DNA of 64,000 bases from the NCBI GenBank assembly GCA_902806085.1, contig CADCVH010000118.1, positions 1 to 64,000 of the forward strand, read 5' to 3'. The notes beneath the pieces are model-generated. The model did no database searches and had not been told where the DNA came from. It saw only the letters and a list, made by a program, of their open reading frames with translations. The stretch comes from an uncultured Rubrobacteraceae bacterium (lineage in GTDB: Bacteria > Actinomycetota > Rubrobacteria > Rubrobacterales > Rubrobacteraceae). Each line of letters starts with the position of its first letter. Position 1 is the first letter of the stretch. Both the position numbers and the translations under genes were made by a program. Below are positions 1 to 64,000 of this stretch, piece after piece.

Positions 1-1
1 C

Positions 2-148
2 AAGACGCCGATCGTGGGGCTGGACGTGTGGGAGCACGCCTACTACCTCAAGTACCAGAACCGCCGCCCGGAGTACATAAGCGCCTTCTGGGACGTGGTC
101 AACTGGGACGAGGTCGCCCGCCGCTACGACGCCGCCAAGTCCGCCTAA
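2..148 (+). CDS. Superoxide dismutase [Fe/Mn], C-terminal fragment
   Basis: Only the last 48 codons are in the window; the gene begins upstream. The frame contains the Fe/Mn-SOD signature DVWEHAYYL, in which the Asp and His are metal ligands, followed by the family's typical tail ([14 protein letters not shown], then NWDEVARRY). The enzyme dismutates superoxide to oxygen and hydrogen peroxide. Whether it uses Fe or Mn cannot be told from the tail. A strong hairpin terminator follows about 20 bases after the stop, so this is the end of its transcript. Confidence 0.93.
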
Positions 149-168
149 CCACGACCGCGTAGCAACAG

Positions 169-202
169 AGCCCCCCGGAGGTGTTCGCCTCGGGGGGCTT
201 TT
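169..202 (+). terminator. Intrinsic terminator after the SOD gene
   Basis: A GC-rich hairpin (arm GCCCCCC paired with GGGGGGC, extended by AGG/CCT with a one-base bulge) is followed by TTTT. It lies 20 bases past the SOD stop codon and before the next gene. Confidence 0.85.
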
Positions 203-313
203 GCGTGCCGGGCACCCCTCCGGTCGACCGCTCGTGAGCACGAACCCACCCCCGGCGGGAGCCATCCAGTAAAGTAGGCCGGTACGAAAGGGCAAAAGGA
301 GAGGACGACTCTT

Positions 314-1696
314 ATGCGGCTGGTGGTAGTGGGCGGGGTTGCGGCGGGGACGAAGGCGGCCTCGAGGGCGCGGCGGGTCGACCCGGGGATGGAGATCACG
401 GTCTACCAGGAAGAGCCCGAGCCCTCCATCAGTGAGTGCGGCCTCCCCTACCTCCTCTCCGGCATGGTGGAGGGCCGCGACCGGCTCGTCGCCCGCACCC
501 CGGAGAAGTTTGCGGAGCAGGACATCGAGGTGCGGGTGCGCCACAGGGTCGAGAAGATCCACCCCGCCACCAAGAAGCTCTCCGTACGCGACCTCCTGAC
601 GGGCGAGGCCTTCGAAGACTCCTACGACCGGCTCGTCATAGCCACCGGCGCGCGCGCCGTCCTCCCCCCCATCCCGGGCGCCGACCTCGACGGTATCTTC
701 GGGTTGCGCTTCCTCACGGACGCGGACAGGATAATGGCCTACGTCGGGGATCGGTCACCCAAAAAAGCGGTCGTTGTGGGCGGCGGGTACATAGGTCTCG
801 AGGTTGCGGAGAACCTGTGCCGCATCGGGATGGAGGTCTCCCTGATCGAGGGCGAAGACCGCGTCGCCCTCGGCTACGGCCCCGAGGTCTCCGAGAAGGT
901 GGAGGCCGAGCTCGAAAGGAACGGCGTCCACATCTTCACCGGCGAGAGGGTCGAGGGGTTCGTCGGGGACGGGCGGGTCCGGGGCGTCGAGTTCGGCGGG
1001 GGGAAGATCGAGGCGGAGCTCGTGATCCTGGGCGTCGGCGTAAAGCCCTCGGTCGGGCTGGCGCAGGAGGCCGGGGCGAAGATCGGCCCAACCGGCGCGA
1101 TCCGGGTGGACGGGCGCATGAAGACGAGCCTCCCCGACGTCTGGGCCGCCGGCGACTGCGTCGAGACGGTCAACCTGGTCTCCGGCGGGCCCGCCTGGGT
1201 CCCCCTCGGCGACACCGCCAACCAGATGGGCCGCGTCGCCGGAACCAACGCCGCCGGCCCCGCCGGCGAACAAGTCCTCGAGTTCCCCGGCGTGCTCGGC
1301 ACCGGCATCTTCAAGGTCTACGACCTCGGCGTCGCAAAGACCGGCCTTTCGGAGAAGGAGGCGGCCGAAGCCGGCTTCGAGCCCGCAAGCGCCTCAGTGG
1401 ACGCCCGCGACAGGGCGGGCTACTACCCCGGGGCAGAGAAGGTCTTCCTGAAGCTCATCGCGGACGCCGACACCGGACGCCTGCTCGGGGCCGAGGCGGC
1501 GGGCTCCGGCGCAGACAAGCTCGTCGACATCTGCGCGACGGCCCTCTGGGGCGGCCTCTCCTACCCGGACCTCGTCAACATAGACCTCGCCTACTCCCCG
1601 CCCTACGGCCCGGCCCTCAGCCCCGTCATCCAGGCCGCCACCATCCTCGCCGGCCGGTTCGACCGCGCCAGGGAAGGGGTCAGGGCCGCGGAGTAG
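314..1696 (+). CDS. CoA-disulfide reductase/NADH oxidase-like flavoprotein
   Basis: A 460-residue pyridine nucleotide-disulfide oxidoreductase. The N-terminal FAD-binding motif VGGVAAG (residues 6-12) is followed by [13 protein letters not shown] with a single Cys at residue 42. That single redox Cys in SxxxCGLPY is the mark of the CoA-disulfide reductase/NADH oxidase/persulfide reductase group, which lacks the CxxxxC pair of glutathione reductase. A second nucleotide-binding motif ([14 protein letters not shown]) lies near residue 160, and the AAGDC FAD motif is present. Its likely role is NAD(P)H-dependent reduction of CoA disulfide, persulfide or oxygen; the substrate is not decided by sequence. 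An AAGGAGAGG element precedes the ATG by about 11 bases. No rhodanese domain is fused to it. Confidence 0.85.
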
Positions 1697-1761
1697 GGCA
1701 CCGCGAAAGCGTACCGCAGGCCGCCCCGATCTTGGCCCACAGCCGACCGCCGAAGGCTACG

Positions 1762-3321
1762 CTAGAACCTCTCGACGACCGTCCGGGCGAGCATGTGCAG
1801 GGGCAGGTAGTCGGGGCCGCCGGCCTTGGAGTCCGTGCCGCTCATGCCGAAGCCGCCGAAGGGCTGGACGCCGACCAAAGCGCCGGTTATGCCGCGGTTG
1901 AAGTAGACGTTGCCGGCCTTGAACTCCCGGCGGGCGCGTTCGAGGTGGTCGCGGTTCTTGGAGTAGACGCCGCCGGTGAGGCCGTAGGGGGAGTCGTTGG
2001 CGAGCTTTAGGGCGTCGTCGAAGTCGCGGGCCTTGAGGACGGAGAGAACCGGGCCGAAGATCTCCTCTCGCGCCACCGTCGCGTCCGGCTCTACCGCGAA
2101 GATGGTGGGGCTGACGAAGTAGCCGTTCTGGGGGTCGCCGGGATCGTCGCCGAGAACGCGCTCGCCCTCCTGTTTTCCGGCGTCGACGTAGCCGGAGACC
2201 TTCTCGAACTGGGGCTCGCTTATGACGGGGCCGACGTTCACGCTGGCGCCGTCCTCCCCGGCGGGGAGCCCGATCTTGAGGGCCCGCGCGTTTTCGAGGA
2301 CCTTGTCCAAAACCTCGTCGTAGACGTCGGCGTGGAGGATGGCGCGGGAGGCCGCCGAGCACTTCTGGCCGGAGTAGCCGTAGGCGCTCTTGACGATGTC
2401 CGCGGCGGCAGAATCGAGGTCGGCGGAGTCGTCTATGACCATCGCGTCCTTGCCGCCCATCTCGGCTATGACGCGCTTGACCCACCGCTGGTTCTGTATC
2501 TGCTTGGCGGCCCGCTCGTTTATGCGCAGGCCCGTCGCCATCGAGCCGGTAAAGGAGATAAAGCGGGTGCGCGCGTCCTCGACGAGGTAGTCGCCCACGT
2601 CCGCGCCGTAGCCGGGGAGGAAGTTCAAGACGCCCTCCGGGAGGCCGGCCTCCTCGAAGATCTCCGCGACGACGGACCCGATGACGCTCGTGAACTCCGA
2701 CGGCTTCATGACGACGGTGTTGCCGGCGACGATGGCGGCGCTGGACATGCCGGTGAGTATCGCGGTCGGGAAGTTCCAGGGGGCTATGACGACGCCCACG
2801 CCCATCGGCTGGTAGGAGTAGCGGCTCTCCTCGCCCGGTATCGCGTAGATCTCGACGCCGTCCTTGAGGCGCAGCATCTCGCGGGCGTAGTACTCGAGGA
2901 AGTCTATGCCCTCCGCGACCTGCGCGTCGGCCTCGTTCCAGGGCTTGCCGCCCTCGAAGACCTCCCACGCGAGAAGCTCGAACTTCCTGCGCTTCATGAT
3001 CGCCGCGGCCCTGAGCAGCACCCGCGCCCGCGCCTCGGGACTCGTCCTGCTCCAGTGCTCGAAGGCGCCCGTCGCCACGTCGAGGGCCATGTCCGCCTCT
3101 CGCCCCGTGGCGGCGGCCGTGCGGCCGACGACTTGGGAGGGGTTGGCCGGGTTGACGGAGACGATCTCGCCGTCCGTCTCTATCCTCTTTCCGCCGATGA
3201 TCGCGGGGTGGTCCATGCCTAGCCTGCCGCCGACGTCTTTCAGGGCGGCCCGCATCTTCTCGACGTTGCCTTCGTCCGACCAGTCGAGGTACGTTTCGTT
3301 CTTGTAAGGAATGAGGCCCAT
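1762..3321 (-). CDS. L-glutamate gamma-semialdehyde (P5C) dehydrogenase
   Basis: A 519-residue aldehyde dehydrogenase that oxidises glutamate semialdehyde (from P5C) to glutamate, the second step of proline catabolism. The catalytic elements are visible: EMGGKD with the general base Glu, GQKCSAASR with the nucleophilic Cys, FTGS for NAD binding, and EEIFGPVLSV. The start is the ATG of MGLIPYKNETYLDW, just 8 bases after the proline dehydrogenase stop. A longer open frame runs further upstream, but its extra sequence overlaps PRODH out of frame and is not coding. Together with PRODH it forms a two-gene operon that does the work of a fused PutA. Confidence 0.93.
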   Translation of the reverse strand: MGLIPYKNETYLDWSDEGNVEKMRAALKDVGGRLGMDHPAIIGGKRIETDGEIVSVNPANPSQVVGRTAAATGREADMALDVATGAFEHWSRTSPEARARVLLRAAAIMKRRKFELLAWEVFEGGKPWNEADAQVAEGIDFLEYYAREMLRLKDGVEIYAIPGEESRYSYQPMGVGVVIAPWNFPTAILTGMSSAAIVAGNTVVMKPSEFTSVIGSVVAEIFEEAGLPEGVLNFLPGYGADVGDYLVEDARTRFISFTGSMATGLRINERAAKQIQNQRWVKRVIAEMGGKDAMVIDDSADLDSAAADIVKSAYGYSGQKCSAASRAILHADVYDEVLDKVLENARALKIGLPAGEDGASVNVGPVISEPQFEKVSGYVDAGKQEGERVLGDDPGDPQNGYFVSPTIFAVEPDATVAREEIFGPVLSVLKARDFDDALKLANDSPYGLTGGVYSKNRDHLERARREFKAGNVYFNRGITGALVGVQPFGGFGMSGTDSKAGGPDYLPLHMLARTVVERF

Positions 3322-3329
3322 CGGTGCTC

Positions 3330-4262
3330 CTATCTCTTGATCTTGCCGGTTATGCTCCCGATAACGTCCTTGGCGACGTAGCCGGCTATCTTCGGGTTTT
3401 CTTTCAGGCGGCGGGTCGAGTACTCGTACCAGTCCTCGCCGAACGGCACGTAGACCCTGACCTTGTGCCCCGCGCCCGCCAGGATGCTCCTGAGCTCCTC
3501 GTCGACGCCCAGCAGCATCTGGAACTCGTAGCCGTCTTCGGGGATATCGAGCTGGTGGATGAGCCTCAGGGCGTGCCAGATCAGGTACTCGTCGTGCGTC
3601 GCTATCCCCACGTACACCCCACCCTTCAACAACTCGTCCAGGAGCAGGATGTAGTTCTGGCGGACGGTGTCGAAGTCCTTGTAGGCTATGGACCGGGGCT
3701 CGTCGTAGATGCCCTTGCACAGCCTGACCGAGAAGCCGGCCTCTATGACGTTCTGCACGTCCTGCAGGCTGCGGCGCATGTACGCCTGCAGGACGGCGCC
3801 GGTGTTGCCGTGGCGCCGGTACAGGTCGTGGACGATGCCCAGAGTGGCGTCCGTGTGGGGAGAATCCTCCATGTCCACCCGCACGAAGCGGCCCCTGGCC
3901 CCGGCGTACTCGACGATCTCCTCGGCGTTGGCCCTGCACAGCTCCTCGTTCAGGGTGAGGCCGAGGCCGGTCAGCTTTATGGAGATGCCGCCCCCGAGGT
4001 CGTGCCCGTCGAGGGTGTCCACGACCTTTTTGTAGTCCTTGAGCTTGCCGGCCGCGTCGGCCTTGCTCTCGGTGCTCTCGCCGAGGAGGTCTATGGTTGC
4101 GACGCAGCCTTCGCGGTTCAGGCCGCGCACGGTCTTCACGGCCTCGTCCAGCGTGTCGCCGGCGATGTAGCGGCCGGAGATCCTCTTCACGATGGGCCGC
4201 GGTATCACCGGCACCGAGTTGGCTATGGCCCTGTCCACTATTCCCATGCTCCAAAACCCCAC
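3330..4262 (-). CDS. Proline dehydrogenase (monofunctional, FAD)
   Basis: A 310-residue proline oxidase of the compact Thermus/Deinococcus type. It oxidises proline to P5C and passes electrons to the quinone pool. The C-terminal signature (YEYSTRRLKENPKIAGYV) holds the paired Arg residues that bind the substrate carboxylate. The central barrel strands are recognisable (RVDMEDSPHT; LCKGIYDEP). Two starts are possible: a GTG at 4262 or an internal ATG five codons later; neither has an ideally spaced ribosome site. It is the first gene of the proline operon and is divergent from the ALDH7-like operon. Confidence 0.92.
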   Translation of the reverse strand: MGFWSMGIVDRAIANSVPVIPRPIVKRISGRYIAGDTLDEAVKTVRGLNREGCVATIDLLGESTESKADAAGKLKDYKKVVDTLDGHDLGGGISIKLTGLGLTLNEELCRANAEEIVEYAGARGRFVRVDMEDSPHTDATLGIVHDLYRRHGNTGAVLQAYMRRSLQDVQNVIEAGFSVRLCKGIYDEPRSIAYKDFDTVRQNYILLLDELLKGGVYVGIATHDEYLIWHALRLIHQLDIPEDGYEFQMLLGVDEELRSILAGAGHKVRVYVPFGEDWYEYSTRRLKENPKIAGYVAKDVIGSITGKIKR

Positions 4263-4375
4263 AAACGTCCGACGGATGGCCGTGATCTGTACCCGGATTC
4301 TACTTCAACGATCCGGCGGGGGCTTTGGTGTAGGATGGCGGTGGAAAAGGGATCACGAACACCCGGAGGTAAAGG

Positions 4376-5989
4376 ATGCACACCACCGACGCCCGCGAAG
4401 AGGCCGCCTCCACCGCGCGGACCATCGCCTCCGTCGTCGGGGGACGCGCCCTCGAAGACGCGCCCGGCGGCAGGGTGAAATCCGTCAACCCGGCGCGCAA
4501 GGACGAGACCGTGGCGGAGGTCCTCCTCGGCGACGCGGGAACGTTCTTCGAGGCGTGCCGGGCGGCGCGGGAGGCGCAGGGGGGGTGGGCGGCCGTGCCG
4601 GCCCCGATCCGCTCCCAGGCCATAAAGAAGATCGGGCGCATCGTCGAGCGGAACAAGGAGGCCCTGGCCCGCCTCGTCACCCGCGAGGTCGGCAAGCCCT
4701 ACGTGGAGGCTTTAGGCGAGGTGCAGGAGATCATAGACACCTGCGACTTTTTCACCGGCGAGGGCCGCCGCCTCTACGGCCAGACCGTGCCGAGCGAGAT
4801 GCCGGACAAGCAGCTCTTCACCTTCAGGACGCCGGTCGGGGTCGCGGCCATCATCACGGCCGGGAACTTCCCGGTGGCCGTCCCTTCGTGGTACCTGATC
4901 CCGGCGCTCACCTGCGGCAACGCGGTGGTCTGGAAACCCGCCGAGTACTCCCCCGCCGTCGGCGACGCCTTGGCAAAGCTGTTCCGGGCCGGCGGCCTCC
5001 CCGACGGCGTCCTTAACGTCGTCCAGTGCGAGGGCCGGGCGGCCTTCGAGGGCCTGGAGAACGCCCTGGATCGGGGGCTCGTGGACAAGGTCGGGTTTAC
5101 CGGATCCTCCGAGGTCGGCAAGAAGATAGGCGAGCTCTGCGGCAGGCACCTCCAGTCCCCCTGCCTGGAGCTCGGCGGCAAGAACCCGCTCGTCGTGATG
5201 CCCGACGCCGACCTCGACCTGGCGGTGGACGGCGCCCTCTTCAGCGGCTTCGGCACCGCAGGCCAGCGCTGCACCTCGCTTGGTACAGCCATCGTCCACG
5301 AATCCGTCCACGACGAGTTCCTCTCCCGGCTCACCAAGAGGCTCGAGGAGGCGCCCGTCGGCGACCCGACGGGCGCCGACGTGCTCTACGGGCCGATGCT
5401 TAGTGAGAGGTTCATGGACCGCTTCGTCGACACTTTAGGCATGATCGAGGACCACCACGCCACCCACGGCTCGACCGGGACGGGCCGCATCACGAAGGGC
5501 AACCCCCGGGCGAACTTCGTCGGCGACCCGGAGGCCGGGTTCTTCTGCCACCCGACGCTGGTAAGCGGCGTGAGGGCGGACGACGAGATCTTCAACACCG
5601 AAACCTTCGGGCCGCTCGTTGGCGTGGCGTCTTTCTCGCATTTCGGGGAGGCGGTAGACCTCAGCAACGCCCACGGCTACGGGCTCTCCGCCGCGATCTA
5701 CACCCGCGACGCGGCCAACGCCCTTCGCTTTCGCGAGGGCAACCGGGCGGGGATGCTCTCCGTCAACAACTCGACCAGCGGCGCCGAAGCGCACCTGCCC
5801 TTCGGGGGCAACGGCAGGAGCGGCAACGGCAGCCGCCTCTCGGGCATCTGGGTCCTGGACCAGTTCACCCGCTGGCAGTCCATGAACTGGGACTACGCCG
5901 GCAAGCTCCAGAAGGCCCAGATGGACGTCGCCGACCTCCCCGCCGACCTCGAGTACACCCTGCCGGAGGTGGAGCGGGGCGGCATCTAG
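4376..5989 (+). CDS. ALDH7-like aldehyde dehydrogenase (candidate aminoadipate semialdehyde dehydrogenase)
   Basis: A 537-residue NAD(P)-dependent aldehyde dehydrogenase. LELGGKNP carries the general base Glu, GTAGQRCTS the catalytic Cys, and FTGSSEVG the cofactor-binding turn. The C-terminal half (HESVHDEFL, then LYGPMLS, then NNSTSGAE and an F/YGG-rich tail) resembles the ALDH7/antiquitin group, which oxidises alpha-aminoadipic semialdehyde in lysine catabolism. The GGAGG preceding the ATG is well placed. Its stop overlaps the next gene's GTG by one base, so all three genes of this operon are probably translated together. Substrate assignment is inference from subfamily resemblance and neighbours. 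Confidence 0.85.
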   Translation: MHTTDAREEAASTARTIASVVGGRALEDAPGGRVKSVNPARKDETVAEVLLGDAGTFFEACRAAREAQGGWAAVPAPIRSQAIKKIGRIVERNKEALARLVTREVGKPYVEALGEVQEIIDTCDFFTGEGRRLYGQTVPSEMPDKQLFTFRTPVGVAAIITAGNFPVAVPSWYLIPALTCGNAVVWKPAEYSPAVGDALAKLFRAGGLPDGVLNVVQCEGRAAFEGLENALDRGLVDKVGFTGSSEVGKKIGELCGRHLQSPCLELGGKNPLVVMPDADLDLAVDGALFSGFGTAGQRCTSLGTAIVHESVHDEFLSRLTKRLEEAPVGDPTGADVLYGPMLSERFMDRFVDTLGMIEDHHATHGSTGTGRITKGNPRANFVGDPEAGFFCHPTLVSGVRADDEIFNTETFGPLVGVASFSHFGEAVDLSNAHGYGLSAAIYTRDAANALRFREGNRAGMLSVNNSTSGAEAHLPFGGNGRSGNGSRLSGIWVLDQFTRWQSMNWDYAGKLQKAQMDVADLPADLEYTLPEVERGGI

Positions 5990-7125
5990 TGCACGACGCC
6001 ATCGTCGTCGGGCTCGGCGGGATGGGGAGCGCCGCCGCCTACCACCTGGCCGCCCGCGGCGAGAGGGTGCTCGGCCTGGAGCGGCACGCGCCCGCGCACG
6101 ACAGGGGCTCGAGCCACGGCGAGTCGCGCATCATCCGCCAGGCGTACTTCGAGGGGGCGGAGTACGTGCCCCTTGTATGGCGGGCCTACGAGCTGTGGGA
6201 AGAGTTGGAGGGGGAGACGGGCGAGAACCTCGTGACGCCGTGCGGGGGGCTCATGATCGGCCCCGAAGACGGCGAGCTCGTCCCCGGCAGCGTCGCCAGC
6301 GCGGACGAGCACGGCCTCCCCTACGAGGTGCTGGACGCCTCCGACCTGAGACGCCGCTTTCCCGTCTTTGTGCCCGACCCGGGGACCGTCGCCCTCTTCG
6401 AGAAACGCGCCGGCTTCGTGCGGCCGGAGAGGACCGTCAAGGCCCACCTCGGCCGGGCCGGCGCTTTAGGCGCGGACCTCAGGTTCGGGGAGCCGGTCGT
6501 CTCTTGGGAGGCGACGGACTCCGGCGTCAGGGTGCGGACCGAAGGCGGTCTCTACGAGGCGGAGCGGCTCGTCGTGACGGCCGGGGCGTGGGCGGGGGAG
6601 CTCCTTTCGGAACTCGGTCTTCCGCTGGAGGTGACGCGCCAGATCCTGTTCTGGTTCCGTCCCCGGGGCGGGACGGCGGCCTTCGCGCCGAAGAGGCTCC
6701 CCATCTGGATCTACGAGCCCGACGACGGCAACATGTTCTACAGCTTTCCGGCCGTCGACGGGGCGGAGACCGTGAAGGCGGCCTTCTTCCGGGCCGACGG
6801 CACCCCAGCCGACCCGAACAAGATCGATCGCGAGGTCCACGAGGACGAGGTGGGTTTCATCCGCCGCTACCTCGGCCGGCACGTCCCGTCCATGAACGGC
6901 GAGCTCGTCGACGCGAAGACCTGCATGTACACCAACACCCCGGACCAGCACTTCGTGATCTGCGCGCACCCGGACCACCCACAGGTCGCCGTCGCCGCCG
7001 GGTTCTCCGGCCACGGCTACAAGTTCTGCAGCGTGGTGGGCGAGATCCTCGCGGACCTCTCCACCTCGGGCGAGACCCGTCACCCCATAGGCCTCTTCTC
7101 CCCCTCGCGCTTCCTCCGGGACTAG
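5989..7125 (+). CDS. Monomeric sarcosine oxidase/pipecolate oxidase family flavoprotein
   Basis: A 378-residue DAO-family oxidase. The N-terminal motif VGLGGMGSAAAYHLAARG binds FAD. The HDRGSSHGESRIIRQAYFE segment is typical of monomeric sarcosine oxidase, N-methyltryptophan oxidase and pipecolate oxidase. The Cys in KTCMYTNTPDQHF matches the position of covalent FAD attachment in this family. It would oxidise a secondary amine or imino acid to an imine with production of peroxide. The GTG start overlaps the upstream stop (TAGTG). Beside an ALDH7-like and a mu-crystallin-like gene, L-pipecolate is an attractive substrate, but sarcosine or another N-methyl amino acid is equally compatible. Confidence 0.87.
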   Translation: MHDAIVVGLGGMGSAAAYHLAARGERVLGLERHAPAHDRGSSHGESRIIRQAYFEGAEYVPLVWRAYELWEELEGETGENLVTPCGGLMIGPEDGELVPGSVASADEHGLPYEVLDASDLRRRFPVFVPDPGTVALFEKRAGFVRPERTVKAHLGRAGALGADLRFGEPVVSWEATDSGVRVRTEGGLYEAERLVVTAGAWAGELLSELGLPLEVTRQILFWFRPRGGTAAFAPKRLPIWIYEPDDGNMFYSFPAVDGAETVKAAFFRADGTPADPNKIDREVHEDEVGFIRRYLGRHVPSMNGELVDAKTCMYTNTPDQHFVICAHPDHPQVAVAAGFSGHGYKFCSVVGEILADLSTSGETRHPIGLFSPSRFLRD

Positions 7126-7127
7126 GC

Positions 7128-8039
7128 GTGGAGGTCCTGAGCGCAAAGGAAACCGCCGCCCGCCTCCCCTACTCCGCGCTCGCCGACGCCATCCGGGAGG
7201 TGGCCCTGGCCCGCTCCTCCGGCGCCGTCCACGCCCCACCCCGGCTCGCGCTGCCCCTGCCGAGGAACGGCGTCCTGCTCGTCATGCCGGCCTCTGACAG
7301 AGACATCGCCATCACCAAGCTCGTCACCGTCCACCCGGGCAACCCCGGCCGCGGCCTCCCGACGATCCGGGGCGAGGTCGTCGTCATGGAGGCGGAGACC
7401 GGGACGCGCCTCGGCCTCCTGGACGGGGCCACCGTCACCGCCCACCGGACGGCCGCCCTCTCGCTGCTCGCCGCCCGCGAGCTAGCCCCGTGTCCCGAAG
7501 GCCCCCTCCTGATGGTCGGCGCGGGCGCGCAAGGCCGCTCCCACCTCGAAGCGTTCGCCGAGGGCCTGGGAGTCCGGAAGGTCTTCGTCGCCTCCCGCAC
7601 CCGCGAAGGGGCGGAGGCCCTGGCCACGCACGCGCAAGGTTTGGGCGTTGAGGCCGTGGTCGTGGAGAGCCCGGAAGAGGCGCTGCCCGAGGTCGATCTC
7701 ATCGTCACCGCCACGACGAGCCGGGAGCCCGTGCTGCCGGGGGACGTGCGCGAGGGCACCTTCGTGGCGGCGGTCGGGTCCTTCGAGCCCGAGGCGGCGG
7801 AGTTGCCGCCCGGCCTGATCTCCGGCGCCGCGGTCGTGGTCGACACCATCGAAGGGGCGAAGGAGGAAGCCGGAGACCTGATCCGGGCCGAGAAGGCCGG
7901 CGCTTTCCGGTGGGAGGGCGCGACCGCGCTGGAAGAAGTCCTCCACGAGGGCGAACGCCCGACGGGCACGGTCGTCTTCAAGAGCGTCGGAAGCGCCCTC
8001 TGGGACCTGGCCGCCGCCCGCGCGGCCTTCCCCCGGTAA
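7128..8039 (+). CDS. Ornithine cyclodeaminase/mu-crystallin family protein
   Basis: A 303-residue member of the OCD/mu-crystallin family. The Rossmann motif VGAGAQGRSHLEA binds NAD(P), and the N-terminal half contains the expected KLVTVHPGNPGRGLPT substrate region. Family members include ornithine cyclodeaminase, alanine dehydrogenase and ketimine reductases such as mammalian mu-crystallin, which reduces piperideine-2-carboxylate to pipecolate. The GTG start lies two bases after the previous stop, so this is the third gene of the operon. A ketimine reductase role would feed the neighbouring oxidase; ornithine cyclodeamination to proline would fit the adjacent proline genes. Sequence alone does not choose. 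Confidence 0.85.
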   Translation: MEVLSAKETAARLPYSALADAIREVALARSSGAVHAPPRLALPLPRNGVLLVMPASDRDIAITKLVTVHPGNPGRGLPTIRGEVVVMEAETGTRLGLLDGATVTAHRTAALSLLAARELAPCPEGPLLMVGAGAQGRSHLEAFAEGLGVRKVFVASRTREGAEALATHAQGLGVEAVVVESPEEALPEVDLIVTATTSREPVLPGDVREGTFVAAVGSFEPEAAELPPGLISGAAVVVDTIEGAKEEAGDLIRAEKAGAFRWEGATALEEVLHEGERPTGTVVFKSVGSALWDLAAARAAFPR

Positions 8040-8079
8040 AACGGTGCCCGGCGCGGGGCCTTGCCACCGTCCCCCAAGG

Positions 8080-8085
8080 TATAAT
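8080..8085 (+). promoter_or_regulatory. TATAAT -10 element, leaderless start of the TPM gene
   Basis: A perfect TATAAT ends six bases before the GTG at 8092. That spacing puts the transcription start on or beside the start codon, so the mRNA would be leaderless. No Shine-Dalgarno is present and no convincing -35 is seen. Confidence 0.7.
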
Positions 8086-8091
8086 GAATCC

Positions 8092-9915
8092 GTGATCTAC
8101 GTGCCCAGAAGAACGGCGTCGCCCCTCTGCACCCTCGCGGCGGTTCTCGCATTCGTGACGCTCCCTTCGGCGGCGACGGCCCAGGGCCCGGACACGGTCT
8201 TCGACGACGCCGGCGAGCTCAGCGGCCCGGAGGAGCAGCAGGTACAGCAGGCCTTCGACGCCGCCCAGGAGGAGGCCGGGCAGCCGATCTACGCCTTCCT
8301 GACGCCGGACACGGGCGTGGGCGTGGACGACGTGGCGGCCCAGCAGGAACTCGTGAACCAGGAAGCCCGCGCAGAGAACCTTCCGCAAGACGCGGGCATC
8401 GTCTTCGTCGCCCCGGACGACGGGTGGGTCCAGTCGGCGAACCTGGACGGGGTCTCCGAGCAAGAGGTCTACGAGACCATGGTCCCGTACTTCGGGGAAG
8501 GGAATTTCGCGGCGGGCCTCGAGGCCGGCGCCGGGGAGATAGCGGGCGAGCCCGTGGCGGCGCGGGGCGACCCCGGCGCGGGCGGGCTACCCGGGGGCGG
8601 GCTGCCGCTGCTCCTCCTCGTGGCGGCGGTCGGGGCCTTCCTGCTTTTCAGGAACCGGCGCACCAACAAGCGGCGTCTCGAAGAAGAACGCCGGACGGCG
8701 GAGGAGGAGTTCGCGGGCCTCACCACCCGCCTGGACGAATTCGACGGGAAAGAGAGGCTCGTCTCCGGCTACCTCGAGGCCCAGCGCCCGCTCCTGGACG
8801 AGCAGACGGAAGGCCGGATCGAGAAGAAGATCTCGGACGCCAAGACCGCCGGTTTCGCCCGCGAGTTCAACGACGCCTCCTCCACCCTCACCTCCGACCC
8901 TATCTCCGCCCGCCGGAAGATGGAAGGCGGGCGCGCCCTACTCGAAGGGTCCCTGCAGAAGCTCGACGAGGCCGAGAAAACCATAGACGATTACAGGAAC
9001 GCCGACGCCGCCCTGGACGGCAAGCTCGGCGCCGCGAAGGAGGAGCTGCGGGCGGCCGAAGAGGCCGAGGAGGCCGCGCTGGCCGAAGGCGTCGCCGTCG
9101 AGCGCCTCGATCTGCGCCCGGAGTACGACCGGCTGGCGCGGCAGGCCGCGGACCGTGCCGCCCGCCGGGACGAGTTCGATCCGCGTCAAAACCTCGCGGC
9201 GGTGGATGCGCTCACCGAGCAGGCGCGCACGCACAGGGCGGCTTTGCAGGACGAGGTCGCCGCCCGCGACGCCCTCCCCGACGAACGCCATTCGACCGAG
9301 GGCGCGCTCGCCCGCGCCCGGGGGTCCCTTAGGGCGTACGAACGGTCCCACCAGAGAGCGCTGGAGGAGTTCGGACCTGCCGCGCTCGAGGAGGTTCCGA
9401 GCCCCGGGGAGCTCTCCACGGGCCTGCTCCACGCCGAGGGCTGCGTGGACCGCGCGGACCGTGCCCAGTCCGCCGGCCGCTTCGCCGGGGCCCGATCCCT
9501 GCTTCGGGAGGCCTCCGAACTCGCCGCGGAAGTCATGCGGGCCCCGGGCCGGCTCAAGGCCGCCACGGCGGCGGCCGACCGCAAGAAGCGCGAGGGCGAG
9601 GAGAAGCTCAACGAACTCGAAGCCCGCCTGGCGCAGGCGAAGGCCAACGAGCACCTGATGGACCCGTACCAGCGCCAGAGGCTCAGGGATTACGAGTACC
9701 AGCTGGGCAACGCCCGCTACGGTTTTTTCGGGGGCGACTGGCTCACCGCGCTCCTGCTCTTCGAGGCCCTGGACAACGACTACATGTACATGGGCGACCC
9801 CTCCGCGGGCTTCGGCGAGGGCACCGGCGACGATTGGGGCGGCGGGGACTTCGGCGGGGGCGACTGGGGCGGGGGCGGTTTCGGGGGCGGAGACTTCGGA
9901 GGAGGAGACTTCTAG
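8092..9915 (+). CDS. TPM-domain membrane protein with coiled coil and glycine-rich tail
   Basis: A 607-residue envelope protein. A signal sequence (residues about 8-31) precedes a TPM (YgcG/TLP18.3) domain, containing FDDAGELSGPEEQQ and a D-A-G-I-V segment. After that come one transmembrane helix near residue 180, about 370 residues of highly charged coiled coil, and a tail of GGGDF/GGGDW repeats. TPM proteins are found in photosystem repair and in bacterial envelopes; some have phosphatase activity. Its biological role here is unknown. The GTG start was chosen over an upstream in-frame GTG (8044) because a perfect -10 element lies six bases before it. A terminal GGG-rich tail is common in bacterial YgcG proteins. 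Confidence 0.8.
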   Translation: MIYVPRRTASPLCTLAAVLAFVTLPSAATAQGPDTVFDDAGELSGPEEQQVQQAFDAAQEEAGQPIYAFLTPDTGVGVDDVAAQQELVNQEARAENLPQDAGIVFVAPDDGWVQSANLDGVSEQEVYETMVPYFGEGNFAAGLEAGAGEIAGEPVAARGDPGAGGLPGGGLPLLLLVAAVGAFLLFRNRRTNKRRLEEERRTAEEEFAGLTTRLDEFDGKERLVSGYLEAQRPLLDEQTEGRIEKKISDAKTAGFAREFNDASSTLTSDPISARRKMEGGRALLEGSLQKLDEAEKTIDDYRNADAALDGKLGAAKEELRAAEEAEEAALAEGVAVERLDLRPEYDRLARQAADRAARRDEFDPRQNLAAVDALTEQARTHRAALQDEVAARDALPDERHSTEGALARARGSLRAYERSHQRALEEFGPAALEEVPSPGELSTGLLHAEGCVDRADRAQSAGRFAGARSLLREASELAAEVMRAPGRLKAATAAADRKKREGEEKLNELEARLAQAKANEHLMDPYQRQRLRDYEYQLGNARYGFFGGDWLTALLLFEALDNDYMYMGDPSAGFGEGTGDDWGGGDFGGGDWGGGGFGGGDFGGGDF

Positions 9916-9989
9916 GCCTCCTCCTCGCGGCCCCGGGCGCGTCGCCCCGGGCGCGTCGCCCCGGGACGTGGTTTGCAGAATGTGAAAGC

Positions 9990-10003
9990 GTGTACACTTG
10001 ACG
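9990..10003 (+). promoter_or_regulatory. Candidate operator/-35 of the ArsR-type gene
   Basis: The 8-base palindrome GTGTACAC (9990-9997) directly abuts TTGACG (9998-10003), a near-consensus -35, about 40 bases before the regulator gene. Its position suits autorepression by the ArsR-family protein. The -10 is not clear (TACGAC at 18 bases is weak). Confidence 0.45.
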
Positions 10004-10043
10004 GAGAGGGGGGCGAATCTGTACGACGTGAGAGGAGCTTGCT

Positions 10044-10424
10044 TTGCAGAGAAACGTTATCGGATACGGACCCCTATCTGATATCGCGGTCGGGCGCGAG
10101 AGCGAGGAGATGTGCCTGCTGGCCCGGCTCTTCAACGGCTTCGCCAACTCGACCCGGCTCTCCATCTTGCTGCTCCTCGTGCAGCGCGGCGAGATGAAGG
10201 TCGGGGAGCTCGTAGAGGAGCTCGAAGCCCCGCAACCCCGCGTCTCGGACCACCTCCGCTGCCTCTCCGGGTGCGGGTACGTGCAGGTCAGACGCGAAGG
10301 CCGCAACGCTTACTACTCCGTCTCGGACGAACGCATCCTGACGATCCTCGGCCTCGGCGAAGAACTCCTCCGCGACAACCGCGAGTGCCTGGAAGCCTGC
10401 GACACCATAAAGAAGGACCTCTAG
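10044..10424 (+). CDS. ArsR-family metal sensor, CmtR-like
   Basis: A 126-residue winged-helix repressor. The recognition region reads VGELVEELEAPQPRVSDHL and is followed by RCLSGCGYV. The Cys-x3-Cys pair there and a third Cys near the C-terminus (DNRECLEAC) match the Cd(II)/Pb(II) ligand pattern of mycobacterial CmtR. Metal binding would release it from the operator. The TTG start follows GAGAGGAGC at good spacing. A longer in-frame extension exists upstream but runs across the operator and is unlikely. No metal efflux gene lies beside it, so its target is itself or distant genes. Confidence 0.85.
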   Translation: MQRNVIGYGPLSDIAVGRESEEMCLLARLFNGFANSTRLSILLLLVQRGEMKVGELVEELEAPQPRVSDHLRCLSGCGYVQVRREGRNAYYSVSDERILTILGLGEELLRDNRECLEACDTIKKDL

Positions 10425-10561
10425 ACTTCCTCGGAGCACCTTTCGAGCGGCGCAGGCAGGATCGCAAGCCCCACTACCGCCACGCAAGACCGAAATCCCC
10501 CCCGTCACGGAGACCCGGATAAGGTCGTAAACGAAACTCGGGCCGCCACGACCGGCAACCT

Positions 10562-10969
10562 TTACGGCGGGTTTTTGGACCTGCGGCGGGCAGCTTCGAG
10601 CTTCTGTTTCCAAATCTTGCCCCAGCGAGCCCGGGCTGCGAGAGAAGTTTGGGCCGGGGAGAGCCCTCCGCGGACGAGGGCCTCGTCGTAGCCGTTGAGG
10701 TAGCCGAGCCTGGCGTCGCGAAGGGCGTAGGGTGAGATCCAGGCCGGCAGGTCCAGCCCGCGCCACAGCTCCACCATCTCCGCCGCCGACCTGAAGCGGG
10801 CTTCTGCGGCGTCTTCGGAGCCCAGGCCTCCTCCCGCCGCGCGGCACGCCTCCCGCAGTTCGTCGGGGGCGAAACGCGCTTTCGGGGCGTGACGGGCCAG
10901 CTCTTTGGGAAGCCGGTACGGGCGGTGGGGCAGGGAATCTCCTCGGTAGCTTGCGCGATAGGCTAGCAC
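10562..10969 (-). CDS. Hypothetical protein
   Basis: A 135-residue soluble, basic protein I do not recognise. Codon third positions are strongly GC-rich and the composition (several Trp and Tyr, balanced charge) looks like real protein, unlike the Arg/Pro-rich shadow frames around it. The sequence reads as mainly helical, ending in a lysine/arginine-rich tail (KLEAARRRSKN). The GTG start has no clear ribosome site. It faces the ArsR gene tail to tail and is divergent from the baeRF gene. Confidence 0.55.
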   Translation of the reverse strand: MLAYRASYRGDSLPHRPYRLPKELARHAPKARFAPDELREACRAAGGGLGSEDAAEARFRSAAEMVELWRGLDLPAWISPYALRDARLGYLNGYDEALVRGGLSPAQTSLAARARWGKIWKQKLEAARRRSKNPP

Positions 10970-11054
10970 GGGCGCCGCGCGTGTTTACTCGGGGGGACAC
11001 GCGGGAACCTTGAAGTCTCGTCACACGCACTATTACGGATCAGGGGTATCACAC

Positions 11055-12173
11055 ATGGCGCAGGCGCAGGACTTGAGGCAGGCAATAAACTCGATGGCGG
11101 GCCGTGGCGGGCCGATGCTTTCTGCTTACGTGAGCGTGAACGCCGCCATCCCGGAGAACCAGGAGCGGGCCTACCTGGTGCGCCTCAGGGACGCCATGAA
11201 CGACGAGGGCGTTCCCGAGGGCCTGCAGGAGCGGGTCCGCGAGAGCCTCGAAGGGGAGACGCACCCCCGCGCCAGGACGCTCGCCGTTTTTGCGGCCGAG
11301 GACGGGCTCTTCGAAGTGTACCGGCTGCAGGTGGACGTGCCGGAGTCCTGCCACTGGGGCGACCCGTACGTGTCGCCGCTAACCCTCGTGCTCGACGAGT
11401 ACGAGGTCTACGGGGCGATCGTCCTGGACGCCGAGAGGTTCCGGTACTTCGTCGTCTCGCCGCTGGCGGGCCCCGGGGGGGACGAGCAGGTCAAAGGCAA
11501 CGGCTTCAGGGAGTTGGACCTGCGCCCCAGCCAGCCCTACCCCAGGAGCCACGGCTCGACGGACATGGACCCCGCGGGCCGCAAACAGCAGGAGCTCACG
11601 CACCGCTACTACAAGGAGATGGGCGAGCTCGCCAGGGACGTCTCCTTCCGCGAGGGGGTGAAGCGCCTGATCCTCGCCGGCCCTAAAGAGGTGACGGCCG
11701 GCTTCCGCGACGCGCTCCCCAACGAGCTCAAGGACAGGGTGGCCGCCGAGGAGCGCGTCGACCTCAGCGCTTCGGAGGGCGAGCTCCTCGACCGCCTCGA
11801 GGAGGTCCGGGAACGCGCCGAGCACGAGCGAGAGGGAGAGCTCCTGGCGCAGATCCGGGAGGGCGGCGTCCGCGGGCCCGAAGACACCATAAAGGCCCTC
11901 CAAGAGGAGAACCGCGTCTACCACCTCGCGGTCCTGTGGGAGCTGGACGGGGAGGTGCGCTGGTCGGACGCCGACGGGCTCGCGATCATGGACATCACCC
12001 AGGAGACGAGCCCCTTCTCCGGGGAACCGACCCGCATACGACCCCTCACCGAGGTGCTCGTGGAGCTCGCGGCGGCCCGCGGCGCCCGCCTGGACTTCAT
12101 GCGCGGTGAGAACGAGAACACCGACACCCTGCGCGACGAGTTCGGCGGCATAGCGGGCCTCACCCGCTTCTAG
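11055..12173 (+). CDS. Bacterial eRF1-like (baeRF) family protein
   Basis: A 372-residue protein of the bacterial archaeo-eukaryotic release factor group. The opening LRQAINSMAGRGGPMLSAYVSVN is typical of these proteins. The middle domain has the eRF1-domain-2 pattern, with FREGVKRLILAGPKEVT then LPNELKDRV. The C-terminal part resembles the L7Ae-like third domain (DTIKALQEENRVYHLAVL). Family members are proposed to act in ribosome rescue or quality control; the function is mostly inferred. No GGQ tripeptide is visible, so peptidyl-tRNA hydrolysis by the canonical eRF1 mechanism is not supported. The ATG at 11055 was preferred to an upstream TTG (11010). A GC hairpin lies 43 bases after the stop. 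Confidence 0.75.
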   Translation: MAQAQDLRQAINSMAGRGGPMLSAYVSVNAAIPENQERAYLVRLRDAMNDEGVPEGLQERVRESLEGETHPRARTLAVFAAEDGLFEVYRLQVDVPESCHWGDPYVSPLTLVLDEYEVYGAIVLDAERFRYFVVSPLAGPGGDEQVKGNGFRELDLRPSQPYPRSHGSTDMDPAGRKQQELTHRYYKEMGELARDVSFREGVKRLILAGPKEVTAGFRDALPNELKDRVAAEERVDLSASEGELLDRLEEVRERAEHEREGELLAQIREGGVRGPEDTIKALQEENRVYHLAVLWELDGEVRWSDADGLAIMDITQETSPFSGEPTRIRPLTEVLVELAAARGARLDFMRGENENTDTLRDEFGGIAGLTRF

Positions 12174-12216
12174 CGGGACCCGCGAGAAAGGACCCTTCCC
12201 CACCTTCCCCAAAATC

Positions 12217-12249
12217 GCGGCCCCCGGACCTGGACCACCGGGGGCCGCG
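12217..12249 (+). terminator. GC hairpin, terminator of the baeRF gene
   Basis: A perfect 12-base stem (CGCGGCCCCCGG with CCGGGGGCCGCG) closes a short loop. There is no real T tract after it, only GTTCCC, so its efficiency is uncertain. Confidence 0.55.
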
Positions 12250-12307
12250 TTCCCTGCAAGAGCTATGGGTCGGAGAATCTCTTGCCAAGATTCACAACAA
12301 CCCTATG

Positions 12308-12442
12308 TTTCGGTTTTGTTTCGGTTTCGTTAAAACTCTTGCAAGCAAGGCGTTGGGGTGTTAATCATATGGTTGCTACCGCCGCATCTCGGCGGGGATC
12401 AGTGAAGGTTTAGTCCGGGACAGGCGCTCCCCATAGGGGAGA
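12308..12442 (+). promoter_or_regulatory. Leader region of the first sortase gene
   Basis: This relatively AT-rich spacer carries CGGTTT-type repeats (12308-12330), a TTGCAA (12339) with TAATCA 17 bases on as the best promoter guess, a CCGCCG...CGGCGG hairpin, and a perfect CTCCCC-ATA-GGGGAG hairpin (12428-12442). The last sits just before the GGAGGAG ribosome site. It does not match a riboswitch class that I know. Confidence 0.35.
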
Positions 12443-12458
12443 GAAGCAAGGAGGAGCG

Positions 12459-13436
12459 ATGGCGGGAAGGTCCGGTAGTGGTTGGGGAAGGGCCGGGGTG
12501 TTGTTGCTCGGCGTCGTCGCGCTCGTGGTCGTGGCCACCTCGATCTTAGTAGGGACGCGGCTACTCTCGAACTCTGGCGGGGAACAGGCGCAGAGGGCCG
12601 TCGAGCCATCCGGCGCCAAACAGGACCCGCCGAAGGCCGCCGAGGAGACGACCGAGGCAAAAGAGCCGGAGAAGAATACCGAAAACGCGCAGAAGGAAGA
12701 GCCCAAAGACGAAGGGCCCAAGGACGAAGGGCCCAAGGACGAAGAAGCCGAAAAGGAAGAGCCGAAGAAAGACGAGCCTGGCGATGAGCTGAGCAACGAA
12801 GAGCAGGCGAACATAGCGGCTACGTTCTCCGCGCCCAAGCAGGCCGCCTCCGAACAGTCTGCGTCGAGCTCCGCTTCGAGCTCCGCTTCGGCCGAGGCCA
12901 CGACGGTGGAGCCGGAAGCGTCGGCTTCGGCGGAGGCGACGACGGTGGAACCGGAGGCTTCGGCAGAGGCCTCCGCCGAAGCCTCTGCCCCCGCCGCCGC
13001 GCCGGCCGACACCACCATGTCCCTTAGCGTTCCCAGCATCGGCCTCTCGACCACCGTCTACGAGGGCACGGGCGAGGATTCTCTTTCGGCGGGCACGGGT
13101 CACCTCGCCGGCACGGGGTATCCGTGGGTACCCGGCTCCAACACCTACGTGGCCGGCCACCGTCTCGGCTACCCTGGCACCGGCAGCGACCACGTCTTCT
13201 GGGACTTGCCCTCCGTGGCTATCGGAGATCCGGTCTCGCTCACGGACGCCAACGGCACGACCTACAACTACGCGGTCAGCGAGATCCTGGAGGTCCCGAT
13301 CACGGACCTGTCGGTGACGGAGCCGATCGGGAGCGACGTCGTCAGCCTGCAGACGTGCATCGAGGACTACGGGGACTACTGGACCGCCGGGCCGAACTGG
13401 AACGTCCGCTACGTGGTCCGCGCCGAGAAGGTCTAG
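12459..13436 (+). CDS. Sortase (class E-like) with long acidic stalk
   Basis: A 325-residue membrane-anchored transpeptidase. One N-terminal transmembrane helix (residues about 12-34) is followed by about 150 residues of Glu/Lys/Pro- then Ala/Ser-rich stalk with repeats (DEGPK three times; EATTVEPEAS twice). The C-terminal sortase fold has the catalytic His in VAGHRLGYPG, the Cys in VSLQTC and the Arg in WNVRYVVRAE. It would anchor LPxTG-type proteins to the peptidoglycan. The SLQTC motif is shared with the two sortases at 20-21.7 kb. GGAGGAG precedes the ATG. No substrate is adjacent; three LPETGG proteins are encoded at 33.6-35.1 kb. Confidence 0.9.
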   Translation: MAGRSGSGWGRAGVLLLGVVALVVVATSILVGTRLLSNSGGEQAQRAVEPSGAKQDPPKAAEETTEAKEPEKNTENAQKEEPKDEGPKDEGPKDEEAEKEEPKKDEPGDELSNEEQANIAATFSAPKQAASEQSASSSASSSASAEATTVEPEASASAEATTVEPEASAEASAEASAPAAAPADTTMSLSVPSIGLSTTVYEGTGEDSLSAGTGHLAGTGYPWVPGSNTYVAGHRLGYPGTGSDHVFWDLPSVAIGDPVSLTDANGTTYNYAVSEILEVPITDLSVTEPIGSDVVSLQTCIEDYGDYWTAGPNWNVRYVVRAEKV

Positions 13437-13458
13437 TAGCGTACTCGGCTTGCGGCGG

Positions 13459-14007
13459 TCAGCCTTCGGCTTCTTCTGGCCGGGGTCTGACCGCTTCGTC
13501 TTGTGCGGCGGACATGGCGCGCAGCATCTTGGGGGAGGCGAGCCAGCGCAGTTGGCCGGCGGCGGGCCCCACCGGCCCTTCGAAGCGGACGCAGGCGACG
13601 CCGCCCTTCTTTATGGTGATCTCCGCCCCGCCCGCCTCGCCGGTTAGCAGGTAAGAGGCGAGCTCGTGCAGGCCGGGCCGGTGCCCGACCACGGCGACGG
13701 CCCCCGTCCCTTCGTACACTTCCAGGACCCGCGCCGCCTTGTCCGGCGGCAGCGTCGGTTCGAGCGGGGTCGAGGCCTTTGGCGGGGGCCACCCTTGGAG
13801 CTCGGTAAGCAACTCGGCCGTCCGCCACGCCCGCGCGAAGGGGCTGCTGAGGAGCGCGTCGACCCGCGGCGCCAGCACGGCGAGGCCGGGGAGGGAGCAC
13901 CGAAAGGCCTCCTCCCCATCCGCCGTCAGCGGGCGGAAGGAGTCGTCGGGCCAGCGCTCGGGGTCGCGGCCGTGGGCGGAGGCGTGGCGTACCAGGTAGA
14001 GGTCCAC
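13459..14007 (-). CDS. SixA-like phosphohistidine phosphatase
   Basis: A 182-residue histidine phosphatase of branch 1. The N-terminal LYLVRHASAHG carries the RH motif whose His is phosphorylated during catalysis; the second catalytic His is in AVVGHRPGLHEL. SixA proteins remove phosphate from phosphohistidine. The GTG start is five bases downstream of the CYTH-CHAD stop, so the two are cotranscribed. A longer frame upstream only overlaps the CHAD gene out of frame. Pairing of SixA-like enzymes with CHAD and polyphosphate genes suggests a link to phosphate or polyphosphate metabolism. Confidence 0.85.
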   Translation of the reverse strand: MDLYLVRHASAHGRDPERWPDDSFRPLTADGEEAFRCSLPGLAVLAPRVDALLSSPFARAWRTAELLTELQGWPPPKASTPLEPTLPPDKAARVLEVYEGTGAVAVVGHRPGLHELASYLLTGEAGGAEITIKKGGVACVRFEGPVGPAAGQLRWLASPKMLRAMSAAQDEAVRPRPEEAEG

Positions 14008-14012
14008 GGAGG

Positions 14013-15824
14013 CTAGCGGGCGATCTTTTCGGAGCCCCTGGCCTTCTGCGGGCTCTTCGCGGCGTCCTTCATGACCTTCTCGAGGTCTTTCCAGTCCTTG
14101 CCCCTGGTTAGGGCCCGAAACGGCGTGGACCGGAGCGCCCCGGAGCGTATTTGGGCGGCCTCCCGGAGGTGGCGCTCGCAGTAGACGCCCATCGTGAAGG
14201 CGGCGCCCCGGGGAACCCGCGGGCCCCCCGTCGTGGTGCCCAGTTCTCGCAACGTCCCGGCGGCGACGACGGCGTCCTGGTGGTCGCCGAGGTCGTTCTG
14301 CAGCGCCTTTAGGGATGAGATCAGGCCCGCAACCGGCTTGCCGTAGACTTCGGAGACGAACTCCAGGGCGTAGCGCAGCCGCTTGCCCTTCTTGCGCAGG
14401 TCGTGGAAGTTCTCCGGCGGCGAGGACTCCTCCAGTCGTTTGGCGGCCTTGCGCCACTTGCGGTAGCGGGCGGAGAGCAAGGCCGGCGCCGCGGAGGTGA
14501 TGGGCTCGTCCTCGGGGCCGTGGCCGTTGCCCTGCGCGAGCTCCCGCTCGACGCCGGGGCCGCGCCGCAGCATCTCGCCGAAGGACGTCTGCAGGCGCTC
14601 GTAGCGCGCGGAGTTCAGAGCATCCAGCATGCGCCCGCGGGCATCCGCCCGGCGCTTCTTTATGACGTCGAGGATCTTGCCCAGAAAGTCCGAGCTCTCC
14701 TCGTCGGCCCCGTTCTTCCAGGCGTCCAGGCGGCCGATCTGGACGTCCAGGTCCCTGACGTCGCCCAAAACGCCCGCCACCCAGCGGAGCTCTTCGCGGA
14801 ACCACCTGGCCCTCCCGGGCAGCGCGCCCTCGAAGACCTTTATGGCGGCCCGCATGCGGCGGGTAGCCACGCGCATGTCGTGCAGCTCCTCCGGGTCCTC
14901 GCCGATCCTGGTGCCAGGCTCGTGGGACCGCATCTCGGCGAACTGCCGGCGCAGCACCGCGAAGGCCACCTCGCCCAAAGTCTTGGTCGGGCCGACCTCC
15001 GTGGGGCCCGCCTCGGTGTCGCCGCGCGGGCTGAGGCCCGTGGCGTAGAGGCCCGTCTCGAACTTGGAGATGGAGGCCGGCTTCAGCTCGAGGGCGTACT
15101 GCATCTCGTCCACAAAGCCCCGCAGGTCCGGCGTCGGGGCGGCGCCCGCGCCCGCCTCGACCTCGACGCGCCTGAGGTGGGCGGACTCCCTGCCCCCGTC
15201 GAGCGGTATCTCGGAAGAGTCGATCAGGACCTCGCCGATACGGACCCGGTTGGCCGACGCGCCGCCGGCGCCGTCGCCGGGGGGGCCGTCGCCGGGGGGG
15301 CCGTTCTCGGACTCGCCCGCGGGGTTCTCCAGCAAGAGCGCGAACTTCTGGCGGCGGGTGCGGACCTCGAACATCGGCCGCGCGTCTTGCCCGCCGAGGA
15401 GGGAGCGGGCGCGCTCCCCGACCGGGCCGGGCGCCTTGCGAAGCGCCGACGGTTTATCGTCGCCCAAGGGCTCCGTGATCTCGCGCCGCCGCCTGACGTT
15501 TCCCTCCGCCGGCGAGAGGGACTTCATCGTCGCCTCGGCGTTGCTTCCGGCCTTGCGGACGCGCAGGGCGTAACCGGCCCGGTAGAAGCGCCAGTCCCCC
15601 GCGTCGTAGTAGGTGTCGGCGATCTTCTCTTCCGACTCGGGCTCGACCACGAGGCCGGACCCCGAAGAGTGCTGCCGGAGCCACGCCTCGACGGGTTCGA
15701 GTTCCGTTGCGTCGAACTGCCACTCCACCTCGTGGTGGTCCGTCGGGGGGCGCCGCCCCCGCGAGGTTCCGCCAGAAGATCTCCCCCCGCCGGACGACTT
15801 CCGCCTGCTCCCCTGCTCCGCCAT
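14013..15824 (-). CDS. CYTH-CHAD domain protein, predicted polyphosphate-binding
   Basis: A 603-residue two-domain protein. A basic, disordered N-terminus (residues 1-28) precedes a CYTH (triphosphate tunnel) domain at about 30-260, and a CHAD helical domain at about 290-590 with its repeated His/Arg helices (LHDMRVATRRMRAAIKVFE; FHDLRKKGKRLRYALEF). CHAD domains bind polyphosphate and are often next to PPK. The usual CYTH ExExK is here EVEWQ, so the Lys is replaced by Gln and triphosphatase activity may be altered. GGPPGDG is duplicated inside the CYTH domain. It heads the small operon with the SixA-like gene. Confidence 0.9.
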   Translation of the reverse strand: MAEQGSRRKSSGGGRSSGGTSRGRRPPTDHHEVEWQFDATELEPVEAWLRQHSSGSGLVVEPESEEKIADTYYDAGDWRFYRAGYALRVRKAGSNAEATMKSLSPAEGNVRRRREITEPLGDDKPSALRKAPGPVGERARSLLGGQDARPMFEVRTRRQKFALLLENPAGESENGPPGDGPPGDGAGGASANRVRIGEVLIDSSEIPLDGGRESAHLRRVEVEAGAGAAPTPDLRGFVDEMQYALELKPASISKFETGLYATGLSPRGDTEAGPTEVGPTKTLGEVAFAVLRRQFAEMRSHEPGTRIGEDPEELHDMRVATRRMRAAIKVFEGALPGRARWFREELRWVAGVLGDVRDLDVQIGRLDAWKNGADEESSDFLGKILDVIKKRRADARGRMLDALNSARYERLQTSFGEMLRRGPGVERELAQGNGHGPEDEPITSAAPALLSARYRKWRKAAKRLEESSPPENFHDLRKKGKRLRYALEFVSEVYGKPVAGLISSLKALQNDLGDHQDAVVAAGTLRELGTTTGGPRVPRGAAFTMGVYCERHLREAAQIRSGALRSTPFRALTRGKDWKDLEKVMKDAAKSPQKARGSEKIAR

Positions 15825-15941
15825 ACCGCCTCACCCCTTCGGCCGCCGCGAGCGACGGTAAATTAACAGATACGAAATATAGCAACACGCCCATCCCATG
15901 CACAACCTGTCGTACCCTGGTTCCCCGGGGGCCACGCAACA

Positions 15942-15975
15942 GGGGTTTGAAACCCCGGGCCCCGCCCCGTATATT
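15942..15975 (+). promoter_or_regulatory. mgtC-like gene promoter inside a palindrome
   Basis: TTGAAA (15947-15952) and TATATT (15970-15975) are separated by exactly 17 bases. The -35 lies inside the perfect 15-base palindrome GGGGTTTGAAACCCC (15942-15956), which could be the operator of a dimeric regulator. Confidence 0.6.
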
Positions 15976-16016
15976 CCGCTTGCAATGCCGCGTCGACGCG
16001 GCTGGTCCTCTCCGGG

Positions 16017-16745
16017 GTGGTTCGTGTGGAAAACCTGACTATCTCGTACGCGGAGGTGGTGGTCCGTCTGCTCGCGACGGTGGTCCTGTGCGGTTTGATC
16101 GGCTTGGAGCGCGAGACGCGCGACCAGTCGGCGGGGTTCAGGACGCACATCCTACTCGGCCTCGGCGCCGCGCTCTTCACGCTGGTCTCGGCCTACGGGT
16201 TCCCGGAGTTCACGGGGGCGGCGCTCCAGAGCGGGGGGCGGGGCGTGCAGTTCGACCCGACGAGGATCGCGGCACAGGTCGTCACGGGCGTCGGCTTTCT
16301 GGGGGCGGGCGCCATCATCCGCCGGGGCGTGGACGTGCGGGGCCTCACCACGGCCGCGAGCCTCTGGACCGCGGCGGCCATCGGCCTGGCCTGCGGCGCC
16401 GGTTACTACTTCGGCGCCGCGGCCACGACCGCCGTGGTCATCGCCGCCCTGTACCTGCTGCGCGGGGTCCGGCTCTACGTCGTCTCGCGGTTCCGCACCG
16501 CCTTCGGCGTCCTGAGCGTCCACTTCGCGGACGAGGGGGCCGAGATCTCCGACGTAACGCGCATCCTGGGGCGGCAAGGCGTGAGGATCCGAAACACCGA
16601 CGCGAAGATAGAAGACGGGCGGGCCGCTTACGAGCTCCAGCTTCGCATCCCCCCGGGCCGGAGCGTGCAAGAGATGCTGGGCGAGATCTCCGCGCTCCCC
16701 AGCGTGGAACGCGTGGGCGTGACCGGCCTCCACGAGGTCGAGTAG
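16017..16745 (+). CDS. MgtC/SapB family membrane protein
   Basis: A 242-residue protein with four to five N-terminal transmembrane helices and a C-terminal ACT-like soluble domain. The MgtC signature is clear: GLIGLERETRDQSAGFRTHILLGLG near residue 30, then GVGFLGAGAIIRRG and GLTTAASLWTAAAIGLACG. MgtC proteins act in Mg-limited growth and, in Salmonella, inhibit the F-type ATP synthase; the role of environmental members is not settled. Start is GTG at 16017 or 16026. It is divergent from the CYTH-CHAD gene and convergent with ppk, inside the polyphosphate region, which suits a Mg/phosphate function. Confidence 0.88.
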   Translation: MVRVENLTISYAEVVVRLLATVVLCGLIGLERETRDQSAGFRTHILLGLGAALFTLVSAYGFPEFTGAALQSGGRGVQFDPTRIAAQVVTGVGFLGAGAIIRRGVDVRGLTTAASLWTAAAIGLACGAGYYFGAAATTAVVIAALYLLRGVRLYVVSRFRTAFGVLSVHFADEGAEISDVTRILGRQGVRIRNTDAKIEDGRAAYELQLRIPPGRSVQEMLGEISALPSVERVGVTGLHEVE

Positions 16746-16751
16746 CACAGT

Positions 16752-16778
16752 AGCACGCCGGCGAAGCCGGTGTGTGCT
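16752..16778. terminator. Bidirectional hairpin between mgtC-like gene and ppk
   Basis: An inverted repeat, AGCAC-GCCGGC then GCCGG-TGTGTGCT, sits in the 35-base gap between two convergent genes. There is no T tract on the plus side. Confidence 0.5.
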
Positions 16779-16780
16779 CC

Positions 16781-18856
16781 CTAGAACCCTTCCGTGAGGA
16801 GGAGGGCCTGGCTGTCCAGCGGCTCTTCCCCTTCCCCGGGGTGGCGGCGCTCGAATTCGCCGTCGGTCTTCAGCTCCCAACCGCTCGTGTTGTCGGCGAG
16901 TTGCAGGTCGAGGAGGCGGCGGACCTTCTCGCGGTGGCGCCTCTCGCGCAGGGGGAAGGCCGTCTCCACGCGCCGGTCGAGGTTGCGCTGCATAAGGTCG
17001 GCGCTGCCGAGGTAGATCCTCTCGTCGTCCCCGTCGCCGAAGGCGAAGACGCGGGCGTGCTCCAGGAAGCGCCCGACGAGCGAGACGACGCGGATGTTCT
17101 CGCTGACGCCCTCCACGCCCGGTCTAAGGCAGCAGATGCTGCGCACGATCAGGTCTATCTTCACCCCGGCCTGGGACGCCTTGTAGAGCAGCTCTATTAT
17201 CCTGGGGTCCGTTAGCGAGTTGGTCTTGCACGTTATCCGCGCGGGCTCCCCGTTTTTGGCCCTCTCTATCTGCTCCTCGATCCCCCGCATGATGCGGTCG
17301 CGCAGGGTTACGGGGGCGACGAGCAGCTCCTGGTACTCCTCGTGCTCGGAGTAGCCGGTGAGGTAGTTGAAGAGGTCCGAGCCGTCCTCGGCCAGCTTCT
17401 GGTCGTCGGTGAAGTACGAGAAGTCCGTGTAGATGCGGGCGGTGCCGGGGTTGTAGTTGCCCGTGCCCAGGTGGAGGTAGCGCCTCAGGCCGTGCCCCTC
17501 GCGGCGGACGACCAGGCAGATCTTGGCGTGCGTCTTGAGGCCCACGATCCCGTATGCGACGTGGACGCCCCGCGCCTCCAACTGCCGCGCCCACGTTATG
17601 TTCGGCTCCTCGTCAAAGCGTGCCTTGAGCTCCACGAGCACGGCGACCTGGGTCTGCTCGTCGCGGGCTTCTGAGAGCGCCTCGACTATGGGCGAGTTCG
17701 ACCCGACCCGGTAGAGGGTCTGCTTTATGGCGAGCACCTCGGGGTCGTTTGCGGCCGCCCGGACGAAGTCCACCACGGGGGAGAACGAGTCGTAGGGGTG
17801 GTAGAGCAGGATGTCGCCGTTGCGGGTAGCCTGGGTGATGGAGCGGGCGTTCCGGATCTCCTGCGGTATCCGCGGAGAGATGGGCGGGTAGAGCAGGTCC
17901 GGACGGTCGAGGTGCGTGAGCTCTTCGAGGTCCGCGAGCCCTATCGGGTGGGGGGCTTCGAAGACGGAGTTCTCGTCGAGCTTGAGGTTGCCCGCGAGCC
18001 ACTCCTTGAGGTCGTCGGGCATCTCGTCGGAGACCACGAGCCTCACCCCCTGGCCGAACCAGCGGCCTTCGAGCTCGTCCTCTATGGCCTGCAGAAGGTC
18101 CGAGGCCTCGTCCTCCTCTATGACGAAGTCCGCGTTACGCGTCACCTGGAAGACGTAGCTCGCCGAGACCTCCTTGCCCGGAAAGAGCTCGTCCAGGTTC
18201 GCCGCGATGATCTCCTCGACCCGCACGAAGCGTATCTCCGGGCGTTTGTCCGGGTCGCGCTCGCCGTCGGGCAGCCGCACGAAGCGGTCTATGGTCGTCG
18301 GCATCTTTACCCGCGCCATCACCCGCCGGCCCTCGTCCTCTATGACGACGAGCAGGTTCAGCGAGAGGTTGGAGATGTGGGGGAACGGGTGGGCCGGGTC
18401 TATCGCGAGCGGCGTCAGGATCGGCAGTATGTCCCGCACGAACCTCTCCCTGAGCTGGCGCTTCTCGGCGGCCCGAATTTTCTTGTGGGGAACTATCTTG
18501 ATTCCCTCTTCTTCCAGGGCGGGGAGGAGGTCCTTGTTCAGGATGCGGCGGCGCTCCTCGAAGAACTCCTCCGTGCTCTCCTTTATGCGCGAGAGTTGCT
18601 CCTCGGGGGTCATGCCGTCGGGGACGGGGTTGGGCAGCTCGGAGGCGACCTGCTGCTGGAGGCCGGCGACCCGGATCATGAAGAACTCGTCGAGGTTGGT
18701 CTCGGAGATCGCGACGAACCTGACCCTCTCCAGCAGCGGGTGGCGACTGTCCCTGGCCTGCTCCAGCACCCTGTCGTTGAAGCCGAGCCACGAGAGCTCG
18801 CGGTTGATGTAGAGCGACGGGTCCGAGAGGCTGGGCCTGCGCGCGACGTCGGTCAT
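16781..18856 (-). CDS. ppk1: Polyphosphate kinase 1
   Basis: A 691-residue PPK1, which makes polyphosphate from ATP reversibly and is usually membrane-associated. The N-terminal domain begins YINRELSWLGFNDRVLEQA. The catalytic His is in LKTHAKICLVVRR, and LHLGTGNYNPGTARIYTD is the diagnostic motif of the first catalytic phospholipase-D-like domain. SADLMQRNLDRRVETAFPL marks the end of the second. The ATG at 18856 overlaps the ppx stop as ATGA, so the two are translationally coupled. GGGGGGACAGG precedes it. A longer upstream frame only overlaps ppx out of frame. Confidence 0.96.
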   Translation of the reverse strand: MTDVARRPSLSDPSLYINRELSWLGFNDRVLEQARDSRHPLLERVRFVAISETNLDEFFMIRVAGLQQQVASELPNPVPDGMTPEEQLSRIKESTEEFFEERRRILNKDLLPALEEEGIKIVPHKKIRAAEKRQLRERFVRDILPILTPLAIDPAHPFPHISNLSLNLLVVIEDEGRRVMARVKMPTTIDRFVRLPDGERDPDKRPEIRFVRVEEIIAANLDELFPGKEVSASYVFQVTRNADFVIEEDEASDLLQAIEDELEGRWFGQGVRLVVSDEMPDDLKEWLAGNLKLDENSVFEAPHPIGLADLEELTHLDRPDLLYPPISPRIPQEIRNARSITQATRNGDILLYHPYDSFSPVVDFVRAAANDPEVLAIKQTLYRVGSNSPIVEALSEARDEQTQVAVLVELKARFDEEPNITWARQLEARGVHVAYGIVGLKTHAKICLVVRREGHGLRRYLHLGTGNYNPGTARIYTDFSYFTDDQKLAEDGSDLFNYLTGYSEHEEYQELLVAPVTLRDRIMRGIEEQIERAKNGEPARITCKTNSLTDPRIIELLYKASQAGVKIDLIVRSICCLRPGVEGVSENIRVVSLVGRFLEHARVFAFGDGDDERIYLGSADLMQRNLDRRVETAFPLRERRHREKVRRLLDLQLADNTSGWELKTDGEFERRHPGEGEEPLDSQALLLTEGF

Positions 18857-19737
18857 ACCTGTCCCCCCTCGGCCAACGCGAGCAGGGTGCCCTCCCTGAT
18901 GCCCCCGCGCGCCACGGCCAACTCCTCCTTGCCGAAAACCTCGAGCACCGCGGCGAGCGTCGTGATCGCCGCCGGCAAGACCCGCGCCCGCTCCGGCGCG
19001 AGCCCCTGCTCCCTGGCCAGAACCCCGGAAGGCACCTCCCGTATCTCCCCGGAGAGTCGCCACAGGCGCTCGACGGTCAACTCGTCGCGCGTGATCTTCA
19101 CCATGGCCCGCGCGGACCCGCCGACCGCCACCACGGGCGCCTCCCCGATGTTCCAGTCCGGCAGGAGCCCGGCCACGTGCTCCCTGAGCGCTTCAAGCTC
19201 CTCGTCCGTCGGAGGGTTGGCCCGCACGAAGCGCTCGGTGGTGCGGTTGGTGCCGAGGGGCAGCGAGACCCGCTCCTCCACCACGCCCGAGGCCTCGCCG
19301 AATATCAACTGCGCCGACCCTCCCCCGAGGTCCACCACGAGCACCTTCCCCTCCCGGCGATCCCCGAGCGCCGAGAGGGCGCCCCGGAAACCGAGCTCGG
19401 CCTCCTTTTTGCCGGAGATGAGGCGCATCTTGAGCCCCGTCGCCTCCCGCACCCTCCCGACAAGCTCGGGGCCGTTCTCCGCGTCGCGAACGGCGCTCGT
19501 GGCGAGCACCTCGGGCGACGGGGCCCCGTTCAGGGCGGCTATCCGGGCGAAGAAGTTTATGGCCTCAGCCGCGAGCAGGAGCCGCTCCTCTTCGAGGCGT
19601 CCGGTCTTGTCCACGCCCGCCCCGAGCCTGGCCGAGAACTTCTCCCCGGTGACGGGCAGGACCTCCCCCCCGTCCACCTCCCCGACCAGTAGATGTATCG
19701 TGTTCGACCCCACATCTACGACCGAATAGCGACTCAA
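18853..19737 (-). CDS. Exopolyphosphatase/pppGpp phosphatase (Ppx/GppA)
   Basis: A 294-residue one-domain Ppx/GppA enzyme of the ASKHA fold. VVDVGSNTIHLLVGE is the N-terminal phosphate-binding loop and VVDLGGGSAQLIFGE the second; GTNRTTERFV is also typical. It would trim polyphosphate from the end or hydrolyse pppGpp. It is short, lacking the C-terminal domains of E. coli Ppx, as is common in actinobacteria. The TTG start (MSRYSVVDVG) was chosen since it follows a GGGGGGCAAAG element and puts the first loop close to the N-terminus; the open frame continues to 19794. It is coupled to ppk by an ATGA overlap. Confidence 0.9.
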   Translation of the reverse strand: MSRYSVVDVGSNTIHLLVGEVDGGEVLPVTGEKFSARLGAGVDKTGRLEEERLLLAAEAINFFARIAALNGAPSPEVLATSAVRDAENGPELVGRVREATGLKMRLISGKKEAELGFRGALSALGDRREGKVLVVDLGGGSAQLIFGEASGVVEERVSLPLGTNRTTERFVRANPPTDEELEALREHVAGLLPDWNIGEAPVVAVGGSARAMVKITRDELTVERLWRLSGEIREVPSGVLAREQGLAPERARVLPAAITTLAAVLEVFGKEELAVARGGIREGTLLALAEGGQV

Positions 19738-19889
19738 ATCTTTGCCCCCCACCACGCGACGTGAACACTCATACCGCCCATGATACCGTCCCACCGTCCG
19801 GGGTGATATATTCGCCGCGTCAAAGGTAGCCTTCCACCTCTAACGGGGCGGTCGGGCGGCGCGGATCGGCGCTAGAACCGGGGAAATTT

Positions 19890-20285
19890 ATGTCGAAAAA
19901 GAAGGCAAAGAAGGCCGCGAAGGGGCGCCAGGAGGGCGGCGCGGTCACGATACCGGCGAGGCCGGACGCGAAGGTACGCGACTACGACGCCCACGTGCTC
20001 GTCTGCAAGGGCGGAGACTGCAAAAAGCGCGGCTCGAAGGGCGTGCAGAAGGCGCTCAAGGACGGACTGCGCGCGTCCGGGATGAACCGCGACGTCCGGA
20101 TCGATAGCGTCGAGTGCCTCGGGCTCTGCAAGCACGGCCCCAACGCCATCGTCTACCCCTCGGGGACGTGGTACCTAGGACTGATCGAGGCCGACGCCCC
20201 CGAGATCGTCGAGGGCCACCTCAAGGGCGGCGAGCCCGTCGAGCACCTCGCAGCCGAATTGCGCCCGCGCAAGAAGCGCCGTTAG
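19890..20285 (+). CDS. Thioredoxin-like [2Fe-2S] ferredoxin family protein
   Basis: A 131-residue protein with a Lys-rich N-terminus (residues 1-20) and a thioredoxin-like 2Fe-2S fold. The four cluster Cys are in VCKGGDCKKRG and VECLGLCKHGPNA, the pattern of (2Fe-2S) ferredoxin-domain/NuoE-like proteins. IVYPSGTWYLG fits the usual last strand. It probably carries electrons or acts as a redox sensor; the partner is not known. GGGGAAATTT precedes the ATG. Its stop overlaps the convergent sortase stop by a few bases. Confidence 0.85.
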   Translation: MSKKKAKKAAKGRQEGGAVTIPARPDAKVRDYDAHVLVCKGGDCKKRGSKGVQKALKDGLRASGMNRDVRIDSVECLGLCKHGPNAIVYPSGTWYLGLIEADAPEIVEGHLKGGEPVEHLAAELRPRKKRR

Positions 20286-20863
20286 ACCACGCTCGTGAGC
20301 TCGGCCTGGACCACGAGGCGTTGGGAGTAGTCGGGGAGGGTGCAGGTCTGGAGGCTGACGATGCTCCGGCCGGGGACGGGCTGGGTAACGGAGTAGGCGT
20401 CGGGGTTGACGACGAACTTCTCGAAGACCTCGTAGTTGTAGCGCGTCCCGTTGACGTCGGTCAGGACGACCTCGTCGCCGGCCTCCAGCCTGTTCAGGTC
20501 GTTGAAGACGAGGAAGCTGGCCGTGCCCGGGAAGCCCATGCGGTGGCCGGCGATGTAAACGTTGGAGCCGTCCTGCCACGGAAAGCCCGTGCTATCTACG
20601 TGGAGCGTGCCGTCGTGGAGCGCGGCCTCGTCGTTGGGGGGGCCGGTGTAGACGGGAACGTCTTCTACGCGGCGCATGTCGGGGACGGTGAGGCTCAGGT
20701 CGCCGCTCTTCGGCGGCTCCTTGCCGAAGATGGCCGAGGTCGCGAGCGGGTCGCCCATGAGGAAGGAGTAGCCGACGAGGACCAGCCCGGAAAAGACCAT
20801 GAGCGTGGCGAGCAGGTACCCGAAGACCCTGCCAATGCTCCTCTTGCCCCGGTACGTTCTCAC
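20282..20863 (-). CDS. Sortase (class E-like), second copy
   Basis: A 193-residue sortase: one N-terminal transmembrane helix (residues about 12-35), a short linker, then the catalytic domain. The His is in IAGHRMGFPG, the Cys in VSLQTCTLPDYS and the Arg in QRLVVQAEL. It lacks the long stalk of the sortase at 12.5 kb and closely resembles the next sortase at 21 kb, so these two are likely tandem duplicates. A good promoter (TTGTAA, 17 bases, TAGAGT) lies 39 bases upstream, so it has its own transcript. Confidence 0.9.
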   Translation of the reverse strand: MRTYRGKRSIGRVFGYLLATLMVFSGLVLVGYSFLMGDPLATSAIFGKEPPKSGDLSLTVPDMRRVEDVPVYTGPPNDEAALHDGTLHVDSTGFPWQDGSNVYIAGHRMGFPGTASFLVFNDLNRLEAGDEVVLTDVNGTRYNYEVFEKFVVNPDAYSVTQPVPGRSIVSLQTCTLPDYSQRLVVQAELTSVV

Positions 20864-20901
20864 TCTTTTTCGCCTCCTGTGCGAGCCCTCGAACGGAGCA
20901 T

Positions 20902-20930
20902 ACTCTAGGAAAGTAACATCCCGGTTACAA
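20902..20930 (-). promoter_or_regulatory. Promoter of the second sortase gene
   Basis: On the minus strand, TTGTAA (20930-20925) is followed after 17 bases by TAGAGT (20907-20902). The -35 is within TTGTAACC, which also occurs upstream of the neighbouring sortase. Confidence 0.65.
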
Positions 20931-20983
20931 CCCGGGGAAGGGTAACGGATCCGGCCCGGGGCGTTCGGCCCCGCGACCGCGCC

Positions 20984-21655
20984 CTATCCGCCGCCCCTAA
21001 GTTCCCCCTGGACTACGAGCCGCCTGGAGTAGTCCGGGAGGGTGCAGGTCTGGAGGCTCACCATGTTCTTGCCGGGGACGGACCGCAGGACGCGGACGGC
21101 GCCCGGGTCGACGACGAACTTGTCGAAGACCTCGTAGGTGTAGCGTTCGCCGTCGGCGTCGGTCAAGAAGATCTCGTCCCCCTTCTCCAGCCTGTCCAGG
21201 TCCCAGAACACGAGGTCGCTCTTCGTCCCCGGGAAGCCGACCCTGTGGCCGGCGATGTACACGTTTGCCTCCTTTTGCCAGGGGAACCCGGTGCCCTTCA
21301 CGTGGGCGGTGCCGTCGTGCATGGCGTCCTCGTACTCGGCCCTGGCCGCGTCGTAGACGGGCACGCCGCCCACCCGCTCCATCTTCGGGACGGTCAGCTT
21401 GAGGGTCTTCTCCTCGGGGGCGTCTACCCGCGGGCCGCGGACCTTCTCGACGATCCTCTCCGGCAGGCTCCTGGCGAACCTCTCCCGCACCTCGTCGGTG
21501 ACCCTGTCGGAGACCCTCTCGGGGGTGTGCGCCGAGGCCGGCGCTTGGCCGCCGAAAAGCGAGTACAGCAGCAGGCCGATCCCGACGAAGAGCACGGCCA
21601 CCGCAACACCGGCCGTCATCACCCTCCCGGTGCGCCCGTTCTTTGTCTTCTTCAT
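20984..21655 (-). CDS. Sortase (class E-like), third copy
   Basis: A 223-residue sortase with a basic N-terminus (MKKTKNGRTGR), one transmembrane helix, a linker of alternating charged residues, and the catalytic domain: His in IAGHRVGFPG, Cys in VSLQTCTLPDYS, Arg in RRLVVQGEL. The ATG at 21655 is chosen because GGGGG lies eight bases before it and the membrane anchor then begins near residue 13; the frame is open to 21784 but that would add an implausible leader. It reads in the same direction as the second sortase, from its own upstream region. Confidence 0.9.
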   Translation of the reverse strand: MKKTKNGRTGRVMTAGVAVAVLFVGIGLLLYSLFGGQAPASAHTPERVSDRVTDEVRERFARSLPERIVEKVRGPRVDAPEEKTLKLTVPKMERVGGVPVYDAARAEYEDAMHDGTAHVKGTGFPWQKEANVYIAGHRVGFPGTKSDLVFWDLDRLEKGDEIFLTDADGERYTYEVFDKFVVDPGAVRVLRSVPGKNMVSLQTCTLPDYSRRLVVQGELRGGG

Positions 21656-21694
21656 CGCCGTCGACCCCCTTTCCGGTCTCGTTGTGGATCGACG

Positions 21695-21722
21695 GTTAAA
21701 AATTACTGCCTTCGGGTTACAA
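21695..21722 (-). promoter_or_regulatory. Candidate promoter of the third sortase gene
   Basis: The same TTGTAACC block as before the second sortase (TTGTAA at 21722-21717), with TTTAAC 16 bases downstream on the minus strand. The -35 match is good; the -10 is mediocre. Confidence 0.4.
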
Positions 21723-21787
21723 ACCGGCAACAGAAGGGGGTTTTGTTGGTAACGAATCCTCGGCGGGCGCGGGATCTCCGGCACCGT

Positions 21788-21793
21788 TATAAT
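21788..21793 (+). promoter_or_regulatory. TATAAT -10 element, leaderless start of pntAA
   Basis: A perfect TATAAT lies eight bases before the GTG of the transhydrogenase operon, and no ribosome site intervenes. The geometry implies a leaderless mRNA. Confidence 0.65.
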
Positions 21794-21801
21794 CCCCCAT
21801 C

Positions 21802-23124
21802 GTGAGGATCGGAGTTCCGAAAGAGGTCTTGGAGGGGGAGCGGCGGGTCGGGTTGGTGCCCGAGACCGTCGCCAGGCTCGTCAAGGAGGGTTTCGAGGTC
21901 GCCGTGGAGTCGGGGGCGGGCCGCGACTACAACCTCGACGAAAACTACGAAGAGGCCGGGGCGAAGGTCGTTGGCGGGGCCCGGGACGTGTACGGCGGGT
22001 CGGATTTGATCGTCAAGGTCGCCTCCCCCACCGACGAAGAGGTCGGGACGATGGAGCGCGGCCAGATCCTGCTCTGCTTCCTCAACGGCCCCGGCAACCC
22101 GGAGCTCGTCCGGAAGCTCGCCGAGGCGGGCGTGACGGTCTTCTCCAACGAGGCGATCCCCCGAACGAGCGTCGCCCAGAGCATGGACGCCCTCTCCTCG
22201 ATGGGCTCGATCGCGGGCTACAAGACGGCCCTCATAGCCGCCGACTCTTTAGGCAAGTACGTCCCGATGCTCTCCACCGCCGCCGGCACGACGAAGGCGG
22301 CGAAGGTCCTCGTCTTCGGCGTCGCGGTCGCGGGCCTGCAGGCCATCGCGATCATGAACCGCTTAGGGGCGGAGGTCTTCGCCTACGACATCCGCCCTGA
22401 GACCAAAGAGCAGGCCCAGTCTTTGGGCGCATCCTTTGTAGACTCAGACGACGAGGGCGAGGAAGAGGAGCCCGAGGACGAGTTCGTCGAGTACGAGCCC
22501 GCCGGCTTCAACAAGTTCATGACCTCGCTCGGCTTCTACTCGTTCGCCGAGCCGCCGCGCGACCAGTACATCGTCGAGGGCGAAGAGGAGCCAGAAGAAG
22601 ACGAGGAAGAGGACGAAGGCTGGTCCAAGGAGAAGCTGGAGCGGGACCAGGAGCTTTTGCGGGAGAGGATAAAGGAGATGGACATCGTCCTGACCACGGC
22701 GCTCGTGCCCGGCAGGAAGGCCCCCACGCTCGTAGACAAGGCGATGGTCGAGAGCATGAAGCCGGGGAGCGTGATCGTGGACCTCGCCGCCGAGGCCGGG
22801 GGCAACTGCGAGCTCACGCAGGCCGGGGAGACCGTCGAGCACCAGCAGGTAAAGATCATCGGTCCCGTCAACCTGCCGAGCGCGATGCCCATACACGCCA
22901 GCCAGCTCCTCTCGCGCAACATGCACAACCTTATAGGCCACATCACGGAAGACCGCGCCGAAGACAAAAACGAGCACGACCCCCACCCGAACCTGGACTT
23001 CGAGGACGAGATCATAGACACCACCTGCATCGCCCACGACGGCGAGGTCCGCCAGGAGGCGACCCGCGAGGCGCTGCAGGAAGCTTCAGGCGGCGGGGCG
23101 GACAGAGAGAGCGAGGCCGGTTAA
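21802..23124 (+). CDS. pntAA: Proton-translocating NAD(P) transhydrogenase, alpha subunit (domain I)
   Basis: A 440-residue NAD(H)-binding subunit of the Re/Si-specific transhydrogenase, which uses the proton gradient to make NADPH from NADH. MRIGVPKEVLEGERRVGLVPE and SMDALSSMGSIAGYKTAL are classical motifs; VFGVAVAGLQAIA is the nucleotide loop. The usual GGGYA-type segment is followed by an unusual acidic insertion at about residues 213-280, rich in Asp/Glu, where most homologues have a short loop. The C-terminus is also long and acidic. GTG start with a -10 element close by; next gene follows after 3 bases. Confidence 0.93.
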   Translation: MRIGVPKEVLEGERRVGLVPETVARLVKEGFEVAVESGAGRDYNLDENYEEAGAKVVGGARDVYGGSDLIVKVASPTDEEVGTMERGQILLCFLNGPGNPELVRKLAEAGVTVFSNEAIPRTSVAQSMDALSSMGSIAGYKTALIAADSLGKYVPMLSTAAGTTKAAKVLVFGVAVAGLQAIAIMNRLGAEVFAYDIRPETKEQAQSLGASFVDSDDEGEEEEPEDEFVEYEPAGFNKFMTSLGFYSFAEPPRDQYIVEGEEEPEEDEEEDEGWSKEKLERDQELLRERIKEMDIVLTTALVPGRKAPTLVDKAMVESMKPGSVIVDLAAEAGGNCELTQAGETVEHQQVKIIGPVNLPSAMPIHASQLLSRNMHNLIGHITEDRAEDKNEHDPHPNLDFEDEIIDTTCIAHDGEVRQEATREALQEASGGGADRESEAG

Positions 23125-23127
23125 GGG

Positions 23128-23436
23128 ATGCAGGAACTGCTGGCGCAGCTCGCCATCTTGATCATCGCGGCGTTTTTGGGGTTCGAGCTCATCTCGCGGG
23201 TGCCGAACCTTTTGCACACGCCGCTCATGAGCGCGACCAACGCCATCCACGGGGTGATCCTTGTTGGAGGCATGATCACGCTGGCCTCAGAGGGCTCTTT
23301 CGCCATAAAAGTCGTCGGCTTCGTGGCCGTCTTTTTCGGGGCCATGAACGTGGTAGGCGGCTTCTGGGTGACCAACCGGATGCTCGGCATGTTCCGTCCC
23401 CCCCGCCCCAGGGTCAAGAAGAGAAGGGCGGGATAA
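23128..23436 (+). CDS. pntAB: Transhydrogenase alpha-2 subunit (membrane domain)
   Basis: A 102-residue protein with three to four transmembrane helices. FLGFELISRVPNLLHTPLMSATNAIHG is the canonical sequence of the small PntAB subunit, found in bacteria with the three-gene form of the enzyme. It contributes to the proton channel with PntB. It starts 3 bases after pntAA and ends 3 bases before pntB. Confidence 0.95.
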   Translation: MQELLAQLAILIIAAFLGFELISRVPNLLHTPLMSATNAIHGVILVGGMITLASEGSFAIKVVGFVAVFFGAMNVVGGFWVTNRMLGMFRPPRPRVKKRRAG

Positions 23437-23439
23437 CCC

Positions 23440-24846
23440 TTGCAGGTCGCCACGTTCCTGGCCTACCTCGCCGCGGCGGCGCTGTTCATCGTCGGCATCC
23501 GCCGCCTGCGCAAGCCCGAGACCGCCCGTTCGGGTAACACCATAGCCGCCGTCGGCATGGCCGTGGCCCTCATCGCCACGCTCTTCGTCATACGCTTCGA
23601 GAGCCTGCTCCTGATCGGGGCGGCCGTGATCCTGGGTTCTGTCGTGGGCGCCGTCTCGGCCCAGAGGGTGCAGATGACGGCGATGCCGCAGATGGTCGCC
23701 GCCTACAACGGCGTCGGCGGCGGGGCGGCGGCGCTTATCGCGCTCTCGGAGTTCTACCACCTGCGGGTCGAGGGCGAGATGAGCCTGGTCGCCGCGCTCA
23801 CCGTCCCCTTGACCATCCTGATCGGCTCGGTCAGCTTCATGGGCAGCGTGGTGGCCTTCCTGAAGCTCCAGGAGCTCGCCTTCAGCGGCGCCGTCTCCTT
23901 CCCCCTCCAACAGGTGGTAAACGCGCTCCTCTTCGTGGGCATCCTCGTCCTCGGGGCCAACGCCATCACGGGCGGGGCGATCCTCCCGTTCCTCTCCCCC
24001 GTAGCCTCCGTGGTCGCCGTGCTCGTGGCCTCGGCCGTCCTGGGCGTCCTGCTCGTCATCCCGATAGGCGGGGCGGACATGCCCATCGTGATCTCGCTCC
24101 TCAACGCCTTCACGGGCCTGGCGGCGGCGGCCTCGGGGTTCGTGCTCGAGAACTACATCCTCATCATCGGCGGCACCATAGTCGGCGCCTCGGGCACCAT
24201 CCTCACGCGCCTTATGTCGAGCGCCCTGGGGCGTCCCCTCGGCAAGATCATATTCGCCGGCATCGCCGCCGCAGGCTCCAGCAAGCAGGACGACGGGGAG
24301 GAGCGCGAGGTCAACGACGTTGGCGCCGGCGAGGTCGGCGAGTACCTCTCCGACGAGGCCGAGAAGGTCGTCATAGTCCCCGGCTACGGCCTCGCCGTGG
24401 CCCAGGCCCAGGGGCCGATGCGCGACCTGATGGAGACCCTGGAGTCGGCGGGCAAGACGGTCCTCTTCGGCATCCACCCCGTGGCCGGCCGGATGCCGGG
24501 CCACATGAACGTCCTCCTGACCGAGGCGGGCGTCCCCTACGACAAGCTCTACGACCTCGAAGACATAAACCCGGAGCTCGAAGACGCCGACGCCGCCATC
24601 ATCGTCGGGGCCAACGATGTCGTAAACCCCGCGGCCAACGACAAAGAGCAGGACAGCCCCATAAGCGGCATGCCCATACTAAACGTCGAGGCCGCGGAAC
24701 GCGTCATCTTTATCAAGAGGTCCCTGAGCCCCGGCTTCGCGGGCGTGGACAACCCCCTCTTCTACGACACCGACAAGACCATGATGCTCTTCTCCGACGC
24801 CAAGCAGGGCCTCCAGGACGTCGTCGCGGCCGTCAAGGGGGGCTAG
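23440..24846 (+). CDS. pntB: Transhydrogenase beta subunit
   Basis: A 468-residue subunit with about nine transmembrane helices and a C-terminal NADP(H)-binding domain III. Typical motifs are MPQMVAAYNGVGGGAAALIA, IGGADMPIVISLLNAFTGLAAAASGF and the nucleotide site VPGYGLAVAQAQGPMRDL. VGANDVVNPAA and the RSLSPGFAGVDNPLFY region close the domain. TTG start. This subunit completes a light- or respiration-driven NADPH supply; the rhodopsin in the same window is one possible source of the gradient. Confidence 0.95.
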   Translation: MQVATFLAYLAAAALFIVGIRRLRKPETARSGNTIAAVGMAVALIATLFVIRFESLLLIGAAVILGSVVGAVSAQRVQMTAMPQMVAAYNGVGGGAAALIALSEFYHLRVEGEMSLVAALTVPLTILIGSVSFMGSVVAFLKLQELAFSGAVSFPLQQVVNALLFVGILVLGANAITGGAILPFLSPVASVVAVLVASAVLGVLLVIPIGGADMPIVISLLNAFTGLAAAASGFVLENYILIIGGTIVGASGTILTRLMSSALGRPLGKIIFAGIAAAGSSKQDDGEEREVNDVGAGEVGEYLSDEAEKVVIVPGYGLAVAQAQGPMRDLMETLESAGKTVLFGIHPVAGRMPGHMNVLLTEAGVPYDKLYDLEDINPELEDADAAIIVGANDVVNPAANDKEQDSPISGMPILNVEAAERVIFIKRSLSPGFAGVDNPLFYDTDKTMMLFSDAKQGLQDVVAAVKGG

Positions 24847-24950
24847 ACTAGCAGCCCGGATTGTGATCGCCGCCCCGCCCCTTGGCGGCCCTCTGGGTCG
24901 AACCCTCTCTTTGAACTTCGCCACGGAAACCTTCTTAGGCGACCAGGCGG

Positions 24951-26309
24951 TCACCGCACGGGGCCCACAGCATCCTCCACCCGCGCATCGATCCCGTCGA
25001 CGAGCCGGGAGACGTTCAGGTCACCCGGTCGTGACCCCAGGGACCCCTGCCCCTTCGGCGCCCCGCCCGTCACCGGCACGGGTTGGGTGACCGTAGGCGC
25101 GGGCTCGGCTGTAGCGGACCCCGGAGTAGCCCCGGAACCGACGGCCTCGGGAGGAACGGCCTCGGGGGGAACGGCGGCAGCCGGTGCGCCCGTGGACACG
25201 GTGGCCGCGGGCGCAGTGGCCGCAGGCGTGTTCGCAGGCGTGTTCGCAGGCGTGTTCGCAGGCGTGTTCGCAGGCGTGTTCGCAAGCGTGTCCGTCGTCG
25301 GTGCGGGGCTCGCTGGCGCAGGGCTCGCTGGCGCAGGACTCGTCGGTTCGGGGCTCGCCGGTTCGGGGCTCGCCGGTTCGGGGCTCGCCGGTTCGGGGCT
25401 TGCCGACGCCGGCGTCTGGCCCGGGGGCGGGGGGCTCGCGGTCGCGTCGGGAGAGGCGGTTGCGACGGCGGAGGCTGGTGCGGTGGAGGAGACGGTTGCG
25501 GCAGAGGAGGCTGGTGCGGTGGGGGAGGCGGTTGCGGCGGCGGAGGATAGTGAGGTCATTGGGGGAGAAGATGGAGGCATGGGGACAAACTTCACGCCTT
25601 CGAAGAAGGACTCCTGCGACGACGCGCCTTCCGGCCTTTGTTCGGGCCGGTCTTCGTCTTCGTCCTTCGATGTGGCGGGCCCGTTCCCGGGCTTGTCGTC
25701 TCTCTCGTTCGTGCTGCGCCCGTCTTCCCTCTCGCCTCCCGCGTTCGGGGCGGGCTCTTCGGCTCGGGGTTGTCGATCGGGCCTCTCCAGCACGTTTCCG
25801 GCGAGGGCTATCTCGGAGGGTGTTCCGGGGACGGCCGGCTCGCGCATCTGGGAGACGGCGGGGTCGTCGTTCGTGGCGAGGGCGAAGACGAGGGTCATGA
25901 CGGCGAGGGTGGAGATCAAGACAAGGCCCATGCCGAGGAACAGGTGGTCGAAGCCGACGGTCAGCAAGGGGGAGGCCTCGTACTCGTCCCCCGTGTCCCT
26001 GGCGTTGCCGGTTTTCGTCGATTCCTCGGGGAGAGCTTCCGTCTCCTCCGGTTCCAGGCGGCGCTTGAGATCCGCGGAGAGGGCCTCCCCGTCCAGGCCC
26101 AGGTGGTCGGCGTAGGTCTTGAGAGAGCCGAGAACGTAGACGGCGGGCAACACGCCGAAGTTCTCCCGCTCGAGGTCCTGGAGGTACCTGGCCCGGATCT
26201 TGGTCCGCTCCTCGACCTGCCGGAGGGTGAGGCCTCTCTCCTCGCGGGCCGTTTGCAGGCTGGAGCCTATCCCCGGTTCGGGTCGCGGGCTTCCGTGTTC
26301 GCCGTTCAT
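24951..26309 (-). CDS. RodZ-like helix-turn-helix membrane protein with repetitive tail
   Basis: A 452-residue protein. The N-terminal Xre-type HTH (SLQTAREERGLTLRQVEERT, then IRARYLQDLERENF) is the RodZ/YmfM signature, followed by one transmembrane helix near residues 125-150. The rest is a low-complexity outer region of Ala, Pro, Ser and Thr with SPEPA and NTPA repeats (see repeat entries). RodZ links MreB to the cell wall machinery; this protein lacks a recognisable RodZ beta domain, so its job may be different. No clean ribosome site; ATG chosen because it starts just before the HTH. Confidence 0.75.
   Translation of the reverse strand: MNGEHGSPRPEPGIGSSLQTAREERGLTLRQVEERTKIRARYLQDLERENFGVLPAVYVLGSLKTYADHLGLDGEALSADLKRRLEPEETEALPEESTKTGNARDTGDEYEASPLLTVGFDHLFLGMGLVLISTLAVMTLVFALATNDDPAVSQMREPAVPGTPSEIALAGNVLERPDRQPRAEEPAPNAGGEREDGRSTNERDDKPGNGPATSKDEDEDRPEQRPEGASSQESFFEGVKFVPMPPSSPPMTSLSSAAATASPTAPASSAATVSSTAPASAVATASPDATASPPPPGQTPASASPEPASPEPASPEPASPEPTSPAPASPAPASPAPTTDTLANTPANTPANTPANTPANTPAATAPAATVSTGAPAAAVPPEAVPPEAVGSGATPGSATAEPAPTVTQPVPVTGGAPKGQGSLGSRPGDLNVSRLVDGIDARVEDAVGPVR
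25222..25293 (-). repeat. 12-base tandem repeat coding NTPA
   Basis: Five exact copies and one degenerate copy of GCAGGCGTGTTC (plus strand), in frame with the RodZ-like gene. On the minus strand each copy encodes Asn-Thr-Pro-Ala. Exact identity suggests recent slippage. Confidence 0.9.
25306..25404 (-). repeat. 15-base tandem repeat coding SPEPA/SPAPA
   Basis: Four near-identical copies of GGTTCGGGGCTCGCC (25345-25404) after diverged copies of the same length. They encode Ala-Ser-Pro-Glu-Pro units of the outer region of the RodZ-like protein. Confidence 0.88.
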
Positions 26310-26441
26310 GACCGCCCATGCCTTTAGAGTGCCGTGCCCGCAAGCGAACCTGCGCCCCCGCCCAGATCGTTACGACCGCATGATACCCCGAAGCCCGCCC
26401 TTTCGCACCCCAAACGGCGCGGCGATCCACCGGAACCCGTA

Positions 26442-27845
26442 TCACCCGACGATGGGCTGGGCCAGGATCCAGAGGCTGCAGATGGTGTAGAGGACCATGA
26501 GCGCGAGCATCGGTAGCTGCCCCGGCACCACGCGCCCCGGTGCCGCAGGTAGGAGCGACGCGACCCGGTGCGCCAGCCACACGGCGACGGCGTGCCCGGC
26601 CACGATGAGCCCGACCTGCGCGTACCAGACGGCCCCCACCCCGACCATCCCGTACCTCGGCCGAAAATCCGCGGTCCCGAGCAGATCCCACCCCCACCCG
26701 AAAGGGTCCGAGGCGCCCGCAACCGCTTCCTGGCCCCCGACGAGCAGAAAGGTCCCGTAGTGGGCGGCCTGGTAGGCGACGGCTATGGGCACGAGCGCGA
26801 GCACGTACCCCGCCGCCGACCGGCGGAACGGACCCCGTTCCCCCCCGATAACCCGGCAGAGCCACACGCACCCCAGGTAGACGCCGAGAAACGCCGCCCA
26901 CGTCAGGAGAAGCCCCGTCGTCTGGGTGATGGGCGTCGTCCTTACGACCTCGACCCAAAACGGGGTCTCGAGCAGGCCGTCGTAGGTCACCCCGGCCAGC
27001 ACCAGCACCACGAACGACACCCCGCCCGGCGGCGCCCATCCCGGCCTCCCGAGACCGACCCCGAAAGGACGCAGGTTCATCCCCAGATCCTCCACGGCGG
27101 CCCGCGCGAAGCACGGGCGGCGCTTCACGCGCACCTGCTTCACGCGCACTTCCGTCGGGGCGAACCTGCCGAGCAGGCCGAAGAAGACGGAGAACGCCTC
27201 GCCGCGGCGCAGCCAGGTCTCCCCGCCGAACGAGGCCATGCCGTAGAACGTGACCACCGAGTACAGGAGGGCGGCGAACGCGACGTTGCGGGGCGTGGCG
27301 GGATCCGCGAACACGTTCTCGAACCAGACGAAGGCCAGGTAGAGCGCCACCGCCGGCCATACGCCCACCGCTTCGGGACAGGTCCACCCTAGCCACAACC
27401 CGTCCTTGCGCCCCAGCCGCCGGGCCGCACCGTCGGCCCAACCGAAGAGGATCCCCCACGGGTTCACCACCGGCCAGAGGTTACCCACGAAGGCCGCGAA
27501 AAGGGAGAGACCGACCCACCACACCGCCCAGACGAAAACCGGCGCGAGGTTTTCGCCGCCCTGCTCCCCGAAGAGGCCCGCCGACACCACGAGCCCGAAG
27601 AGCCCAACAGACAACAGACGCATCCCCGCCAACAGCGGCCGTGAACGGAGAAGCCCCCCCAAGACCGGTACGCGGAGCAGGTCCAGGCGCGGGTATTCGC
27701 CGCCGTCCCCCCCACCCTTTCCGGACAGGATCGCCAGCGGCAGAAAAGAGAGCAAGACAGCCGCGGCGGCCCCGTAGAGGTAAAGCCAGAGCGGCAGCGG
27801 CAAATCGTAGCCCTGCCCGAAGCCGTGGGCGAAGACCGGACGCAC
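26442..27845 (-). CDS. Polytopic membrane protein, unknown function
   Basis: A 467-residue integral membrane protein with about eleven hydrophobic segments. It opens with HGFGQGYDLPLPLWLYLYG, a conserved beginning of a family in actinobacteria sometimes labelled fenitrothion hydrolase; I do not regard that name as a safe function. It contains NLWPVVNPWGILFGW and several conserved Trp/His positions that could bind cofactors. The GTG start is six bases after the cupredoxin-like stop, and the stop itself supplies the ribosome site (TAGGGGGAC). The two genes are probably one functional unit at the membrane. Confidence 0.8.
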   Translation of the reverse strand: MRPVFAHGFGQGYDLPLPLWLYLYGAAAAVLLSFLPLAILSGKGGGDGGEYPRLDLLRVPVLGGLLRSRPLLAGMRLLSVGLFGLVVSAGLFGEQGGENLAPVFVWAVWWVGLSLFAAFVGNLWPVVNPWGILFGWADGAARRLGRKDGLWLGWTCPEAVGVWPAVALYLAFVWFENVFADPATPRNVAFAALLYSVVTFYGMASFGGETWLRRGEAFSVFFGLLGRFAPTEVRVKQVRVKRRPCFARAAVEDLGMNLRPFGVGLGRPGWAPPGGVSFVVLVLAGVTYDGLLETPFWVEVVRTTPITQTTGLLLTWAAFLGVYLGCVWLCRVIGGERGPFRRSAAGYVLALVPIAVAYQAAHYGTFLLVGGQEAVAGASDPFGWGWDLLGTADFRPRYGMVGVGAVWYAQVGLIVAGHAVAVWLAHRVASLLPAAPGRVVPGQLPMLALMVLYTICSLWILAQPIVG

Positions 27846-27851
27846 GTCCCC

Positions 27852-28211
27852 CTACCGCGGCCCTACCACGAGAACGCCGAGATCCTCTCCGGAGCGGTGG
27901 TCCTCGATCCCAAACCTCCCCGTAAGGCCCGCCCCGAAAGAGACCGCGGCCCCCTCCTCAGGACCGGCGCCCCACTCGATGCCGTAGCCGTGCAAATGGA
28001 GTTCCACGGGCTCCCCGGCCTCCACCCTCACCGTCACCCGGTCCCCCTCCCCCACGCGAAGCTCGCGAGGAACCATCTCCCCATCCTCCACAGAAACCTT
28101 AAACGTCCGCTCCCGGGGCCCGGCGGCGTGGGATTCCGGCCGCAAGACGAGGAAGAGCCCGACCAAGACGACCAACGCGACGACGAGCGCTCCCAGGGAC
28201 CTGACGACCAT
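27852..28211 (-). CDS. Membrane-anchored cupredoxin-like protein
   Basis: A 119-residue protein with an N-terminal transmembrane anchor (residues about 5-24) and one cupredoxin-fold domain outside the membrane. VSVEDGEMVPRELRVGEGDRVTVRV and VELHLHGYGIE match small plastocyanin-like domains. The usual copper Cys is not seen; His residues in LHLHGY and in IEDHRSG are the only candidate ligands, so copper binding is uncertain. GGGGGGAG precedes the ATG. First gene of a two-gene operon with the polytopic protein. Confidence 0.72.
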   Translation of the reverse strand: MVVRSLGALVVALVVLVGLFLVLRPESHAAGPRERTFKVSVEDGEMVPRELRVGEGDRVTVRVEAGEPVELHLHGYGIEWGAGPEEGAAVSFGAGLTGRFGIEDHRSGEDLGVLVVGPR

Positions 28212-28367
28212 CTCCCCCCGTTCCGAACGGGTTCAGGTCCCTGTCTTCGTCATCCTCCCGTCGACGCTGTAGTCGAGGTTTCCGGCCGGGCGCCCCCGGC
28301 GCTCACCAGTAGACAGGAAGCCGACGAAGACGGGGTGCTGAGGGTTGCCGAAAGCGAAGCGTGCTGA

Positions 28368-29276
28368 CTAGCTCTTCTCGCGACGCTTCTGCACGTACCT
28401 CAAGAGCCCGGCGGTCAGCATCTCGTAGTTGCCGGCGAGGTCGTAGCGCCCGGACTCTTCGGGCTCCGCGCCCTCGGCGAGCATCTCGGCGTCGCCCCTG
28501 ATCCTCAGCTCCTCGGAGATCTCATCCTGCGAGGCGCCCTCGTCCACCTGGTCCTCGACAAAGAGCAGCCAGTCTTGCAGGCGCTGTTCGAGCTCCGATA
28601 GGTGGCGGCCCACGTCGTCGTAGCTTCCAAAGTGGGTCGGGTGCAGGGTGCTCGGCCCGATGGCGCGGACGTTCTCTATGCTCCGCACCCACGCCTCGAC
28701 GTCTATCTCCGGCGGCGGGGTCGGCGGCCTGACGTAGGACTGCCCCGGCAGCCGGATGCCGGCAACGTCCCCCGCGAAGAGCGAGCCCGAGTCGGGCTCC
28801 AGGTAGGCCAGGTGGTGGTAGGCGTGCCCCGGCGTGTCGTGGGCGACGAGGCGCCCCCCCGCGGCCCCAACCTCCTCCCCGTCGCCGAGCACTACCAGCC
28901 GGTCCTCCGGCACGGGCCGGACGTCCCCCCAGAGCTCCTCCATCCTCTCGCCGTAGATGCGGGTCGCGCTCTTCACTAGCTTCGAGGGGTCGGCGAGGTG
29001 CGGGTAGCCGAGCTCGTGGACGTAGAAGGTGGCGTTAGGCAGGATCTCCGCGAGGTGCCCCGACGCCCCGGCGTGGTCGAGGTGGACGTGCGTCAGGAAG
29101 ACCTCCCGCACCTCCTCCGGGGAGACGCCGCCCGCCTTCAGGCCGCTCTCGAGGTGCCCCAGGCAGCTCGTCGGGCCCGTCTCGACGAGGGCAGCCGAGC
29201 CGTCGCCGACCAGGAGAAAAGAGGCTATGACCTGCTCCGTCCCCAGGAAGTTCAGGTCTATCGTCTCTATCTTCAT
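28368..29276 (-). CDS. MBL-fold metallo-hydrolase
   Basis: A 302-residue metallo-beta-lactamase superfamily protein. THVHLDHAG is the HxHxDH metal motif, with further ligands in DTPGHAYHHLAYL, the Asp of FAGDVAG, and HPTHFGSYDD. A C-terminal helical extension (residues about 215-300) is like that of RNase Z-unrelated lactonase-like or glyoxalase II-like members. The substrate is not decided by sequence. GGGAGGGGAGCGC precedes the ATG. It is divergent from apgM. Confidence 0.88.
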   Translation of the reverse strand: MKIETIDLNFLGTEQVIASFLLVGDGSAALVETGPTSCLGHLESGLKAGGVSPEEVREVFLTHVHLDHAGASGHLAEILPNATFYVHELGYPHLADPSKLVKSATRIYGERMEELWGDVRPVPEDRLVVLGDGEEVGAAGGRLVAHDTPGHAYHHLAYLEPDSGSLFAGDVAGIRLPGQSYVRPPTPPPEIDVEAWVRSIENVRAIGPSTLHPTHFGSYDDVGRHLSELEQRLQDWLLFVEDQVDEGASQDEISEELRIRGDAEMLAEGAEPEESGRYDLAGNYEMLTAGLLRYVQKRREKS

Positions 29277-29370
29277 GCGCTCCCCTCCCGGGCCTCGTCC
29301 ACGCGGAGATTATACCCACACGCTTTGTTAGACTTCCGGCTCCGGAAGGAGAAGGAAAGGACGCCCCGTT

Positions 29371-30579
29371 TTGGACCTCAACCTCATGCGCGAGCTGTCG
29401 GTAAAGACGGACTCCAAGATCTTGCTCCTGGTCGTGGACGGCCTCGGCGGCCTCCCGATGGAGCCGGGCGGCCGAACGGAACTCGAAAAGGCAAACACCC
29501 CGAACCTAGATCGGCTGGCCGGCCGCTCGGACCTCGGGCTCTCCCGGCCCGTCGCCGCGGGCGTGAGCCCGGGCAGCGGCCCGGGGCACCTCGGCCTCTT
29601 CGGCTACGACCCCTTGCGCTTTCAGGTCGGCCGCGGCGTGCTCTCGGCCCTCGGCGTCGGCTTCGAGCTCCAGAACAGCGACCTCGCCGCGAGGATAAAC
29701 TTCGCCACGCTGGACGACGCCGGCAGGATCTCCGACCGCCGCGCGGGCCGCATCCCTTCCGAGAAGGGCGAGGAGCTCGTCGCCATCCTCAACGAGAACC
29801 TCAAGCTCGACGGCGCCGAGGTCTCCATCACCCACGAGAAGGAGTACCGCGCCGTCGCCGTCTTCCGGGGGGAGGGATTCTCCGGGGAGCTCTCCGACAC
29901 CGACCCCCAGAGGGTCGGCCTCGAGCCCCTTCCCGTCAAACCGCAGGACGGCTCTCCGGAGGCCAAAAAGAGCGCGGAGCTAGCCAACGCCTTCGTCCGA
30001 GAGGCAAACGAGATCCTGGCCGACCAGCAGCCGGCGAACACCGTCCTTCTGCGCGGCTTCGGGATGCACCCGGCCCTGCCCTCGTTCGAGGAGGCCTACA
30101 AGCTAGACGCCGCCGCCATCGCCAGCTACCCGATGTACAAGGGCCTCGCCCGCCTCGCCGGTATGCAGCTCCTCCAGGAGGGGGCGGGCATCGCCGGCGA
30201 GTTCGAGACGCTGAAGCAGAACTGGGACGACCACGACTTCTTCTTTCTCCACGTCAAGCCCACCGACGCGGCCGGCGAGGACGGGGACTTCGACCGCAAG
30301 GCCTCGGTGATAGAAGAGGTGGACGCCCAGATACCTGGCCTGCTCGACCTCGGCCCCGACGCCATAGCCGTCACCGGCGACCACGCCACCCCGGCCAAAA
30401 TGAAGAGCCACTCCTGGCACGGGGTCCCCGTGCTCGTCAACTCGCCCTACACCCTGCCGACGGCCGAGGAGTTCGGCGAACGGCCGTGCGCGGGGGGCAC
30501 TTTGGGCGTCTTCCCGGCGGAGGAGATCATGGGCTACCTGATGGGCCACGCCCTCAAGCTCAACCGCTTCGGCGCTTGA
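29371..30579 (+). CDS. apgM: Cofactor-independent phosphoglycerate mutase, archaeal type
   Basis: A 402-residue member of the ApgM family, which interconverts 3- and 2-phosphoglycerate in glycolysis without 2,3-bisphosphoglycerate. LLVVDGLGGLP carries the metal-binding Asp, SPGSGPGHLGLFGYDPL the active Ser region, and AVTGDHATPAKMKSHSWHGVPVL the second metal site, as in the alkaline phosphatase superfamily. The TTG start (MDLNLMRELSVK) fits the family's usual N-terminus and follows an AGGAGAAGGAAAGG stretch. The next gene starts 9 bases after its stop. Confidence 0.92.
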   Translation: MDLNLMRELSVKTDSKILLLVVDGLGGLPMEPGGRTELEKANTPNLDRLAGRSDLGLSRPVAAGVSPGSGPGHLGLFGYDPLRFQVGRGVLSALGVGFELQNSDLAARINFATLDDAGRISDRRAGRIPSEKGEELVAILNENLKLDGAEVSITHEKEYRAVAVFRGEGFSGELSDTDPQRVGLEPLPVKPQDGSPEAKKSAELANAFVREANEILADQQPANTVLLRGFGMHPALPSFEEAYKLDAAAIASYPMYKGLARLAGMQLLQEGAGIAGEFETLKQNWDDHDFFFLHVKPTDAAGEDGDFDRKASVIEEVDAQIPGLLDLGPDAIAVTGDHATPAKMKSHSWHGVPVLVNSPYTLPTAEEFGERPCAGGTLGVFPAEEIMGYLMGHALKLNRFGA

Positions 30580-30588
30580 GGCATCAGC

Positions 30589-31287
30589 GTGCCGCGTAGC
30601 GAGGAACTCGCCGCGCTGGAGCGGGAGGTGGTCTCGTGCCGCGCTTGCCCGCGGCTGGTCGAGTGGCGGGAGCGGGTGGCGCGGGAGAAGCGGGAGGCCT
30701 ACAAGGACGAGGAGTACTGGGGGCAGCCGGTGCCGGGGTTCGGGGACCCGGGGGCGCGGGTCGTTGTCTTCGGGCTCGCGCCGGCGGCGCACGGGGCGAA
30801 CAGGACGGGGCGTTTCTTTACGGGGGACCGGTCGGGGGATTTCCTTTTCGCGGGACTCCACCGGACCGGGTTCTCCGACAAGGCCGTCTCGCGGACCATC
30901 GCGGACGGCGCGCGCCTCTCGGGGCTCTGGATCTCGGCGGCCGTCCGGTGCGCGCCGCCGCAGAACAAGCCGACCCCGGCCGAACGCGACGCCTGCCTGC
31001 CCTACGCGGCGCGCGAGCTTACGATCCTGCGGGCCGGGGTGATCGTCTGCCTCGGCGCGTTCGCCTGGGACGCTGCGCTGCGCCTGCGCGACGTCCGGCC
31101 GAAGCCGAAGTTCGGGCACGGGGCGGAGGCCCGGGCCGGGGACCTGACCCTCCTCGGCTGCTACCACCCCTCCCAGCAGAACACCTTCACCGGCGTCCTC
31201 ACCCCGCCCATGCTCGACGCCGTCCTTCTCAGGGCGCGGGAGCTGGCCGGCGCGGACGGGCCGGAAAGGGCCCACCCCGTCGGATAA
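30589..31287 (+). CDS. Uracil-DNA glycosylase, family 5
   Basis: A 232-residue type-5 (UdgB) uracil-DNA glycosylase of the kind known from thermophiles and mycobacteria. GLAPAAHGANRTGRFFTGD is the diagnostic motif A, lacking the catalytic Asp of family 1, and HPSQQNTFTG is motif B. Cys17 and Cys20, with two further Cys in RCAPPQNKPTPAERDAC, would hold a [4Fe-4S] cluster. It removes uracil, and often hypoxanthine, from DNA, suiting an organism under high damage. GTG start; it shares an operon with apgM. Confidence 0.92.
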   Translation: MPRSEELAALEREVVSCRACPRLVEWRERVAREKREAYKDEEYWGQPVPGFGDPGARVVVFGLAPAAHGANRTGRFFTGDRSGDFLFAGLHRTGFSDKAVSRTIADGARLSGLWISAAVRCAPPQNKPTPAERDACLPYAARELTILRAGVIVCLGAFAWDAALRLRDVRPKPKFGHGAEARAGDLTLLGCYHPSQQNTFTGVLTPPMLDAVLLRARELAGADGPERAHPVG

Positions 31288-31290
31288 AAT
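31285..31290 (+). promoter_or_regulatory. TAAAAT -10 element, leaderless start of the lipoprotein gene
   Basis: TAAAAT ends eight bases before the GTG at 31299 and overlaps the end of the uracil-DNA glycosylase gene. No Shine-Dalgarno follows. Confidence 0.5.
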
Positions 31291-31298
31291 AGACGTTC

Positions 31299-31799
31299 GT
31301 GGAAACCTCCGAGATCGCAAAGGGCCTCCCCGCCGCGCGCGCCGCGGCGTTGCTCTTCGCGGTCCTTCTGCTGCTCGCGGCCTGCTCGGAAGAGACCGGC
31401 CGGGGCGGCGGGGATCCGAACCGGGGAGAAGCGCCCCGCGAGACGGCCGCGTCCCCCACCACCGCCGGACGGGAGACGACGGCGGAGGAGCCGCCCAAGA
31501 TCACGCTCGGCGAAGAGCCGGGCGGGCGCCCTCAGGTCGTCCTGCGCCTGGAGGGCGGGCCGAAGACCACCTTCTCCGGCCTCTGCTCCGTTGGCGGCCG
31601 GCAGAGCGTCCTGGGCGGTCGGGTCCCCAAGCGCTTCACCTTCGACCCCGGACGGCGCGAGCTCTCCTGCCGCATCGAGAAGCGCGACGACAACCGCGGC
31701 GCCCTCAAGATAGTCCTCATCGCCGGCGACACCACCCGCTCCGTCCAACAAACGAACTCGCCCGGCGCGACGATAAACGTGACGCATAGCGGTGGGTAG
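31299..31799 (+). CDS. Predicted lipoprotein
   Basis: A 166-residue secreted protein. The lipobox LLAAC near residue 29 follows a hydrophobic signal segment, so the mature protein should be lipid-anchored at Cys. A Pro/Thr/Glu-rich linker precedes a small all-beta-looking domain with two Cys that could form a disulfide (SGLCSVGG; RELSCRIEK). I do not recognise the domain. The GTG start is close to a TAAAAT element, implying a leaderless mRNA. A strong hairpin follows the gene. Confidence 0.75.
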   Translation: METSEIAKGLPAARAAALLFAVLLLLAACSEETGRGGGDPNRGEAPRETAASPTTAGRETTAEEPPKITLGEEPGGRPQVVLRLEGGPKTTFSGLCSVGGRQSVLGGRVPKRFTFDPGRRELSCRIEKRDDNRGALKIVLIAGDTTRSVQQTNSPGATINVTHSGG

Positions 31800-31811
31800 T
31801 CGAAAGCTGGC

Positions 31812-31845
31812 GGCCCCTTTCGGTCGCCGCCGACCGAAAGGGGCC
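31812..31845. terminator. 14-base-pair perfect hairpin before the HD-domain gene
   Basis: A perfect inverted repeat: GGCCCCTTTCGGTC, a six-base loop, then its exact complement. It starts 12 bases after the lipoprotein stop, so it may terminate that transcript, but there is no T tract and its right arm holds the AAAGGGG that serves the TTG at 31848. Confidence 0.6.
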
Positions 31846-31847
31846 AC

Positions 31848-32411
31848 TTGAACAGAGAAGAATCCTGGCAACTCGTGTGCGAATGGACGGAGGGCGATAG
31901 CTTGCGCAAGCACATGCTCGCCGTCGAGGCCGCGATGCGGGCTTACGCGAGAAAGTTCGGCGAGGACGAAGAGAAGTGGGGCATCACGGGCCTCCTGCAC
32001 GACATGGACTACGAGAAGCACCCCACCCCGGAGGAGCACCCGCTCGTCGGCGTGGCCGAACTCGAGAGGCGGGGTTACCCGGAGGACGTGCTCCACGCCA
32101 TAAAGGGGCACGCCGACTACCTCGACACGCCCCGCGACACGCCCATGTCCAAGACGCTCTACGCCGTGGACGAGCTCTCGGGTTTCGTCGTGGCGTGCGC
32201 GCTAATGCGGCCGGAGAGGTTGGAGAACATGAAGGCCAAGAGCGTGCGCAAGAAGATGAAGCAGAAGAGCTTCGCCGCGGCCGTCAACCGCGAGGACATC
32301 GTGCGCGGGGCCGAGGACCTCGGGGTGGACCTCAACGAGCACATAGAGTTCGTGGCCGGCGCGCTCAGGGAGAGGGCCGGCGTCCTGGGGCTGGAGCCGG
32401 AGGCGGCGTAA
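31848..32411 (+). CDS. HD-domain phosphohydrolase
   Basis: A 187-residue HD-superfamily protein. HMLAVEAAM and GLLHDMDYEKHP give the His and the HD metal doublet; HPLVGV and AIKGHADYLDTPRDTPM complete the metal site. Small stand-alone HD proteins like this hydrolyse nucleotides or phosphate esters; the substrate is unknown. The TTG start at 31848 lies directly after the large hairpin whose right arm contains its ribosome site. Confidence 0.82.
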   Translation: MNREESWQLVCEWTEGDSLRKHMLAVEAAMRAYARKFGEDEEKWGITGLLHDMDYEKHPTPEEHPLVGVAELERRGYPEDVLHAIKGHADYLDTPRDTPMSKTLYAVDELSGFVVACALMRPERLENMKAKSVRKKMKQKSFAAAVNREDIVRGAEDLGVDLNEHIEFVAGALRERAGVLGLEPEAA

Positions 32412-32478
32412 ACCCCGCCGGGGGCTCTGCTAGGATGGGTCCGTCGTCGGGTCCGCGGGAGAGAGCAGGGGAGGCGCG

Positions 32479-33534
32479 TTGGTTCGGGTGATGGTCGTCT
32501 TCGGGGGCCGCAGCGGGGAGCACGAGGTCTCCCTGGCGTCCGCCCGCGCCATAACGGCGGCGCTGCAGAAAAGTGGGCGCCACGAGGTCGTGCCCGTCGG
32601 CATTACGCGCTCGGGGCGTTGGATCCACTCGGGCGACCCCATGCGCGAGCTGGAATCCAACCAGAAACAACTCCCCGACGGCACCACCCTCGAGGCCTCC
32701 GGCCCCCCGGCCACCGCCGGGGAGAAGCTCCCCGCGGGGCTCGGGTCCGTGGACGTGGTTTTTCCAGTACTGCACGGCCCGTACGGCGAGGACGGGACAA
32801 TCCAGGGCATGCTGGAGCTCGCGGGCGTCCCGTACGTGGGCAGCGGGGTGCTCGGCAGCGCCGTCGGGATGGACAAGATCACCATGAAAAAGGTCTTCGC
32901 CCACCACGGCCTTCCCCAGGTCGAATGGACCGGGCTGACCCGCAAGGAGTGGGAGGACGATCCCGCAGCGCGGATCCGGGAGATAGAAGGCTCCTTGGGC
33001 TACCCGTGCTTCGTCAAGCCGGCCAACCTCGGCTCCAGCGTCGGCATCGGGAAGGCCGAGGATGCCGAGGAGTTGCGCGCGGCGCTCGACGCGGCGGCCG
33101 GGTTCGACCGCCGCGTCATCGTGGAGAGGGGCCTCGATGCCAGGGAGGTGGAGGTCTCGGTCCTTGGAAACGAGGACCCGAACGTCTCCGTCCCAGGCGA
33201 GATCTTCTTGCAGGGAGACGGCTTCTACGACTACGAGGCCAAGTACGTCGAGGGCGGGATGGAGCTCGGTGTGCCGGCAAAGATACCGGACGAAACCACG
33301 GACGAGGTGCGCCGGGTGGCCCGCGCCGCCTTCGAGGCCGTGGACGCGGCCGGCATGGCGCGGGTTGACTTCTTCCTGGAGCGCGGCACCGACAGGCTGC
33401 TCCTCAACGAGATCAACACCATCCCCGGCTTCACCCCCACGAGCGTCTACGCCGAACTCTGGGCCGCCAGCGGCCTCCCCTACGAAGACCTCCTGGAACG
33501 CCTCATAGCCCTCGCCCTCGAACGCCACGGGTAG
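32479..33534 (+). CDS. ddl: D-alanine--D-alanine ligase
   Basis: A 351-residue ATP-grasp ligase that makes the D-Ala-D-Ala end of peptidoglycan stem peptides. VVFGGRSGEHEVSLASA is the N-terminal signature; PVLHGPYGEDGTIQG and FVKPANLGSSVGI are the substrate and ATP elements; ARVDFF and LNEINTIPGFTPTSVY are the metal-binding end. The Y in the omega-loop region (ALGYEAKYVEGG-like FYDYEAKYVEGG) predicts D-Ala-D-Ala and not D-lactate. The TTG start follows GGGGAGG at 4 bases. Confidence 0.96.
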   Translation: MVRVMVVFGGRSGEHEVSLASARAITAALQKSGRHEVVPVGITRSGRWIHSGDPMRELESNQKQLPDGTTLEASGPPATAGEKLPAGLGSVDVVFPVLHGPYGEDGTIQGMLELAGVPYVGSGVLGSAVGMDKITMKKVFAHHGLPQVEWTGLTRKEWEDDPAARIREIEGSLGYPCFVKPANLGSSVGIGKAEDAEELRAALDAAAGFDRRVIVERGLDAREVEVSVLGNEDPNVSVPGEIFLQGDGFYDYEAKYVEGGMELGVPAKIPDETTDEVRRVARAAFEAVDAAGMARVDFFLERGTDRLLLNEINTIPGFTPTSVYAELWAASGLPYEDLLERLIALALERHG

Positions 33535-33621
33535 CATCGTCCCGCGGGGAACGCTACAGTTCCCACAAGACGCCCGACCGATACCGCCGAAAACCGGCGC
33601 TGCCTGACAGGGGAGGAAGCA

Positions 33622-34077
33622 TTGCGGTGGCTCACGTTGACGCTCTCGTCGATATTCGTGCTCTCCGTATTCTGCTCTCCGGCGCATGGAGATCCCACCT
33701 CCGTGCAGTACGTGGGAGAGAGCGCCGACGCCTTCGCCAACACTTCGGGGCAGGGAACCGACGCCGTGAACGATGCCATGTCCGGGGCCGCTTCGCCGTC
33801 GGCAAGCCCGTCCGCCTCCGACGACGCTTCCGTCTTACCCGAGGATGTCCCGGCGAGCAGCGACACAGATGAAGGCGCCCAGGCCGTAAGCGACACTGCC
33901 AAGGGAGACGATACCGGGGGCGCCTCCACAGAGGCCACTACGGATGCCGCCAGGGACAAGGGGCCGGGCCCGATCACGGTTCTGCCCGAGACCGGCGGCG
34001 CGTCGCCAACAACGGCGGCCGCCGGGATACCTCTGGTGGTGCTGGGCCTGGCGGCTCGTAAGGTTATAGGAGCATAA
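33622..34077 (+). CDS. LPETGG cell-wall-anchored small protein, copy 1
   Basis: A 151-residue secreted protein. A signal peptide (residues 1-23) is followed by a mature region rich in Ala, Ser, Thr and Asp, with QGTDAVNDAM as the one conserved word shared by all three copies. The C-terminus is a textbook sorting signal: ITVLPETGGASP, a hydrophobic helix and a basic end (ARKVIGA). It is a probable substrate of the sortases at 12.5 and 20-21.7 kb. The TTG start follows GGGGAGG. Its stop overlaps the possible start of copy 2. Confidence 0.85.
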   Translation: MRWLTLTLSSIFVLSVFCSPAHGDPTSVQYVGESADAFANTSGQGTDAVNDAMSGAASPSASPSASDDASVLPEDVPASSDTDEGAQAVSDTAKGDDTGGASTEATTDAARDKGPGPITVLPETGGASPTTAAAGIPLVVLGLAARKVIGA

Positions 34078-34613
34078 ACAAAGCTCGTTTTTCGCCGAAG
34101 GCGTTGGTTCTCATCTCGATGGCAACGTTGCTGTGGTTCATGCTGGCTCTCCCGAGCCCGGCGATAGCCCAGGGTAGCCCCTCGTCCTCCCAGTACGAGC
34201 CGGGGACCTGCCCTGCCCCCTGCACCGCCCAGACGCAAAGCGTCGACGACAGCGTTCAGGGCGTCGTCGACAACGCCAAACAGGGAACCGGCGCCGTGAA
34301 CGACGCGATGGACAAAGCCGTAGAAGCCCCCGCCGCCAGCGTCTCGGCATCACCCGAAGCCGTCCTTTCGGCCGAAACCGGGACCGGGTCCTCCCCCGAA
34401 AGCTCATCCTCCCCCGGCGCCGGCACGGCCGACGGCGAGACGGGCGAAGGAGGTACGGGCGAAGGAGGTACAAGCGAAGACGAAGGCGAGGATGAAGGGC
34501 CGGACGCGATCACGATTTTGCCCGAGACGGGTGGCGCGTCGCCCGTGTTTTTGGGCTTGGGCGTGCTGCTCGTGGCGACGGGCCTACTGACCCGGCGGGT
34601 TATCGGAGGATGA
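34074..34613 (+). CDS. LPETGG cell-wall-anchored small protein, copy 2 (possible ATA start)
   Basis: A paralogue of copy 1: signal peptide, conserved QGTGAVNDAM, a Glu/Gly/Thr-rich spacer with GEGGTGEGGTSE repeats, then ITILPETGGASPV, a hydrophobic helix and TRRVIGG. In copy 3 the ATG overlaps the preceding stop as GGAGGATGA; at the same place here the sequence is GGAGCATAA, so an ATA at 34074 would give the matching N-terminus (x-NKARFSPKALVLIS). If ATA is not used, translation starts at TTG 34104 or ATG 34119, which would shorten the signal peptide's basic region. Confidence 0.75.
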   Translation: MNKARFSPKALVLISMATLLWFMLALPSPAIAQGSPSSSQYEPGTCPAPCTAQTQSVDDSVQGVVDNAKQGTGAVNDAMDKAVEAPAASVSASPEAVLSAETGTGSSPESSSSPGAGTADGETGEGGTGEGGTSEDEGEDEGPDAITILPETGGASPVFLGLGVLLVATGLLTRRVIGG

Positions 34614-35081
34614 ACGCGCCCCGTCTGTCTACGCTGGTGGTGTTCCTTGTTGCCCTCGTAGTGATGCCCCAGAGCCCAGTGTTGGCGCAGAGCCCCTCCG
34701 CCTCCCAGTACGTGGACTGCAGCACCGGGGAGGCGGTAGAAGGATGCGGTGCCGCGACCGTAGGTGAGGCGGTCGAGACCATCGGCGAGAACGCCAGCCG
34801 GGGAACAGACGCCTTGAACGACGCTATGCAGTCACCCACCGCCAGCGTACCCGGCCCTGTATCGGCCTCTCCCGGTAGCGCCTCCGCATCCGGCCGGAAT
34901 TACGGAACCAGGGGAAGCCCGACCCACCGGCGGCAGGCCGGACGACGCCGGCGGTTCGAGCGAGGGCAAGAGGCCCGTCAGCATAACCGTACTGCCCGAG
35001 ACGGGCGGCGTTCCGTTCGCGGCGCTGTTGGGTGGTTTATTTCTGCTGGCGTCCGGCCTCATGGTCCGCAGGATCTCCTAA
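34610..35081 (+). pseudogene. LPETGG small protein, copy 3, frameshifted
   Basis: The N-terminal 90 or so codons read well: signal peptide, SASQYVDCSTG and RGTDALNDAM. After about position 34885 this frame degenerates into Arg-rich sequence. The neighbouring frame carries the expected end, with SITVLPETGGVPF, a hydrophobic helix and MVRRIS followed by TAA at 35079. A net +1 shift near 34870-34900 separates the two. Either the gene is broken or the assembly has one wrong base. In the unshifted frame, translation would continue to 35125 without an anchor. Confidence 0.75.
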
Positions 35082-35230
35082 ATCCAGCCGCACGGCGCCT
35101 CGTGAGGCGAATGCGCTTCCGATAGAAGCTGAAAAACCTAAGGGTTTCGGCGACCCGGCCCCGATCGGCCGCGACGAGTCGAGCCCCGGCCCCCTCCACA
35201 CCCACGAACGAGGGCTGAAAGCCGATGGTC

Positions 35231-35863
35231 CTACAGCCGCAATAGTCCGCGTTGCATCGCGACGGCGACGGCGGAGGCGCGATCGGCGGCGCCCAGTTTT
35301 TCGTCGACGTGCAGCAGGTGGGACTTTACGGTGGCCTCGCTGATCCAGAGCGTGCGCGCTATCTCCTTGTTGCCCTTCCCCCGCGCCACGAGATCGAGCA
35401 CCTCCACCTCCCGGCCGCTGAGACCCTCGTCGGACGGCCACCGCACCCGCTCCACGAGGTGCGCCGCCACGTCCGGCGCGAGAAGGGGTTTGCCCTCGGC
35501 CGCCGCCCGGATGGCCCCGTAGAGCTCCTCGCGCGGCGCGTCCTTGAGGACGTAGCCCGTCGCCCCCGCCTCGACGGCCCGCAGGATGTCCGCCCCGGAG
35601 TCGGAGGTGGTGAGCACCAGGACGCGGGTCCCGGGATAGTCCTTGCGGATGCGGGAGGTGGCCGCGACACCGTCCGTCCCCGGCATCCTGAGGTCCATGA
35701 GTACGACGTCCGGGTTGAGCCGGCCGACGAGGTCCACGGCCTCCTGGCCGTTCACGGCCTCGCCGACCACCTCGAAGTCCGGCTGCCCGGCGAGCATGCC
35801 CCTGATCCCGGTCCGCACGACGGGGTGATCGTCGACGATGAGCACGCCCACGCTTCCCGTCAC
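35231..35863 (-). CDS. NarL/LuxR-family response regulator
   Basis: A 210-residue regulator: receiver domain (residues 5-120) with the phosphoacceptor Asp in VVLMDLRMPGTDGV and the Lys in YVLKDAPREEL; then a LuxR-type HTH (LSGREVEVLDLVARGKGNKEIA). Its start overlaps the kinase stop by four bases, so kinase and regulator form one operon. Direct repeats upstream of the operon are a possible binding site. Confidence 0.93.
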   Translation of the reverse strand: MTGSVGVLIVDDHPVVRTGIRGMLAGQPDFEVVGEAVNGQEAVDLVGRLNPDVVLMDLRMPGTDGVAATSRIRKDYPGTRVLVLTTSDSGADILRAVEAGATGYVLKDAPREELYGAIRAAAEGKPLLAPDVAAHLVERVRWPSDEGLSGREVEVLDLVARGKGNKEIARTLWISEATVKSHLLHVDEKLGAADRASAVAVAMQRGLLRL

Positions 35864-37482
35864 TGGGTCCCCCCCAGCATCTCCACGCCCCGCCTCGCCT
35901 CCCCGTTGGCCGTCAGCCGCAGCTCGACCGCGAGCGTCGTGCCCGCGCCGGGCTCGCTCTCGACGAGCAGCGTGCCGCCGACCCCCTCCACCCTCTCGCG
36001 CATGGCCCCGAGGCCGAAGCCGCCGTTCATGCCGGCGGTGGCCGGCTTACCGTTCGGCTCGAAGCCCACGCCGTCGTCCATCACGTCGAGCGTTACCCTG
36101 TCCCCCATGTAGGAGAGGGTGAGGACGGCCCTCCCCGCCCGGGCGTGCTTGCGCACGCTGCTGCGGGCCTCCTGGGCGGCCCGCAGCAGCGTGACCTCGG
36201 CCTCCGCCGGTAGCGGGGCGGCCTCGCCCGTCACGGCGACGTCGGCCCTGGTACGGTTCGCCTCGGACCAGCGGGCGACGAGCCGCGAGAGGGCCTCCGG
36301 CAGGGGGCGTCCCTCCAGGGCCTGCGGCCCGAGCGCCCACACGATGCGACGGGCCTCCGCGAGCCCCTCCCGCGCCGTGGTGCGCGCCTCGTCCAGGTGC
36401 AAGGAGGCGGGCTCCGGGGCGTCTTCCAGCGAGCCTTCCGCCGCCTCCAGGTTCATCACGATGCTCGCGAGGCCCTGGATGAGGGTGTCGTGGATCTCCC
36501 GCGCCAGCCGCTTGCGCTCCCCGATCATGCCTGAGCGCCGCGCCTCTTCTATGAGCCGCAGATTCTCCAGCACCAGCGCGGCCTGCGACCCCACGGTGAG
36601 GTAGGAACGTACCCTGTTCCGGTCGAAGAAGTGCCGCCTCCCGGGCGACGAGACGACCAGCAACCCGTCCGAACCGCCGGAGGCGCCGAGCGGAACGAGC
36701 AGCGCGGACCCGATACCCGAACCCCGCCACGCCCCACGCTCGGCCTCCGGCAGGTCTTCTTCTCGAACCACGCCGTGCGAGTGGCGCCGCAGGCCCGCGA
36801 GGGCGGGGATCCTCTCCGCGTCCAGCCGAAGCCCCGCCGGCCAGGCCGCCGCTCCCGGCGAAGCCGAGGAGCCGAGCCGCTCCAGCCCGAGGTCCTCCTC
36901 GTCTCCGCTCCCGGACGACATCCTCCACAGGGTAACCCTCTCCCCGGGTTCCGCGAGGTGCCCGCCTATCGCGGCGGCGACCTCCTGCGGGCTGTTCACG
37001 GCTTCGAGGGCGCGGCTGGCGCGGTAGAGCGCCTCCTGCCTCTCCAGGGCGCCCCGGCTGAGCGCGACGCCGAGCCAGCCGCCGGCCGCCCCGAGCAGCG
37101 GGTAGACCACCAGCTCCCACGCCACGAACGGACCGAAGGCGCGGCCTATGAGCTGGATGCCGACCGCGGAGACGAGCCCGAGGAGTATCCCCTGCAACGC
37201 GTTGGTCGCCCCGGAGATCCGCGTCAGCACGGCCGCCGCCCCCGCCGTCAGGAGCAGGTACAGGGCGGGGAGCCCCCACGTCGCCATGAAGTCCGCGAAA
37301 CGGTCGAGCTCGCGCCCGAGTTCCTGCCGGCTCATCCCGCCGCCGGTAAAGACCGACAGCCCGGCGGCGTAAAGGTTGACCATCAGGTAGAGCAGCGCTA
37401 TTGCCGCCACCGCGACGCCCGAGCCGAGGGCGAACACCAGCCCCCACCTCGCACCAGAAAATCGTGTCCCCAACCCAAGCAA
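35860..37482 (-). CDS. Sensor histidine kinase (HisKA_3 type)
   Basis: A 540-residue kinase of the NarL partner type. About four transmembrane helices (residues about 12-170) lead to a GAF-like cytoplasmic domain (about 190-340). Then comes the dimerisation/phosphoacceptor helix with the His in REIHDTLIQGLASIVMNL, and an HATPase with DDGVGFEP and GLGAMRERVEGVGG. The signal is unknown. The TTG start has TAGAAT nine bases before it on the minus strand, which would make a nearly leaderless mRNA. Confidence 0.9.
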   Translation of the reverse strand: MLGLGTRFSGARWGLVFALGSGVAVAAIALLYLMVNLYAAGLSVFTGGGMSRQELGRELDRFADFMATWGLPALYLLLTAGAAAVLTRISGATNALQGILLGLVSAVGIQLIGRAFGPFVAWELVVYPLLGAAGGWLGVALSRGALERQEALYRASRALEAVNSPQEVAAAIGGHLAEPGERVTLWRMSSGSGDEEDLGLERLGSSASPGAAAWPAGLRLDAERIPALAGLRRHSHGVVREEDLPEAERGAWRGSGIGSALLVPLGASGGSDGLLVVSSPGRRHFFDRNRVRSYLTVGSQAALVLENLRLIEEARRSGMIGERKRLAREIHDTLIQGLASIVMNLEAAEGSLEDAPEPASLHLDEARTTAREGLAEARRIVWALGPQALEGRPLPEALSRLVARWSEANRTRADVAVTGEAAPLPAEAEVTLLRAAQEARSSVRKHARAGRAVLTLSYMGDRVTLDVMDDGVGFEPNGKPATAGMNGGFGLGAMRERVEGVGGTLLVESEPGAGTTLAVELRLTANGEARRGVEMLGGTQ

Positions 37483-37536
37483 GATGGCAGCATTCTAGAT
37501 CATCCAGGATCACGGGAGAAACACCGAAGCCGCACA

Positions 37537-37572
37537 ATCATCCTTCCGGTACGCCCCTATCATCCTTCCGGT
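37537..37572. promoter_or_regulatory. Two direct copies of ATCATCCTTCCGGT, candidate operator
   Basis: Exact 14-base copies at 37537-37550 and 37559-37572 are 22 bases apart, about two helical turns. They lie 55-90 bases upstream of the kinase start, in the spacer shared with the divergent methyltransferase gene. Confidence 0.5.
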
Positions 37573-37724
37573 CGATGCGTGCCCCCTTCCCAATCAACAG
37601 ACTGCTGTCGCGTAACGTCGAGCGGGCCGAAGCGGGCGGCCGGTGCCATCGCAGGCCCCTCCGGAGAGTCGTCTGCTTTGGTGGGAGACCTTTGCGCGGT
37701 GGCGCAGGAGAGGCGGGGACGCGC

Positions 37725-38437
37725 TTGCGATACGCCGGGATGACCGTCGGCGACAGGAACCCTGTCAAGCGCTACCTGCAGAGACGCCGGCTGCGGGACG
37801 CCGTCGGCGTGCTCGCCGGACTGGACGGGGACTTCTCGGGCGAGGTGCTCGACTTCGGCGGTGGCAGCGGCGAGTTGAGCAAGATGCTCGCGGCACGCTT
37901 CCCGGGCGCCCGGGTGCTCTGCTACGAACCGATGCCGGGAATATTCGAAGAGGCGGCACGCAACCTCGCGGGCCTGGGCAACGTCACCCTGGTCTCTGAC
38001 CGCGGGGATCTCGAAGGGCTCCGTTTCGGGTGCGTCTTCTGCCTGGAGGTGTTCGAACATCTGCCGCCCCGGCAAACGGCGAGGACGATCAAGACCTTGA
38101 ACCGCCTGCTCGGAAGGGACGGCGTCTTCGTGGTGGGGGTACCGAACGAGATCTTTCTGCCCGCGCTCGTCAAGGGCCTGTTCAGGATGACCAGGCACTA
38201 CGGCGCCCACGACGCCAGGCCGATAAACATCCTGCGGGCGGTTATCGGGCGCCCGCCGAAAGGCCCGTGCGCAGGATCTCCCGCGGCCTGCCCTACCATT
38301 TCCACCACCTCGGCTTCGACCACCGCCGGCTGAGAACCCTGCTCCTGGAGACCTTCGATCCCGTCCGCGAGTTCGGTAGCCCGGTAAACAGCGAGTTGCT
38401 CGGAACGGAGATCTACCAGGCAATAAAAAAGAGGTAG
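37725..38437 (+). pseudogene. Class I SAM methyltransferase, frameshifted
   Basis: The first part is a clean methyltransferase: EVLDFGGGSGELSKMLAARFPGA is the SAM-binding motif I, and CLEVFEHLPPRQTARTIKTL, GRDGVFVVGVPNEIF follow as in ubiquinone/biotin-type methyltransferases. Near 38240-38265 the frame changes: the expected end (RISRGLPYHFHHLGFDHRRL and on to EIYQAIKKR) is in the -1 frame and ends with TAG at 38437. The original frame runs only to 38333 with Ser/Thr/Pro nonsense. This is either a broken gene or a one-base assembly error. TTG start with an upstream AGGCGGGG. Confidence 0.7.
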
Positions 38438-38492
38438 ATACGGGCTACAACAGCTCCCTACCTCCTTGAAGCCCGGGCCCAACGGTACTTAA

Positions 38493-39533
38493 ATGCGTGG
38501 CGTGTTCCTCGGGCTCATACAAGAAGAAACCACCGGAGCCGAGGGCGCCGCCGACGCGGCGACGGACAGACTGCAGCAGACCGGCAAAGAGACGCAGGGC
38601 TATCTGGACGAGCTCGGGGCCTTCTTCGCGGGCATCCGCGACTCCGTCATAGACCCGAGGACCATAGCCAAGCTCATCGTCGCCGCCCTCGTGGTCGCCC
38701 TGGGCATAATCGCGTACCGGGCGATCATCTTCGGCGTGCCGCGGTTGCTGAACTGGCGGAGGCGTCGCAGGCACGAGCCACTCGACGAGGAGGCGGTGGC
38801 GAAGATCAAGCGCCGCGACACCGCCATCACCCTCGTCCGCACCGCGCTGCGGTACGTGGCCCTGATCGTCGTCGCGCTCCTGGTACTGAGCATCTTCTTC
38901 GATAACCTCATCCCCGCCGCCACGGGCGCGACGGTGCTGGCGGCGGTCCTGGGCTTCGGCGCGCAGAGCCTGCTTCGGGACGTGATCGCCGGCCTCTCCA
39001 TCGTGTTCGAGGGCCAGTACGCGGTAGGAGACTTTATCGAGGTGAGCCCCCCGCAGGGTGTGACCGGTATAGTCGAGGAACTGGGCCTGAGGATGACCAA
39101 GATTCGCTCCCTCTCTGGCGAGGTGAGCTATATCCCCAACGGCGCGATCCTGGGCATCACGAACCACGTCTCCGGCCGCCAACGCTTCAACGTCGAAGTG
39201 CAGGTCTCTGACGCCGAAGCGGCCGAAAACGTGCTGACCTCCCTGGACGAGGCGACCGAGCTCTACCTGAACCCGCCCCGCCTCGCGGAGCGGAGCGAGA
39301 CCGAAGACGGCCGTGTCCGCATGCGTATAGTCGCCGGCGTCCTCCCCTCGATGGCCTGGCTCGTCGAGGAGCACCTCGTAGAACGCATAAAGGCCGCCGT
39401 CGGCGAGAAGGCCCTCGCGGCGGAACCCCTGGTCTACAAGGTGGACCAGGCAAACCTCCGCAGGGTCAGAGACCTGCTCCCCGAAGAAGCCGAGAGGAAC
39501 CTGCCGCGAGAGGCCGAAAAGAAGCTGAAGTAG
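38493..39533 (+). CDS. Small-conductance mechanosensitive channel (MscS family)
   Basis: A 346-residue MscS-type channel that releases solutes on osmotic down-shock. TM3, which lines the pore, has the regular Gly/Ala pattern (VLAAVLGFGAQSLLRDVIAGL), and FEGQYAVGDFIEV, then YIPNGAILGITNHV belong to the beta domain. A cytoplasmic C-terminal domain ends in a charged tail. The TACTTA immediately upstream may be its -10 element. Its stop codon is the beginning of a long inverted repeat. Confidence 0.92.
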   Translation: MRGVFLGLIQEETTGAEGAADAATDRLQQTGKETQGYLDELGAFFAGIRDSVIDPRTIAKLIVAALVVALGIIAYRAIIFGVPRLLNWRRRRRHEPLDEEAVAKIKRRDTAITLVRTALRYVALIVVALLVLSIFFDNLIPAATGATVLAAVLGFGAQSLLRDVIAGLSIVFEGQYAVGDFIEVSPPQGVTGIVEELGLRMTKIRSLSGEVSYIPNGAILGITNHVSGRQRFNVEVQVSDAEAAENVLTSLDEATELYLNPPRLAERSETEDGRVRMRIVAGVLPSMAWLVEEHLVERIKAAVGEKALAAEPLVYKVDQANLRRVRDLLPEEAERNLPREAEKKLK

Positions 39534-39676
39534 AGGTATTAGGCATTAGGTTTTGGGCAACCGCACTCCTTCTGGCGTAGAGCCTGCGCCGCTACAACGA
39601 CGAGGTCGTGGACCCTTACCTGGCGCCATGCTCGCGCCCCCACGTGCCGAACCCCAAACCTAATGCCTAATACCTC
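39533..39676. repeat. Long inverted repeat A, between mscS and the Lon-domain gene
   Basis: Arms at 39533-39557 and 39652-39676 are complementary over 21 exact bases (GAGGTATTAGGCATTAGGTT plus one) and continue with one mismatch. The loop is about 95 bases. The left arm starts on the last base of the mscS stop. The word CCTAA recurs just after the right arm. It could work as a bidirectional terminator, but the length and vocabulary are shared by two other spacers. Confidence 0.88.
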
Positions 39677-39681
39677 GAAAC

Positions 39682-40317
39682 CTAAGTACCCGGTTGCCAG
39701 TCGTCGCGCAGGTGGCCGTTTGTCTGGGCCTTTTCGCGGGCCTGGCGCTCGCGTTCCAGCCTTTCGGCGGCGGCGGTGAGGAGCTCTTTCACTTTTTCGA
39801 GGCGGGCCCTTTCTGAGGTTAGCTCCAGGATCTGCTGCCGGGTCTCGGCCTCGAACTCGACGCGGCCGGCGATGGCGAAGGAGAGGTTCCTGTAGGGCGG
39901 CTCGATCTCTATGCCGACGGAGCCCTCTGTCGCAGCCTCGACGACGCGTTCTAGGAGGGATATGCATTCTTCGGCTAAAGTCTGGACGTCGGGCTCTTCG
40001 GGCTCTTCGTCGAAGTACTCGATCTCCCCGACGTAGTACGGTTTGCCGGTGAGCACGTTGTTGAGCTTGAAGCGCCGGGAGCCTTCCACCAGGATCAACA
40101 TCCGCCCGTCGTCGTAGCGCTCGACGAGCTCGACTATCTTCGCCGTGCAGCCGACCTTCCTGGTGCCGGACTCGTCGGCGAAGACCATCCCGAACTCGCT
40201 CTCCTGCTGGAGGCACTCGTCCACCATCTGCTTGTAGCGCTCCTCGAAGATGTGCAGCGGCAGCGGCGCCCCGGGCATCAGCACGACGTTCAAGGGGAAA
40301 AGCGGTATGTCGGACAC
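39682..40317 (-). CDS. Lon N-terminal (LAN) domain protein
   Basis: A 211-residue stand-alone Lon substrate-binding domain. LPLFPLNVVLMPGAPLPLHIFEERYKQMV is the family's opening; GTVARI-type segments (VGCTAKIVELVERYDDGRM) and GSRRFKL follow. The C-terminal third is an Arg/Glu-rich coiled coil. No AAA+ or protease domain is present. Function unknown; such proteins may bind unfolded substrates. Its stop lies at the edge of inverted repeat A. Confidence 0.85.
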   Translation of the reverse strand: MSDIPLFPLNVVLMPGAPLPLHIFEERYKQMVDECLQQESEFGMVFADESGTRKVGCTAKIVELVERYDDGRMLILVEGSRRFKLNNVLTGKPYYVGEIEYFDEEPEEPDVQTLAEECISLLERVVEAATEGSVGIEIEPPYRNLSFAIAGRVEFEAETRQQILELTSERARLEKVKELLTAAAERLERERQAREKAQTNGHLRDDWQPGT

Positions 40318-40377
40318 GGTCGCGCTCCTTACGCTAGTTGGACGGATTCTATATCAACGCCGGGCCCGCGTGCCGGG

Positions 40378-40383
40378 TATAGT
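40378..40383 (+). promoter_or_regulatory. TATAGT -10 element, leaderless start of the SDR gene
   Basis: TATAGT ends seven bases before the GTG at 40391, with no ribosome site between. A matching -35 is not seen. Confidence 0.55.
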
Positions 40384-40390
40384 GTTACGC

Positions 40391-41173
40391 GTGGAAGGCA
40401 GACCACACGCGGGCCGGGTCGCCCTGGTCACCGGAGGCGGCCGCGGCATCGGCGCCGCCACGGCCCGCCTCCTTTCAAGGGAGGGCGCCGCCGTGGCCGT
40501 CGCCGCCCGCACGATGGATGAGGTGTCCTCCGTGGCGCGCGAGATAGAGGCGAACGGCGGCGCGGCCCTCCCGGTGGCGCTTGACGTCACGGACGAGGAA
40601 TCGGTGGCCGGGGCCTTCGAGCGGGCCCGCGCCGGGCTAGGCCCCGTGGACATCCTGATAAACAACGCCGGCACGCCCGGCGTCCCGCTCCCGGTCGACC
40701 GGATGGAGCTCTCCGACTGGCGCCGCGTCTTCGACGTGAACGTTACCGGCGCCTTTCTGTGCGCCAGGGAAGCGCTGCCGCACATGGCCTCCGGGGACTG
40801 GGGCCGCATCGTCAACGTCTCGAGCGCCTCCGCCCGCCACCCGATGGCCGGCATGGCGGCCTACGGGGCCTCCAAGGCAGCCCTCGACCAGCTCACCCGC
40901 GTCCTCGCCCTCGAAGGGGAACCCCACAACGTCGCCGTAACCGGCGTCTACCCCGGCGTGGTGGACACCCGGATGCAAGAGGAGTCCCGCGCCTTCCCGC
41001 CTGACCTCATCGGCAAGCCACTACATCGCATGTTCCAGGGCTACAGCGACTTCGGCATCCTCCGCCTCCCCGAAGAGCCGGCCGAGCTGATCAGCTACCT
41101 CTGCACCGCAGAGGCCGACCGCCTAAACGGGCACATAATCCGCCTCGAACAACTCCAAGCGCTCAGGGAGTAG
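40391..41173 (+). CDS. Short-chain dehydrogenase/reductase (FabG-like)
   Basis: A 260-residue SDR. VALVTGGGRGIGAATARLL is the NAD(P) loop, INNAG is conserved, and the catalytic Ser-Tyr-Lys triad is in VNVSSASARHP and AYGASKAALDQL. The substrate is unknown. The GTG start was selected because it directly precedes the SDR fold and sits seven bases after a TATAGT; the frame is open further upstream into the divergent gene but that part is not SDR. Its stop codon overlaps the left arm of inverted repeat B. Confidence 0.9.
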   Translation: MEGRPHAGRVALVTGGGRGIGAATARLLSREGAAVAVAARTMDEVSSVAREIEANGGAALPVALDVTDEESVAGAFERARAGLGPVDILINNAGTPGVPLPVDRMELSDWRRVFDVNVTGAFLCAREALPHMASGDWGRIVNVSSASARHPMAGMAAYGASKAALDQLTRVLALEGEPHNVAVTGVYPGVVDTRMQEESRAFPPDLIGKPLHRMFQGYSDFGILRLPEEPAELISYLCTAEADRLNGHIIRLEQLQALRE

Positions 41174-41362
41174 GCTTTGAGGTTCAAGGCATAAGGTAAG
41201 TCGTCTGTGGCCTGCCTCGGCCCCGCCGGCGAGACCATCAGCCCGCGGCGGCGCTTCGCATTACCGCCCCCACAAACGGCAAGAGGGCCACGGCATTGAT
41301 GCCGTGGCCCTTCCCGAAACCTTGAGCCTCAAAACCTTGAGCCTCAAAACCTCAAAGCCTTA
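41172..41362. repeat. Long inverted repeat B, SDR / cytochrome cluster spacer
   Basis: The left arm (41172-41196; AGGCTTTGAGGTTCAAGG...) pairs with the right arm (41320-41362), which contains CCTTGAGCCTCAAAA twice and then CCTCAAAGCCT. The core AGGCTTTGAGGTT is exactly complementary over 13 bases. Both arms run into stop codons: the SDR TAG on one side and the small membrane protein TAA on the other. Confidence 0.82.
41284..41311. terminator. Perfect hairpin inside repeat B
   Basis: A perfect inverted repeat of AGGGCCACGGCAT around a two-base loop lies between the convergent SDR and cytochrome transcripts. It probably terminates both; TT follows on the plus strand. Confidence 0.75.
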
Positions 41363-41512
41363 TTCGTCCTTGCTGATCCAGTACGTGAACCCGAGGAAGC
41401 TGAGGAAGAACGTCATGATCAGGGTGAACGCGGCGAAGAAGCGGAAGATGCCGATACCGGTCGGGTTGGCGGTGGTTCCCTCCTGCAAGAGGAGCATCGC
41501 GAGGTCGATCAT
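41360..41512 (-). CDS. 50-residue membrane protein at the end of the bc/bd cluster
   Basis: A 50-residue protein with a short polar N-terminus and one strong transmembrane helix (GIFRFFAAFTLIMTFFLSFLGFTYWI) ending in SKDE. Its ATG overlaps the stop of the second CydA-like gene as ATGA, so it is translationally coupled to it. By position and size it resembles the small accessory subunits of bd oxidases (CydX, CydS), but no sequence similarity to them is visible. It could stabilise haems in the complex. It ends at inverted repeat B. Confidence 0.7.
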   Translation of the reverse strand: MIDLAMLLLQEGTTANPTGIGIFRFFAAFTLIMTFFLSFLGFTYWISKDE

Positions 41513-42849
41513 TCGGCCGCCTCCATCAGCGGTTCGGTCGGGCAGCCCTCGCTGACGACCCTCTGGTCGAGCGTCACGCAGTCGTTGATGAGGTAGCCGG
41601 GGTTGTTGTCCACCCTCCTCGCCGTCTCGCGGGTGTAGCCCATCGTGACCATCGTGAGCACCACGAAGACCGAGCACGCTATCAGCGCGTACTGGCTCCA
41701 GCGGCTCGCCCGGCCCCAGTGGAAGCCCGTGGCGGTCGCCCTTAGGTAGAGGGCTATCACGAAGAAGCCGACGATCATCAGCCCGATCAGGCCTATGTAC
41801 TTCCACGGGTACATGCTCCCGAGCGGTATGCTGGTGTCCTCGCCGCCGAGGAAGGAGAGCCCGATCTGCGGGATCAGGTCCATGTCCGCCGGGATGACGT
41901 TCAGTATCGTGAAGAGGGCCGTGAACCCGAGGCCGCCGACCGCGAGCTTGCGCAAGTTCTCCATCGGCTTGACGGTGAAGCGCAGCTTGTGCACGAAGTA
42001 GGCGGTGGAGGCGATGCTCAGAACCGCGATCCAGAAGACCAGCAGGTTGAAGACCCAGGCCTTGGAGCCGAGCATGATGGTGTTGAAGGCGTCGGGGGCG
42101 CTCTCGCGGATGCCCTTGAGGTAACCGTAGCCGATGACCGGCTGCATGATCAGGAACCCGAAGCCCCAGATCAGGCCGAAGTGCCCCATCCAGTCGTAGT
42201 ACTCCCGGTCGTCCTCGCGGGTGGTCCTGAGGTAGCGCCAGGCCCCCCAGCCCGCGATCAGGAACCCGGCGTAGGAGAAGTTCCCGATAAAGCGGTGCAT
42301 GTTCAGCGGCACCATCGTCTGGTTGAGGAAAGAGCGGGCCACGAGCTCGGACTGCGAGGTGACCTCGGCGGGGGTGAGCATGAAGGACGCCACCGCGTCG
42401 ATCATGGTCATAGCCATAAGGCCGAAGAAGCCGGCTATAAAGCCGAAGACGACGTGCAGGCTCTTGCGGTAGGCCAGCTTGTCCCAGACGTTGTACCAGG
42501 CGTACACGATGATGATCTGGCCGAGGAACATGAACGCCTCGACGAGAAAGACCCAGAAAAAGATGTTCTGCAAAACCGAGAAGAAGACCGGGAAGAGCGT
42601 GACGAGCGCGAGCACGAACGTGATCGCTAAAGCCGCCCCGGAGGCGAAGAGCAGGACCACGAAACGCGCCAGGTTGCGGGCGAAGCGCTCGTAGTTGGAC
42701 TGCTTGGTGACCATCCCAAGGTACTCGCTCGTCGCCGCTATGAGCACCGCCCCGATGATGAAGGCGGCGAAGAGGATGTGCGTCTGCACAAGCGCCGCAA
42801 TAACGACGTTCTTACCGATTACGGGAACGTCGAGGTTACCTATGGGCAT
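41509..42849 (-). CDS. CydA-like cytochrome bd superfamily subunit (distal copy)
   Basis: A 446-residue membrane protein with nine or more helices. His24 (THILFAAFIIG) and His185 (LNMHRFIGNFSY) match two haem ligands of E. coli CydA, and IDAVASFMLTPAE matches its conserved NSWMQTP region. Glu104 (WVFLVEAFMF) lies at the conserved haem/proton Glu, but the second Glu of that helix is not preserved. The quinol-binding Q loop and its GRQPW motif are absent; at that place the protein reads WGFGFLIMQPVIGYGYL. No CydB lies beside it. Probably a haem-bearing subunit of a larger complex with the b6/Rieske genes upstream. Confidence 0.8.
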   Translation of the reverse strand: MPIGNLDVPVIGKNVVIAALVQTHILFAAFIIGAVLIAATSEYLGMVTKQSNYERFARNLARFVVLLFASGAALAITFVLALVTLFPVFFSVLQNIFFWVFLVEAFMFLGQIIIVYAWYNVWDKLAYRKSLHVVFGFIAGFFGLMAMTMIDAVASFMLTPAEVTSQSELVARSFLNQTMVPLNMHRFIGNFSYAGFLIAGWGAWRYLRTTREDDREYYDWMGHFGLIWGFGFLIMQPVIGYGYLKGIRESAPDAFNTIMLGSKAWVFNLLVFWIAVLSIASTAYFVHKLRFTVKPMENLRKLAVGGLGFTALFTILNVIPADMDLIPQIGLSFLGGEDTSIPLGSMYPWKYIGLIGLMIVGFFVIALYLRATATGFHWGRASRWSQYALIACSVFVVLTMVTMGYTRETARRVDNNPGYLINDCVTLDQRVVSEGCPTEPLMEAAE

Positions 42850-42861
42850 CCTCTACTCCTT

Positions 42862-43350
42862 CTAGGCCGTCGGGAAGTTCATGATCCGGCTGACCGCCAT
42901 CAGCATGTTCAGGACCACGATCACGACCACCAGAATACCTATGACGGTCGCGAAGGGCCTGCTAATGGCGCTGTAGTGCTGCGGGCTCCGGTCGAGCCAC
43001 GGCACGGCGAAGAGCAGCACGATAAAGATGGTCGGCACGACCACGGCCCCGAAGCTGACCAGGGCATAACCGGGGAAGAACATCAGCATCTGCTCGTAGA
43101 AGAAGAAGAACCACTCGGGACGCGGCACGTACTCCACGGTAGCCGTATCGGCCGGCGCGGTGAGCGGCGCCGGCGCGGCATAGGAGAGCACGGCGCAGGC
43201 GATTATCAGGAACGTGAAGACGTAGGTGTCTTTGAGGACCTGACCCGGAAAGAAGCCCATCGTCTCGTCCGGACGATCGTAGACGTTCTCCTCGGTGATG
43301 ACCTCTTCCTCTACCGGCTTGCTCTTGCCGGCCGCCGGAACGTATACCAT
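42862..43350 (-). CDS. Cytochrome b subunit IV-like protein
   Basis: A 162-residue protein with three to four hydrophobic segments corresponding to the C-terminal half of cytochrome b. YVPRPEWFFFFYEQMLMFFPG replaces the PEWY motif that closes the quinol-oxidation (Qo) site in bc complexes. With the separate cytochrome b6 gene upstream, this is a split cytochrome b of b6f layout. The N-terminal 45 residues are polar and may face the cytoplasm. No c-type haem motif is present. Confidence 0.88.
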   Translation of the reverse strand: MVYVPAAGKSKPVEEEVITEENVYDRPDETMGFFPGQVLKDTYVFTFLIIACAVLSYAAPAPLTAPADTATVEYVPRPEWFFFFYEQMLMFFPGYALVSFGAVVVPTIFIVLLFAVPWLDRSPQHYSAISRPFATVIGILVVVIVVLNMLMAVSRIMNFPTA

Positions 43351-43420
43351 GACCTTACCTCTCTCCTAGTCGACCGGTCGCACTATAACAGCGCCGCGCA
43401 CCAAACCTCGGTAAATGCTC

Positions 43421-44233
43421 TTACTCGCCCCTGCCGTTGCTTCTGCCGTTCCGCTCCGCCTCGTCCTCATCGTCGTCGTCCAGCTCGTACCCGGCGTACT
43501 CCTCCAGCCGCTGGCGCTCGTGCAGCTTCGCGAGCCGCTCGGAGTACTCGAACTCGCTGCCGAACACGCCGTGGCGCCTGAGCAGGTAGAGGTGGATGCC
43601 TATAAACGGCGCGATGGCCGCGGGCAGCAACCAGACGTGCAACGCAAAGAACCGGGATAACGTGGCTGGCCCGGCCACGTCGCCGCCGAGCAGGAAGTTG
43701 ATCACGTACCCCCCGACGAACGGCGAGTAGGAGCCGATCTTCATCCCCACGACCGATGCCCAAAACCCGTCCTGGTCCCACCGGAGCAGGTAGCCCGTGA
43801 AGGCCAGCCCGATGACGAGCAGCAGCAGGACGACGCCGACGACCCAGTTAAGCTCCCGCGGCGCCTTGTAGCCGCCCGCGAAAAAGACCTGGGCCATGTG
43901 CAACCCGATCATGGCCAAAAGGAAGTTGGCCGACCAGTAATGGATGCCGCGAACGAGCTGGCCGAAGTAGGCCTCGTTCATGATGTAGTTGACCGAGTTC
44001 CACGCGTGGTCGGTCGAGGGCACGTAGTAGAAGAGCAGCAGGATACCGGTAAGGAACTGCACCACTATGAGGCCGAGAACCGCGCTCCCGAGGGTGTAGA
44101 CCCAGGCCCCACGCTTGGGAACGGGCTCGTAGAGGAAGTGCTCAAGTTGCGTGACTATGCCGGTTCGGTGCTCCATCCAGTCCACGATGAACTTGGAGGC
44201 TTCTTCGGTCTGGGACCTCATCCTGCCTATCAT
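43421..44233 (-). CDS. Cytochrome b6-like subunit
   Basis: A 270-residue protein with four transmembrane helices. Two pairs of haem-b His are visible, one pair in RGIHYWSANFLLAMIGLHM (13 residues between) and one in ALHVWLLPAAIAPFIGIHL (14 residues between). The 14-residue spacing is the b6 pattern. GAWVYTLGSAVLGLIVVQFLTG and RWDQDGFWA are also typical. The C-terminus is a long acidic cytoplasmic tail (ELDDDDEDEAERNGR). It would transfer electrons from quinol across the membrane. It lies between the Rieske and subunit IV genes. Confidence 0.94.
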   Translation of the reverse strand: MIGRMRSQTEEASKFIVDWMEHRTGIVTQLEHFLYEPVPKRGAWVYTLGSAVLGLIVVQFLTGILLLFYYVPSTDHAWNSVNYIMNEAYFGQLVRGIHYWSANFLLAMIGLHMAQVFFAGGYKAPRELNWVVGVVLLLLVIGLAFTGYLLRWDQDGFWASVVGMKIGSYSPFVGGYVINFLLGGDVAGPATLSRFFALHVWLLPAAIAPFIGIHLYLLRRHGVFGSEFEYSERLAKLHERQRLEEYAGYELDDDDEDEAERNGRSNGRGE

Positions 44234-44249
44234 GCTCAGGTCTCCCTCT

Positions 44250-44972
44250 CTAGACCACGTAGGGCTGCTGCTTGTTCAGCCCCGGCTCGATGTCGTACCC
44301 GTGCTTGATGTAAAGGGTACCGTCTTCCCTGACCTCCGCCTGTGTATAGTTGTACATCCCGCGCGGCGGCGGACCGCCGACGTACCCGCCGTTGATGTCG
44401 TAGAGCCCGCCGTGACAGGGACACAAGAACTCGTGCTTATCGGGGAACCACCTCACCGGGCAGCCCAGGTGGGCGCACGAGTTCGAGAGGATGTTCAGCT
44501 GGCCCCGGATCTCGTCCCGCTCTGACTGCGTGAACCCCGAGCTCTTCTGGTCCACGATGGCCGGCTTCTCCGGCTCGCCCAAGATGTCGCCGCCGGAACC
44601 CTGCGTGCCCTGCTGCTTGACCGGGGCCTTCCAGGAGATCCAGACCGCGTGCCTCACGGTGAAGTCGCTCTGGGACTTCTGCGAATCGGGAAACTTCTCC
44701 TGGATCTCCTTGTCGCTGTAGACCTGCTCGATCGGAAACTCGACCTCGAAGACGTCCGGCGTGCCCGGCTTGAGCTCCTTGAGGTCCTTGATCGTGGCGA
44801 CCCGTTGCCAGCCCTGGTCTATGTCCGTCTGGCCGAGCACGTTCGTCTTTATGACCGGGCTCAGGACGAACGCCACCGGCGGTATCGTCAGGATGGCCCC
44901 GGAGATGGCTCCCAGTATCCCGAAGCCGAGGAAGTCTCCGCGGGTGATCGGGTCTTTCTGTAGCTCCGCCAA
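44250..44972 (-). CDS. Rieske [2Fe-2S] protein
   Basis: A 240-residue protein with a single N-terminal membrane anchor (FGILGAISGAILTIPPVAF) and a C-terminal Rieske domain. The cluster ligands are in CAHLGCPV and CPCHGGLYD: two Cys and two His, plus the disulfide Cys pair. GGPPPRGM follows as in many Rieske proteins. It would accept the first electron at the Qo site and pass it on. In this cluster no cytochrome c or f is encoded, so its acceptor is unknown; the CydA-like subunits are candidates. Confidence 0.95.
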   Translation of the reverse strand: MAELQKDPITRGDFLGFGILGAISGAILTIPPVAFVLSPVIKTNVLGQTDIDQGWQRVATIKDLKELKPGTPDVFEVEFPIEQVYSDKEIQEKFPDSQKSQSDFTVRHAVWISWKAPVKQQGTQGSGGDILGEPEKPAIVDQKSSGFTQSERDEIRGQLNILSNSCAHLGCPVRWFPDKHEFLCPCHGGLYDINGGYVGGPPPRGMYNYTQAEVREDGTLYIKHGYDIEPGLNKQQPYVV

Positions 44973-44989
44973 TGCTTTCCCCTTCTAAC

Positions 44990-46324
44990 CTACTGCCCGA
45001 ACCCGGTGGGCGGCTGGCTCGGTTCCACGGTGTATCCTGGCTGATTATAAACGGTGAACGGCACCCTGGAGTTGGACTTCATGAGGCCCATGTTGAGCGC
45101 CAGCACCGCCGCGAGGACCCCCGCCGCCATCAGCACCACCCGGTAGCCCCCGCCCGGGCTCCCGTACCGGAACCGCAGCCGGGCGCGCAGGTACGTAACG
45201 AACGCCGCCAGCGTGGCGATTATCATGATGAGCAGCATGATGTAGCGCATGTAGAGGAACGGGAAGTCGGCCAGCGGCGAGACCGAGTACAGGCCCGTGA
45301 CCGCGGCCAGCAGGGCGAAGAACCGGATCGGGACCCGCCCGGCCTGGTCCGGGTGGCGCTCGGACCCGAAGTACATGGCGAGGTTACCGAGCACGAAGAG
45401 CACGACCACGAAGATCAGGTTCATCACGAGCAGGTTGGAGGTGTCTCCCTGGGTGAGCCGCGCGTAGGACCCCCCGCTCGTCGCGGCCCCGGTCGGGTTT
45501 TCCGGCGCCGACATCTTCAGCGAGTACATCATCGCGAACCCGACTATCGGCTGCAGGAGCAGGAACCCGACGCCCCAGGTGAGGCCGACGGAGGAGGTCC
45601 AGTCGTAGAAGGCCTTGTCCTCGCTGGTCTTGGCGCGGATGTACATGAACGAGGCCCACCCGGCGAGGGCGAAGGCCGGCCAGGAGAGGTTGGCGAAGGT
45701 CCTGTGCAGGACCATCTCCGTGAACATGGGGTTGAAGATCCCCTGCAACGCCGCCCCGAAGCTCGCGACGTTCTGGCTGATGGCCGGGGCCCCCGGCCCG
45801 CCCGTGGTCATGAAGGTGTCTATCCCGGTCATGATGACCATCCACACCCAGATAAAGAGCCCCATCGTGAACCCGAGGGCTATGTGCCGCTTTTTGTTGA
45901 GGACGCTGTAGCGATCCCACTTGTAGTAGTAGGAGTACATACCCCAGAGCGCGAGCCCCATAGAGAGCATCGCCAGCGCGATAAAGTAGAAGAAGTGCGT
46001 GAAGAGCGAGGTCGTGACCGCGGGGTAGAGGCCCACGAGAAGCACGACGAAGAGGACCGCGAAGGTCGCCCCCGTCGAGAAGGTGAGCACGTTGAACCGG
46101 GCCATCGAGTGGGCCAGCCGGTCCATCCTCGGGCTCCCGGTTCGCGCGCCCCACGCCTGCAAGACGGGCGCCGCAAGCGCGAACCCGACGAAGATCTCCG
46201 CAAAGAACATGTGTATGAGCATGGAGGAGCCCGTGATGAATCGGGCCCCCCCGACCTGCTCGAAGCCGTCCGTGACATTTATCTGGGCCAGGAAGTGCAG
46301 GCCCGATAGTGTTGCTGCGCCCAC
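44990..46324 (-). CDS. CydA-like cytochrome bd superfamily subunit (proximal copy)
   Basis: A 444-residue paralogue of the distal CydA-like subunit. His38 (SMLIHMFFAEIFVG) and the His of EMVLHRTFANLSW match haem ligand positions. The Glu at the conserved haem/proton position is lost: that helix reads FIALAMLSMGLALWGMYSYY. The Q loop is missing here too (WGVGFLLLQPIVGFAMMY). So this copy may bind low-spin haem or play a structural role, while the distal copy keeps more of the oxygen site. It begins the core of the cluster, 15 bases after the upstream gene's stop. Confidence 0.8.
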   Translation of the reverse strand: MGAATLSGLHFLAQINVTDGFEQVGGARFITGSSMLIHMFFAEIFVGFALAAPVLQAWGARTGSPRMDRLAHSMARFNVLTFSTGATFAVLFVVLLVGLYPAVTTSLFTHFFYFIALAMLSMGLALWGMYSYYYKWDRYSVLNKKRHIALGFTMGLFIWVWMVIMTGIDTFMTTGGPGAPAISQNVASFGAALQGIFNPMFTEMVLHRTFANLSWPAFALAGWASFMYIRAKTSEDKAFYDWTSSVGLTWGVGFLLLQPIVGFAMMYSLKMSAPENPTGAATSGGSYARLTQGDTSNLLVMNLIFVVVLFVLGNLAMYFGSERHPDQAGRVPIRFFALLAAVTGLYSVSPLADFPFLYMRYIMLLIMIIATLAAFVTYLRARLRFRYGSPGGGYRVVLMAAGVLAAVLALNMGLMKSNSRVPFTVYNQPGYTVEPSQPPTGFGQ

Positions 46325-46338
46325 GCTCTAAGCTCCTT

Positions 46339-46974
46339 CTAGGCTCCGCCGGATCTGTCTAGAATGGACTCCCCCACCCTGGGCCCTCCTGCCCGGCGCA
46401 GGAGCGCCTGGTGGACCGCCCGCGGCTCCAGCCGCCGGTCCACTATGTAGTACATCGCGCCGTTGCGCTGCAGGGCTTCGCGGACCGGGCGCAAGAGCCG
46501 CCGCTCCTTGGTGGAGGCAAAGAGCAGCACCTTGCCCCTCTCGAACGCCTGGTTCCACGTTCCGGCCTCCTCCTGCGGGGCCTGCATCTCGACCAGGATC
46601 GGGTCCACCCCTACCCTGGTCATGGACCCCGCCACGAGGATGGCGGCGAGCGAGACAAAGACCATGAGGGTCGGTATGCCGATGGCGGGCGTCGTTACCG
46701 CGAAGAACGTCCCGAAAACTATGAACGCTATCGCGAAACCGAGCGGCACCTCCAGCCCGCGCTTGTCCCCCGGCACGACGATGTAGCGCGTTCCCTCGGG
46801 GAAGGGCTCGGGGTCGCTGAAATCCTGGCGTTTGAGCACGACGGTCAGATCGTCGCGGCCCACGCCAAGGTCCCGGATCTCCGTGACCGCCTGGTTCAAC
46901 TCCGTGCCGTCGTCCACGACCCCGACCACGGTGTACCAGGGAGCCTGCTCCGGCGCCTCCCGCCCTTCCGTCAA
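46339..46974 (-). CDS. Membrane protein heading the bc/bd cluster
   Basis: A 211-residue protein. Its N-terminal region (TVVGVVDDGTELNQAVTEIRDLGVGRDDLTVVLKR) looks like the alpha/beta fold of general-stress or sensor-type domains. Two adjacent transmembrane helices (residues about 75-125) follow, then a second small alpha/beta domain (GKVLLFASTKERRLLRPVREAL). The TTG at 46974 is chosen because GGAGGT lies seven bases upstream; the frame is open to 47655 but that stretch is antisense to the divergent gene. It is first in the operon and might assemble or regulate the oxidase. I do not recognise the family. Confidence 0.68.
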   Translation of the reverse strand: MTEGREAPEQAPWYTVVGVVDDGTELNQAVTEIRDLGVGRDDLTVVLKRQDFSDPEPFPEGTRYIVVPGDKRGLEVPLGFAIAFIVFGTFFAVTTPAIGIPTLMVFVSLAAILVAGSMTRVGVDPILVEMQAPQEEAGTWNQAFERGKVLLFASTKERRLLRPVREALQRNGAMYYIVDRRLEPRAVHQALLRRAGGPRVGESILDRSGGA

Positions 46975-47035
46975 AACGCTACCTCCAGCTACCCCCGAAG
47001 AGGGACGTAAAACCGTTCTCTCTAAGCCGGGCCAC

Positions 47036-47041
47036 AGCATA
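47036..47041 (-). promoter_or_regulatory. Candidate -10 (TATGCT) of the cytochrome operon
   Basis: On the minus strand, TATGCT lies about 60 bases before the first gene's TTG start and is identical to the -10 of otsB. The -35 is not clear. Confidence 0.35.
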
Positions 47042-47095
47042 ACACCGTCGCGACTACCCATACTAGGGGGACCCATGTGCCCCGTGGGAATCTCT

Positions 47096-47120
47096 TTCAC
47101 ACTCCGCCGCCCCGTGTGAA
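47096..47120. promoter_or_regulatory. 25-base palindrome TTCACAC-N11-GTGTGAA
   Basis: Two perfect 7-base arms separated by 11 bases lie in the spacer between the cytochrome cluster and the divergent membrane-protein gene. The size and symmetry fit a dimeric repressor or activator; the arm order is opposite to that of Crp/Fnr or Rex sites. Confidence 0.5.
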
Positions 47121-47150
47121 GCGTTGCCCACCGCCGCCGACGCCCTGGGT

Positions 47151-47156
47151 TAAACT
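47151..47156 (+). promoter_or_regulatory. TAAACT -10-like element of the divergent membrane-protein gene
   Basis: TAAACT ends seven bases before the GTG at 47164 and no ribosome site is visible, the same geometry as the other presumed leaderless genes. Confidence 0.45.
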
Positions 47157-47163
47157 CCCCACC

Positions 47164-47844
47164 GTGGATACGCGCCAAACCGAAAGGCTCTCGGGACCCG
47201 ACGGAACGGACGCCGGTCACTACGAAGACCGGGGCCTCGGCCCCTGGCTGCGGCGCAACCCCTCGTTCTTGTTGCGCCTGTTTATAGTCATGGTCTTCTC
47301 CTTCGCCGCCTCCACGGTCGCCTCCAACTTCTCCTACGGCCTCGAGAGGGCGACGACGACCTTGAGCGCCGAGCAGCTGAACAGGGGCGAGCTGCCGGCC
47401 GGCACCGAGCTCGGCGACTACGTCCAGGTGCGCGGCACCGCCGACGTCGGCGAGGGGGAGGCGATGGTCGGGATGAGAGACTCCGAGATAGCGATCTCCT
47501 CCCGCTACCAGACCAGCTACTACTACTTCGGGCTGCGGGAGACGCAAGGCAACCTCCTGATCCAGACCACCGAAGGCCTGCCCAGGGGCCTGACCGACCC
47601 AACCGAGCGCGTCTGGAGCGGCAAGCTCGAGACCGTCGGTACCGTCATCTTCCACGACACCACCGAGGAAGGCCTCAAACGCGCCGGCCTCCCCGCCGAC
47701 AACGGCATCCCGGTCATAAACACCGGCGAGACCCCCGAGTACCTGCGCCAGATCTTCCCCGCCTACTCGGCCATCATAGCCCTGTGGCTCCTCTCCATAG
47801 CCTGGCTCGTCTGGAAGAAGAACAAGCCGTTTCTAGGCTTATAG
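47164..47844 (+). CDS. Two-helix membrane protein, unknown function
   Basis: A 226-residue protein with a polar N-terminus, one transmembrane helix near residues 37-55, an extracytoplasmic domain of about 130 residues containing SRYQTSYYYFGLRETQGNLLIQTT, and a second helix near the C-terminus (YSAIIALWLLSIAWLVW) ending in KKNKPF. The topology puts both ends inside. I recognise no family. It is divergent from the cytochrome cluster and shares its regulatory spacer. The GTG start has TAAACT seven bases before it. Confidence 0.7.
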   Translation: MDTRQTERLSGPDGTDAGHYEDRGLGPWLRRNPSFLLRLFIVMVFSFAASTVASNFSYGLERATTTLSAEQLNRGELPAGTELGDYVQVRGTADVGEGEAMVGMRDSEIAISSRYQTSYYYFGLRETQGNLLIQTTEGLPRGLTDPTERVWSGKLETVGTVIFHDTTEEGLKRAGLPADNGIPVINTGETPEYLRQIFPAYSAIIALWLLSIAWLVWKKNKPFLGL

Positions 47845-48008
47845 GTTCTAGGGTTTGGGGGGTGCTGGGCGGGGTTATCCCGGATCACGGGGCCGCTCGT
47901 TCGAATTGCGAAACGCGCGAACATAGGTGTGACGTCCGCGCGTCTTGAGTACGCACCCACTTCCTGGTGCCTAAAGCCCCAAAGCCTAGAACCTCAAAAC
48001 CTGATGCC
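47831..48008. repeat. Long inverted repeat C before the purine permease gene
   Basis: Left arm 47831-47860 (TAGGCTTATAGGTTCTAGGG...) and right arm 47967-48008 (ending AACCTCAAAACCTGATGCC) pair over TTCTAGG-n-TTTGGGG, 14 of 15 bases. It starts over the stop codon of the membrane-protein gene. The spacing and words are those of repeats A and B. Confidence 0.8.
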
Positions 48009-48067
48009 TTTCCTTGCTATATTGGCAACGCATATAGCTAACTGACTTCCAGAGGGGAGAGGGTACT

Positions 48068-49432
48068 TTGGGCGCCTTTTTCAAGTTCTCCGAGCGGGGG
48101 ACGAACTTTCGTACGGAGGTGCTCGCGGGCCTCACGACGTTCATGACGATGGCCTACATCATCTTCGTGAACCCGGCGATCCTCGGAACGGAGGGCACGG
48201 GGCTTCCCCTCTCTGGGGTCTTTTTCGCCACGTGCGTGGCGGCGGCGGTGGCTAGCATCGCGATGGGGCTCGTGGCGAACTTCCCTCTGGCGCTCGCCTC
48301 GGGGCTCGGGCTGAACGCGATCGTGGCGTTCACGCTCATCCTGGGGCTCGGCCTCTCCTGGCAGGAGGCGATGGCGGTCGTTGTGGTCGAGGGCGTGCTC
48401 GTGACGCTGCTCGTGGTGACCAACCTGCGGGAGGCGGTCTTGAACGCGATACCAAACTCGCTGAAGTTCGCCATCGCGGTCGGCATCGGGCTGTTTATCG
48501 CGTTTATCGGGCTCAAGAATGGCGGGTTGGTCGTGCAGGACCCGGCGACGTATCTGAAGCTGGGGGACCTGACGCAGGGGCCGGTCCTGCTCGCCGCCTT
48601 CGGGCTCATCGTCACGCTCGCGCTCGTGGCGCGCGGGTTGCGCGGCGGCATCCTTATCGGCATCCTCGTGACCGGGGCCGTCGGCATGATCTTCGGGATC
48701 GTGCCGCTGCCCACGGGGATAGTGGACTTCCGCTTCGACACCTCGACCATCGGGGGCGGGGTGCTCGCGGTGCCCCAGGTGTTGCAAATCTCTCTGATAC
48801 CCGTGATCTTCGCCCTCTTTATGACGGACTTCTTCGACACGATGGGGACGATGATCGCGGTCGGCCAGGAGGGCGACCTGCTCGACGACGAAGGACGGGT
48901 GCCGCAGGCCAAACGCGTCCTGCTCGTGGACTCGCTGGCGGCGGGGCTCGGGGGTGCGGCGGGGGCCAGCTCGGTGACCAGCTATATAGAGAGCGGCTCA
49001 GGCGTGGCCGAAGGCGGGCGGACCGGGCTTACCAGCGTCGTCGTCGGGCTCCTGTTCCTCGTCGCGCTTCCCTTCTCGCCCCTGATCTCGGTCTTCGGCG
49101 GCTCCGTGCCGGTGCCGGGTCCGGAGGAGGGCCAGATCTTCGTCTCCCCCGTCACGGCCCCGGCCCTTATAGTGGTCGGTTTTCTCATGATGACGGCCGT
49201 CAGGCTTATACCGTGGGACCGCTACGACGAGGCGATCCCGGCGTTTTTGACGATCCTGACGCTTCCGCTGACCTTCAACATCTCTTATGGCATAGGGTTC
49301 GGGTTCATCTCCTACGTGCTGATCAAGCTCGCCCGGGGCAGGCCCGGCGACGTGCACCCCCTCCTCTACGTGGCCGCCCTGCTCTTCGCCCTGGCTTTCG
49401 TGTGGCCCTCGCTTCAATCGCTTCTCTCCTGA
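48068..49432 (+). CDS. NCS2-family guanine/hypoxanthine permease (AzgA-like)
   Basis: A 454-residue permease with about twelve to fourteen helices. TTFMTMAYIIFVNPAIL, ANFPLALASGLGLNAIVAFT and the TDFFDTMGTMIAVG motif are diagnostic of the AzgA/PbuG/PbuO branch, which imports guanine, hypoxanthine or adenine with protons. GASSVTSYIESGSGVAEGGRTGLTS is the conserved substrate region. TTG start preceded by GAGGGGAGAGGG. It stands alone downstream of inverted repeat C. Confidence 0.93.
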   Translation: MGAFFKFSERGTNFRTEVLAGLTTFMTMAYIIFVNPAILGTEGTGLPLSGVFFATCVAAAVASIAMGLVANFPLALASGLGLNAIVAFTLILGLGLSWQEAMAVVVVEGVLVTLLVVTNLREAVLNAIPNSLKFAIAVGIGLFIAFIGLKNGGLVVQDPATYLKLGDLTQGPVLLAAFGLIVTLALVARGLRGGILIGILVTGAVGMIFGIVPLPTGIVDFRFDTSTIGGGVLAVPQVLQISLIPVIFALFMTDFFDTMGTMIAVGQEGDLLDDEGRVPQAKRVLLVDSLAAGLGGAAGASSVTSYIESGSGVAEGGRTGLTSVVVGLLFLVALPFSPLISVFGGSVPVPGPEEGQIFVSPVTAPALIVVGFLMMTAVRLIPWDRYDEAIPAFLTILTLPLTFNISYGIGFGFISYVLIKLARGRPGDVHPLLYVAALLFALAFVWPSLQSLLS

Positions 49433-49579
49433 GGGGCGCGGCGCGGGCGCCGAAAGGGTTTATATCGGCCTTTCCGGGGGTACTACCGGGCTGGATGTGG
49501 TCCGAGATGCGGCGTCTGTTGTATATTGCGCCCCGAGGCGCCGGACCGAGAGCAGTTCACGAGGGGGAGGTGAAAGCGC

Positions 49580-49837
49580 ATAGGTATCTTGGCGTTGATA
49601 GTGGTGGGGCTTATAGCGGGCGTGCTCGCAAAGTGGATCATGCCGGGGCCCGACCCCGGCGGCATCATCGTTACCATCTTGATCGGCATCGCGGGTGCCT
49701 TTGTAGGCGGTTTCATCGTGCAGAGCCTCGGTGGCCCGGGGCTTACCCAGATAGGCGTCACCTCTATCCTGGTTTCCACCCTTGGCGCCGTAATATTGTT
49801 GGCCCTCTACCGGCTGATAACACGCCGGACGGTGTAA
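49580..49837 (+). CDS. GlsB/YeaQ/YmgE transglycosylase-associated membrane protein (likely ATA start)
   Basis: An 82-85-residue protein of three short transmembrane helices; VVGLIAGVLAKWIMPG and GIIVTILIGIAGAFVGGFI are the family signature. Such small proteins occur with Asp23/Gls24 stress genes. GGGGGAGG lies nine bases before an ATA codon at 49580, which gives MGILALIVVGLIAG, the normal length of the family's N-terminus. The nearest canonical start is TTG at 49589, too far (18 bases) from the ribosome site. First gene of the Asp23 operon. Confidence 0.85.
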   Translation: MGILALIVVGLIAGVLAKWIMPGPDPGGIIVTILIGIAGAFVGGFIVQSLGGPGLTQIGVTSILVSTLGAVILLALYRLITRRTV

Positions 49838-49881
49838 CGGGTGCCAGACCAGAACAGTCATGAACGTCGAAAGGAGAGAGC

Positions 49882-50358
49882 ATGACCCAGCAGGCAGGTA
49901 GCAGTTCCGGCGGAAGCGCGCTTCAGACGGACCGCGGGAACACCACCATCGCGGACAACGTGGTCTCCAAGATCGCGGGCATCTCGGCGCAGGAGGTGGA
50001 CGGCATTCGGATGGGCAGCGGCGCCTCGCAGACGGCGAGCAACCTGCTCGGCTCCATCACCGGCAGCGGTGGGGGCAGCCAGACGCAGGGCGTCTCCGTC
50101 GAGGTCGGCCAGGAAGAGGCCGCGGTAGACTTGACCCTCACCGCCGAGTACGGCAAGTCCATCCCCCAGCTCGCCGAGGCCGTGCGGCGCAACGTCTCCA
50201 ACAGGATCGAGAGCCTGGTCGGGTTGCGGGTGACCGAGGTCAACGTGACGGTCCAGAACATCTTCTTCCCGCAGCAAGAGCAGGAGCAGGAGCGCCAGCG
50301 CCAGATAGAGCAGCAGCAGCGCGAGCAGCAGCAGCAAGAACAGCAACGGGTCCAGTAG
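49882..50358 (+). CDS. Asp23/Gls24 envelope stress protein
   Basis: A 158-residue alkaline-shock family protein. NTTIADNVVSKIAGISAQEVDGI is the beginning of the domain; VSVEVGQEEAAVDLTLTAEYGKSI and NRIESLVGLRVTEVNVTVQNI complete it. The C-terminus has a Gln/Glu/Arg-rich run (residues about 135-158). Asp23 proteins polymerise beneath the membrane and are held there by AmaP, whose homologues follow. GAAAGGAG precedes the ATG. Confidence 0.92.
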   Translation: MTQQAGSSSGGSALQTDRGNTTIADNVVSKIAGISAQEVDGIRMGSGASQTASNLLGSITGSGGGSQTQGVSVEVGQEEAAVDLTLTAEYGKSIPQLAEAVRRNVSNRIESLVGLRVTEVNVTVQNIFFPQQEQEQERQRQIEQQQREQQQQEQQRVQ

Positions 50359-50388
50359 GCGACCGGCCGAAGAGGAGCCTGGCAGATC

Positions 50389-50691
50389 TTGGCGACAGAC
50401 ATACAGCTGGCGAGGGCCGCCTCCGTGGCGGCCCTCGCCACAGAAGGGGTCCACGCGATGGGCCGCGGACGCTACGTGGAGGCCGCAACCTACGACGGCG
50501 CGGAGAAGGTCTCCGGCGTGGTAGTCGATGCGGAGAAGGTCGAGGTACACGTCGTCGTCCGGTGGCCCCTGCCGAAGCCCATACCAGAGATAGCCGCCAG
50601 CATCCGGGGGCGCATAGTCCCCGAAGCCGGCGGGCGGAAGACCATCGTCATGGTCGACGACCTGGAGGTGGGCGCAGATGAGAATCTTTAA
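50389..50691 (+). CDS. Second, divergent Asp23/Gls24-like protein
   Basis: A 100-residue shorter member: RAASVAALATEGVHAMGRG matches the Asp23 opening, and VVDAEKVEVHVVVRWPLPKPIPEIAASIRGRI its beta-alpha core; it lacks the Gln-rich tail. The TTG start is 30 bases after the previous stop. It overlaps the next gene by 14 bases, so they are coupled. It may pair with one of the two AmaP-like anchors. Confidence 0.78.
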   Translation: MATDIQLARAASVAALATEGVHAMGRGRYVEAATYDGAEKVSGVVVDAEKVEVHVVVRWPLPKPIPEIAASIRGRIVPEAGGRKTIVMVDDLEVGADENL

Positions 50692-51250
50692 CCGGATCGT
50701 TATGATCCTGCTCCTCGCGGGCCTCTTCGTCCTCGGCGTCTACGCCGTGGTCTACGCCTTCAACCTGTTCGGCTACAGCCTGACCTCGCTCCTCAACCCG
50801 ATCAAGGCCGCCGGCAGCGGCGTCCAGGGCTTCATGGGCGGCGTGCAATCCGGGAACCTCGGCCCGCTGGCTATCGTCGTGCTGGCCCTGATCGCGCTGC
50901 TCGGCCTGCTCCTGCTGATCCTCGAGTTGAAGCCCCCCGCCCCGCGGCGGGTCAGGATGGACAGGGGCACGTTCGTCACCCGCGGCGTCGTGCAGGGAGA
51001 GGTTTCGAAGGCCACCGGGCAAACCCCCGGCGTGCTGGAGCACTCGGCCAAGGCGCAGGCGCAGCGTAGAACCGGCGCCCGCGTAGACCTCGAGGCCAAG
51101 GTGCGCCGCGGTGAGGACACCGGCGCAATACAGAGGAACCTGCGACGCACGGTGCAGGAATACCTGGGCGACCGGGGCATTCCTGTGAGCAAACTGAACG
51201 TGAAGACGGTCGAGGCCGACCCGCAACAGACAAAGACGAGGGTGCAATGA
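50678..51250 (+). CDS. AmaP-like membrane anchor of Asp23, copy 1
   Basis: A 190-residue protein with two N-terminal transmembrane helices (residues about 5-27 and 65-85) and a cytoplasmic Asp23-like domain (RRTGARVDLEAKVRRGEDTGAIQRNL and so on). This is the layout of AmaP, which recruits Asp23 to the membrane. The start lies inside the previous gene and the stop overlaps the next ATG, as ATGA. Confidence 0.82.
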   Translation: MRIFNRIVMILLLAGLFVLGVYAVVYAFNLFGYSLTSLLNPIKAAGSGVQGFMGGVQSGNLGPLAIVVLALIALLGLLLLILELKPPAPRRVRMDRGTFVTRGVVQGEVSKATGQTPGVLEHSAKAQAQRRTGARVDLEAKVRRGEDTGAIQRNLRRTVQEYLGDRGIPVSKLNVKTVEADPQQTKTRVQ

Positions 51251-51807
51251 ACGCTTTCAACCGCTTCATCATGCTGATCGTGGCCCTGCTGCTCTTGGTG
51301 GTTCCGGTGCTGCTTTTGTTGATGGCTTTCGGGGTGATCCCCGCCGGCCTCGTCGCCCAGTACACCGGCTACAACGCGGCGTTGCAGGCCCTGGGCGGCC
51401 TCTCCGGGTCCGTCTTCACGACCGTCGTGCGGGCCATCATCGCCATAGTCGGGGCGCTTCTGGCGCTCATAGCCCTGCTCCTCTTGCTGCGCGAGCTCAC
51501 CTTCGGGCGCCGGGTCTCCAGGAGCTCGGTCATGGACGACACGCCGGGCAAGAAGACCGTCATTACCACGGGCGCCGTAAGGACCCTGGCCGACGGCGCG
51601 GCGCGCGAGGCCGGCGCGCGGGACCCTTCCACCACCCTCTCCTCCGATGACGGCGCCTACAGCGTCTACTCCAGGATAAAGGTCCCCGAGTCTGGCAACT
51701 TTACCGAGGTGGCGACGCGCACCAGGGAGAACGTCAGAAGGGTGCTCGACGGCCAGGGCGTGCGCGTCAAGGACGTCGAAGTCACCGTACAAGGAACCGC
51801 TTCTTAG
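51247..51807 (+). CDS. AmaP-like membrane anchor, copy 2
   Basis: A 186-residue paralogue with the same layout: two helices (about 8-30 and 57-83), then a cytoplasmic domain with DDGAYSVYSRIKVPESGN and RVLDGQGVRVKDVEVTVQ. Translationally coupled to copy 1 by ATGA. Having two Asp23-like and two AmaP-like proteins in one operon suggests that specific pairs form. Confidence 0.82.
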   Translation: MNAFNRFIMLIVALLLLVVPVLLLLMAFGVIPAGLVAQYTGYNAALQALGGLSGSVFTTVVRAIIAIVGALLALIALLLLLRELTFGRRVSRSSVMDDTPGKKTVITTGAVRTLADGAAREAGARDPSTTLSSDDGAYSVYSRIKVPESGNFTEVATRTRENVRRVLDGQGVRVKDVEVTVQGTAS

Positions 51808-51824
51808 CGAAAGGTAGGTAGGAG

Positions 51825-52016
51825 ATGGCAACCATGACCAATAAGCACTGGGGCGCCGTAATCGGGGCGCTCGTGCTGTTCTCGATGTTCCTTATCGGGT
51901 TCGAAGAGACCCTGGTCGTCGTGCTGTTCGGCGTCATAGGTTACTTTGTCGGCAAGTATCTTGACGGGGAGATAGACCCCGAGGACATCCGCGCTAGGGC
52001 CCAGGGCAGAAGCTAG
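51825..52016 (+). CDS. DUF2273 family small membrane protein
   Basis: A 63-residue protein with two hydrophobic segments (AVIGALVLFSMFLIGFEETLVVVLFGVIGYFVGKYLDGEID), the DUF2273 pattern that regularly accompanies Asp23/AmaP genes. Its function is unknown. The last codons and the stop belong to the first copy of a 19-base tandem repeat that continues after the gene. Confidence 0.88.
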   Translation: MATMTNKHWGAVIGALVLFSMFLIGFEETLVVVLFGVIGYFVGKYLDGEIDPEDIRARAQGRS

Positions 52017-52049
52017 GGCCCAGGGCAGAAGCTAGGGCCCAGGGCAGAA
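51993..52049 (+). repeat. Three exact 19-base tandem repeats
   Basis: GCTAGGGCCCAGGGCAGAA occurs three times without a mismatch. The first copy codes the DUF2273 C-terminus (ARAQGR) and the stop falls at the start of the second copy. Exact identity suggests recent expansion. Confidence 0.92.
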
Positions 52050-52125
52050 GGTAGGCGCGTTCACTTACCGCCGGCGCCGCGCTTGTATGATCATTGCATA
52101 AAGGGAAACTAAAAAGGAGAAGTGC

Positions 52126-52851
52126 ATGGATACCTTCCTGCTGTGGATAGGCGTCATCGGCTTCGTTCTGGCGACGGCCTTCTTTATCTACCTGGGAACC
52201 CAGGCCCCGCAGGGCAGTCGTATCTTCCACGTCGTTACCGCCGTCATCACCGGAACGGCGGCCTTCTCCTACCTGATGATGGCCACCGGGGCCGGCGCGA
52301 CGCTCGTTGAAGGCGACCGGCTCTTCTACTACTTCCGCTACATCGACTGGACAATCACAACGCCCTTGCTGCTGGTTGACCTGGTGCTGCTGGCGCTCGT
52401 CAACCCCGGCCGCAACATCGGGTTCATAGTAGGGTTGATCGTGCTGGACGTCTTCATGATTCTTACCGGCCTGCTGGCCGGCTCCAGAAGCTCAGAGTTT
52501 GCCGCGTATTTCTGGTTTATCGTCAGCACCATCGCCATGATCGTGCTCCTCTTCCTGGTCGCGACCCGCCTGTTCTCCGAGGCCTCGAGGCAGTCTGGGG
52601 CGGTGCAGCAGACCTTCCGCACCCTGGCCGTGCTCACGGTGGTCCTGTGGTCCCTCTACCCCATCGTGTGGCTGCTCGGCACGGAGGGTTTCGCGGCCGT
52701 GGGCGTCACTACGGAGATCTTCTTGTTCCTGATCCTCGACTTCCTCGCCAAGATTGGTTTCGGCATCCTCTTGCTGACCAACCGGGAGGCGATCGGCCAG
52801 GCGTTCGGCGGCGGTGGCGGCGGCGCGGCCCAGGCCAGCAGGGTCCGCTAG
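52126..52851 (+). CDS. Light-driven outward proton-pump rhodopsin
   Basis: A 241-residue, seven-helix microbial rhodopsin close to archaeal bacteriorhodopsin and to the Rubrobacter xylanophilus pump. Helix C reads YFRYIDWTITTPLLLVDL, giving Arg71, Asp74, Thr78 and Asp85: the DTD motif with proton acceptor and donor. Lys209 (LDFLAKIGFG) binds retinal, with Asp205 as counter-ion. Glu187 (LGTEG) and Glu197 (VTTEIFLF) match the proton-release pair Glu194/Glu204 of bacteriorhodopsin. The tail is Gly/Ala-rich. AAAGGAG precedes the ATG. Retinal synthesis genes are not in the window. Confidence 0.96.
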   Translation: MDTFLLWIGVIGFVLATAFFIYLGTQAPQGSRIFHVVTAVITGTAAFSYLMMATGAGATLVEGDRLFYYFRYIDWTITTPLLLVDLVLLALVNPGRNIGFIVGLIVLDVFMILTGLLAGSRSSEFAAYFWFIVSTIAMIVLLFLVATRLFSEASRQSGAVQQTFRTLAVLTVVLWSLYPIVWLLGTEGFAAVGVTTEIFLFLILDFLAKIGFGILLLTNREAIGQAFGGGGGGAAQASRVR

Positions 52852-52874
52852 AACAAGACCGCAGCGCAACACAC

Positions 52875-52905
52875 CGGCGGGGCCTTTCGGGGCCCCGCCG
52901 TTTCT
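52875..52905 (+). terminator. Intrinsic terminator after the rhodopsin gene
   Basis: A perfect 10-base stem (CGGCGGGGCC with GGCCCCGCCG) with a six-base loop is followed by TTTCT, 24 bases after the stop. Confidence 0.88.
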
Positions 52906-52925
52906 CTGCCCGCGGGTAAGGCTCC

Positions 52926-52955
52926 CTGGACACCCCCCGGGACATGCGCTAGCTT
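52926..52955 (+). promoter_or_regulatory. Promoter of the VanY-like gene (leaderless)
   Basis: CTGGAC and TAGCTT are 18 bases apart; the -10 ends six bases before the GTG at 52962. The same CTGGAC-N18 pattern precedes otsB. Confidence 0.55.
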
Positions 52956-52961
52956 TGTGGG

Positions 52962-53855
52962 GTGATTCGGGAAGCGAGAGGCAAGACGACGGGGCTCGCG
53001 GAGAGGGCGAGGAGGCTTCGCCGCCGCGCGGAGGTGCTGGCCGCGATCCTGGTCCTGTTCTCGATGCCGCTCCTGTGGTCCCTGTCTCAGCAGGTGCGGC
53101 CCACGCCCATTAACGCCCTGGCCCAGCCCGTCACCCGGGCCGGTTCCCTCCCACAAGCGCCAGGGCCGGCCCAAACCGCGGCGACGCAAACGGACGTGGC
53201 GCGAACGGACGCGGCGGCGCGAACCTCCCGCGGCGAGTCCGTGGAGGTGGCCCACGAGGGGCCTCCAACCAAAGGGTGCGACGATCCCAGGGTCCTGGTC
53301 GACCGGACGCACGCGCTGCCCGCGGATTACGCGCCGGCCAACCTCGTCTCCTTGCGGCGTCTCGGGGTTCCGGTCCTCGGCAGAGACGCGTTGCTCCGTC
53401 GCGAGGCCGCGGAGAACCTGGAGCATCTCGTGGCGTCCGCCGCGGCCGTGGGCGAAGAGCTGACGGTGGCCTCGGCCTACAGGTCCTACGCGGACCAGCG
53501 CGCCTCGCACGCCAGGCTCGTTAGCGTCTACGGTAGGAGGGCGGACAAAGTCAGCGCCTCGCCGGGGCACAGCCAGCATCAACTCGGGACCGCGGTGGAC
53601 TTCACGAACGCCGCCGTCGGCTACGAGGTGCGGCGCGGTTTCGGTTATACGGGCGCGTCCCGGTGGCTCGCGGCGCACGCCCACGAGTACGGCTTCGTTC
53701 TGGCGTACCCCCTGGACGGGGAGGCGAAGACGGGATACGGGTGGGAGCCGTGGCACTATCGCTACGTCGGCGCGGACGTCGCGCGGCGCATCAGGGAGAG
53801 CAAGCTCGGGCTTCAAGGTTTCCTGCTGCGGGAGGGCGTCTTGCCACGCTGCTAA
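52962..53855 (+). CDS. D-Ala-D-Ala carboxypeptidase, VanY/M15B family
   Basis: A 297-residue enzyme with an N-terminal membrane anchor (residues about 24-43), a variable linker and a peptidase M15 domain. SPGHSQHQLGTAVDF holds the first zinc His and the Asp, and EPWHYRYVG the last His; AYRSYADQ is also typical. It would trim the terminal D-Ala from wall stem peptides outside the cell. The GTG start is placed six bases after a TAGCTT element. Two Cys (KGCDD; LPRC) could form a disulfide. Confidence 0.9.
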   Translation: MIREARGKTTGLAERARRLRRRAEVLAAILVLFSMPLLWSLSQQVRPTPINALAQPVTRAGSLPQAPGPAQTAATQTDVARTDAAARTSRGESVEVAHEGPPTKGCDDPRVLVDRTHALPADYAPANLVSLRRLGVPVLGRDALLRREAAENLEHLVASAAAVGEELTVASAYRSYADQRASHARLVSVYGRRADKVSASPGHSQHQLGTAVDFTNAAVGYEVRRGFGYTGASRWLAAHAHEYGFVLAYPLDGEAKTGYGWEPWHYRYVGADVARRIRESKLGLQGFLLREGVLPRC

Positions 53856-53857
53856 AC

Positions 53858-53887
53858 CTGGACCCGGCGGCCGGCGGCGGGTATGCT
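53858..53887 (+). promoter_or_regulatory. Promoter of otsB (leaderless)
   Basis: CTGGAC and TATGCT are 18 bases apart, and the -10 ends seven bases before the ATG at 53895. This argues for the ATG at 53895 over the in-frame ATG at 53883, which lies inside the -10. Confidence 0.6.
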
Positions 53888-53894
53888 TGCCGCC

Positions 53895-54680
53895 ATGAAC
53901 GACGACGCAGCATCAGAGCGGATAGAGGCCTGGAGAGAAGAGGCGGGTTCAGTCGCCATCCTCACGGACATAGACGGCACGCTCGCCCCCATCGTACCGA
54001 CGCCCGACATGTCCGAGGTTTCGGCGGAGCTAAAGGACCTCCTTCGAAAGCTGAACGGCAAGTACCTGCTGGTGGCCGGGATCAGCGGCCGGAAGACGGA
54101 GGACGCGTTCGACCTTATCGGGATCGAAGACCTGGTCTACTTCGGCAACCACGGGTTCGAGATCCTGCGCGACGGCAAGGTCGAGGTGGTACCGGAGGCC
54201 CTGCCGTACTTCGAGGGGGTCCAGGAGTTGGAGCGCCGCGCAAAGGAAGAGTTGGCCCCCATGGGGGCCTTCGTGGAGGAGAAGGGTATAACGGCGAGCG
54301 TCCACTACCGGAACGTCCCGCCGGAGGTCGGCGAGAGATCCGTCGAGTTCGTCAAGGCCGAGGGGGAACGGCTGGGCTTGCGCGTCACGGTGGGCAGGGG
54401 CGTCGTCGAGGCCCGTCCCCCCATCAGGGCGGACAAGGGGACCGCCGTCCGCGCCCTCGTAGAGGAGTACCGCCCGGGAAGGGCCATGTTTCTCGGCGAC
54501 GACACCACCGACCTGGACGCCTTCCGCGAGCTGCAAACGCTGCGCGAAGAGGGGATATTGGAAGAGATCCTGCGCGTCGGCGTCAAGAGCGACGAGGGGC
54601 CGCCTGAGATCGTCGCCGAAGCAGACCTGGTCGTGGACGGCGTGGACGGCGTCACCGGGTTGTTGCGGACCCTCCTGTAG
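53895..54680 (+). CDS. otsB: Trehalose-6-phosphate phosphatase
   Basis: A 261-residue HAD-superfamily phosphatase. AILTDIDGTLAPIV carries the catalytic DxDGT; VAGISGRKTEDAF and FGNHGFEIL match the cap and substrate elements, and MFLGDDTTDLDAF is the final motif with the Mg-binding Asp pair. It makes trehalose from T6P, the product of OtsA encoded convergently nearby. The start is set by the promoter position (leaderless). Confidence 0.94.
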   Translation: MNDDAASERIEAWREEAGSVAILTDIDGTLAPIVPTPDMSEVSAELKDLLRKLNGKYLLVAGISGRKTEDAFDLIGIEDLVYFGNHGFEILRDGKVEVVPEALPYFEGVQELERRAKEELAPMGAFVEEKGITASVHYRNVPPEVGERSVEFVKAEGERLGLRVTVGRGVVEARPPIRADKGTAVRALVEEYRPGRAMFLGDDTTDLDAFRELQTLREEGILEEILRVGVKSDEGPPEIVAEADLVVDGVDGVTGLLRTLL

Positions 54681-54709
54681 AGACGCGCCCTAACAACCGA
54701 GCGTCTCCG

Positions 54710-55186
54710 CTACCGCGCGACCTTCTGCGCGCCCGTCTCGCCCCGAAACAGCCCGAGCAGCGCGGCCAGGGGGAGACCGAGGACCACGCCCTCGGTCGCG
54801 CCCAGCACGCCACCGGGCAGGGCCGAGAAGAGGATCGCGGATAGCAACCTGGAGGTGGTCGCCGGCGCGTACGCCTGCGCGTCGAAGAAGAACGTGACGG
54901 TCGTCAGGAAGGGGGCAAGGACTACCCCCCCGGCGCAGACCGAGAGCACCATCAGGCCGTACCGGGCGAAGAAGCCCTCCCGGAGGTCCCGCTCCGCGAG
55001 CATCAGGAGCACGCCGGAGATGGCGAGTCCCACGAAGACCGCGCAGAGGACGTAGAGCAGGAGCAGAGACGGTGGCCCGGCTTCCAGCTCGAAGAGCCTG
55101 TCGAGGTTGTTGTCCGAGACGAGGCTGTACAGGATCGCGTTAGCGAGGCCTACAAGCGCCGCCGCAACCACCAGGAAGGCTCGCAC
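54710..55186 (-). CDS. Four-helix membrane protein, unknown function
   Basis: A 158-residue protein with four transmembrane helices; its first residues MRAFLVVAAALVGLANAILYSLV could act as an uncleaved signal. I recognise no family. It starts four bases after the otsA stop, so it is probably cotranscribed with it, and it is convergent with otsB. Confidence 0.65.
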   Translation of the reverse strand: MRAFLVVAAALVGLANAILYSLVSDNNLDRLFELEAGPPSLLLLYVLCAVFVGLAISGVLLMLAERDLREGFFARYGLMVLSVCAGGVVLAPFLTTVTFFFDAQAYAPATTSRLLSAILFSALPGGVLGATEGVVLGLPLAALLGLFRGETGAQKVAR

Positions 55187-55190
55187 CGGG

Positions 55191-56657
55191 CTACCCCCGA
55201 TGCCCCCGGTGCGCTTCTATGTCCCGCACCTGAGCCTCGACCCAGTCGTCTATGGTGTTCCCGAGCACGGTCTCGCGCAGCGCCTCCGCCCGGCGTCGGC
55301 GCTCGTCTTCTGGCATGGTGAGGGCCGCGTGGAGGGCGTCGGCCTGCTCGTCGAGGTCGTAGGGGTTGACGGTGAGCGCGTGCTCGCCGAGCTCCTCGTG
55401 GGCGCCGGCGTACTCGGAGAGCACGAGAACGCCGTTCCTCTCGTTCACGACCGCGGCCTCCTTGGCGACGAGGTTCATGCCGTCGCGGACGGCGTTGACG
55501 AGCAGGACGTCGTAGTTCTTGTAGGCGGCGACGGAGCGCGGGAAGTTGTCCTGCATGAAGAGCTCGATGGGCCGCCAGGAGTCGGTGCCGTGCCTCGCGT
55601 TGACCTCCTCTGCCGTCCTGCCCACGGCCTCCATGTAGGCGGCGTACTCGGGGATGTCGCCCCGGGAGGGCTGGAGCTGGGCCAGGAAGGTGACCCCGCC
55701 GGCCATCTCCGGGTGGCGCTCGAGCATCCGGCCGTAGGCCTCGAAGCCGCGGACCACGTTCTTGGAGAGGTCGGTCCGGTCCACGCGCAGGAGAAGCCTC
55801 CCGGGCAGGTCCTTGACGAACCGTTCTTGCTCCAGCACGGCCTCGCTCCCGGCGAGCTGCCCGAACTCGTCCGGGTCTATAGAGATGGGGTAGGCCCGCA
55901 CCCACACCTCGCGTCCCGCGTACCGCACCGTGCCGCCCTCGACGTCCGCCTCGGCGCCGAGGACCCGGGCGGCGGTCTCCATAAAGTTGCGGGCGTAGCC
56001 GCGGGTGTGGAAGGCCACGACGTCGGCGGAGAGGAGGCTCTCCAAGACGCCCCTCCGGACGTAATTCGGCAGAATGCCCCACAGGTCCGGCTCGGGCCAG
56101 GGGATGTGGACAAAAAGGGAGATAAAGGCGCCCTCCGCCCGGTCGCCGAGCTCCTCGCGCAAAAAGAGCGGGGTCATGTACAACTGGTAGTCGTGGAGCA
56201 GGATCGTGGATGAGGAAGCGTCCCCTACGGTTTCGGCGACGGCCCGGGCAAAATTGCGGTTGACCGGCACGTAACCCTTCTCCCACGCCTCCCGCGTGTC
56301 GTCGCCGAGCCGGGGCGAGCGGGGCAGGTCGTAGAGACCGTGCTGGACGAACCAGAGGAGGGGGTTGGCGAGCGTGTTGTACATCAGGTCGTAAGCCGCC
56401 CCATCGTGCTCGACCAGCCTGACGCGCAGGTCCTCGACCTCGTAGGGGGCGGGCTCTCTGGCGACCGCGGCGTCCTCCTCGCTCTGGGCCGAGGCGATCC
56501 AGACCGCCCCCTCGCTCCGCCGGAGGACCGCGTTTAGCGCCGTGACGAGCCCGCCCGCCCCCCGCGAGTGCCCCCGCTCCCCCTCCTCGTCGCGGGAAAA
56601 CGTAACCGGCCCCCGGTTCGAGACAACGATGGTCGGCCCGCGCCTGCCCTGCGTCAA
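55191..56657 (-). CDS. otsA: Trehalose-6-phosphate synthase
   Basis: A 488-residue GT20 glycosyltransferase that joins UDP-glucose (or GDP/ADP-glucose) to glucose-6-phosphate. PTIVVSNRGPVTFSRDE is the N-terminal loop; HDYQLYMTPLFLRE and IPWPEPDLWGILPN contact the acceptor; RVDRTDLSKNVVRGFEAYGRML and NAVRDGMNLVAKE hold the donor-binding residues. The TTG start is preferred because GGAGGTG lies six bases before it; an ATG five codons earlier is in frame but then GGAGGTG would be inside the gene. TATGAT, about 65 bases upstream, may be its -10. Confidence 0.95.
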   Translation of the reverse strand: MTQGRRGPTIVVSNRGPVTFSRDEEGERGHSRGAGGLVTALNAVLRRSEGAVWIASAQSEEDAAVAREPAPYEVEDLRVRLVEHDGAAYDLMYNTLANPLLWFVQHGLYDLPRSPRLGDDTREAWEKGYVPVNRNFARAVAETVGDASSSTILLHDYQLYMTPLFLREELGDRAEGAFISLFVHIPWPEPDLWGILPNYVRRGVLESLLSADVVAFHTRGYARNFMETAARVLGAEADVEGGTVRYAGREVWVRAYPISIDPDEFGQLAGSEAVLEQERFVKDLPGRLLLRVDRTDLSKNVVRGFEAYGRMLERHPEMAGGVTFLAQLQPSRGDIPEYAAYMEAVGRTAEEVNARHGTDSWRPIELFMQDNFPRSVAAYKNYDVLLVNAVRDGMNLVAKEAAVVNERNGVLVLSEYAGAHEELGEHALTVNPYDLDEQADALHAALTMPEDERRRRAEALRETVLGNTIDDWVEAQVRDIEAHRGHRG

Positions 56658-56793
56658 CGTGCCCACCTCCATGGCCCTGTCTCCGGGCCGGCCCCGCGCA
56701 GAACGGGAACGCCCTGTACGGGGCCATCATACATCCACAGAAAGAAAAAGCTGGGGGCCGGCAGTTTACGGCCCGGTCGGGGCCGGGGTCGCG

Positions 56794-58044
56794 TCAGGCC
56801 CCGATCAGCTTCGCGTAAAGGGCGAGGTTGTCGCGGAGCTGGCGCGGCATCAGGAAGTTCTCCCGGACGTGCTCCTTGCCCCTCCGGCCTATGCCGCGGG
56901 CGAACTCGTGGTCCTTGACGAGCTTGATGCACGCCTCGGCGGCCTCCGGGATGGTGTCGACGAGGATGCCGCCGCCGGCGGCCACCTGCATCGGGATGCC
57001 GCCGACCCTGCTCGCGACCATGGGCCTGGCCTTCCAGAGCGCTTCGGCGACCACGAGGCCGAAGCCCTCGCGGATAGACTTCTGGATCACCACGTCCGCT
57101 ATGGACTGGAAGGCGTTCACCTCGATGGCGCCGACGTTCGTGAGGTTCGAGAACAGAAAGATGTCCTTGTCCCCGTCCGCGTAGTTGACGGTCCTGTTCC
57201 AGTAGTCCCAGCCCTCGGGGTCGTCGTGGGCCATCGAGCCTATAAGGACGAGCTGTATCTCCGGCACCTCTTCCTTGACGGACCGGTAGACGTCTATGAC
57301 CCCAAGCGGGTCCTTCCACGGGTCGAAGCGCGAGACCTGGGTGAGGAAGGGCCGCTCGGTATCCACCCCGAACTGGCCCACGATGTAGCGGGCGTCCTCC
57401 GCAGAGAGGGCCATGTTCTTGGGACTAAGCGGATCGATGGCCGGCGGGATGAGGGTGAGGCCAGGGAGGCTCACGTCCGGCGGGGTGTACTCGGCCATCG
57501 TGTAGATCTGCGCGTCGTAGTCCGTGATGTGCGGCAGGAGGTAGTCCAGGATCTGCCGGTTCGGGGTCGAGGTGTCTATGTGGCAGCGCCAGATCCACTT
57601 CGTCTCCGGCGAGTACCCTTCCGCGAAGTGCTTGAGAAGGGCCGGCTGCGGGTCGTGGACGAGGACGACGTCCCACTCCTCGCCGCTCTCCAGGAGAGCA
57701 GCCGCCGACTGGCGGTTGTACTCCTCGTAGATGGCCCGCCCCTCGACGGTGAGATCGTACTCGGCCCCCTGCAACGCGTTGTGGAAGCCCTTGGTGACGT
57801 TGAAGAACGCCTCAGCCCCGAACATGATGTCCCACTCGGTCTCGATGCCCACGTCGCGCATTAGCGGGACGAGGGTGTACAGGATCTCCGCGACCCCGCC
57901 TCCGAAGCTCGTCGCGCTGACGTGCAGCACGCGCGCGCCGTCCAGCCGCTTCCCGAGCTCGACGACGTCGTCGTACAGCTCCCTGCGGATGATGCTCCGG
58001 TAATCTGCGAGCGATTTGTTGCCGGGGTTTACGCGTTGCAGCAC
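56794..58044 (-). CDS. treT: Trehalose synthase TreT (glycosyltransferring)
   Basis: A 416-residue GT4 retaining glycosyltransferase that makes trehalose directly from NDP-glucose and glucose. VLHVSATSFGGGVAEILYTLVPL is the N-terminal loop typical of TreT; HDPQP, WRCHIDTS, and FLTQVSRFDPWKDPLGVIDVY follow, and KSIREGFGLVVAEALWKARPMVA is the EX7E donor motif. The GTG at 58044 (LQRVNPGNKSLADYRSII) is chosen since AGAGGA precedes it; the frame is open to 58161 but that region is not conserved-looking. R. xylanophilus is known to carry TreT beside OtsA/OtsB. Confidence 0.93.
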   Translation of the reverse strand: MLQRVNPGNKSLADYRSIIRRELYDDVVELGKRLDGARVLHVSATSFGGGVAEILYTLVPLMRDVGIETEWDIMFGAEAFFNVTKGFHNALQGAEYDLTVEGRAIYEEYNRQSAAALLESGEEWDVVLVHDPQPALLKHFAEGYSPETKWIWRCHIDTSTPNRQILDYLLPHITDYDAQIYTMAEYTPPDVSLPGLTLIPPAIDPLSPKNMALSAEDARYIVGQFGVDTERPFLTQVSRFDPWKDPLGVIDVYRSVKEEVPEIQLVLIGSMAHDDPEGWDYWNRTVNYADGDKDIFLFSNLTNVGAIEVNAFQSIADVVIQKSIREGFGLVVAEALWKARPMVASRVGGIPMQVAAGGGILVDTIPEAAEACIKLVKDHEFARGIGRRGKEHVRENFLMPRQLRDNLALYAKLIGA

Positions 58045-58190
58045 GGCTCGTCCTCTGTTCTGTGGTTTCGTGTGTATACGGAGCTTGCAGCCTGGCGGAT
58101 AACTGTATACGAAAGAACGGCGAAAATTCAACCGGACAGGGGTATAGAACCGTGGGGGCACAGGCCGCGGAGCCCCGTGCCCCTCCGGTC

Positions 58191-58631
58191 CTACCGGGTG
58201 CCCGGCTCGCTGGCGCGGCGGACCATCTTCATCCGGGTGCCGTCGCCCTTGGAATCCAGGACGAACTCGTCCACCAGGTTGCGGATGACCGTGAGGCCGA
58301 ACCCGCCCTGCTCGTCCGGTTCGCCGGTAAGGTTGGCGACCTCGAACCCGCCGCCGGCGTCGGTCACCGTCACCTCGACGGCCCGCGGCAGCACACGGTA
58401 CTCCACCTCGTAGCTGTCCACGGCGGCGTGGCGGATCACGTTGGTCACGGCCTCCGTGACCGCCAGCTTCAGGTCGTAGATGTCCTCCGGCTCGAACCCC
58501 GCCAGCCTGCCCACCTGACCGGCGACAAGCCGGACGAGCATCACGTACTCCGCGCTGCTCGGGAGCACCAGCGAGACCGGATCCGGGGCCCCGATCTCTT
58601 CTTTTTTGGTTTCGGCGATCTCGCGCTCCAT
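58191..58631 (-). CDS. RsbW-like anti-sigma factor / serine kinase (HATPase)
   Basis: A 146-residue protein of the GHKL ATPase fold. The N-box Glu and Asn are in LKLAVTEAVTNVIRHA, the G1 box is VTDAGGGFEV, and GGFGLTVIRNLVDEF is the lid region. Such proteins bind an alternative sigma factor or phosphorylate an anti-sigma antagonist in stress switches. No sigma factor or antagonist gene is adjacent. ATG at 58631 chosen at the start of the folded region. Confidence 0.9.
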   Translation of the reverse strand: MEREIAETKKEEIGAPDPVSLVLPSSAEYVMLVRLVAGQVGRLAGFEPEDIYDLKLAVTEAVTNVIRHAAVDSYEVEYRVLPRAVEVTVTDAGGGFEVANLTGEPDEQGGFGLTVIRNLVDEFVLDSKGDGTRMKMVRRASEPGTR

Positions 58632-58765
58632 CGGACCTCGCGGTCTTCCGGACCCCCCGCGCACGCGCGGAACGGTTCGCCGGAAGCGTCTCTCTGCAAC
58701 TCCGAGACGAGTCTTACCCAGATGTATAGGACGGTAACCCGGGGGGCGAGAACCGGACCCGGATC

Positions 58766-59713
58766 TTACCGAAGCCCTCCCCCGGACGCGGGCTCCTCCG
58801 GTATGTCGTTGGCCGAGGCGCCAGACGAGGAGGCGTCACCGACGGCCTCCTGGTAGAGCCGCTCGACCTCCCCCTCGTCCGCGGCGCGCCTCTCGCGCCG
58901 GGCCTGGCGGGCGTCGTCGTCTTCGGCACCGTTGCCGGCCTGCATAAAGGGCCTGAGGAGATCCACGGGGACGGGCAGCACGATCGTGGAGTTCTGCTCG
59001 CTGGCGATCTCGCCCATCGTCTGGAAGAGCCTCAGCTGCAGGGCGGCGGGGCTGTCGAGCCTGTCGGCGGCCTGGGCGAGGCGCGCGGAGGCCTGGTACT
59101 CGCCCTCCGCCGCGATGATCTTGGCCCGCCTCTCCCTCTCGCTCTCGGCCTGGCGCGCCATCGCCCGCTGCATCTGCTGCGGGATCTCCACGTCCTTGAC
59201 CTCCACCACGCTCACCTTGATGCCCCACGGGTCGGTCTGCTCATCTATGATGGTCTGCAGCTCGTCGTTTATCTGCTCCCTGTTGGTCAGCAAGTCGTCC
59301 AGGTCTTTCTGGCCGAGGACGCTGCGCAAGGTGGTCTGGCTGATCTGGCTCGTCGCCAACACGTGGTTCTCGACCTCGATGACGCTCTTGTTCGGGTCGA
59401 CCACCCTGAAATAGACCACGGCGTTGACCCTCGCCGGGACGTTGTCGCGGGTGATGACGTCCTGGGGGGGCACGTCCATCGTGACTATCCTGAGGTCTAT
59501 CTTGACCATGTTGTCTATAAACGGCAGCAGGATGAAGAGCCCCGGTCCCTTCGGCCCGCCCTGCACGCGTCCGAGGCGGAAGATCACACCCCGCTCGTAC
59601 TCCTTGACCACCTTGATCGCGCTGATAAGAACCGACGCGAGGAAGACGAGCACCACCGCCACCGCGATAAACCCGATGCCGGCCGGTATGGCCTGCAAAA
59701 GCGCGAAACCCAT
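58766..59713 (-). CDS. Slipin/stomatin-like SPFH protein
   Basis: A 315-residue protein with one N-terminal membrane hairpin (residues about 8-33) and an SPFH/band 7 domain: [25 protein letters not shown], then [28 protein letters not shown] and [30 protein letters not shown]-terminal coiled coil and a polar tail follow. SPFH proteins form membrane scaffolds; NfeD-type partners often accompany them but none is seen here. Confidence 0.93.
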
Positions 59714-59833
59714 CAGAAACAGCTCCTCTCCGAAGCCCTCGAACTAGGAATTATGTTACCACCGCCCGGGAAATGGTCCGTGTCAGAACTTGCACCCGCC
59801 GAGAAGCCCGCCCCCGCACCTCGCCCCAAGCAA

Positions 59834-59869
59834 GGGAGAGGGGCCCCGGTCTCCCGGGCCCCCTCTCCT
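59834..59869 (-). terminator. Hairpin downstream of the NlpC/P60 gene
   Basis: GGAGAGGGG-CCC pairs with GGGCCCCCTCTCC with a one-base bulge, about 45 bases after the stop of the minus-strand gene. T tract is weak. Confidence 0.6.
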
Positions 59870-59912
59870 GTTCTCGGCCGAAAGCCGACGACCGTGGGTA
59901 CTGGAAGCTGCC

Positions 59913-61931
59913 CTACAGCAGCCTCCTGGCCCCCGCGTAACCCGGTATGGAGTCGATGGGCGTCCCCTGGGTGACGTTGCCGGTGTAGGTGGAGGCGTGG
60001 ATCGCAGTGCCGTCCCCCATCGCGATGCCGACGTGGGTGATGTACCCGCTGCCGTCCTCGCTCCAGAAGAGGAGGTCGCCCGCCATGGGCGCCCCGGAGA
60101 CCGGGGATCCGTAGCCCATCTGCCCGCCTGGAGAGTCAGGCAGCGCGATACCGAAGGCGCTGTAGACGGTCATCGTGAAGCACGAGCAGTCCATCATCTC
60201 GTAGGGCACGCAGCTCTCCGTCCCACCCAGCACGTACGGCGTGCCGAGGTACTGCTGGCCCTCGGCGATAACCGAGCTCCCCGAGCCGCTGGCGCCACCG
60301 CCTCCGACGGGCGCGGCGGAGGCCGAAGCGCTCGCCGAAGCGCTCGCCGAAGCGCTCGCCGAAGCGCTGCCGGTCGTCTCCTCCTCTGGGGGCTTGTTGG
60401 CCGTGGTCTCCTCCTGCGCGGCGGCGCTAGCCGATGCGCTGGCTTCTGCCTCTTGTTGCTCGGCGGCCTCCTGGGCGGCCTGTGCCTCCTCGGCGGCCGC
60501 GGCGGAAGCGGAGGCATCCTCCTCGGCGGCCTGCGCAGAAGCGGCGGCCTCGGCGGCAGCAGCGGCCTCGCGCTCGGCGGCCTCCTGGGCGGCCTGCCTC
60601 TCTTCCTGGTGCTCCGCGCGACGCTGGGCGGCCAGCATGGCGGCCTCCCTCTCGTCGGCGGCCTGCTGGGCGGCGGCGCGTTCGGCGGCGGCGCGCTGGG
60701 CGGCGAGTTCGGCCTCGCGCTCGGCGGCCTCCTGGGCGGCCTGCCTCTCGGCGGCGCGCTGGGCGGCGAGCTCCGCCTGGCGTTCGGCCTCCGCCTTGGC
60801 GTCCTGGCGGGCCTCCCTGGCGGCGGCCCTCTCAGCCGCGGCCTGCTCGGCGGCGGCCTGTTCCGCGGCCTCCCTGGCGGCCTGCCTCTCGGCGGCGCGC
60901 TGCTCGGCGAGGCGCTCGGCCCTCCTGGCGGCGGCCTCGGCGGCGGCGGCGCGGTCGGCGGCGGCCTGCTCGTCCTGCAGGTCGGGCTGCTCCACGGGAA
61001 CCTGCTTGACCTCGGTGACCTGGATCTCGGGCACGGGCGCCGGCTCCTCGGGAACCGGCGCCGGCTCGTCCGGGGCACGCTTCGGCTCCGCCGGAGCGGG
61101 GGCCGGCTTATCAGGCACAGGGGCTGGCTCCGCGGGAACCGGGGCCGACTCGTCCGGGACACGTGTAGGCTCCTCGGGAACCGGGGCCGGCTCATCAGGC
61201 GCAGGGGTCGGCTCCGCGGGAGCGGGGACCGGCTGCGGGGCGGGAGCGGGCTTCGTGTTCTTCTGGGCCTTGAACTCCTCGGCGGCGGCCAGGGCGGCCT
61301 CTGCCTGGCGGTTCTGCTTGGCCTGAAGGGCTTCGCGAAGCTCGGCGTTCAGCGAACCGAGGTAGGCCTCCGCCTCTCTCTCGGCCTCCTCCGCCCGCTC
61401 TTTCTGGGAGATGGCCCTGTCGACCGCGTCCACCCGCTGCGTGCGCTGGTCCACGAGGTCCCTCTTGCGGGCGGCCAGCTCGTCCTTGGCATCCTCGACG
61501 GCCTCGACCTTGGCCCGCTCCTCGCCGAGGAGCCTCACCCAGAGGTCCAGGCGGGTGGCGAACTCGGAGAAGTTGTCCACGCCGACGAGCACGTCCATGA
61601 AGGCCACGTTGCCGCTCTTGTAGACCTGCGAGGCGCGCTCTTCGAGCTCGTCCTCGGCCCGCGCGAGCCGCTTCTTGGCCGCGTCGAGGTCCTCGGTGGC
61701 CTGCGCGATCTGCCCGGTGAGCTGGTTCATCTCGTACAGGGCGTTGTTGTACGCCGCCTGCGCAGAGCTCGTCTCCAGCCTGATCTCCATCAGACGGTCC
61801 TGCGCGGAGGCGACCTCCGCCTCCTTGGCCTTGACGCCGCCCTCCTGCGCCGCACCAGCCGAAATTCCCGTCACAAAGACGAGCGCAACAGCGAAACCGA
61901 GAAACATGACCAAGCTAGCCCGTCGCGGCAT
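59913..61931 (-). CDS. NlpC/P60 peptidoglycan hydrolase with coiled coil and Pro-rich repeats
   Basis: A 672-residue secreted wall hydrolase. A signal peptide (residues 1-28) is followed by a coiled coil (about 33-215), then Pro/Glu/Ala repeats (PAPVPEEP, PAPAPAEP and variants, about 225-320), a very long Ala/Glu/Arg coiled coil (320-490) and an Ala/Ser stretch. The C-terminal NlpC/P60 domain has its Cys in MDCSCFTMTVYSAFGIALP and its His in YITHVGIAMGDG. The usual DCSGF is DCSCF, so an extra Cys lies beside the catalytic one. It would cut stem peptides and so aid cell separation. The ATG follows GGAAGGAG. Confidence 0.92.
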   Translation of the reverse strand: MPRRASLVMFLGFAVALVFVTGISAGAAQEGGVKAKEAEVASAQDRLMEIRLETSSAQAAYNNALYEMNQLTGQIAQATEDLDAAKKRLARAEDELEERASQVYKSGNVAFMDVLVGVDNFSEFATRLDLWVRLLGEERAKVEAVEDAKDELAARKRDLVDQRTQRVDAVDRAISQKERAEEAEREAEAYLGSLNAELREALQAKQNRQAEAALAAAEEFKAQKNTKPAPAPQPVPAPAEPTPAPDEPAPVPEEPTRVPDESAPVPAEPAPVPDKPAPAPAEPKRAPDEPAPVPEEPAPVPEIQVTEVKQVPVEQPDLQDEQAAADRAAAAEAAARRAERLAEQRAAERQAAREAAEQAAAEQAAAERAAAREARQDAKAEAERQAELAAQRAAERQAAQEAAEREAELAAQRAAAERAAAQQAADEREAAMLAAQRRAEHQEERQAAQEAAEREAAAAAEAAASAQAAEEDASASAAAAEEAQAAQEAAEQQEAEASASASAAAQEETTANKPPEEETTGSASASASASASASASASAAPVGGGGASGSGSSVIAEGQQYLGTPYVLGGTESCVPYEMMDCSCFTMTVYSAFGIALPDSPGGQMGYGSPVSGAPMAGDLLFWSEDGSGYITHVGIAMGDGTAIHASTYTGNVTQGTPIDSIPGYAGARRLL
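60322..60369 (-). repeat. 12-base tandem repeat in the NlpC/P60 gene
   Basis: Four copies (the last with one change) of GCCGAAGCGCTC, coding the Ala-Ser-Ala-Ser run before the catalytic domain. Confidence 0.85.
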
Positions 61932-61962
61932 GCGCCAAGGCTCCTTCCAGTAGCTTGTATTA

Positions 61963-62038
61963 GCTCCGTAAGGGGACCTTGGGCCAGCATCCCCCCTCCT
62001 AAGCGGAGCACTCTAGGGACGCTTAAACCCCTACGCAA
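61963..62038 (-). promoter_or_regulatory. Promoter and 5' hairpin of the NlpC/P60 gene
   Basis: TTGCGT (62038-62033) and TAGAGT (62015-62010) are exactly 17 bases apart on the minus strand. The RNA would begin near GCTCCG, which pairs with CGGAGC 40 bases on (62009-61963), enclosing a GGGGA/TCCCC stem. It may stabilise the mRNA or form a regulatory fold. I could not match it to the c-di-AMP riboswitch that often precedes such genes. Confidence 0.6.
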
Positions 62039-62165
62039 TATGACGTTCGTTACTAACTAGCCCGCTTTTTTTCGGAAGCAGCCTAGATAAAGGAGAAAGA
62101 CTGTTGTGCCCGCGCAACCAAATTTTAACGAATCTTAATATTTGTAACGTCGATGAAAGTTTCGG

Positions 62166-62675
62166 TTATGGGGCGAAGTTTCTGAGGACGAGAAAGAGGC
62201 GCCAGAAGCGGCGTTTGCTCTCGTCGTGGTCCAGGGCGGGCGCGAGGGGTGGTAGGCGGAGGCCGGCGGCGCCGGAGGTCCAGGTAAAGGGTGTTCCTTC
62301 CTCGGCTTCGGCGAAGGCGCGTCGGGCGAGCGGGTAGTCGAGGTCGTCCAGGTCGCGGGCGGCGCCGGGTCCAACGGCGACCAGGAGTTGGGGTTCGGTG
62401 GCGAGTATCTCCTCCCCGAGGAGGCCGGTTGCGGCGTAGGTGACGTAGGCGTCGGGGAGGCCGACGGCGAGGAGGCTCGCCTGGAGGGCGTCGAGGACGC
62501 GGGGGCCGACCGGCTGTTCCACGACGAGCACGACGCCGGTCGTCGGGTCGCCGAGCGGGGCTGGGTGCCCGGCCTCTTTCATGCGGCGGGAGAGGGTGGA
62601 GATCTCTTGCTCCGTCTTGCGCCGGTAGTCTTCGGCGGCGTCGCGTCCCGTTGTGGTCCTACCTTCCGGTGGCAC
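62166..62675 (-). CDS. Conserved hypothetical protein beside the phosphatidyltransferase gene
   Basis: A 169-residue soluble protein. Its first 40 residues are polar and helical (EQEISTLSRRMKEAGHP); the rest looks alpha/beta, with TTGVVLVVEQPVGPRVLDALQ and LLVAVGPGAARDLDDLDYP. I do not know the family. The GTG start lies inside the end of the phosphatidyltransferase gene (17-base overlap), so the two are coupled. Downstream of its stop nothing is encoded for about 230 bases except the NlpC leader. Confidence 0.65.
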   Translation of the reverse strand: MPPEGRTTTGRDAAEDYRRKTEQEISTLSRRMKEAGHPAPLGDPTTGVVLVVEQPVGPRVLDALQASLLAVGLPDAYVTYAATGLLGEEILATEPQLLVAVGPGAARDLDDLDYPLARRAFAEAEEGTPFTWTSGAAGLRLPPLAPALDHDESKRRFWRLFLVLRNFAP

Positions 62676-63186
62676 GGCGGACGTGGAGTATGCGCTGGGT
62701 CGTGGTGACGAGGGCGCCGGCGGCGACGAGGGCGAGGCCAGGGGTAAGGAGGCCCAGCATAGAGAAGACCGAGAGGATCACGACGCGCCCGGCCCGCTCC
62801 AGCAGGCCGACCTCGCACGGGACGTTCAGGCCTTCGGCGCGGGCGCGGGCGTAGGAGGTGAGGAGTGAGAAGGTCATGGCGAGGCCAGCCAGCAGGGTTT
62901 CGGTGGGTCGGGAGGCGTTGGCGTAGAAGAAGATCACGCCGACGAACACCGCCGACTCCGAGAGCCGGTCCAGGGTAGAGTCCAGGAAGGCCCCGAAGGA
63001 GCTCATGCGGTTCGACTCGCGGGCCACCGCGCCGTCGAGGGCGTCGAAGAGCCCGCCGAGCAGCATCACGGCGCCGGCGACGCGCAGGTGTCCGAGCCCG
63101 AAGAGGACGGCCGCGCCCAGCGCGAGCGTCCAGCCGATGACCGTCAGAGTGTCGGGCCGCACCCTCATCGCGGAGAGGAGCCGCAC
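62659..63186 (-). CDS. CDP-alcohol phosphatidyltransferase
   Basis: An integral membrane enzyme with about five to six helices. LFDALDGAVARES followed by FGAFLDSTLDRLSE gives the complete catalytic motif DGxxAR(x8)GxxxDxxxD, which transfers a phosphoalcohol to CDP-diacylglycerol; the acceptor (inositol phosphate, glycerol phosphate or another) is not decided. The GTG at 63186 cuts close to the first helix. The same frame is open upstream to 63273 and encodes the amphipathic leader usual in the family (SKDALLFVLRPLVR), but its only candidate start is CTG. Confidence 0.85.
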   Translation of the reverse strand: MRLLSAMRVRPDTLTVIGWTLALGAAVLFGLGHLRVAGAVMLLGGLFDALDGAVARESNRMSSFGAFLDSTLDRLSESAVFVGVIFFYANASRPTETLLAGLAMTFSLLTSYARARAEGLNVPCEVGLLERAGRVVILSVFSMLGLLTPGLALVAAGALVTTTQRILHVRRATGR

Positions 63187-63276
63187 GAGGGGGCGCAGGA
63201 CGAAGAGCAGGGCGTCTTTGGACGCGGTTCTTGGGGCGTAAGGCCTGCCGGGTTCGCGGTGCGGGAAGGTCAGGGC

Positions 63277-64000
63277 CTAGCCCTCCCTCTCGTCCTCGGC
63301 GCGGCGGGTGCGGCCCAGGCCGGCGGCCTCCGGGAGCGATTCCGCCTCCGCCGTTTTGGGCGGCTCCTCCTCTGCCGGCTCCAGCGGCGGCCTCGACCAA
63401 CGCTCGAAGTCAAGGGTCGTGCGCCCGTAGCGGATCGTGGCGGCGATGATGGCGACGATCGGGACGGCGAAGATCGCGCCGACCACCCCGTAGAGGGCCG
63501 TGCCGGCCAGGGTGCCGAAGAGCACCCACAGGGGATGGACGCCGGTAGAGCCGCCCTGGATCTTGGGCACCAGGATGTTCCCTTCTATTTGCTGGGCGAC
63601 GAGGAACAGGGCGGAGACGACGAGCGCCTCCGTGAAGCCGCCGAAAAAGAGCGCGATCAGGACCCCGGGGACCGCCCCCAGGAAGGCGCCCAGAACGGGG
63701 ATTATCTCCGTGACCGCCACCCACACCCCGACGAGGAGGGCGTACTCTCCGACCGTGAAGAACATGATCGCCCACCCGATGACGCCCATGATGGCGCAGA
63801 GCAGGAACTGCCCCTTGAGGTACTTGATCAGGGTCTGCTCGACGGCGTGGAACAGCTCCAATGCCTGGTCCCGGATCGTCTCGGGTATGGCCCGGACCAC
63901 GGCGCGCGTGATCCTCTCCCGCTCGAGCAGCAGGTAGACGGAGACGAGGATCATCAGCAGCAGGTTGAAGAGCACCCCGAAGATCCCGAAGACCCCGCCG
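63277..64000 (-). CDS. AI-2E family transporter (5' part outside the window)
   Basis: The C-terminal 241 residues of a PerM/AI-2E permease; the gene continues past the window end. Four to five helices are visible, with the conserved GEYALLVGVWVAVTEIIPVLGAFLGAVPG and QQIEGNILVPKIQG-type motifs, and a polar C-terminal tail. Members export small molecules or exchange ions; the substrate is unknown. Its stop is a few bases before the possible CTG start of the phosphatidyltransferase gene. Confidence 0.9.
   Translation of the reverse strand, partial: GGVFGIFGVLFNLLLMILVSVYLLLERERITRAVVRAIPETIRDQALELFHAVEQTLIKYLKGQFLLCAIMGVIGWAIMFFTVGEYALLVGVWVAVTEIIPVLGAFLGAVPGVLIALFFGGFTEALVVSALFLVAQQIEGNILVPKIQGGSTGVHPLWVLFGTLAGTALYGVVGAIFAVPIVAIIAATIRYGRTTLDFERWSRPPLEPAEEEPPKTAEAESLPEAAGLGRTRRAEDEREG

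Follow-up and report, generated by a model that had tools for sequence, protein, structure and literature searches.

The window, i.e. the whole 64-kb stretch of DNA analysed, corresponds to contig C118; the assembly, from a member of the Rubrobacteraceae, comprises 4.41 Mb in 133 contigs (completeness 100, contamination 4.55). An initial annotation of this DNA had described a run of seven minus-strand genes for, in order, a two-domain membrane protein, a CydA-like protein (CydA1), a Rieske protein, cytochrome b6, subunit IV, a second CydA-like protein (CydA2) and a 50-residue membrane protein, and all seven were recovered in that place, order and orientation, with Pfam support for the five core proteins (Table 1). 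In transcription order the intergenic gaps are 14, 17, 16, 70 and 12 nt, and cydA2 and the gene for the 50-residue protein overlap by 4 nt. No RNA families or tRNAs were found within the 64-kb window. Elsewhere in it a bacteriorhodopsin-like protein is encoded (52126-52851, plus strand; PF01036, 5e-57), which may be a light-driven pump.

Table 1 Genes of the b6-Rieske-CydA module, in transcription order
Product	Coordinates	Strand	Basis of assignment
2-TM membrane protein, 211 aa	46339..46974	-	No family above cut-off; weak YflT likeness in N-terminal domain
CydA1, 444 aa	44990..46324	-	PF01654, 3e-8
Rieske 2Fe-2S protein, 240 aa	44250..44972	-	PF00355
Cytochrome b6-type subunit, 270 aa	43421..44233	-	PF00033, 1.9e-45; NF002990 cytochrome b6, 3e-64
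Subunit IV-like protein, 162 aa	42862..43350	-	PF00032, 2.7e-6
CydA2, 446 aa	41509..42849	-	PF01654, 3.7e-18
Single-TM protein, 50 aa	41360..41512	-	13-sequence alignment; position after cydA2

The description of the first protein of the run as a two-domain membrane protein is fair: in its 211 residues a soluble N-terminal part precedes approximately two TM helices, and a second soluble domain forms the C-terminus, an architecture which is kept in the Rubrobacter modules. In those Rubrobacter loci that extend that far, second copies included, its gene directly precedes cydA1; no counterpart was found in the Chloroflexi form of the module. The 50-residue protein, the gene for which follows cydA2 in most Rubrobacter modules, ends in FTYWISKDE, and these last nine residues are invariant in an alignment of 13 sequences. 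It is probably a small accessory subunit, resembling CydX or CydS in position only. A weak NCBIfam match to this protein (NF052408, 'NOVXTKCP family nitrogen cycling protein', E 0.027) fell far below the cut-off.

The three proteins encoded between the two CydA genes carry the residues of a quinol-oxidizing Rieske/cytochrome b complex. The Rieske protein has a single N-terminal TM anchor and the cluster ligands C166-x-H168 and C184-x-x-H187, together with C171 and C186, and these ligands are invariant in 15 aligned sequences, those from Chloroflexi among them. Between the anchor and the cluster-binding fold, the Rubrobacter Rieske proteins hold an insertion of very variable length, which is missing in the Chloroflexi version and could be a docking element. 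The nearest NCBIfam family to the b6-type subunit is cytochrome b6 itself, and the alignment places its bis-histidine pairs at H98/H199 and H112/H214, with all four histidines invariant (Chloroflexi included) and with no cysteine at the haem ci position (YT-LGS). The Qo-site motif PEWF of subunit IV (P78-E79-W80-F81) is likewise invariant in the sequences compared, including those from Chloroflexi, in which subunit IV is fused to b6.

To compare the two CydA proteins we numbered their residues by E. coli CydA, the reference of the alignment, in which H19 and E99 act at haem d, E445 at haem b595, and H186 and M393 at haem b558. CydA2 retains the active-site haem ligands H19, E99 and E445, plus H186 and R448, and its own residues H24, E104, H185 and E408 correspond to H19, E99, H186 and E445 respectively. 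In the proton path, E107 is replaced by Q in CydA2, the glutamate being retained in one second-copy sequence, and M393 is replaced by I or L (I in the window copy). CydA1 retains H19, H186, R391 and R448, but E99 is replaced by A, E107 by A, S or T, and E445 by S or T, such that of H19, E99 and E445 only H19 remains. As CydA2 keeps all three of these ligands and CydA1 does not, a di-haem oxygen site is possible in CydA2, but not in the usual way in CydA1. These substitutions suggest that CydA2 is the predicted O2-reducing subunit and CydA1 a predicted CydB-like or electron-transfer partner. The initial annotation had treated the two as a pair with roughly equal roles; both are indeed present, but the residues point to a division of labour. 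At the haem b558 site H186 is present, and M393 is I, L or V across both CydAs; this replacement leaves the haem that would take the electron from the Rieske protein without a recognized second ligand, the main gap in the mechanism proposed below. A methionine at position R+3 of CydA1 was considered as a substitute b558 ligand and rejected, since it is not conserved in Chloroflexi.

Structural models agree with the assignment of both proteins to the CydA family. The AlphaFold2 model of CydA2 (pLDDT 83.5) found CydA of bd oxidases as its best Foldseek match (1e-7), and that of CydA1 (pLDDT 86.2) found CydA chains (4e-7), with CydB chains also matched. Both models gave a TM score of about 0.6 to the CydA chains of solved bd oxidases, the CydB chains being weaker. 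The models support the CydA fold identity of both proteins, although not structural detail, as the global rmsd was high.

The absence of a Q loop from both CydAs, which had been claimed previously, was confirmed by alignment: the quinol-binding residues K252 and E257 are missing from CydA2, in which the loop is replaced, and CydA1 has no conserved equivalent. This bears on the possibility that the CydA pair oxidizes quinol itself at a non-canonical site, with b6 and the Rieske protein as a partner or regulator and not as the donor. A precedent would be archaeal CydAA', which is reportedly active with two CydA paralogues, and there are also orphan copies of cydA2 in three genomes (L079, L082 and L085 in G032, G033 and G034 respectively), with no cydA1, rieske, b6 or subunit IV gene alongside, from which it follows that CydA2 can be encoded alone. 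However, direct quinol oxidation by the pair would have to proceed without the Q-loop residues, would leave the only Rieske and b6 proteins of the genome without an electron acceptor, and would not explain the strict co-conservation of the five genes, and we consider it quite unlikely. In one of the three genomes (G032), which holds two modules in addition to the orphan and in which no canonical CydA was found, the next gene downstream of the orphan cydA2 resembles a DsbA/FrnE-type thioredoxin-fold protein.

A genome scan yielded 34 loci, and the core order cydA1-rieske-b6-subIV-cydA2 was found in every examined module that lies complete on its contig, in two phyla, i.e. in Rubrobacter loci, those of R. 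marinus and R. taiwanensis among them, and in six soil Chloroflexi loci. The Chloroflexi proteins show about 27-33% identity with those of the window for the CydAs and about 53-54% for b6. Five diverged second copies of the whole module (L020, L022, L080, L083 and L087) also keep this order, and such conservation is far beyond chance. The initial annotation would have been contradicted by homologous clusters that include a separate c-type cytochrome or CydB, and neither occurs in the homologous clusters found here; the co-occurrence of the genes in other genomes, the first check it proposed, is borne out in both phyla. Among the 396 Actinomycetota searched, paired CydAs were restricted to Rubrobacteraceae. 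Both CydA types are present in 30 of the 39 genomes of this family, in 28 of these on one contig and about 3.4 kb apart, and in 21 of the 22 with a completeness of at least 90% and a contamination of at most 5%; several less complete family MAGs lack the module. In a phylogenetic tree the first Chloroflexi gene groups with CydA1 (94/92) and the last with CydA2 (96/86), with some long branches meeting. As the Chloroflexi genes are split between the two clades, the CydA duplication predates the divergence of these lineages. On the tree, the two CydAs would already have been distinct before they were inherited or transferred together.

We also determined by protein-family searches, on which all of the genome-wide absences given here rest, which other respiratory oxidases and electron carriers accompany the module. 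The host genome holds two PF01654 matches, both in the cluster, which rules out canonical CydAB as the host oxidase, and one PF00033 match, the b6 of the window. The cluster contains no CydB, c-type haem or copper oxidase, as had been noted from the sequence, and the same searches extended this to the whole genome for haem-copper oxidase (COX1), cytochrome c (PF00034, which was also not found in the genus) and c-cytochrome assembly. The assembly family PF01578 matched none of the 39 family genomes, and nine control genomes did match. The alternative oxidase AOX likewise gave no match in the 39 genomes, in a search without a positive control.

No COX1 was found in the genomes of R. marinus and R. 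taiwanensis. Two of the 39 family genomes (G007 and G023) have COX1 matches, with frames of 763-780 aa, which we set aside on account of their NO-reductase-like length and N-terminal extension (762 aa, L037); from sequence they look like quinol NO reductases, an identity for which no confirming NCBIfam match was obtained. Canonical CydA is present in relatives such as G007 and G008, the latter of which also encodes a second, fused cytochrome b of 379 aa (L044, G008:C1:3835000-3847000), with NuoM- and NuoN-like subunits a few kb away and no Rieske, subunit IV or CydA module match nearby. Five genomes that are 75-86% complete (G001, G002, G004, G025 and G026) had no CydA-like or COX1 match, probably owing to missing contigs. 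Seven genomes that are at least 90% complete (G000, G003, G006, G020, G031, G032 and G034) carry the module and no other recognized oxygen reductase. The module is thus the sole recognizable oxygen reductase in the host genome and in several near-complete relatives. According to a previous study, cytochrome c oxidase is missing from Rubrobacteria, a 'cytochrome bd ubiquinol oxidase' is all that they carry, and their MAGs show no sign of anaerobic respiration (PMC7901476). Our data show that Rubrobacteraceae genomes commonly hold the b6-Rieske-CydA module, the CydAs of which lack the known quinol site.

The reactivity of bd-type enzymes extends to NO and peroxide, and the complex might on this account reduce one of these or another small molecule, with O2 respired by an unrecognized oxidase. 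The Chloroflexi hosts carry haem-copper oxidases (COX1) too, which fits such a role and means that the module does not serve as the main oxidase in every host. Against this, the host and several near-complete relatives have no match to COX1, canonical CydA or AOX (the last in the uncontrolled search), and O2 is the only evident acceptor reported for Rubrobacteria (PMC7901476), so that we regard another acceptor as very unlikely. The finding that no other known O2 reductase is present in the host genome strengthens the assignment of O2 as the acceptor.

Electrons from the Rieske protein might also reach the CydA pair through a small mobile carrier, such as a cupredoxin, a HiPIP or another soluble protein, with the rest of the pathway the same. 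The OR-N-like CydAs of three loci (L034-L036) adjoin c-type cytochromes, and at L034 cupredoxins too, and PF00127 cupredoxins are present in 12 of the 39 family genomes. However, PF00127 is absent from the host genome, from G032 and from several other complete or near-complete module carriers, c-type carriers are excluded by the lack of c-cytochrome assembly throughout the family, and the conserved module itself holds no carrier gene, making a shuttle of this kind unlikely. A cupredoxin-like protein encoded in the window (27852-28211, minus strand) was rejected as the carrier, since it contains no cysteine and can therefore form no type 1 copper site; it is followed by a 467-aa multi-TM protein (26442-27845, minus strand) without a Pfam or NCBIfam match.

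With a single Rieske/b complex, neither c-type cytochromes nor a conserved cupredoxin, and CydAs devoid of the known quinol site, the simplest circuit runs, within one complex, from quinol through b6 and the Rieske protein to CydA1/CydA2 and O2. We therefore favour, with a probability of approximately 0.6, the reading that the products of the cluster assemble into a single quinol:O2 oxidoreductase complex, with a Q cycle, direct Rieske-to-CydA electron transfer and reduction of O2 at CydA2; the hybrid oxidoreductase suggested in the initial annotation is to this extent supported. Menaquinol would be oxidized at a Qo site made by b6 and the PEWF motif of subunit IV, one electron being recycled through the two b haems in a Q cycle and the other passing to the Rieske centre. 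From there it would move directly to the periplasm-side haem of a CydA1/CydA2 heterodimer and on to a high-spin di-haem site in CydA2 (H19, E99 and E445), at which O2 would be reduced to water. CydA1 would occupy the position of CydB, with haem only at H19 and/or H186. Points against this reading are the loss of M393 in both CydAs, the E107 replacement in CydA2, the orphan cydA2 copies, the haem-copper oxidases of the Chloroflexi hosts and the absence of the module from several less complete MAGs. We infer that the proteins form a single physical complex with this direct transfer, the haem content and types given here, Q-cycle proton coupling and O2 as the acceptor. That such a combined complex, with no cytochrome c and with direct Rieske-to-haem transfer, is the ancestral oxygen reductase of the whole family, and in several members the only one, we put at even odds.

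In the Q-cycle complexes known to us, the acceptor is a c-type cytochrome or a copper protein, and characterized bd oxidases take quinol directly without a Q cycle. A Rieske-fed bd-like oxidase, if true, would add the proton translocation of a Q cycle to a copper-free oxidase that needs no cytochrome c. The physiology of Rubrobacter, which are desiccation- and radiation-resistant aerobes, would also have to be reread, as in many genomes the 'bd ubiquinol oxidase' of the literature is this module. As the module is present in cultured species, the question is directly testable.

Among known systems, haem-copper oxygen reductases are set apart from the module by their COX1-type subunit. The actinobacterial bcc-aa3 is an obligate III-IV supercomplex with no free cytochrome c, which joins a haem-copper oxidase to a cytochrome c subunit with two haems; the module would likewise combine III and IV in Actinomycetota with no free cytochrome c, but neither of these components was found in Rubrobacteraceae. 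Canonical cytochrome bd (CydAB) shares H19, E99 and E445 with CydA2 and differs from the module in its Q loop, its CydB and its M393, the second membrane subunit of the module being a CydA paralogue. The archaeal (Caldivirga) CydAA', reportedly an active quinol oxidase, resembles the module in having two CydA paralogues in place of CydA and CydB, but uses quinol directly, whereas the module lacks the Q loop and has b6 and the Rieske protein added.

The OR-N type, i.e. bd-superfamily CydAs without a quinol site, has been described as a proposed CydAA' of Nitrospirota and Nitrospinota with cytochrome c donors; in Nitrospirales the OR-N5 genes follow those for alternative complex III (Murali et al. 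2021, via PMC10839748 and PMC12342949). The module likewise pairs CydA paralogues without a quinol site and with no CydB in the cluster, but its rieske, b6 and subunit IV genes lie between the two CydA genes and no c-type cytochrome assembly is found in Rubrobacteraceae. In our tree, which has long branches that meet and does not include the OR-N1, OR-N2 or OR-N5 references, the module CydAs group with the OR-N-like L034-L036, apart from canonical CydA. Complex III-like parts cluster with bd-like oxidases in Nitrospirota, as in TO_3/TO_4 of 'Ca. Manganitrophus' (PMC9040806), and a III-IV supercomplex with bd-like oxidases, beside c-type cytochromes, has been proposed in Nitrospira (PMC6606698). 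The idea of coupling complex III parts with a bd-like oxidase is therefore not new. Unlike Rubrobacter, the hosts of these systems are chemolithotrophs, and the Nitrospira region includes c-type cytochromes. The literature searched held no description of the c-free, interleaved five-gene form within a family that lacks c-type cytochromes, although Murali 2021, which lay outside that search, may mention such clusters. With cytochrome b6f/bc1 the module shares the Rieske CxH...CxxH ligands, a b6 with four histidines and a split subunit IV with PEWF, but it has neither cytochrome f/c1 nor the haem ci cysteine, the CydA pair taking the place of the c-type acceptor.
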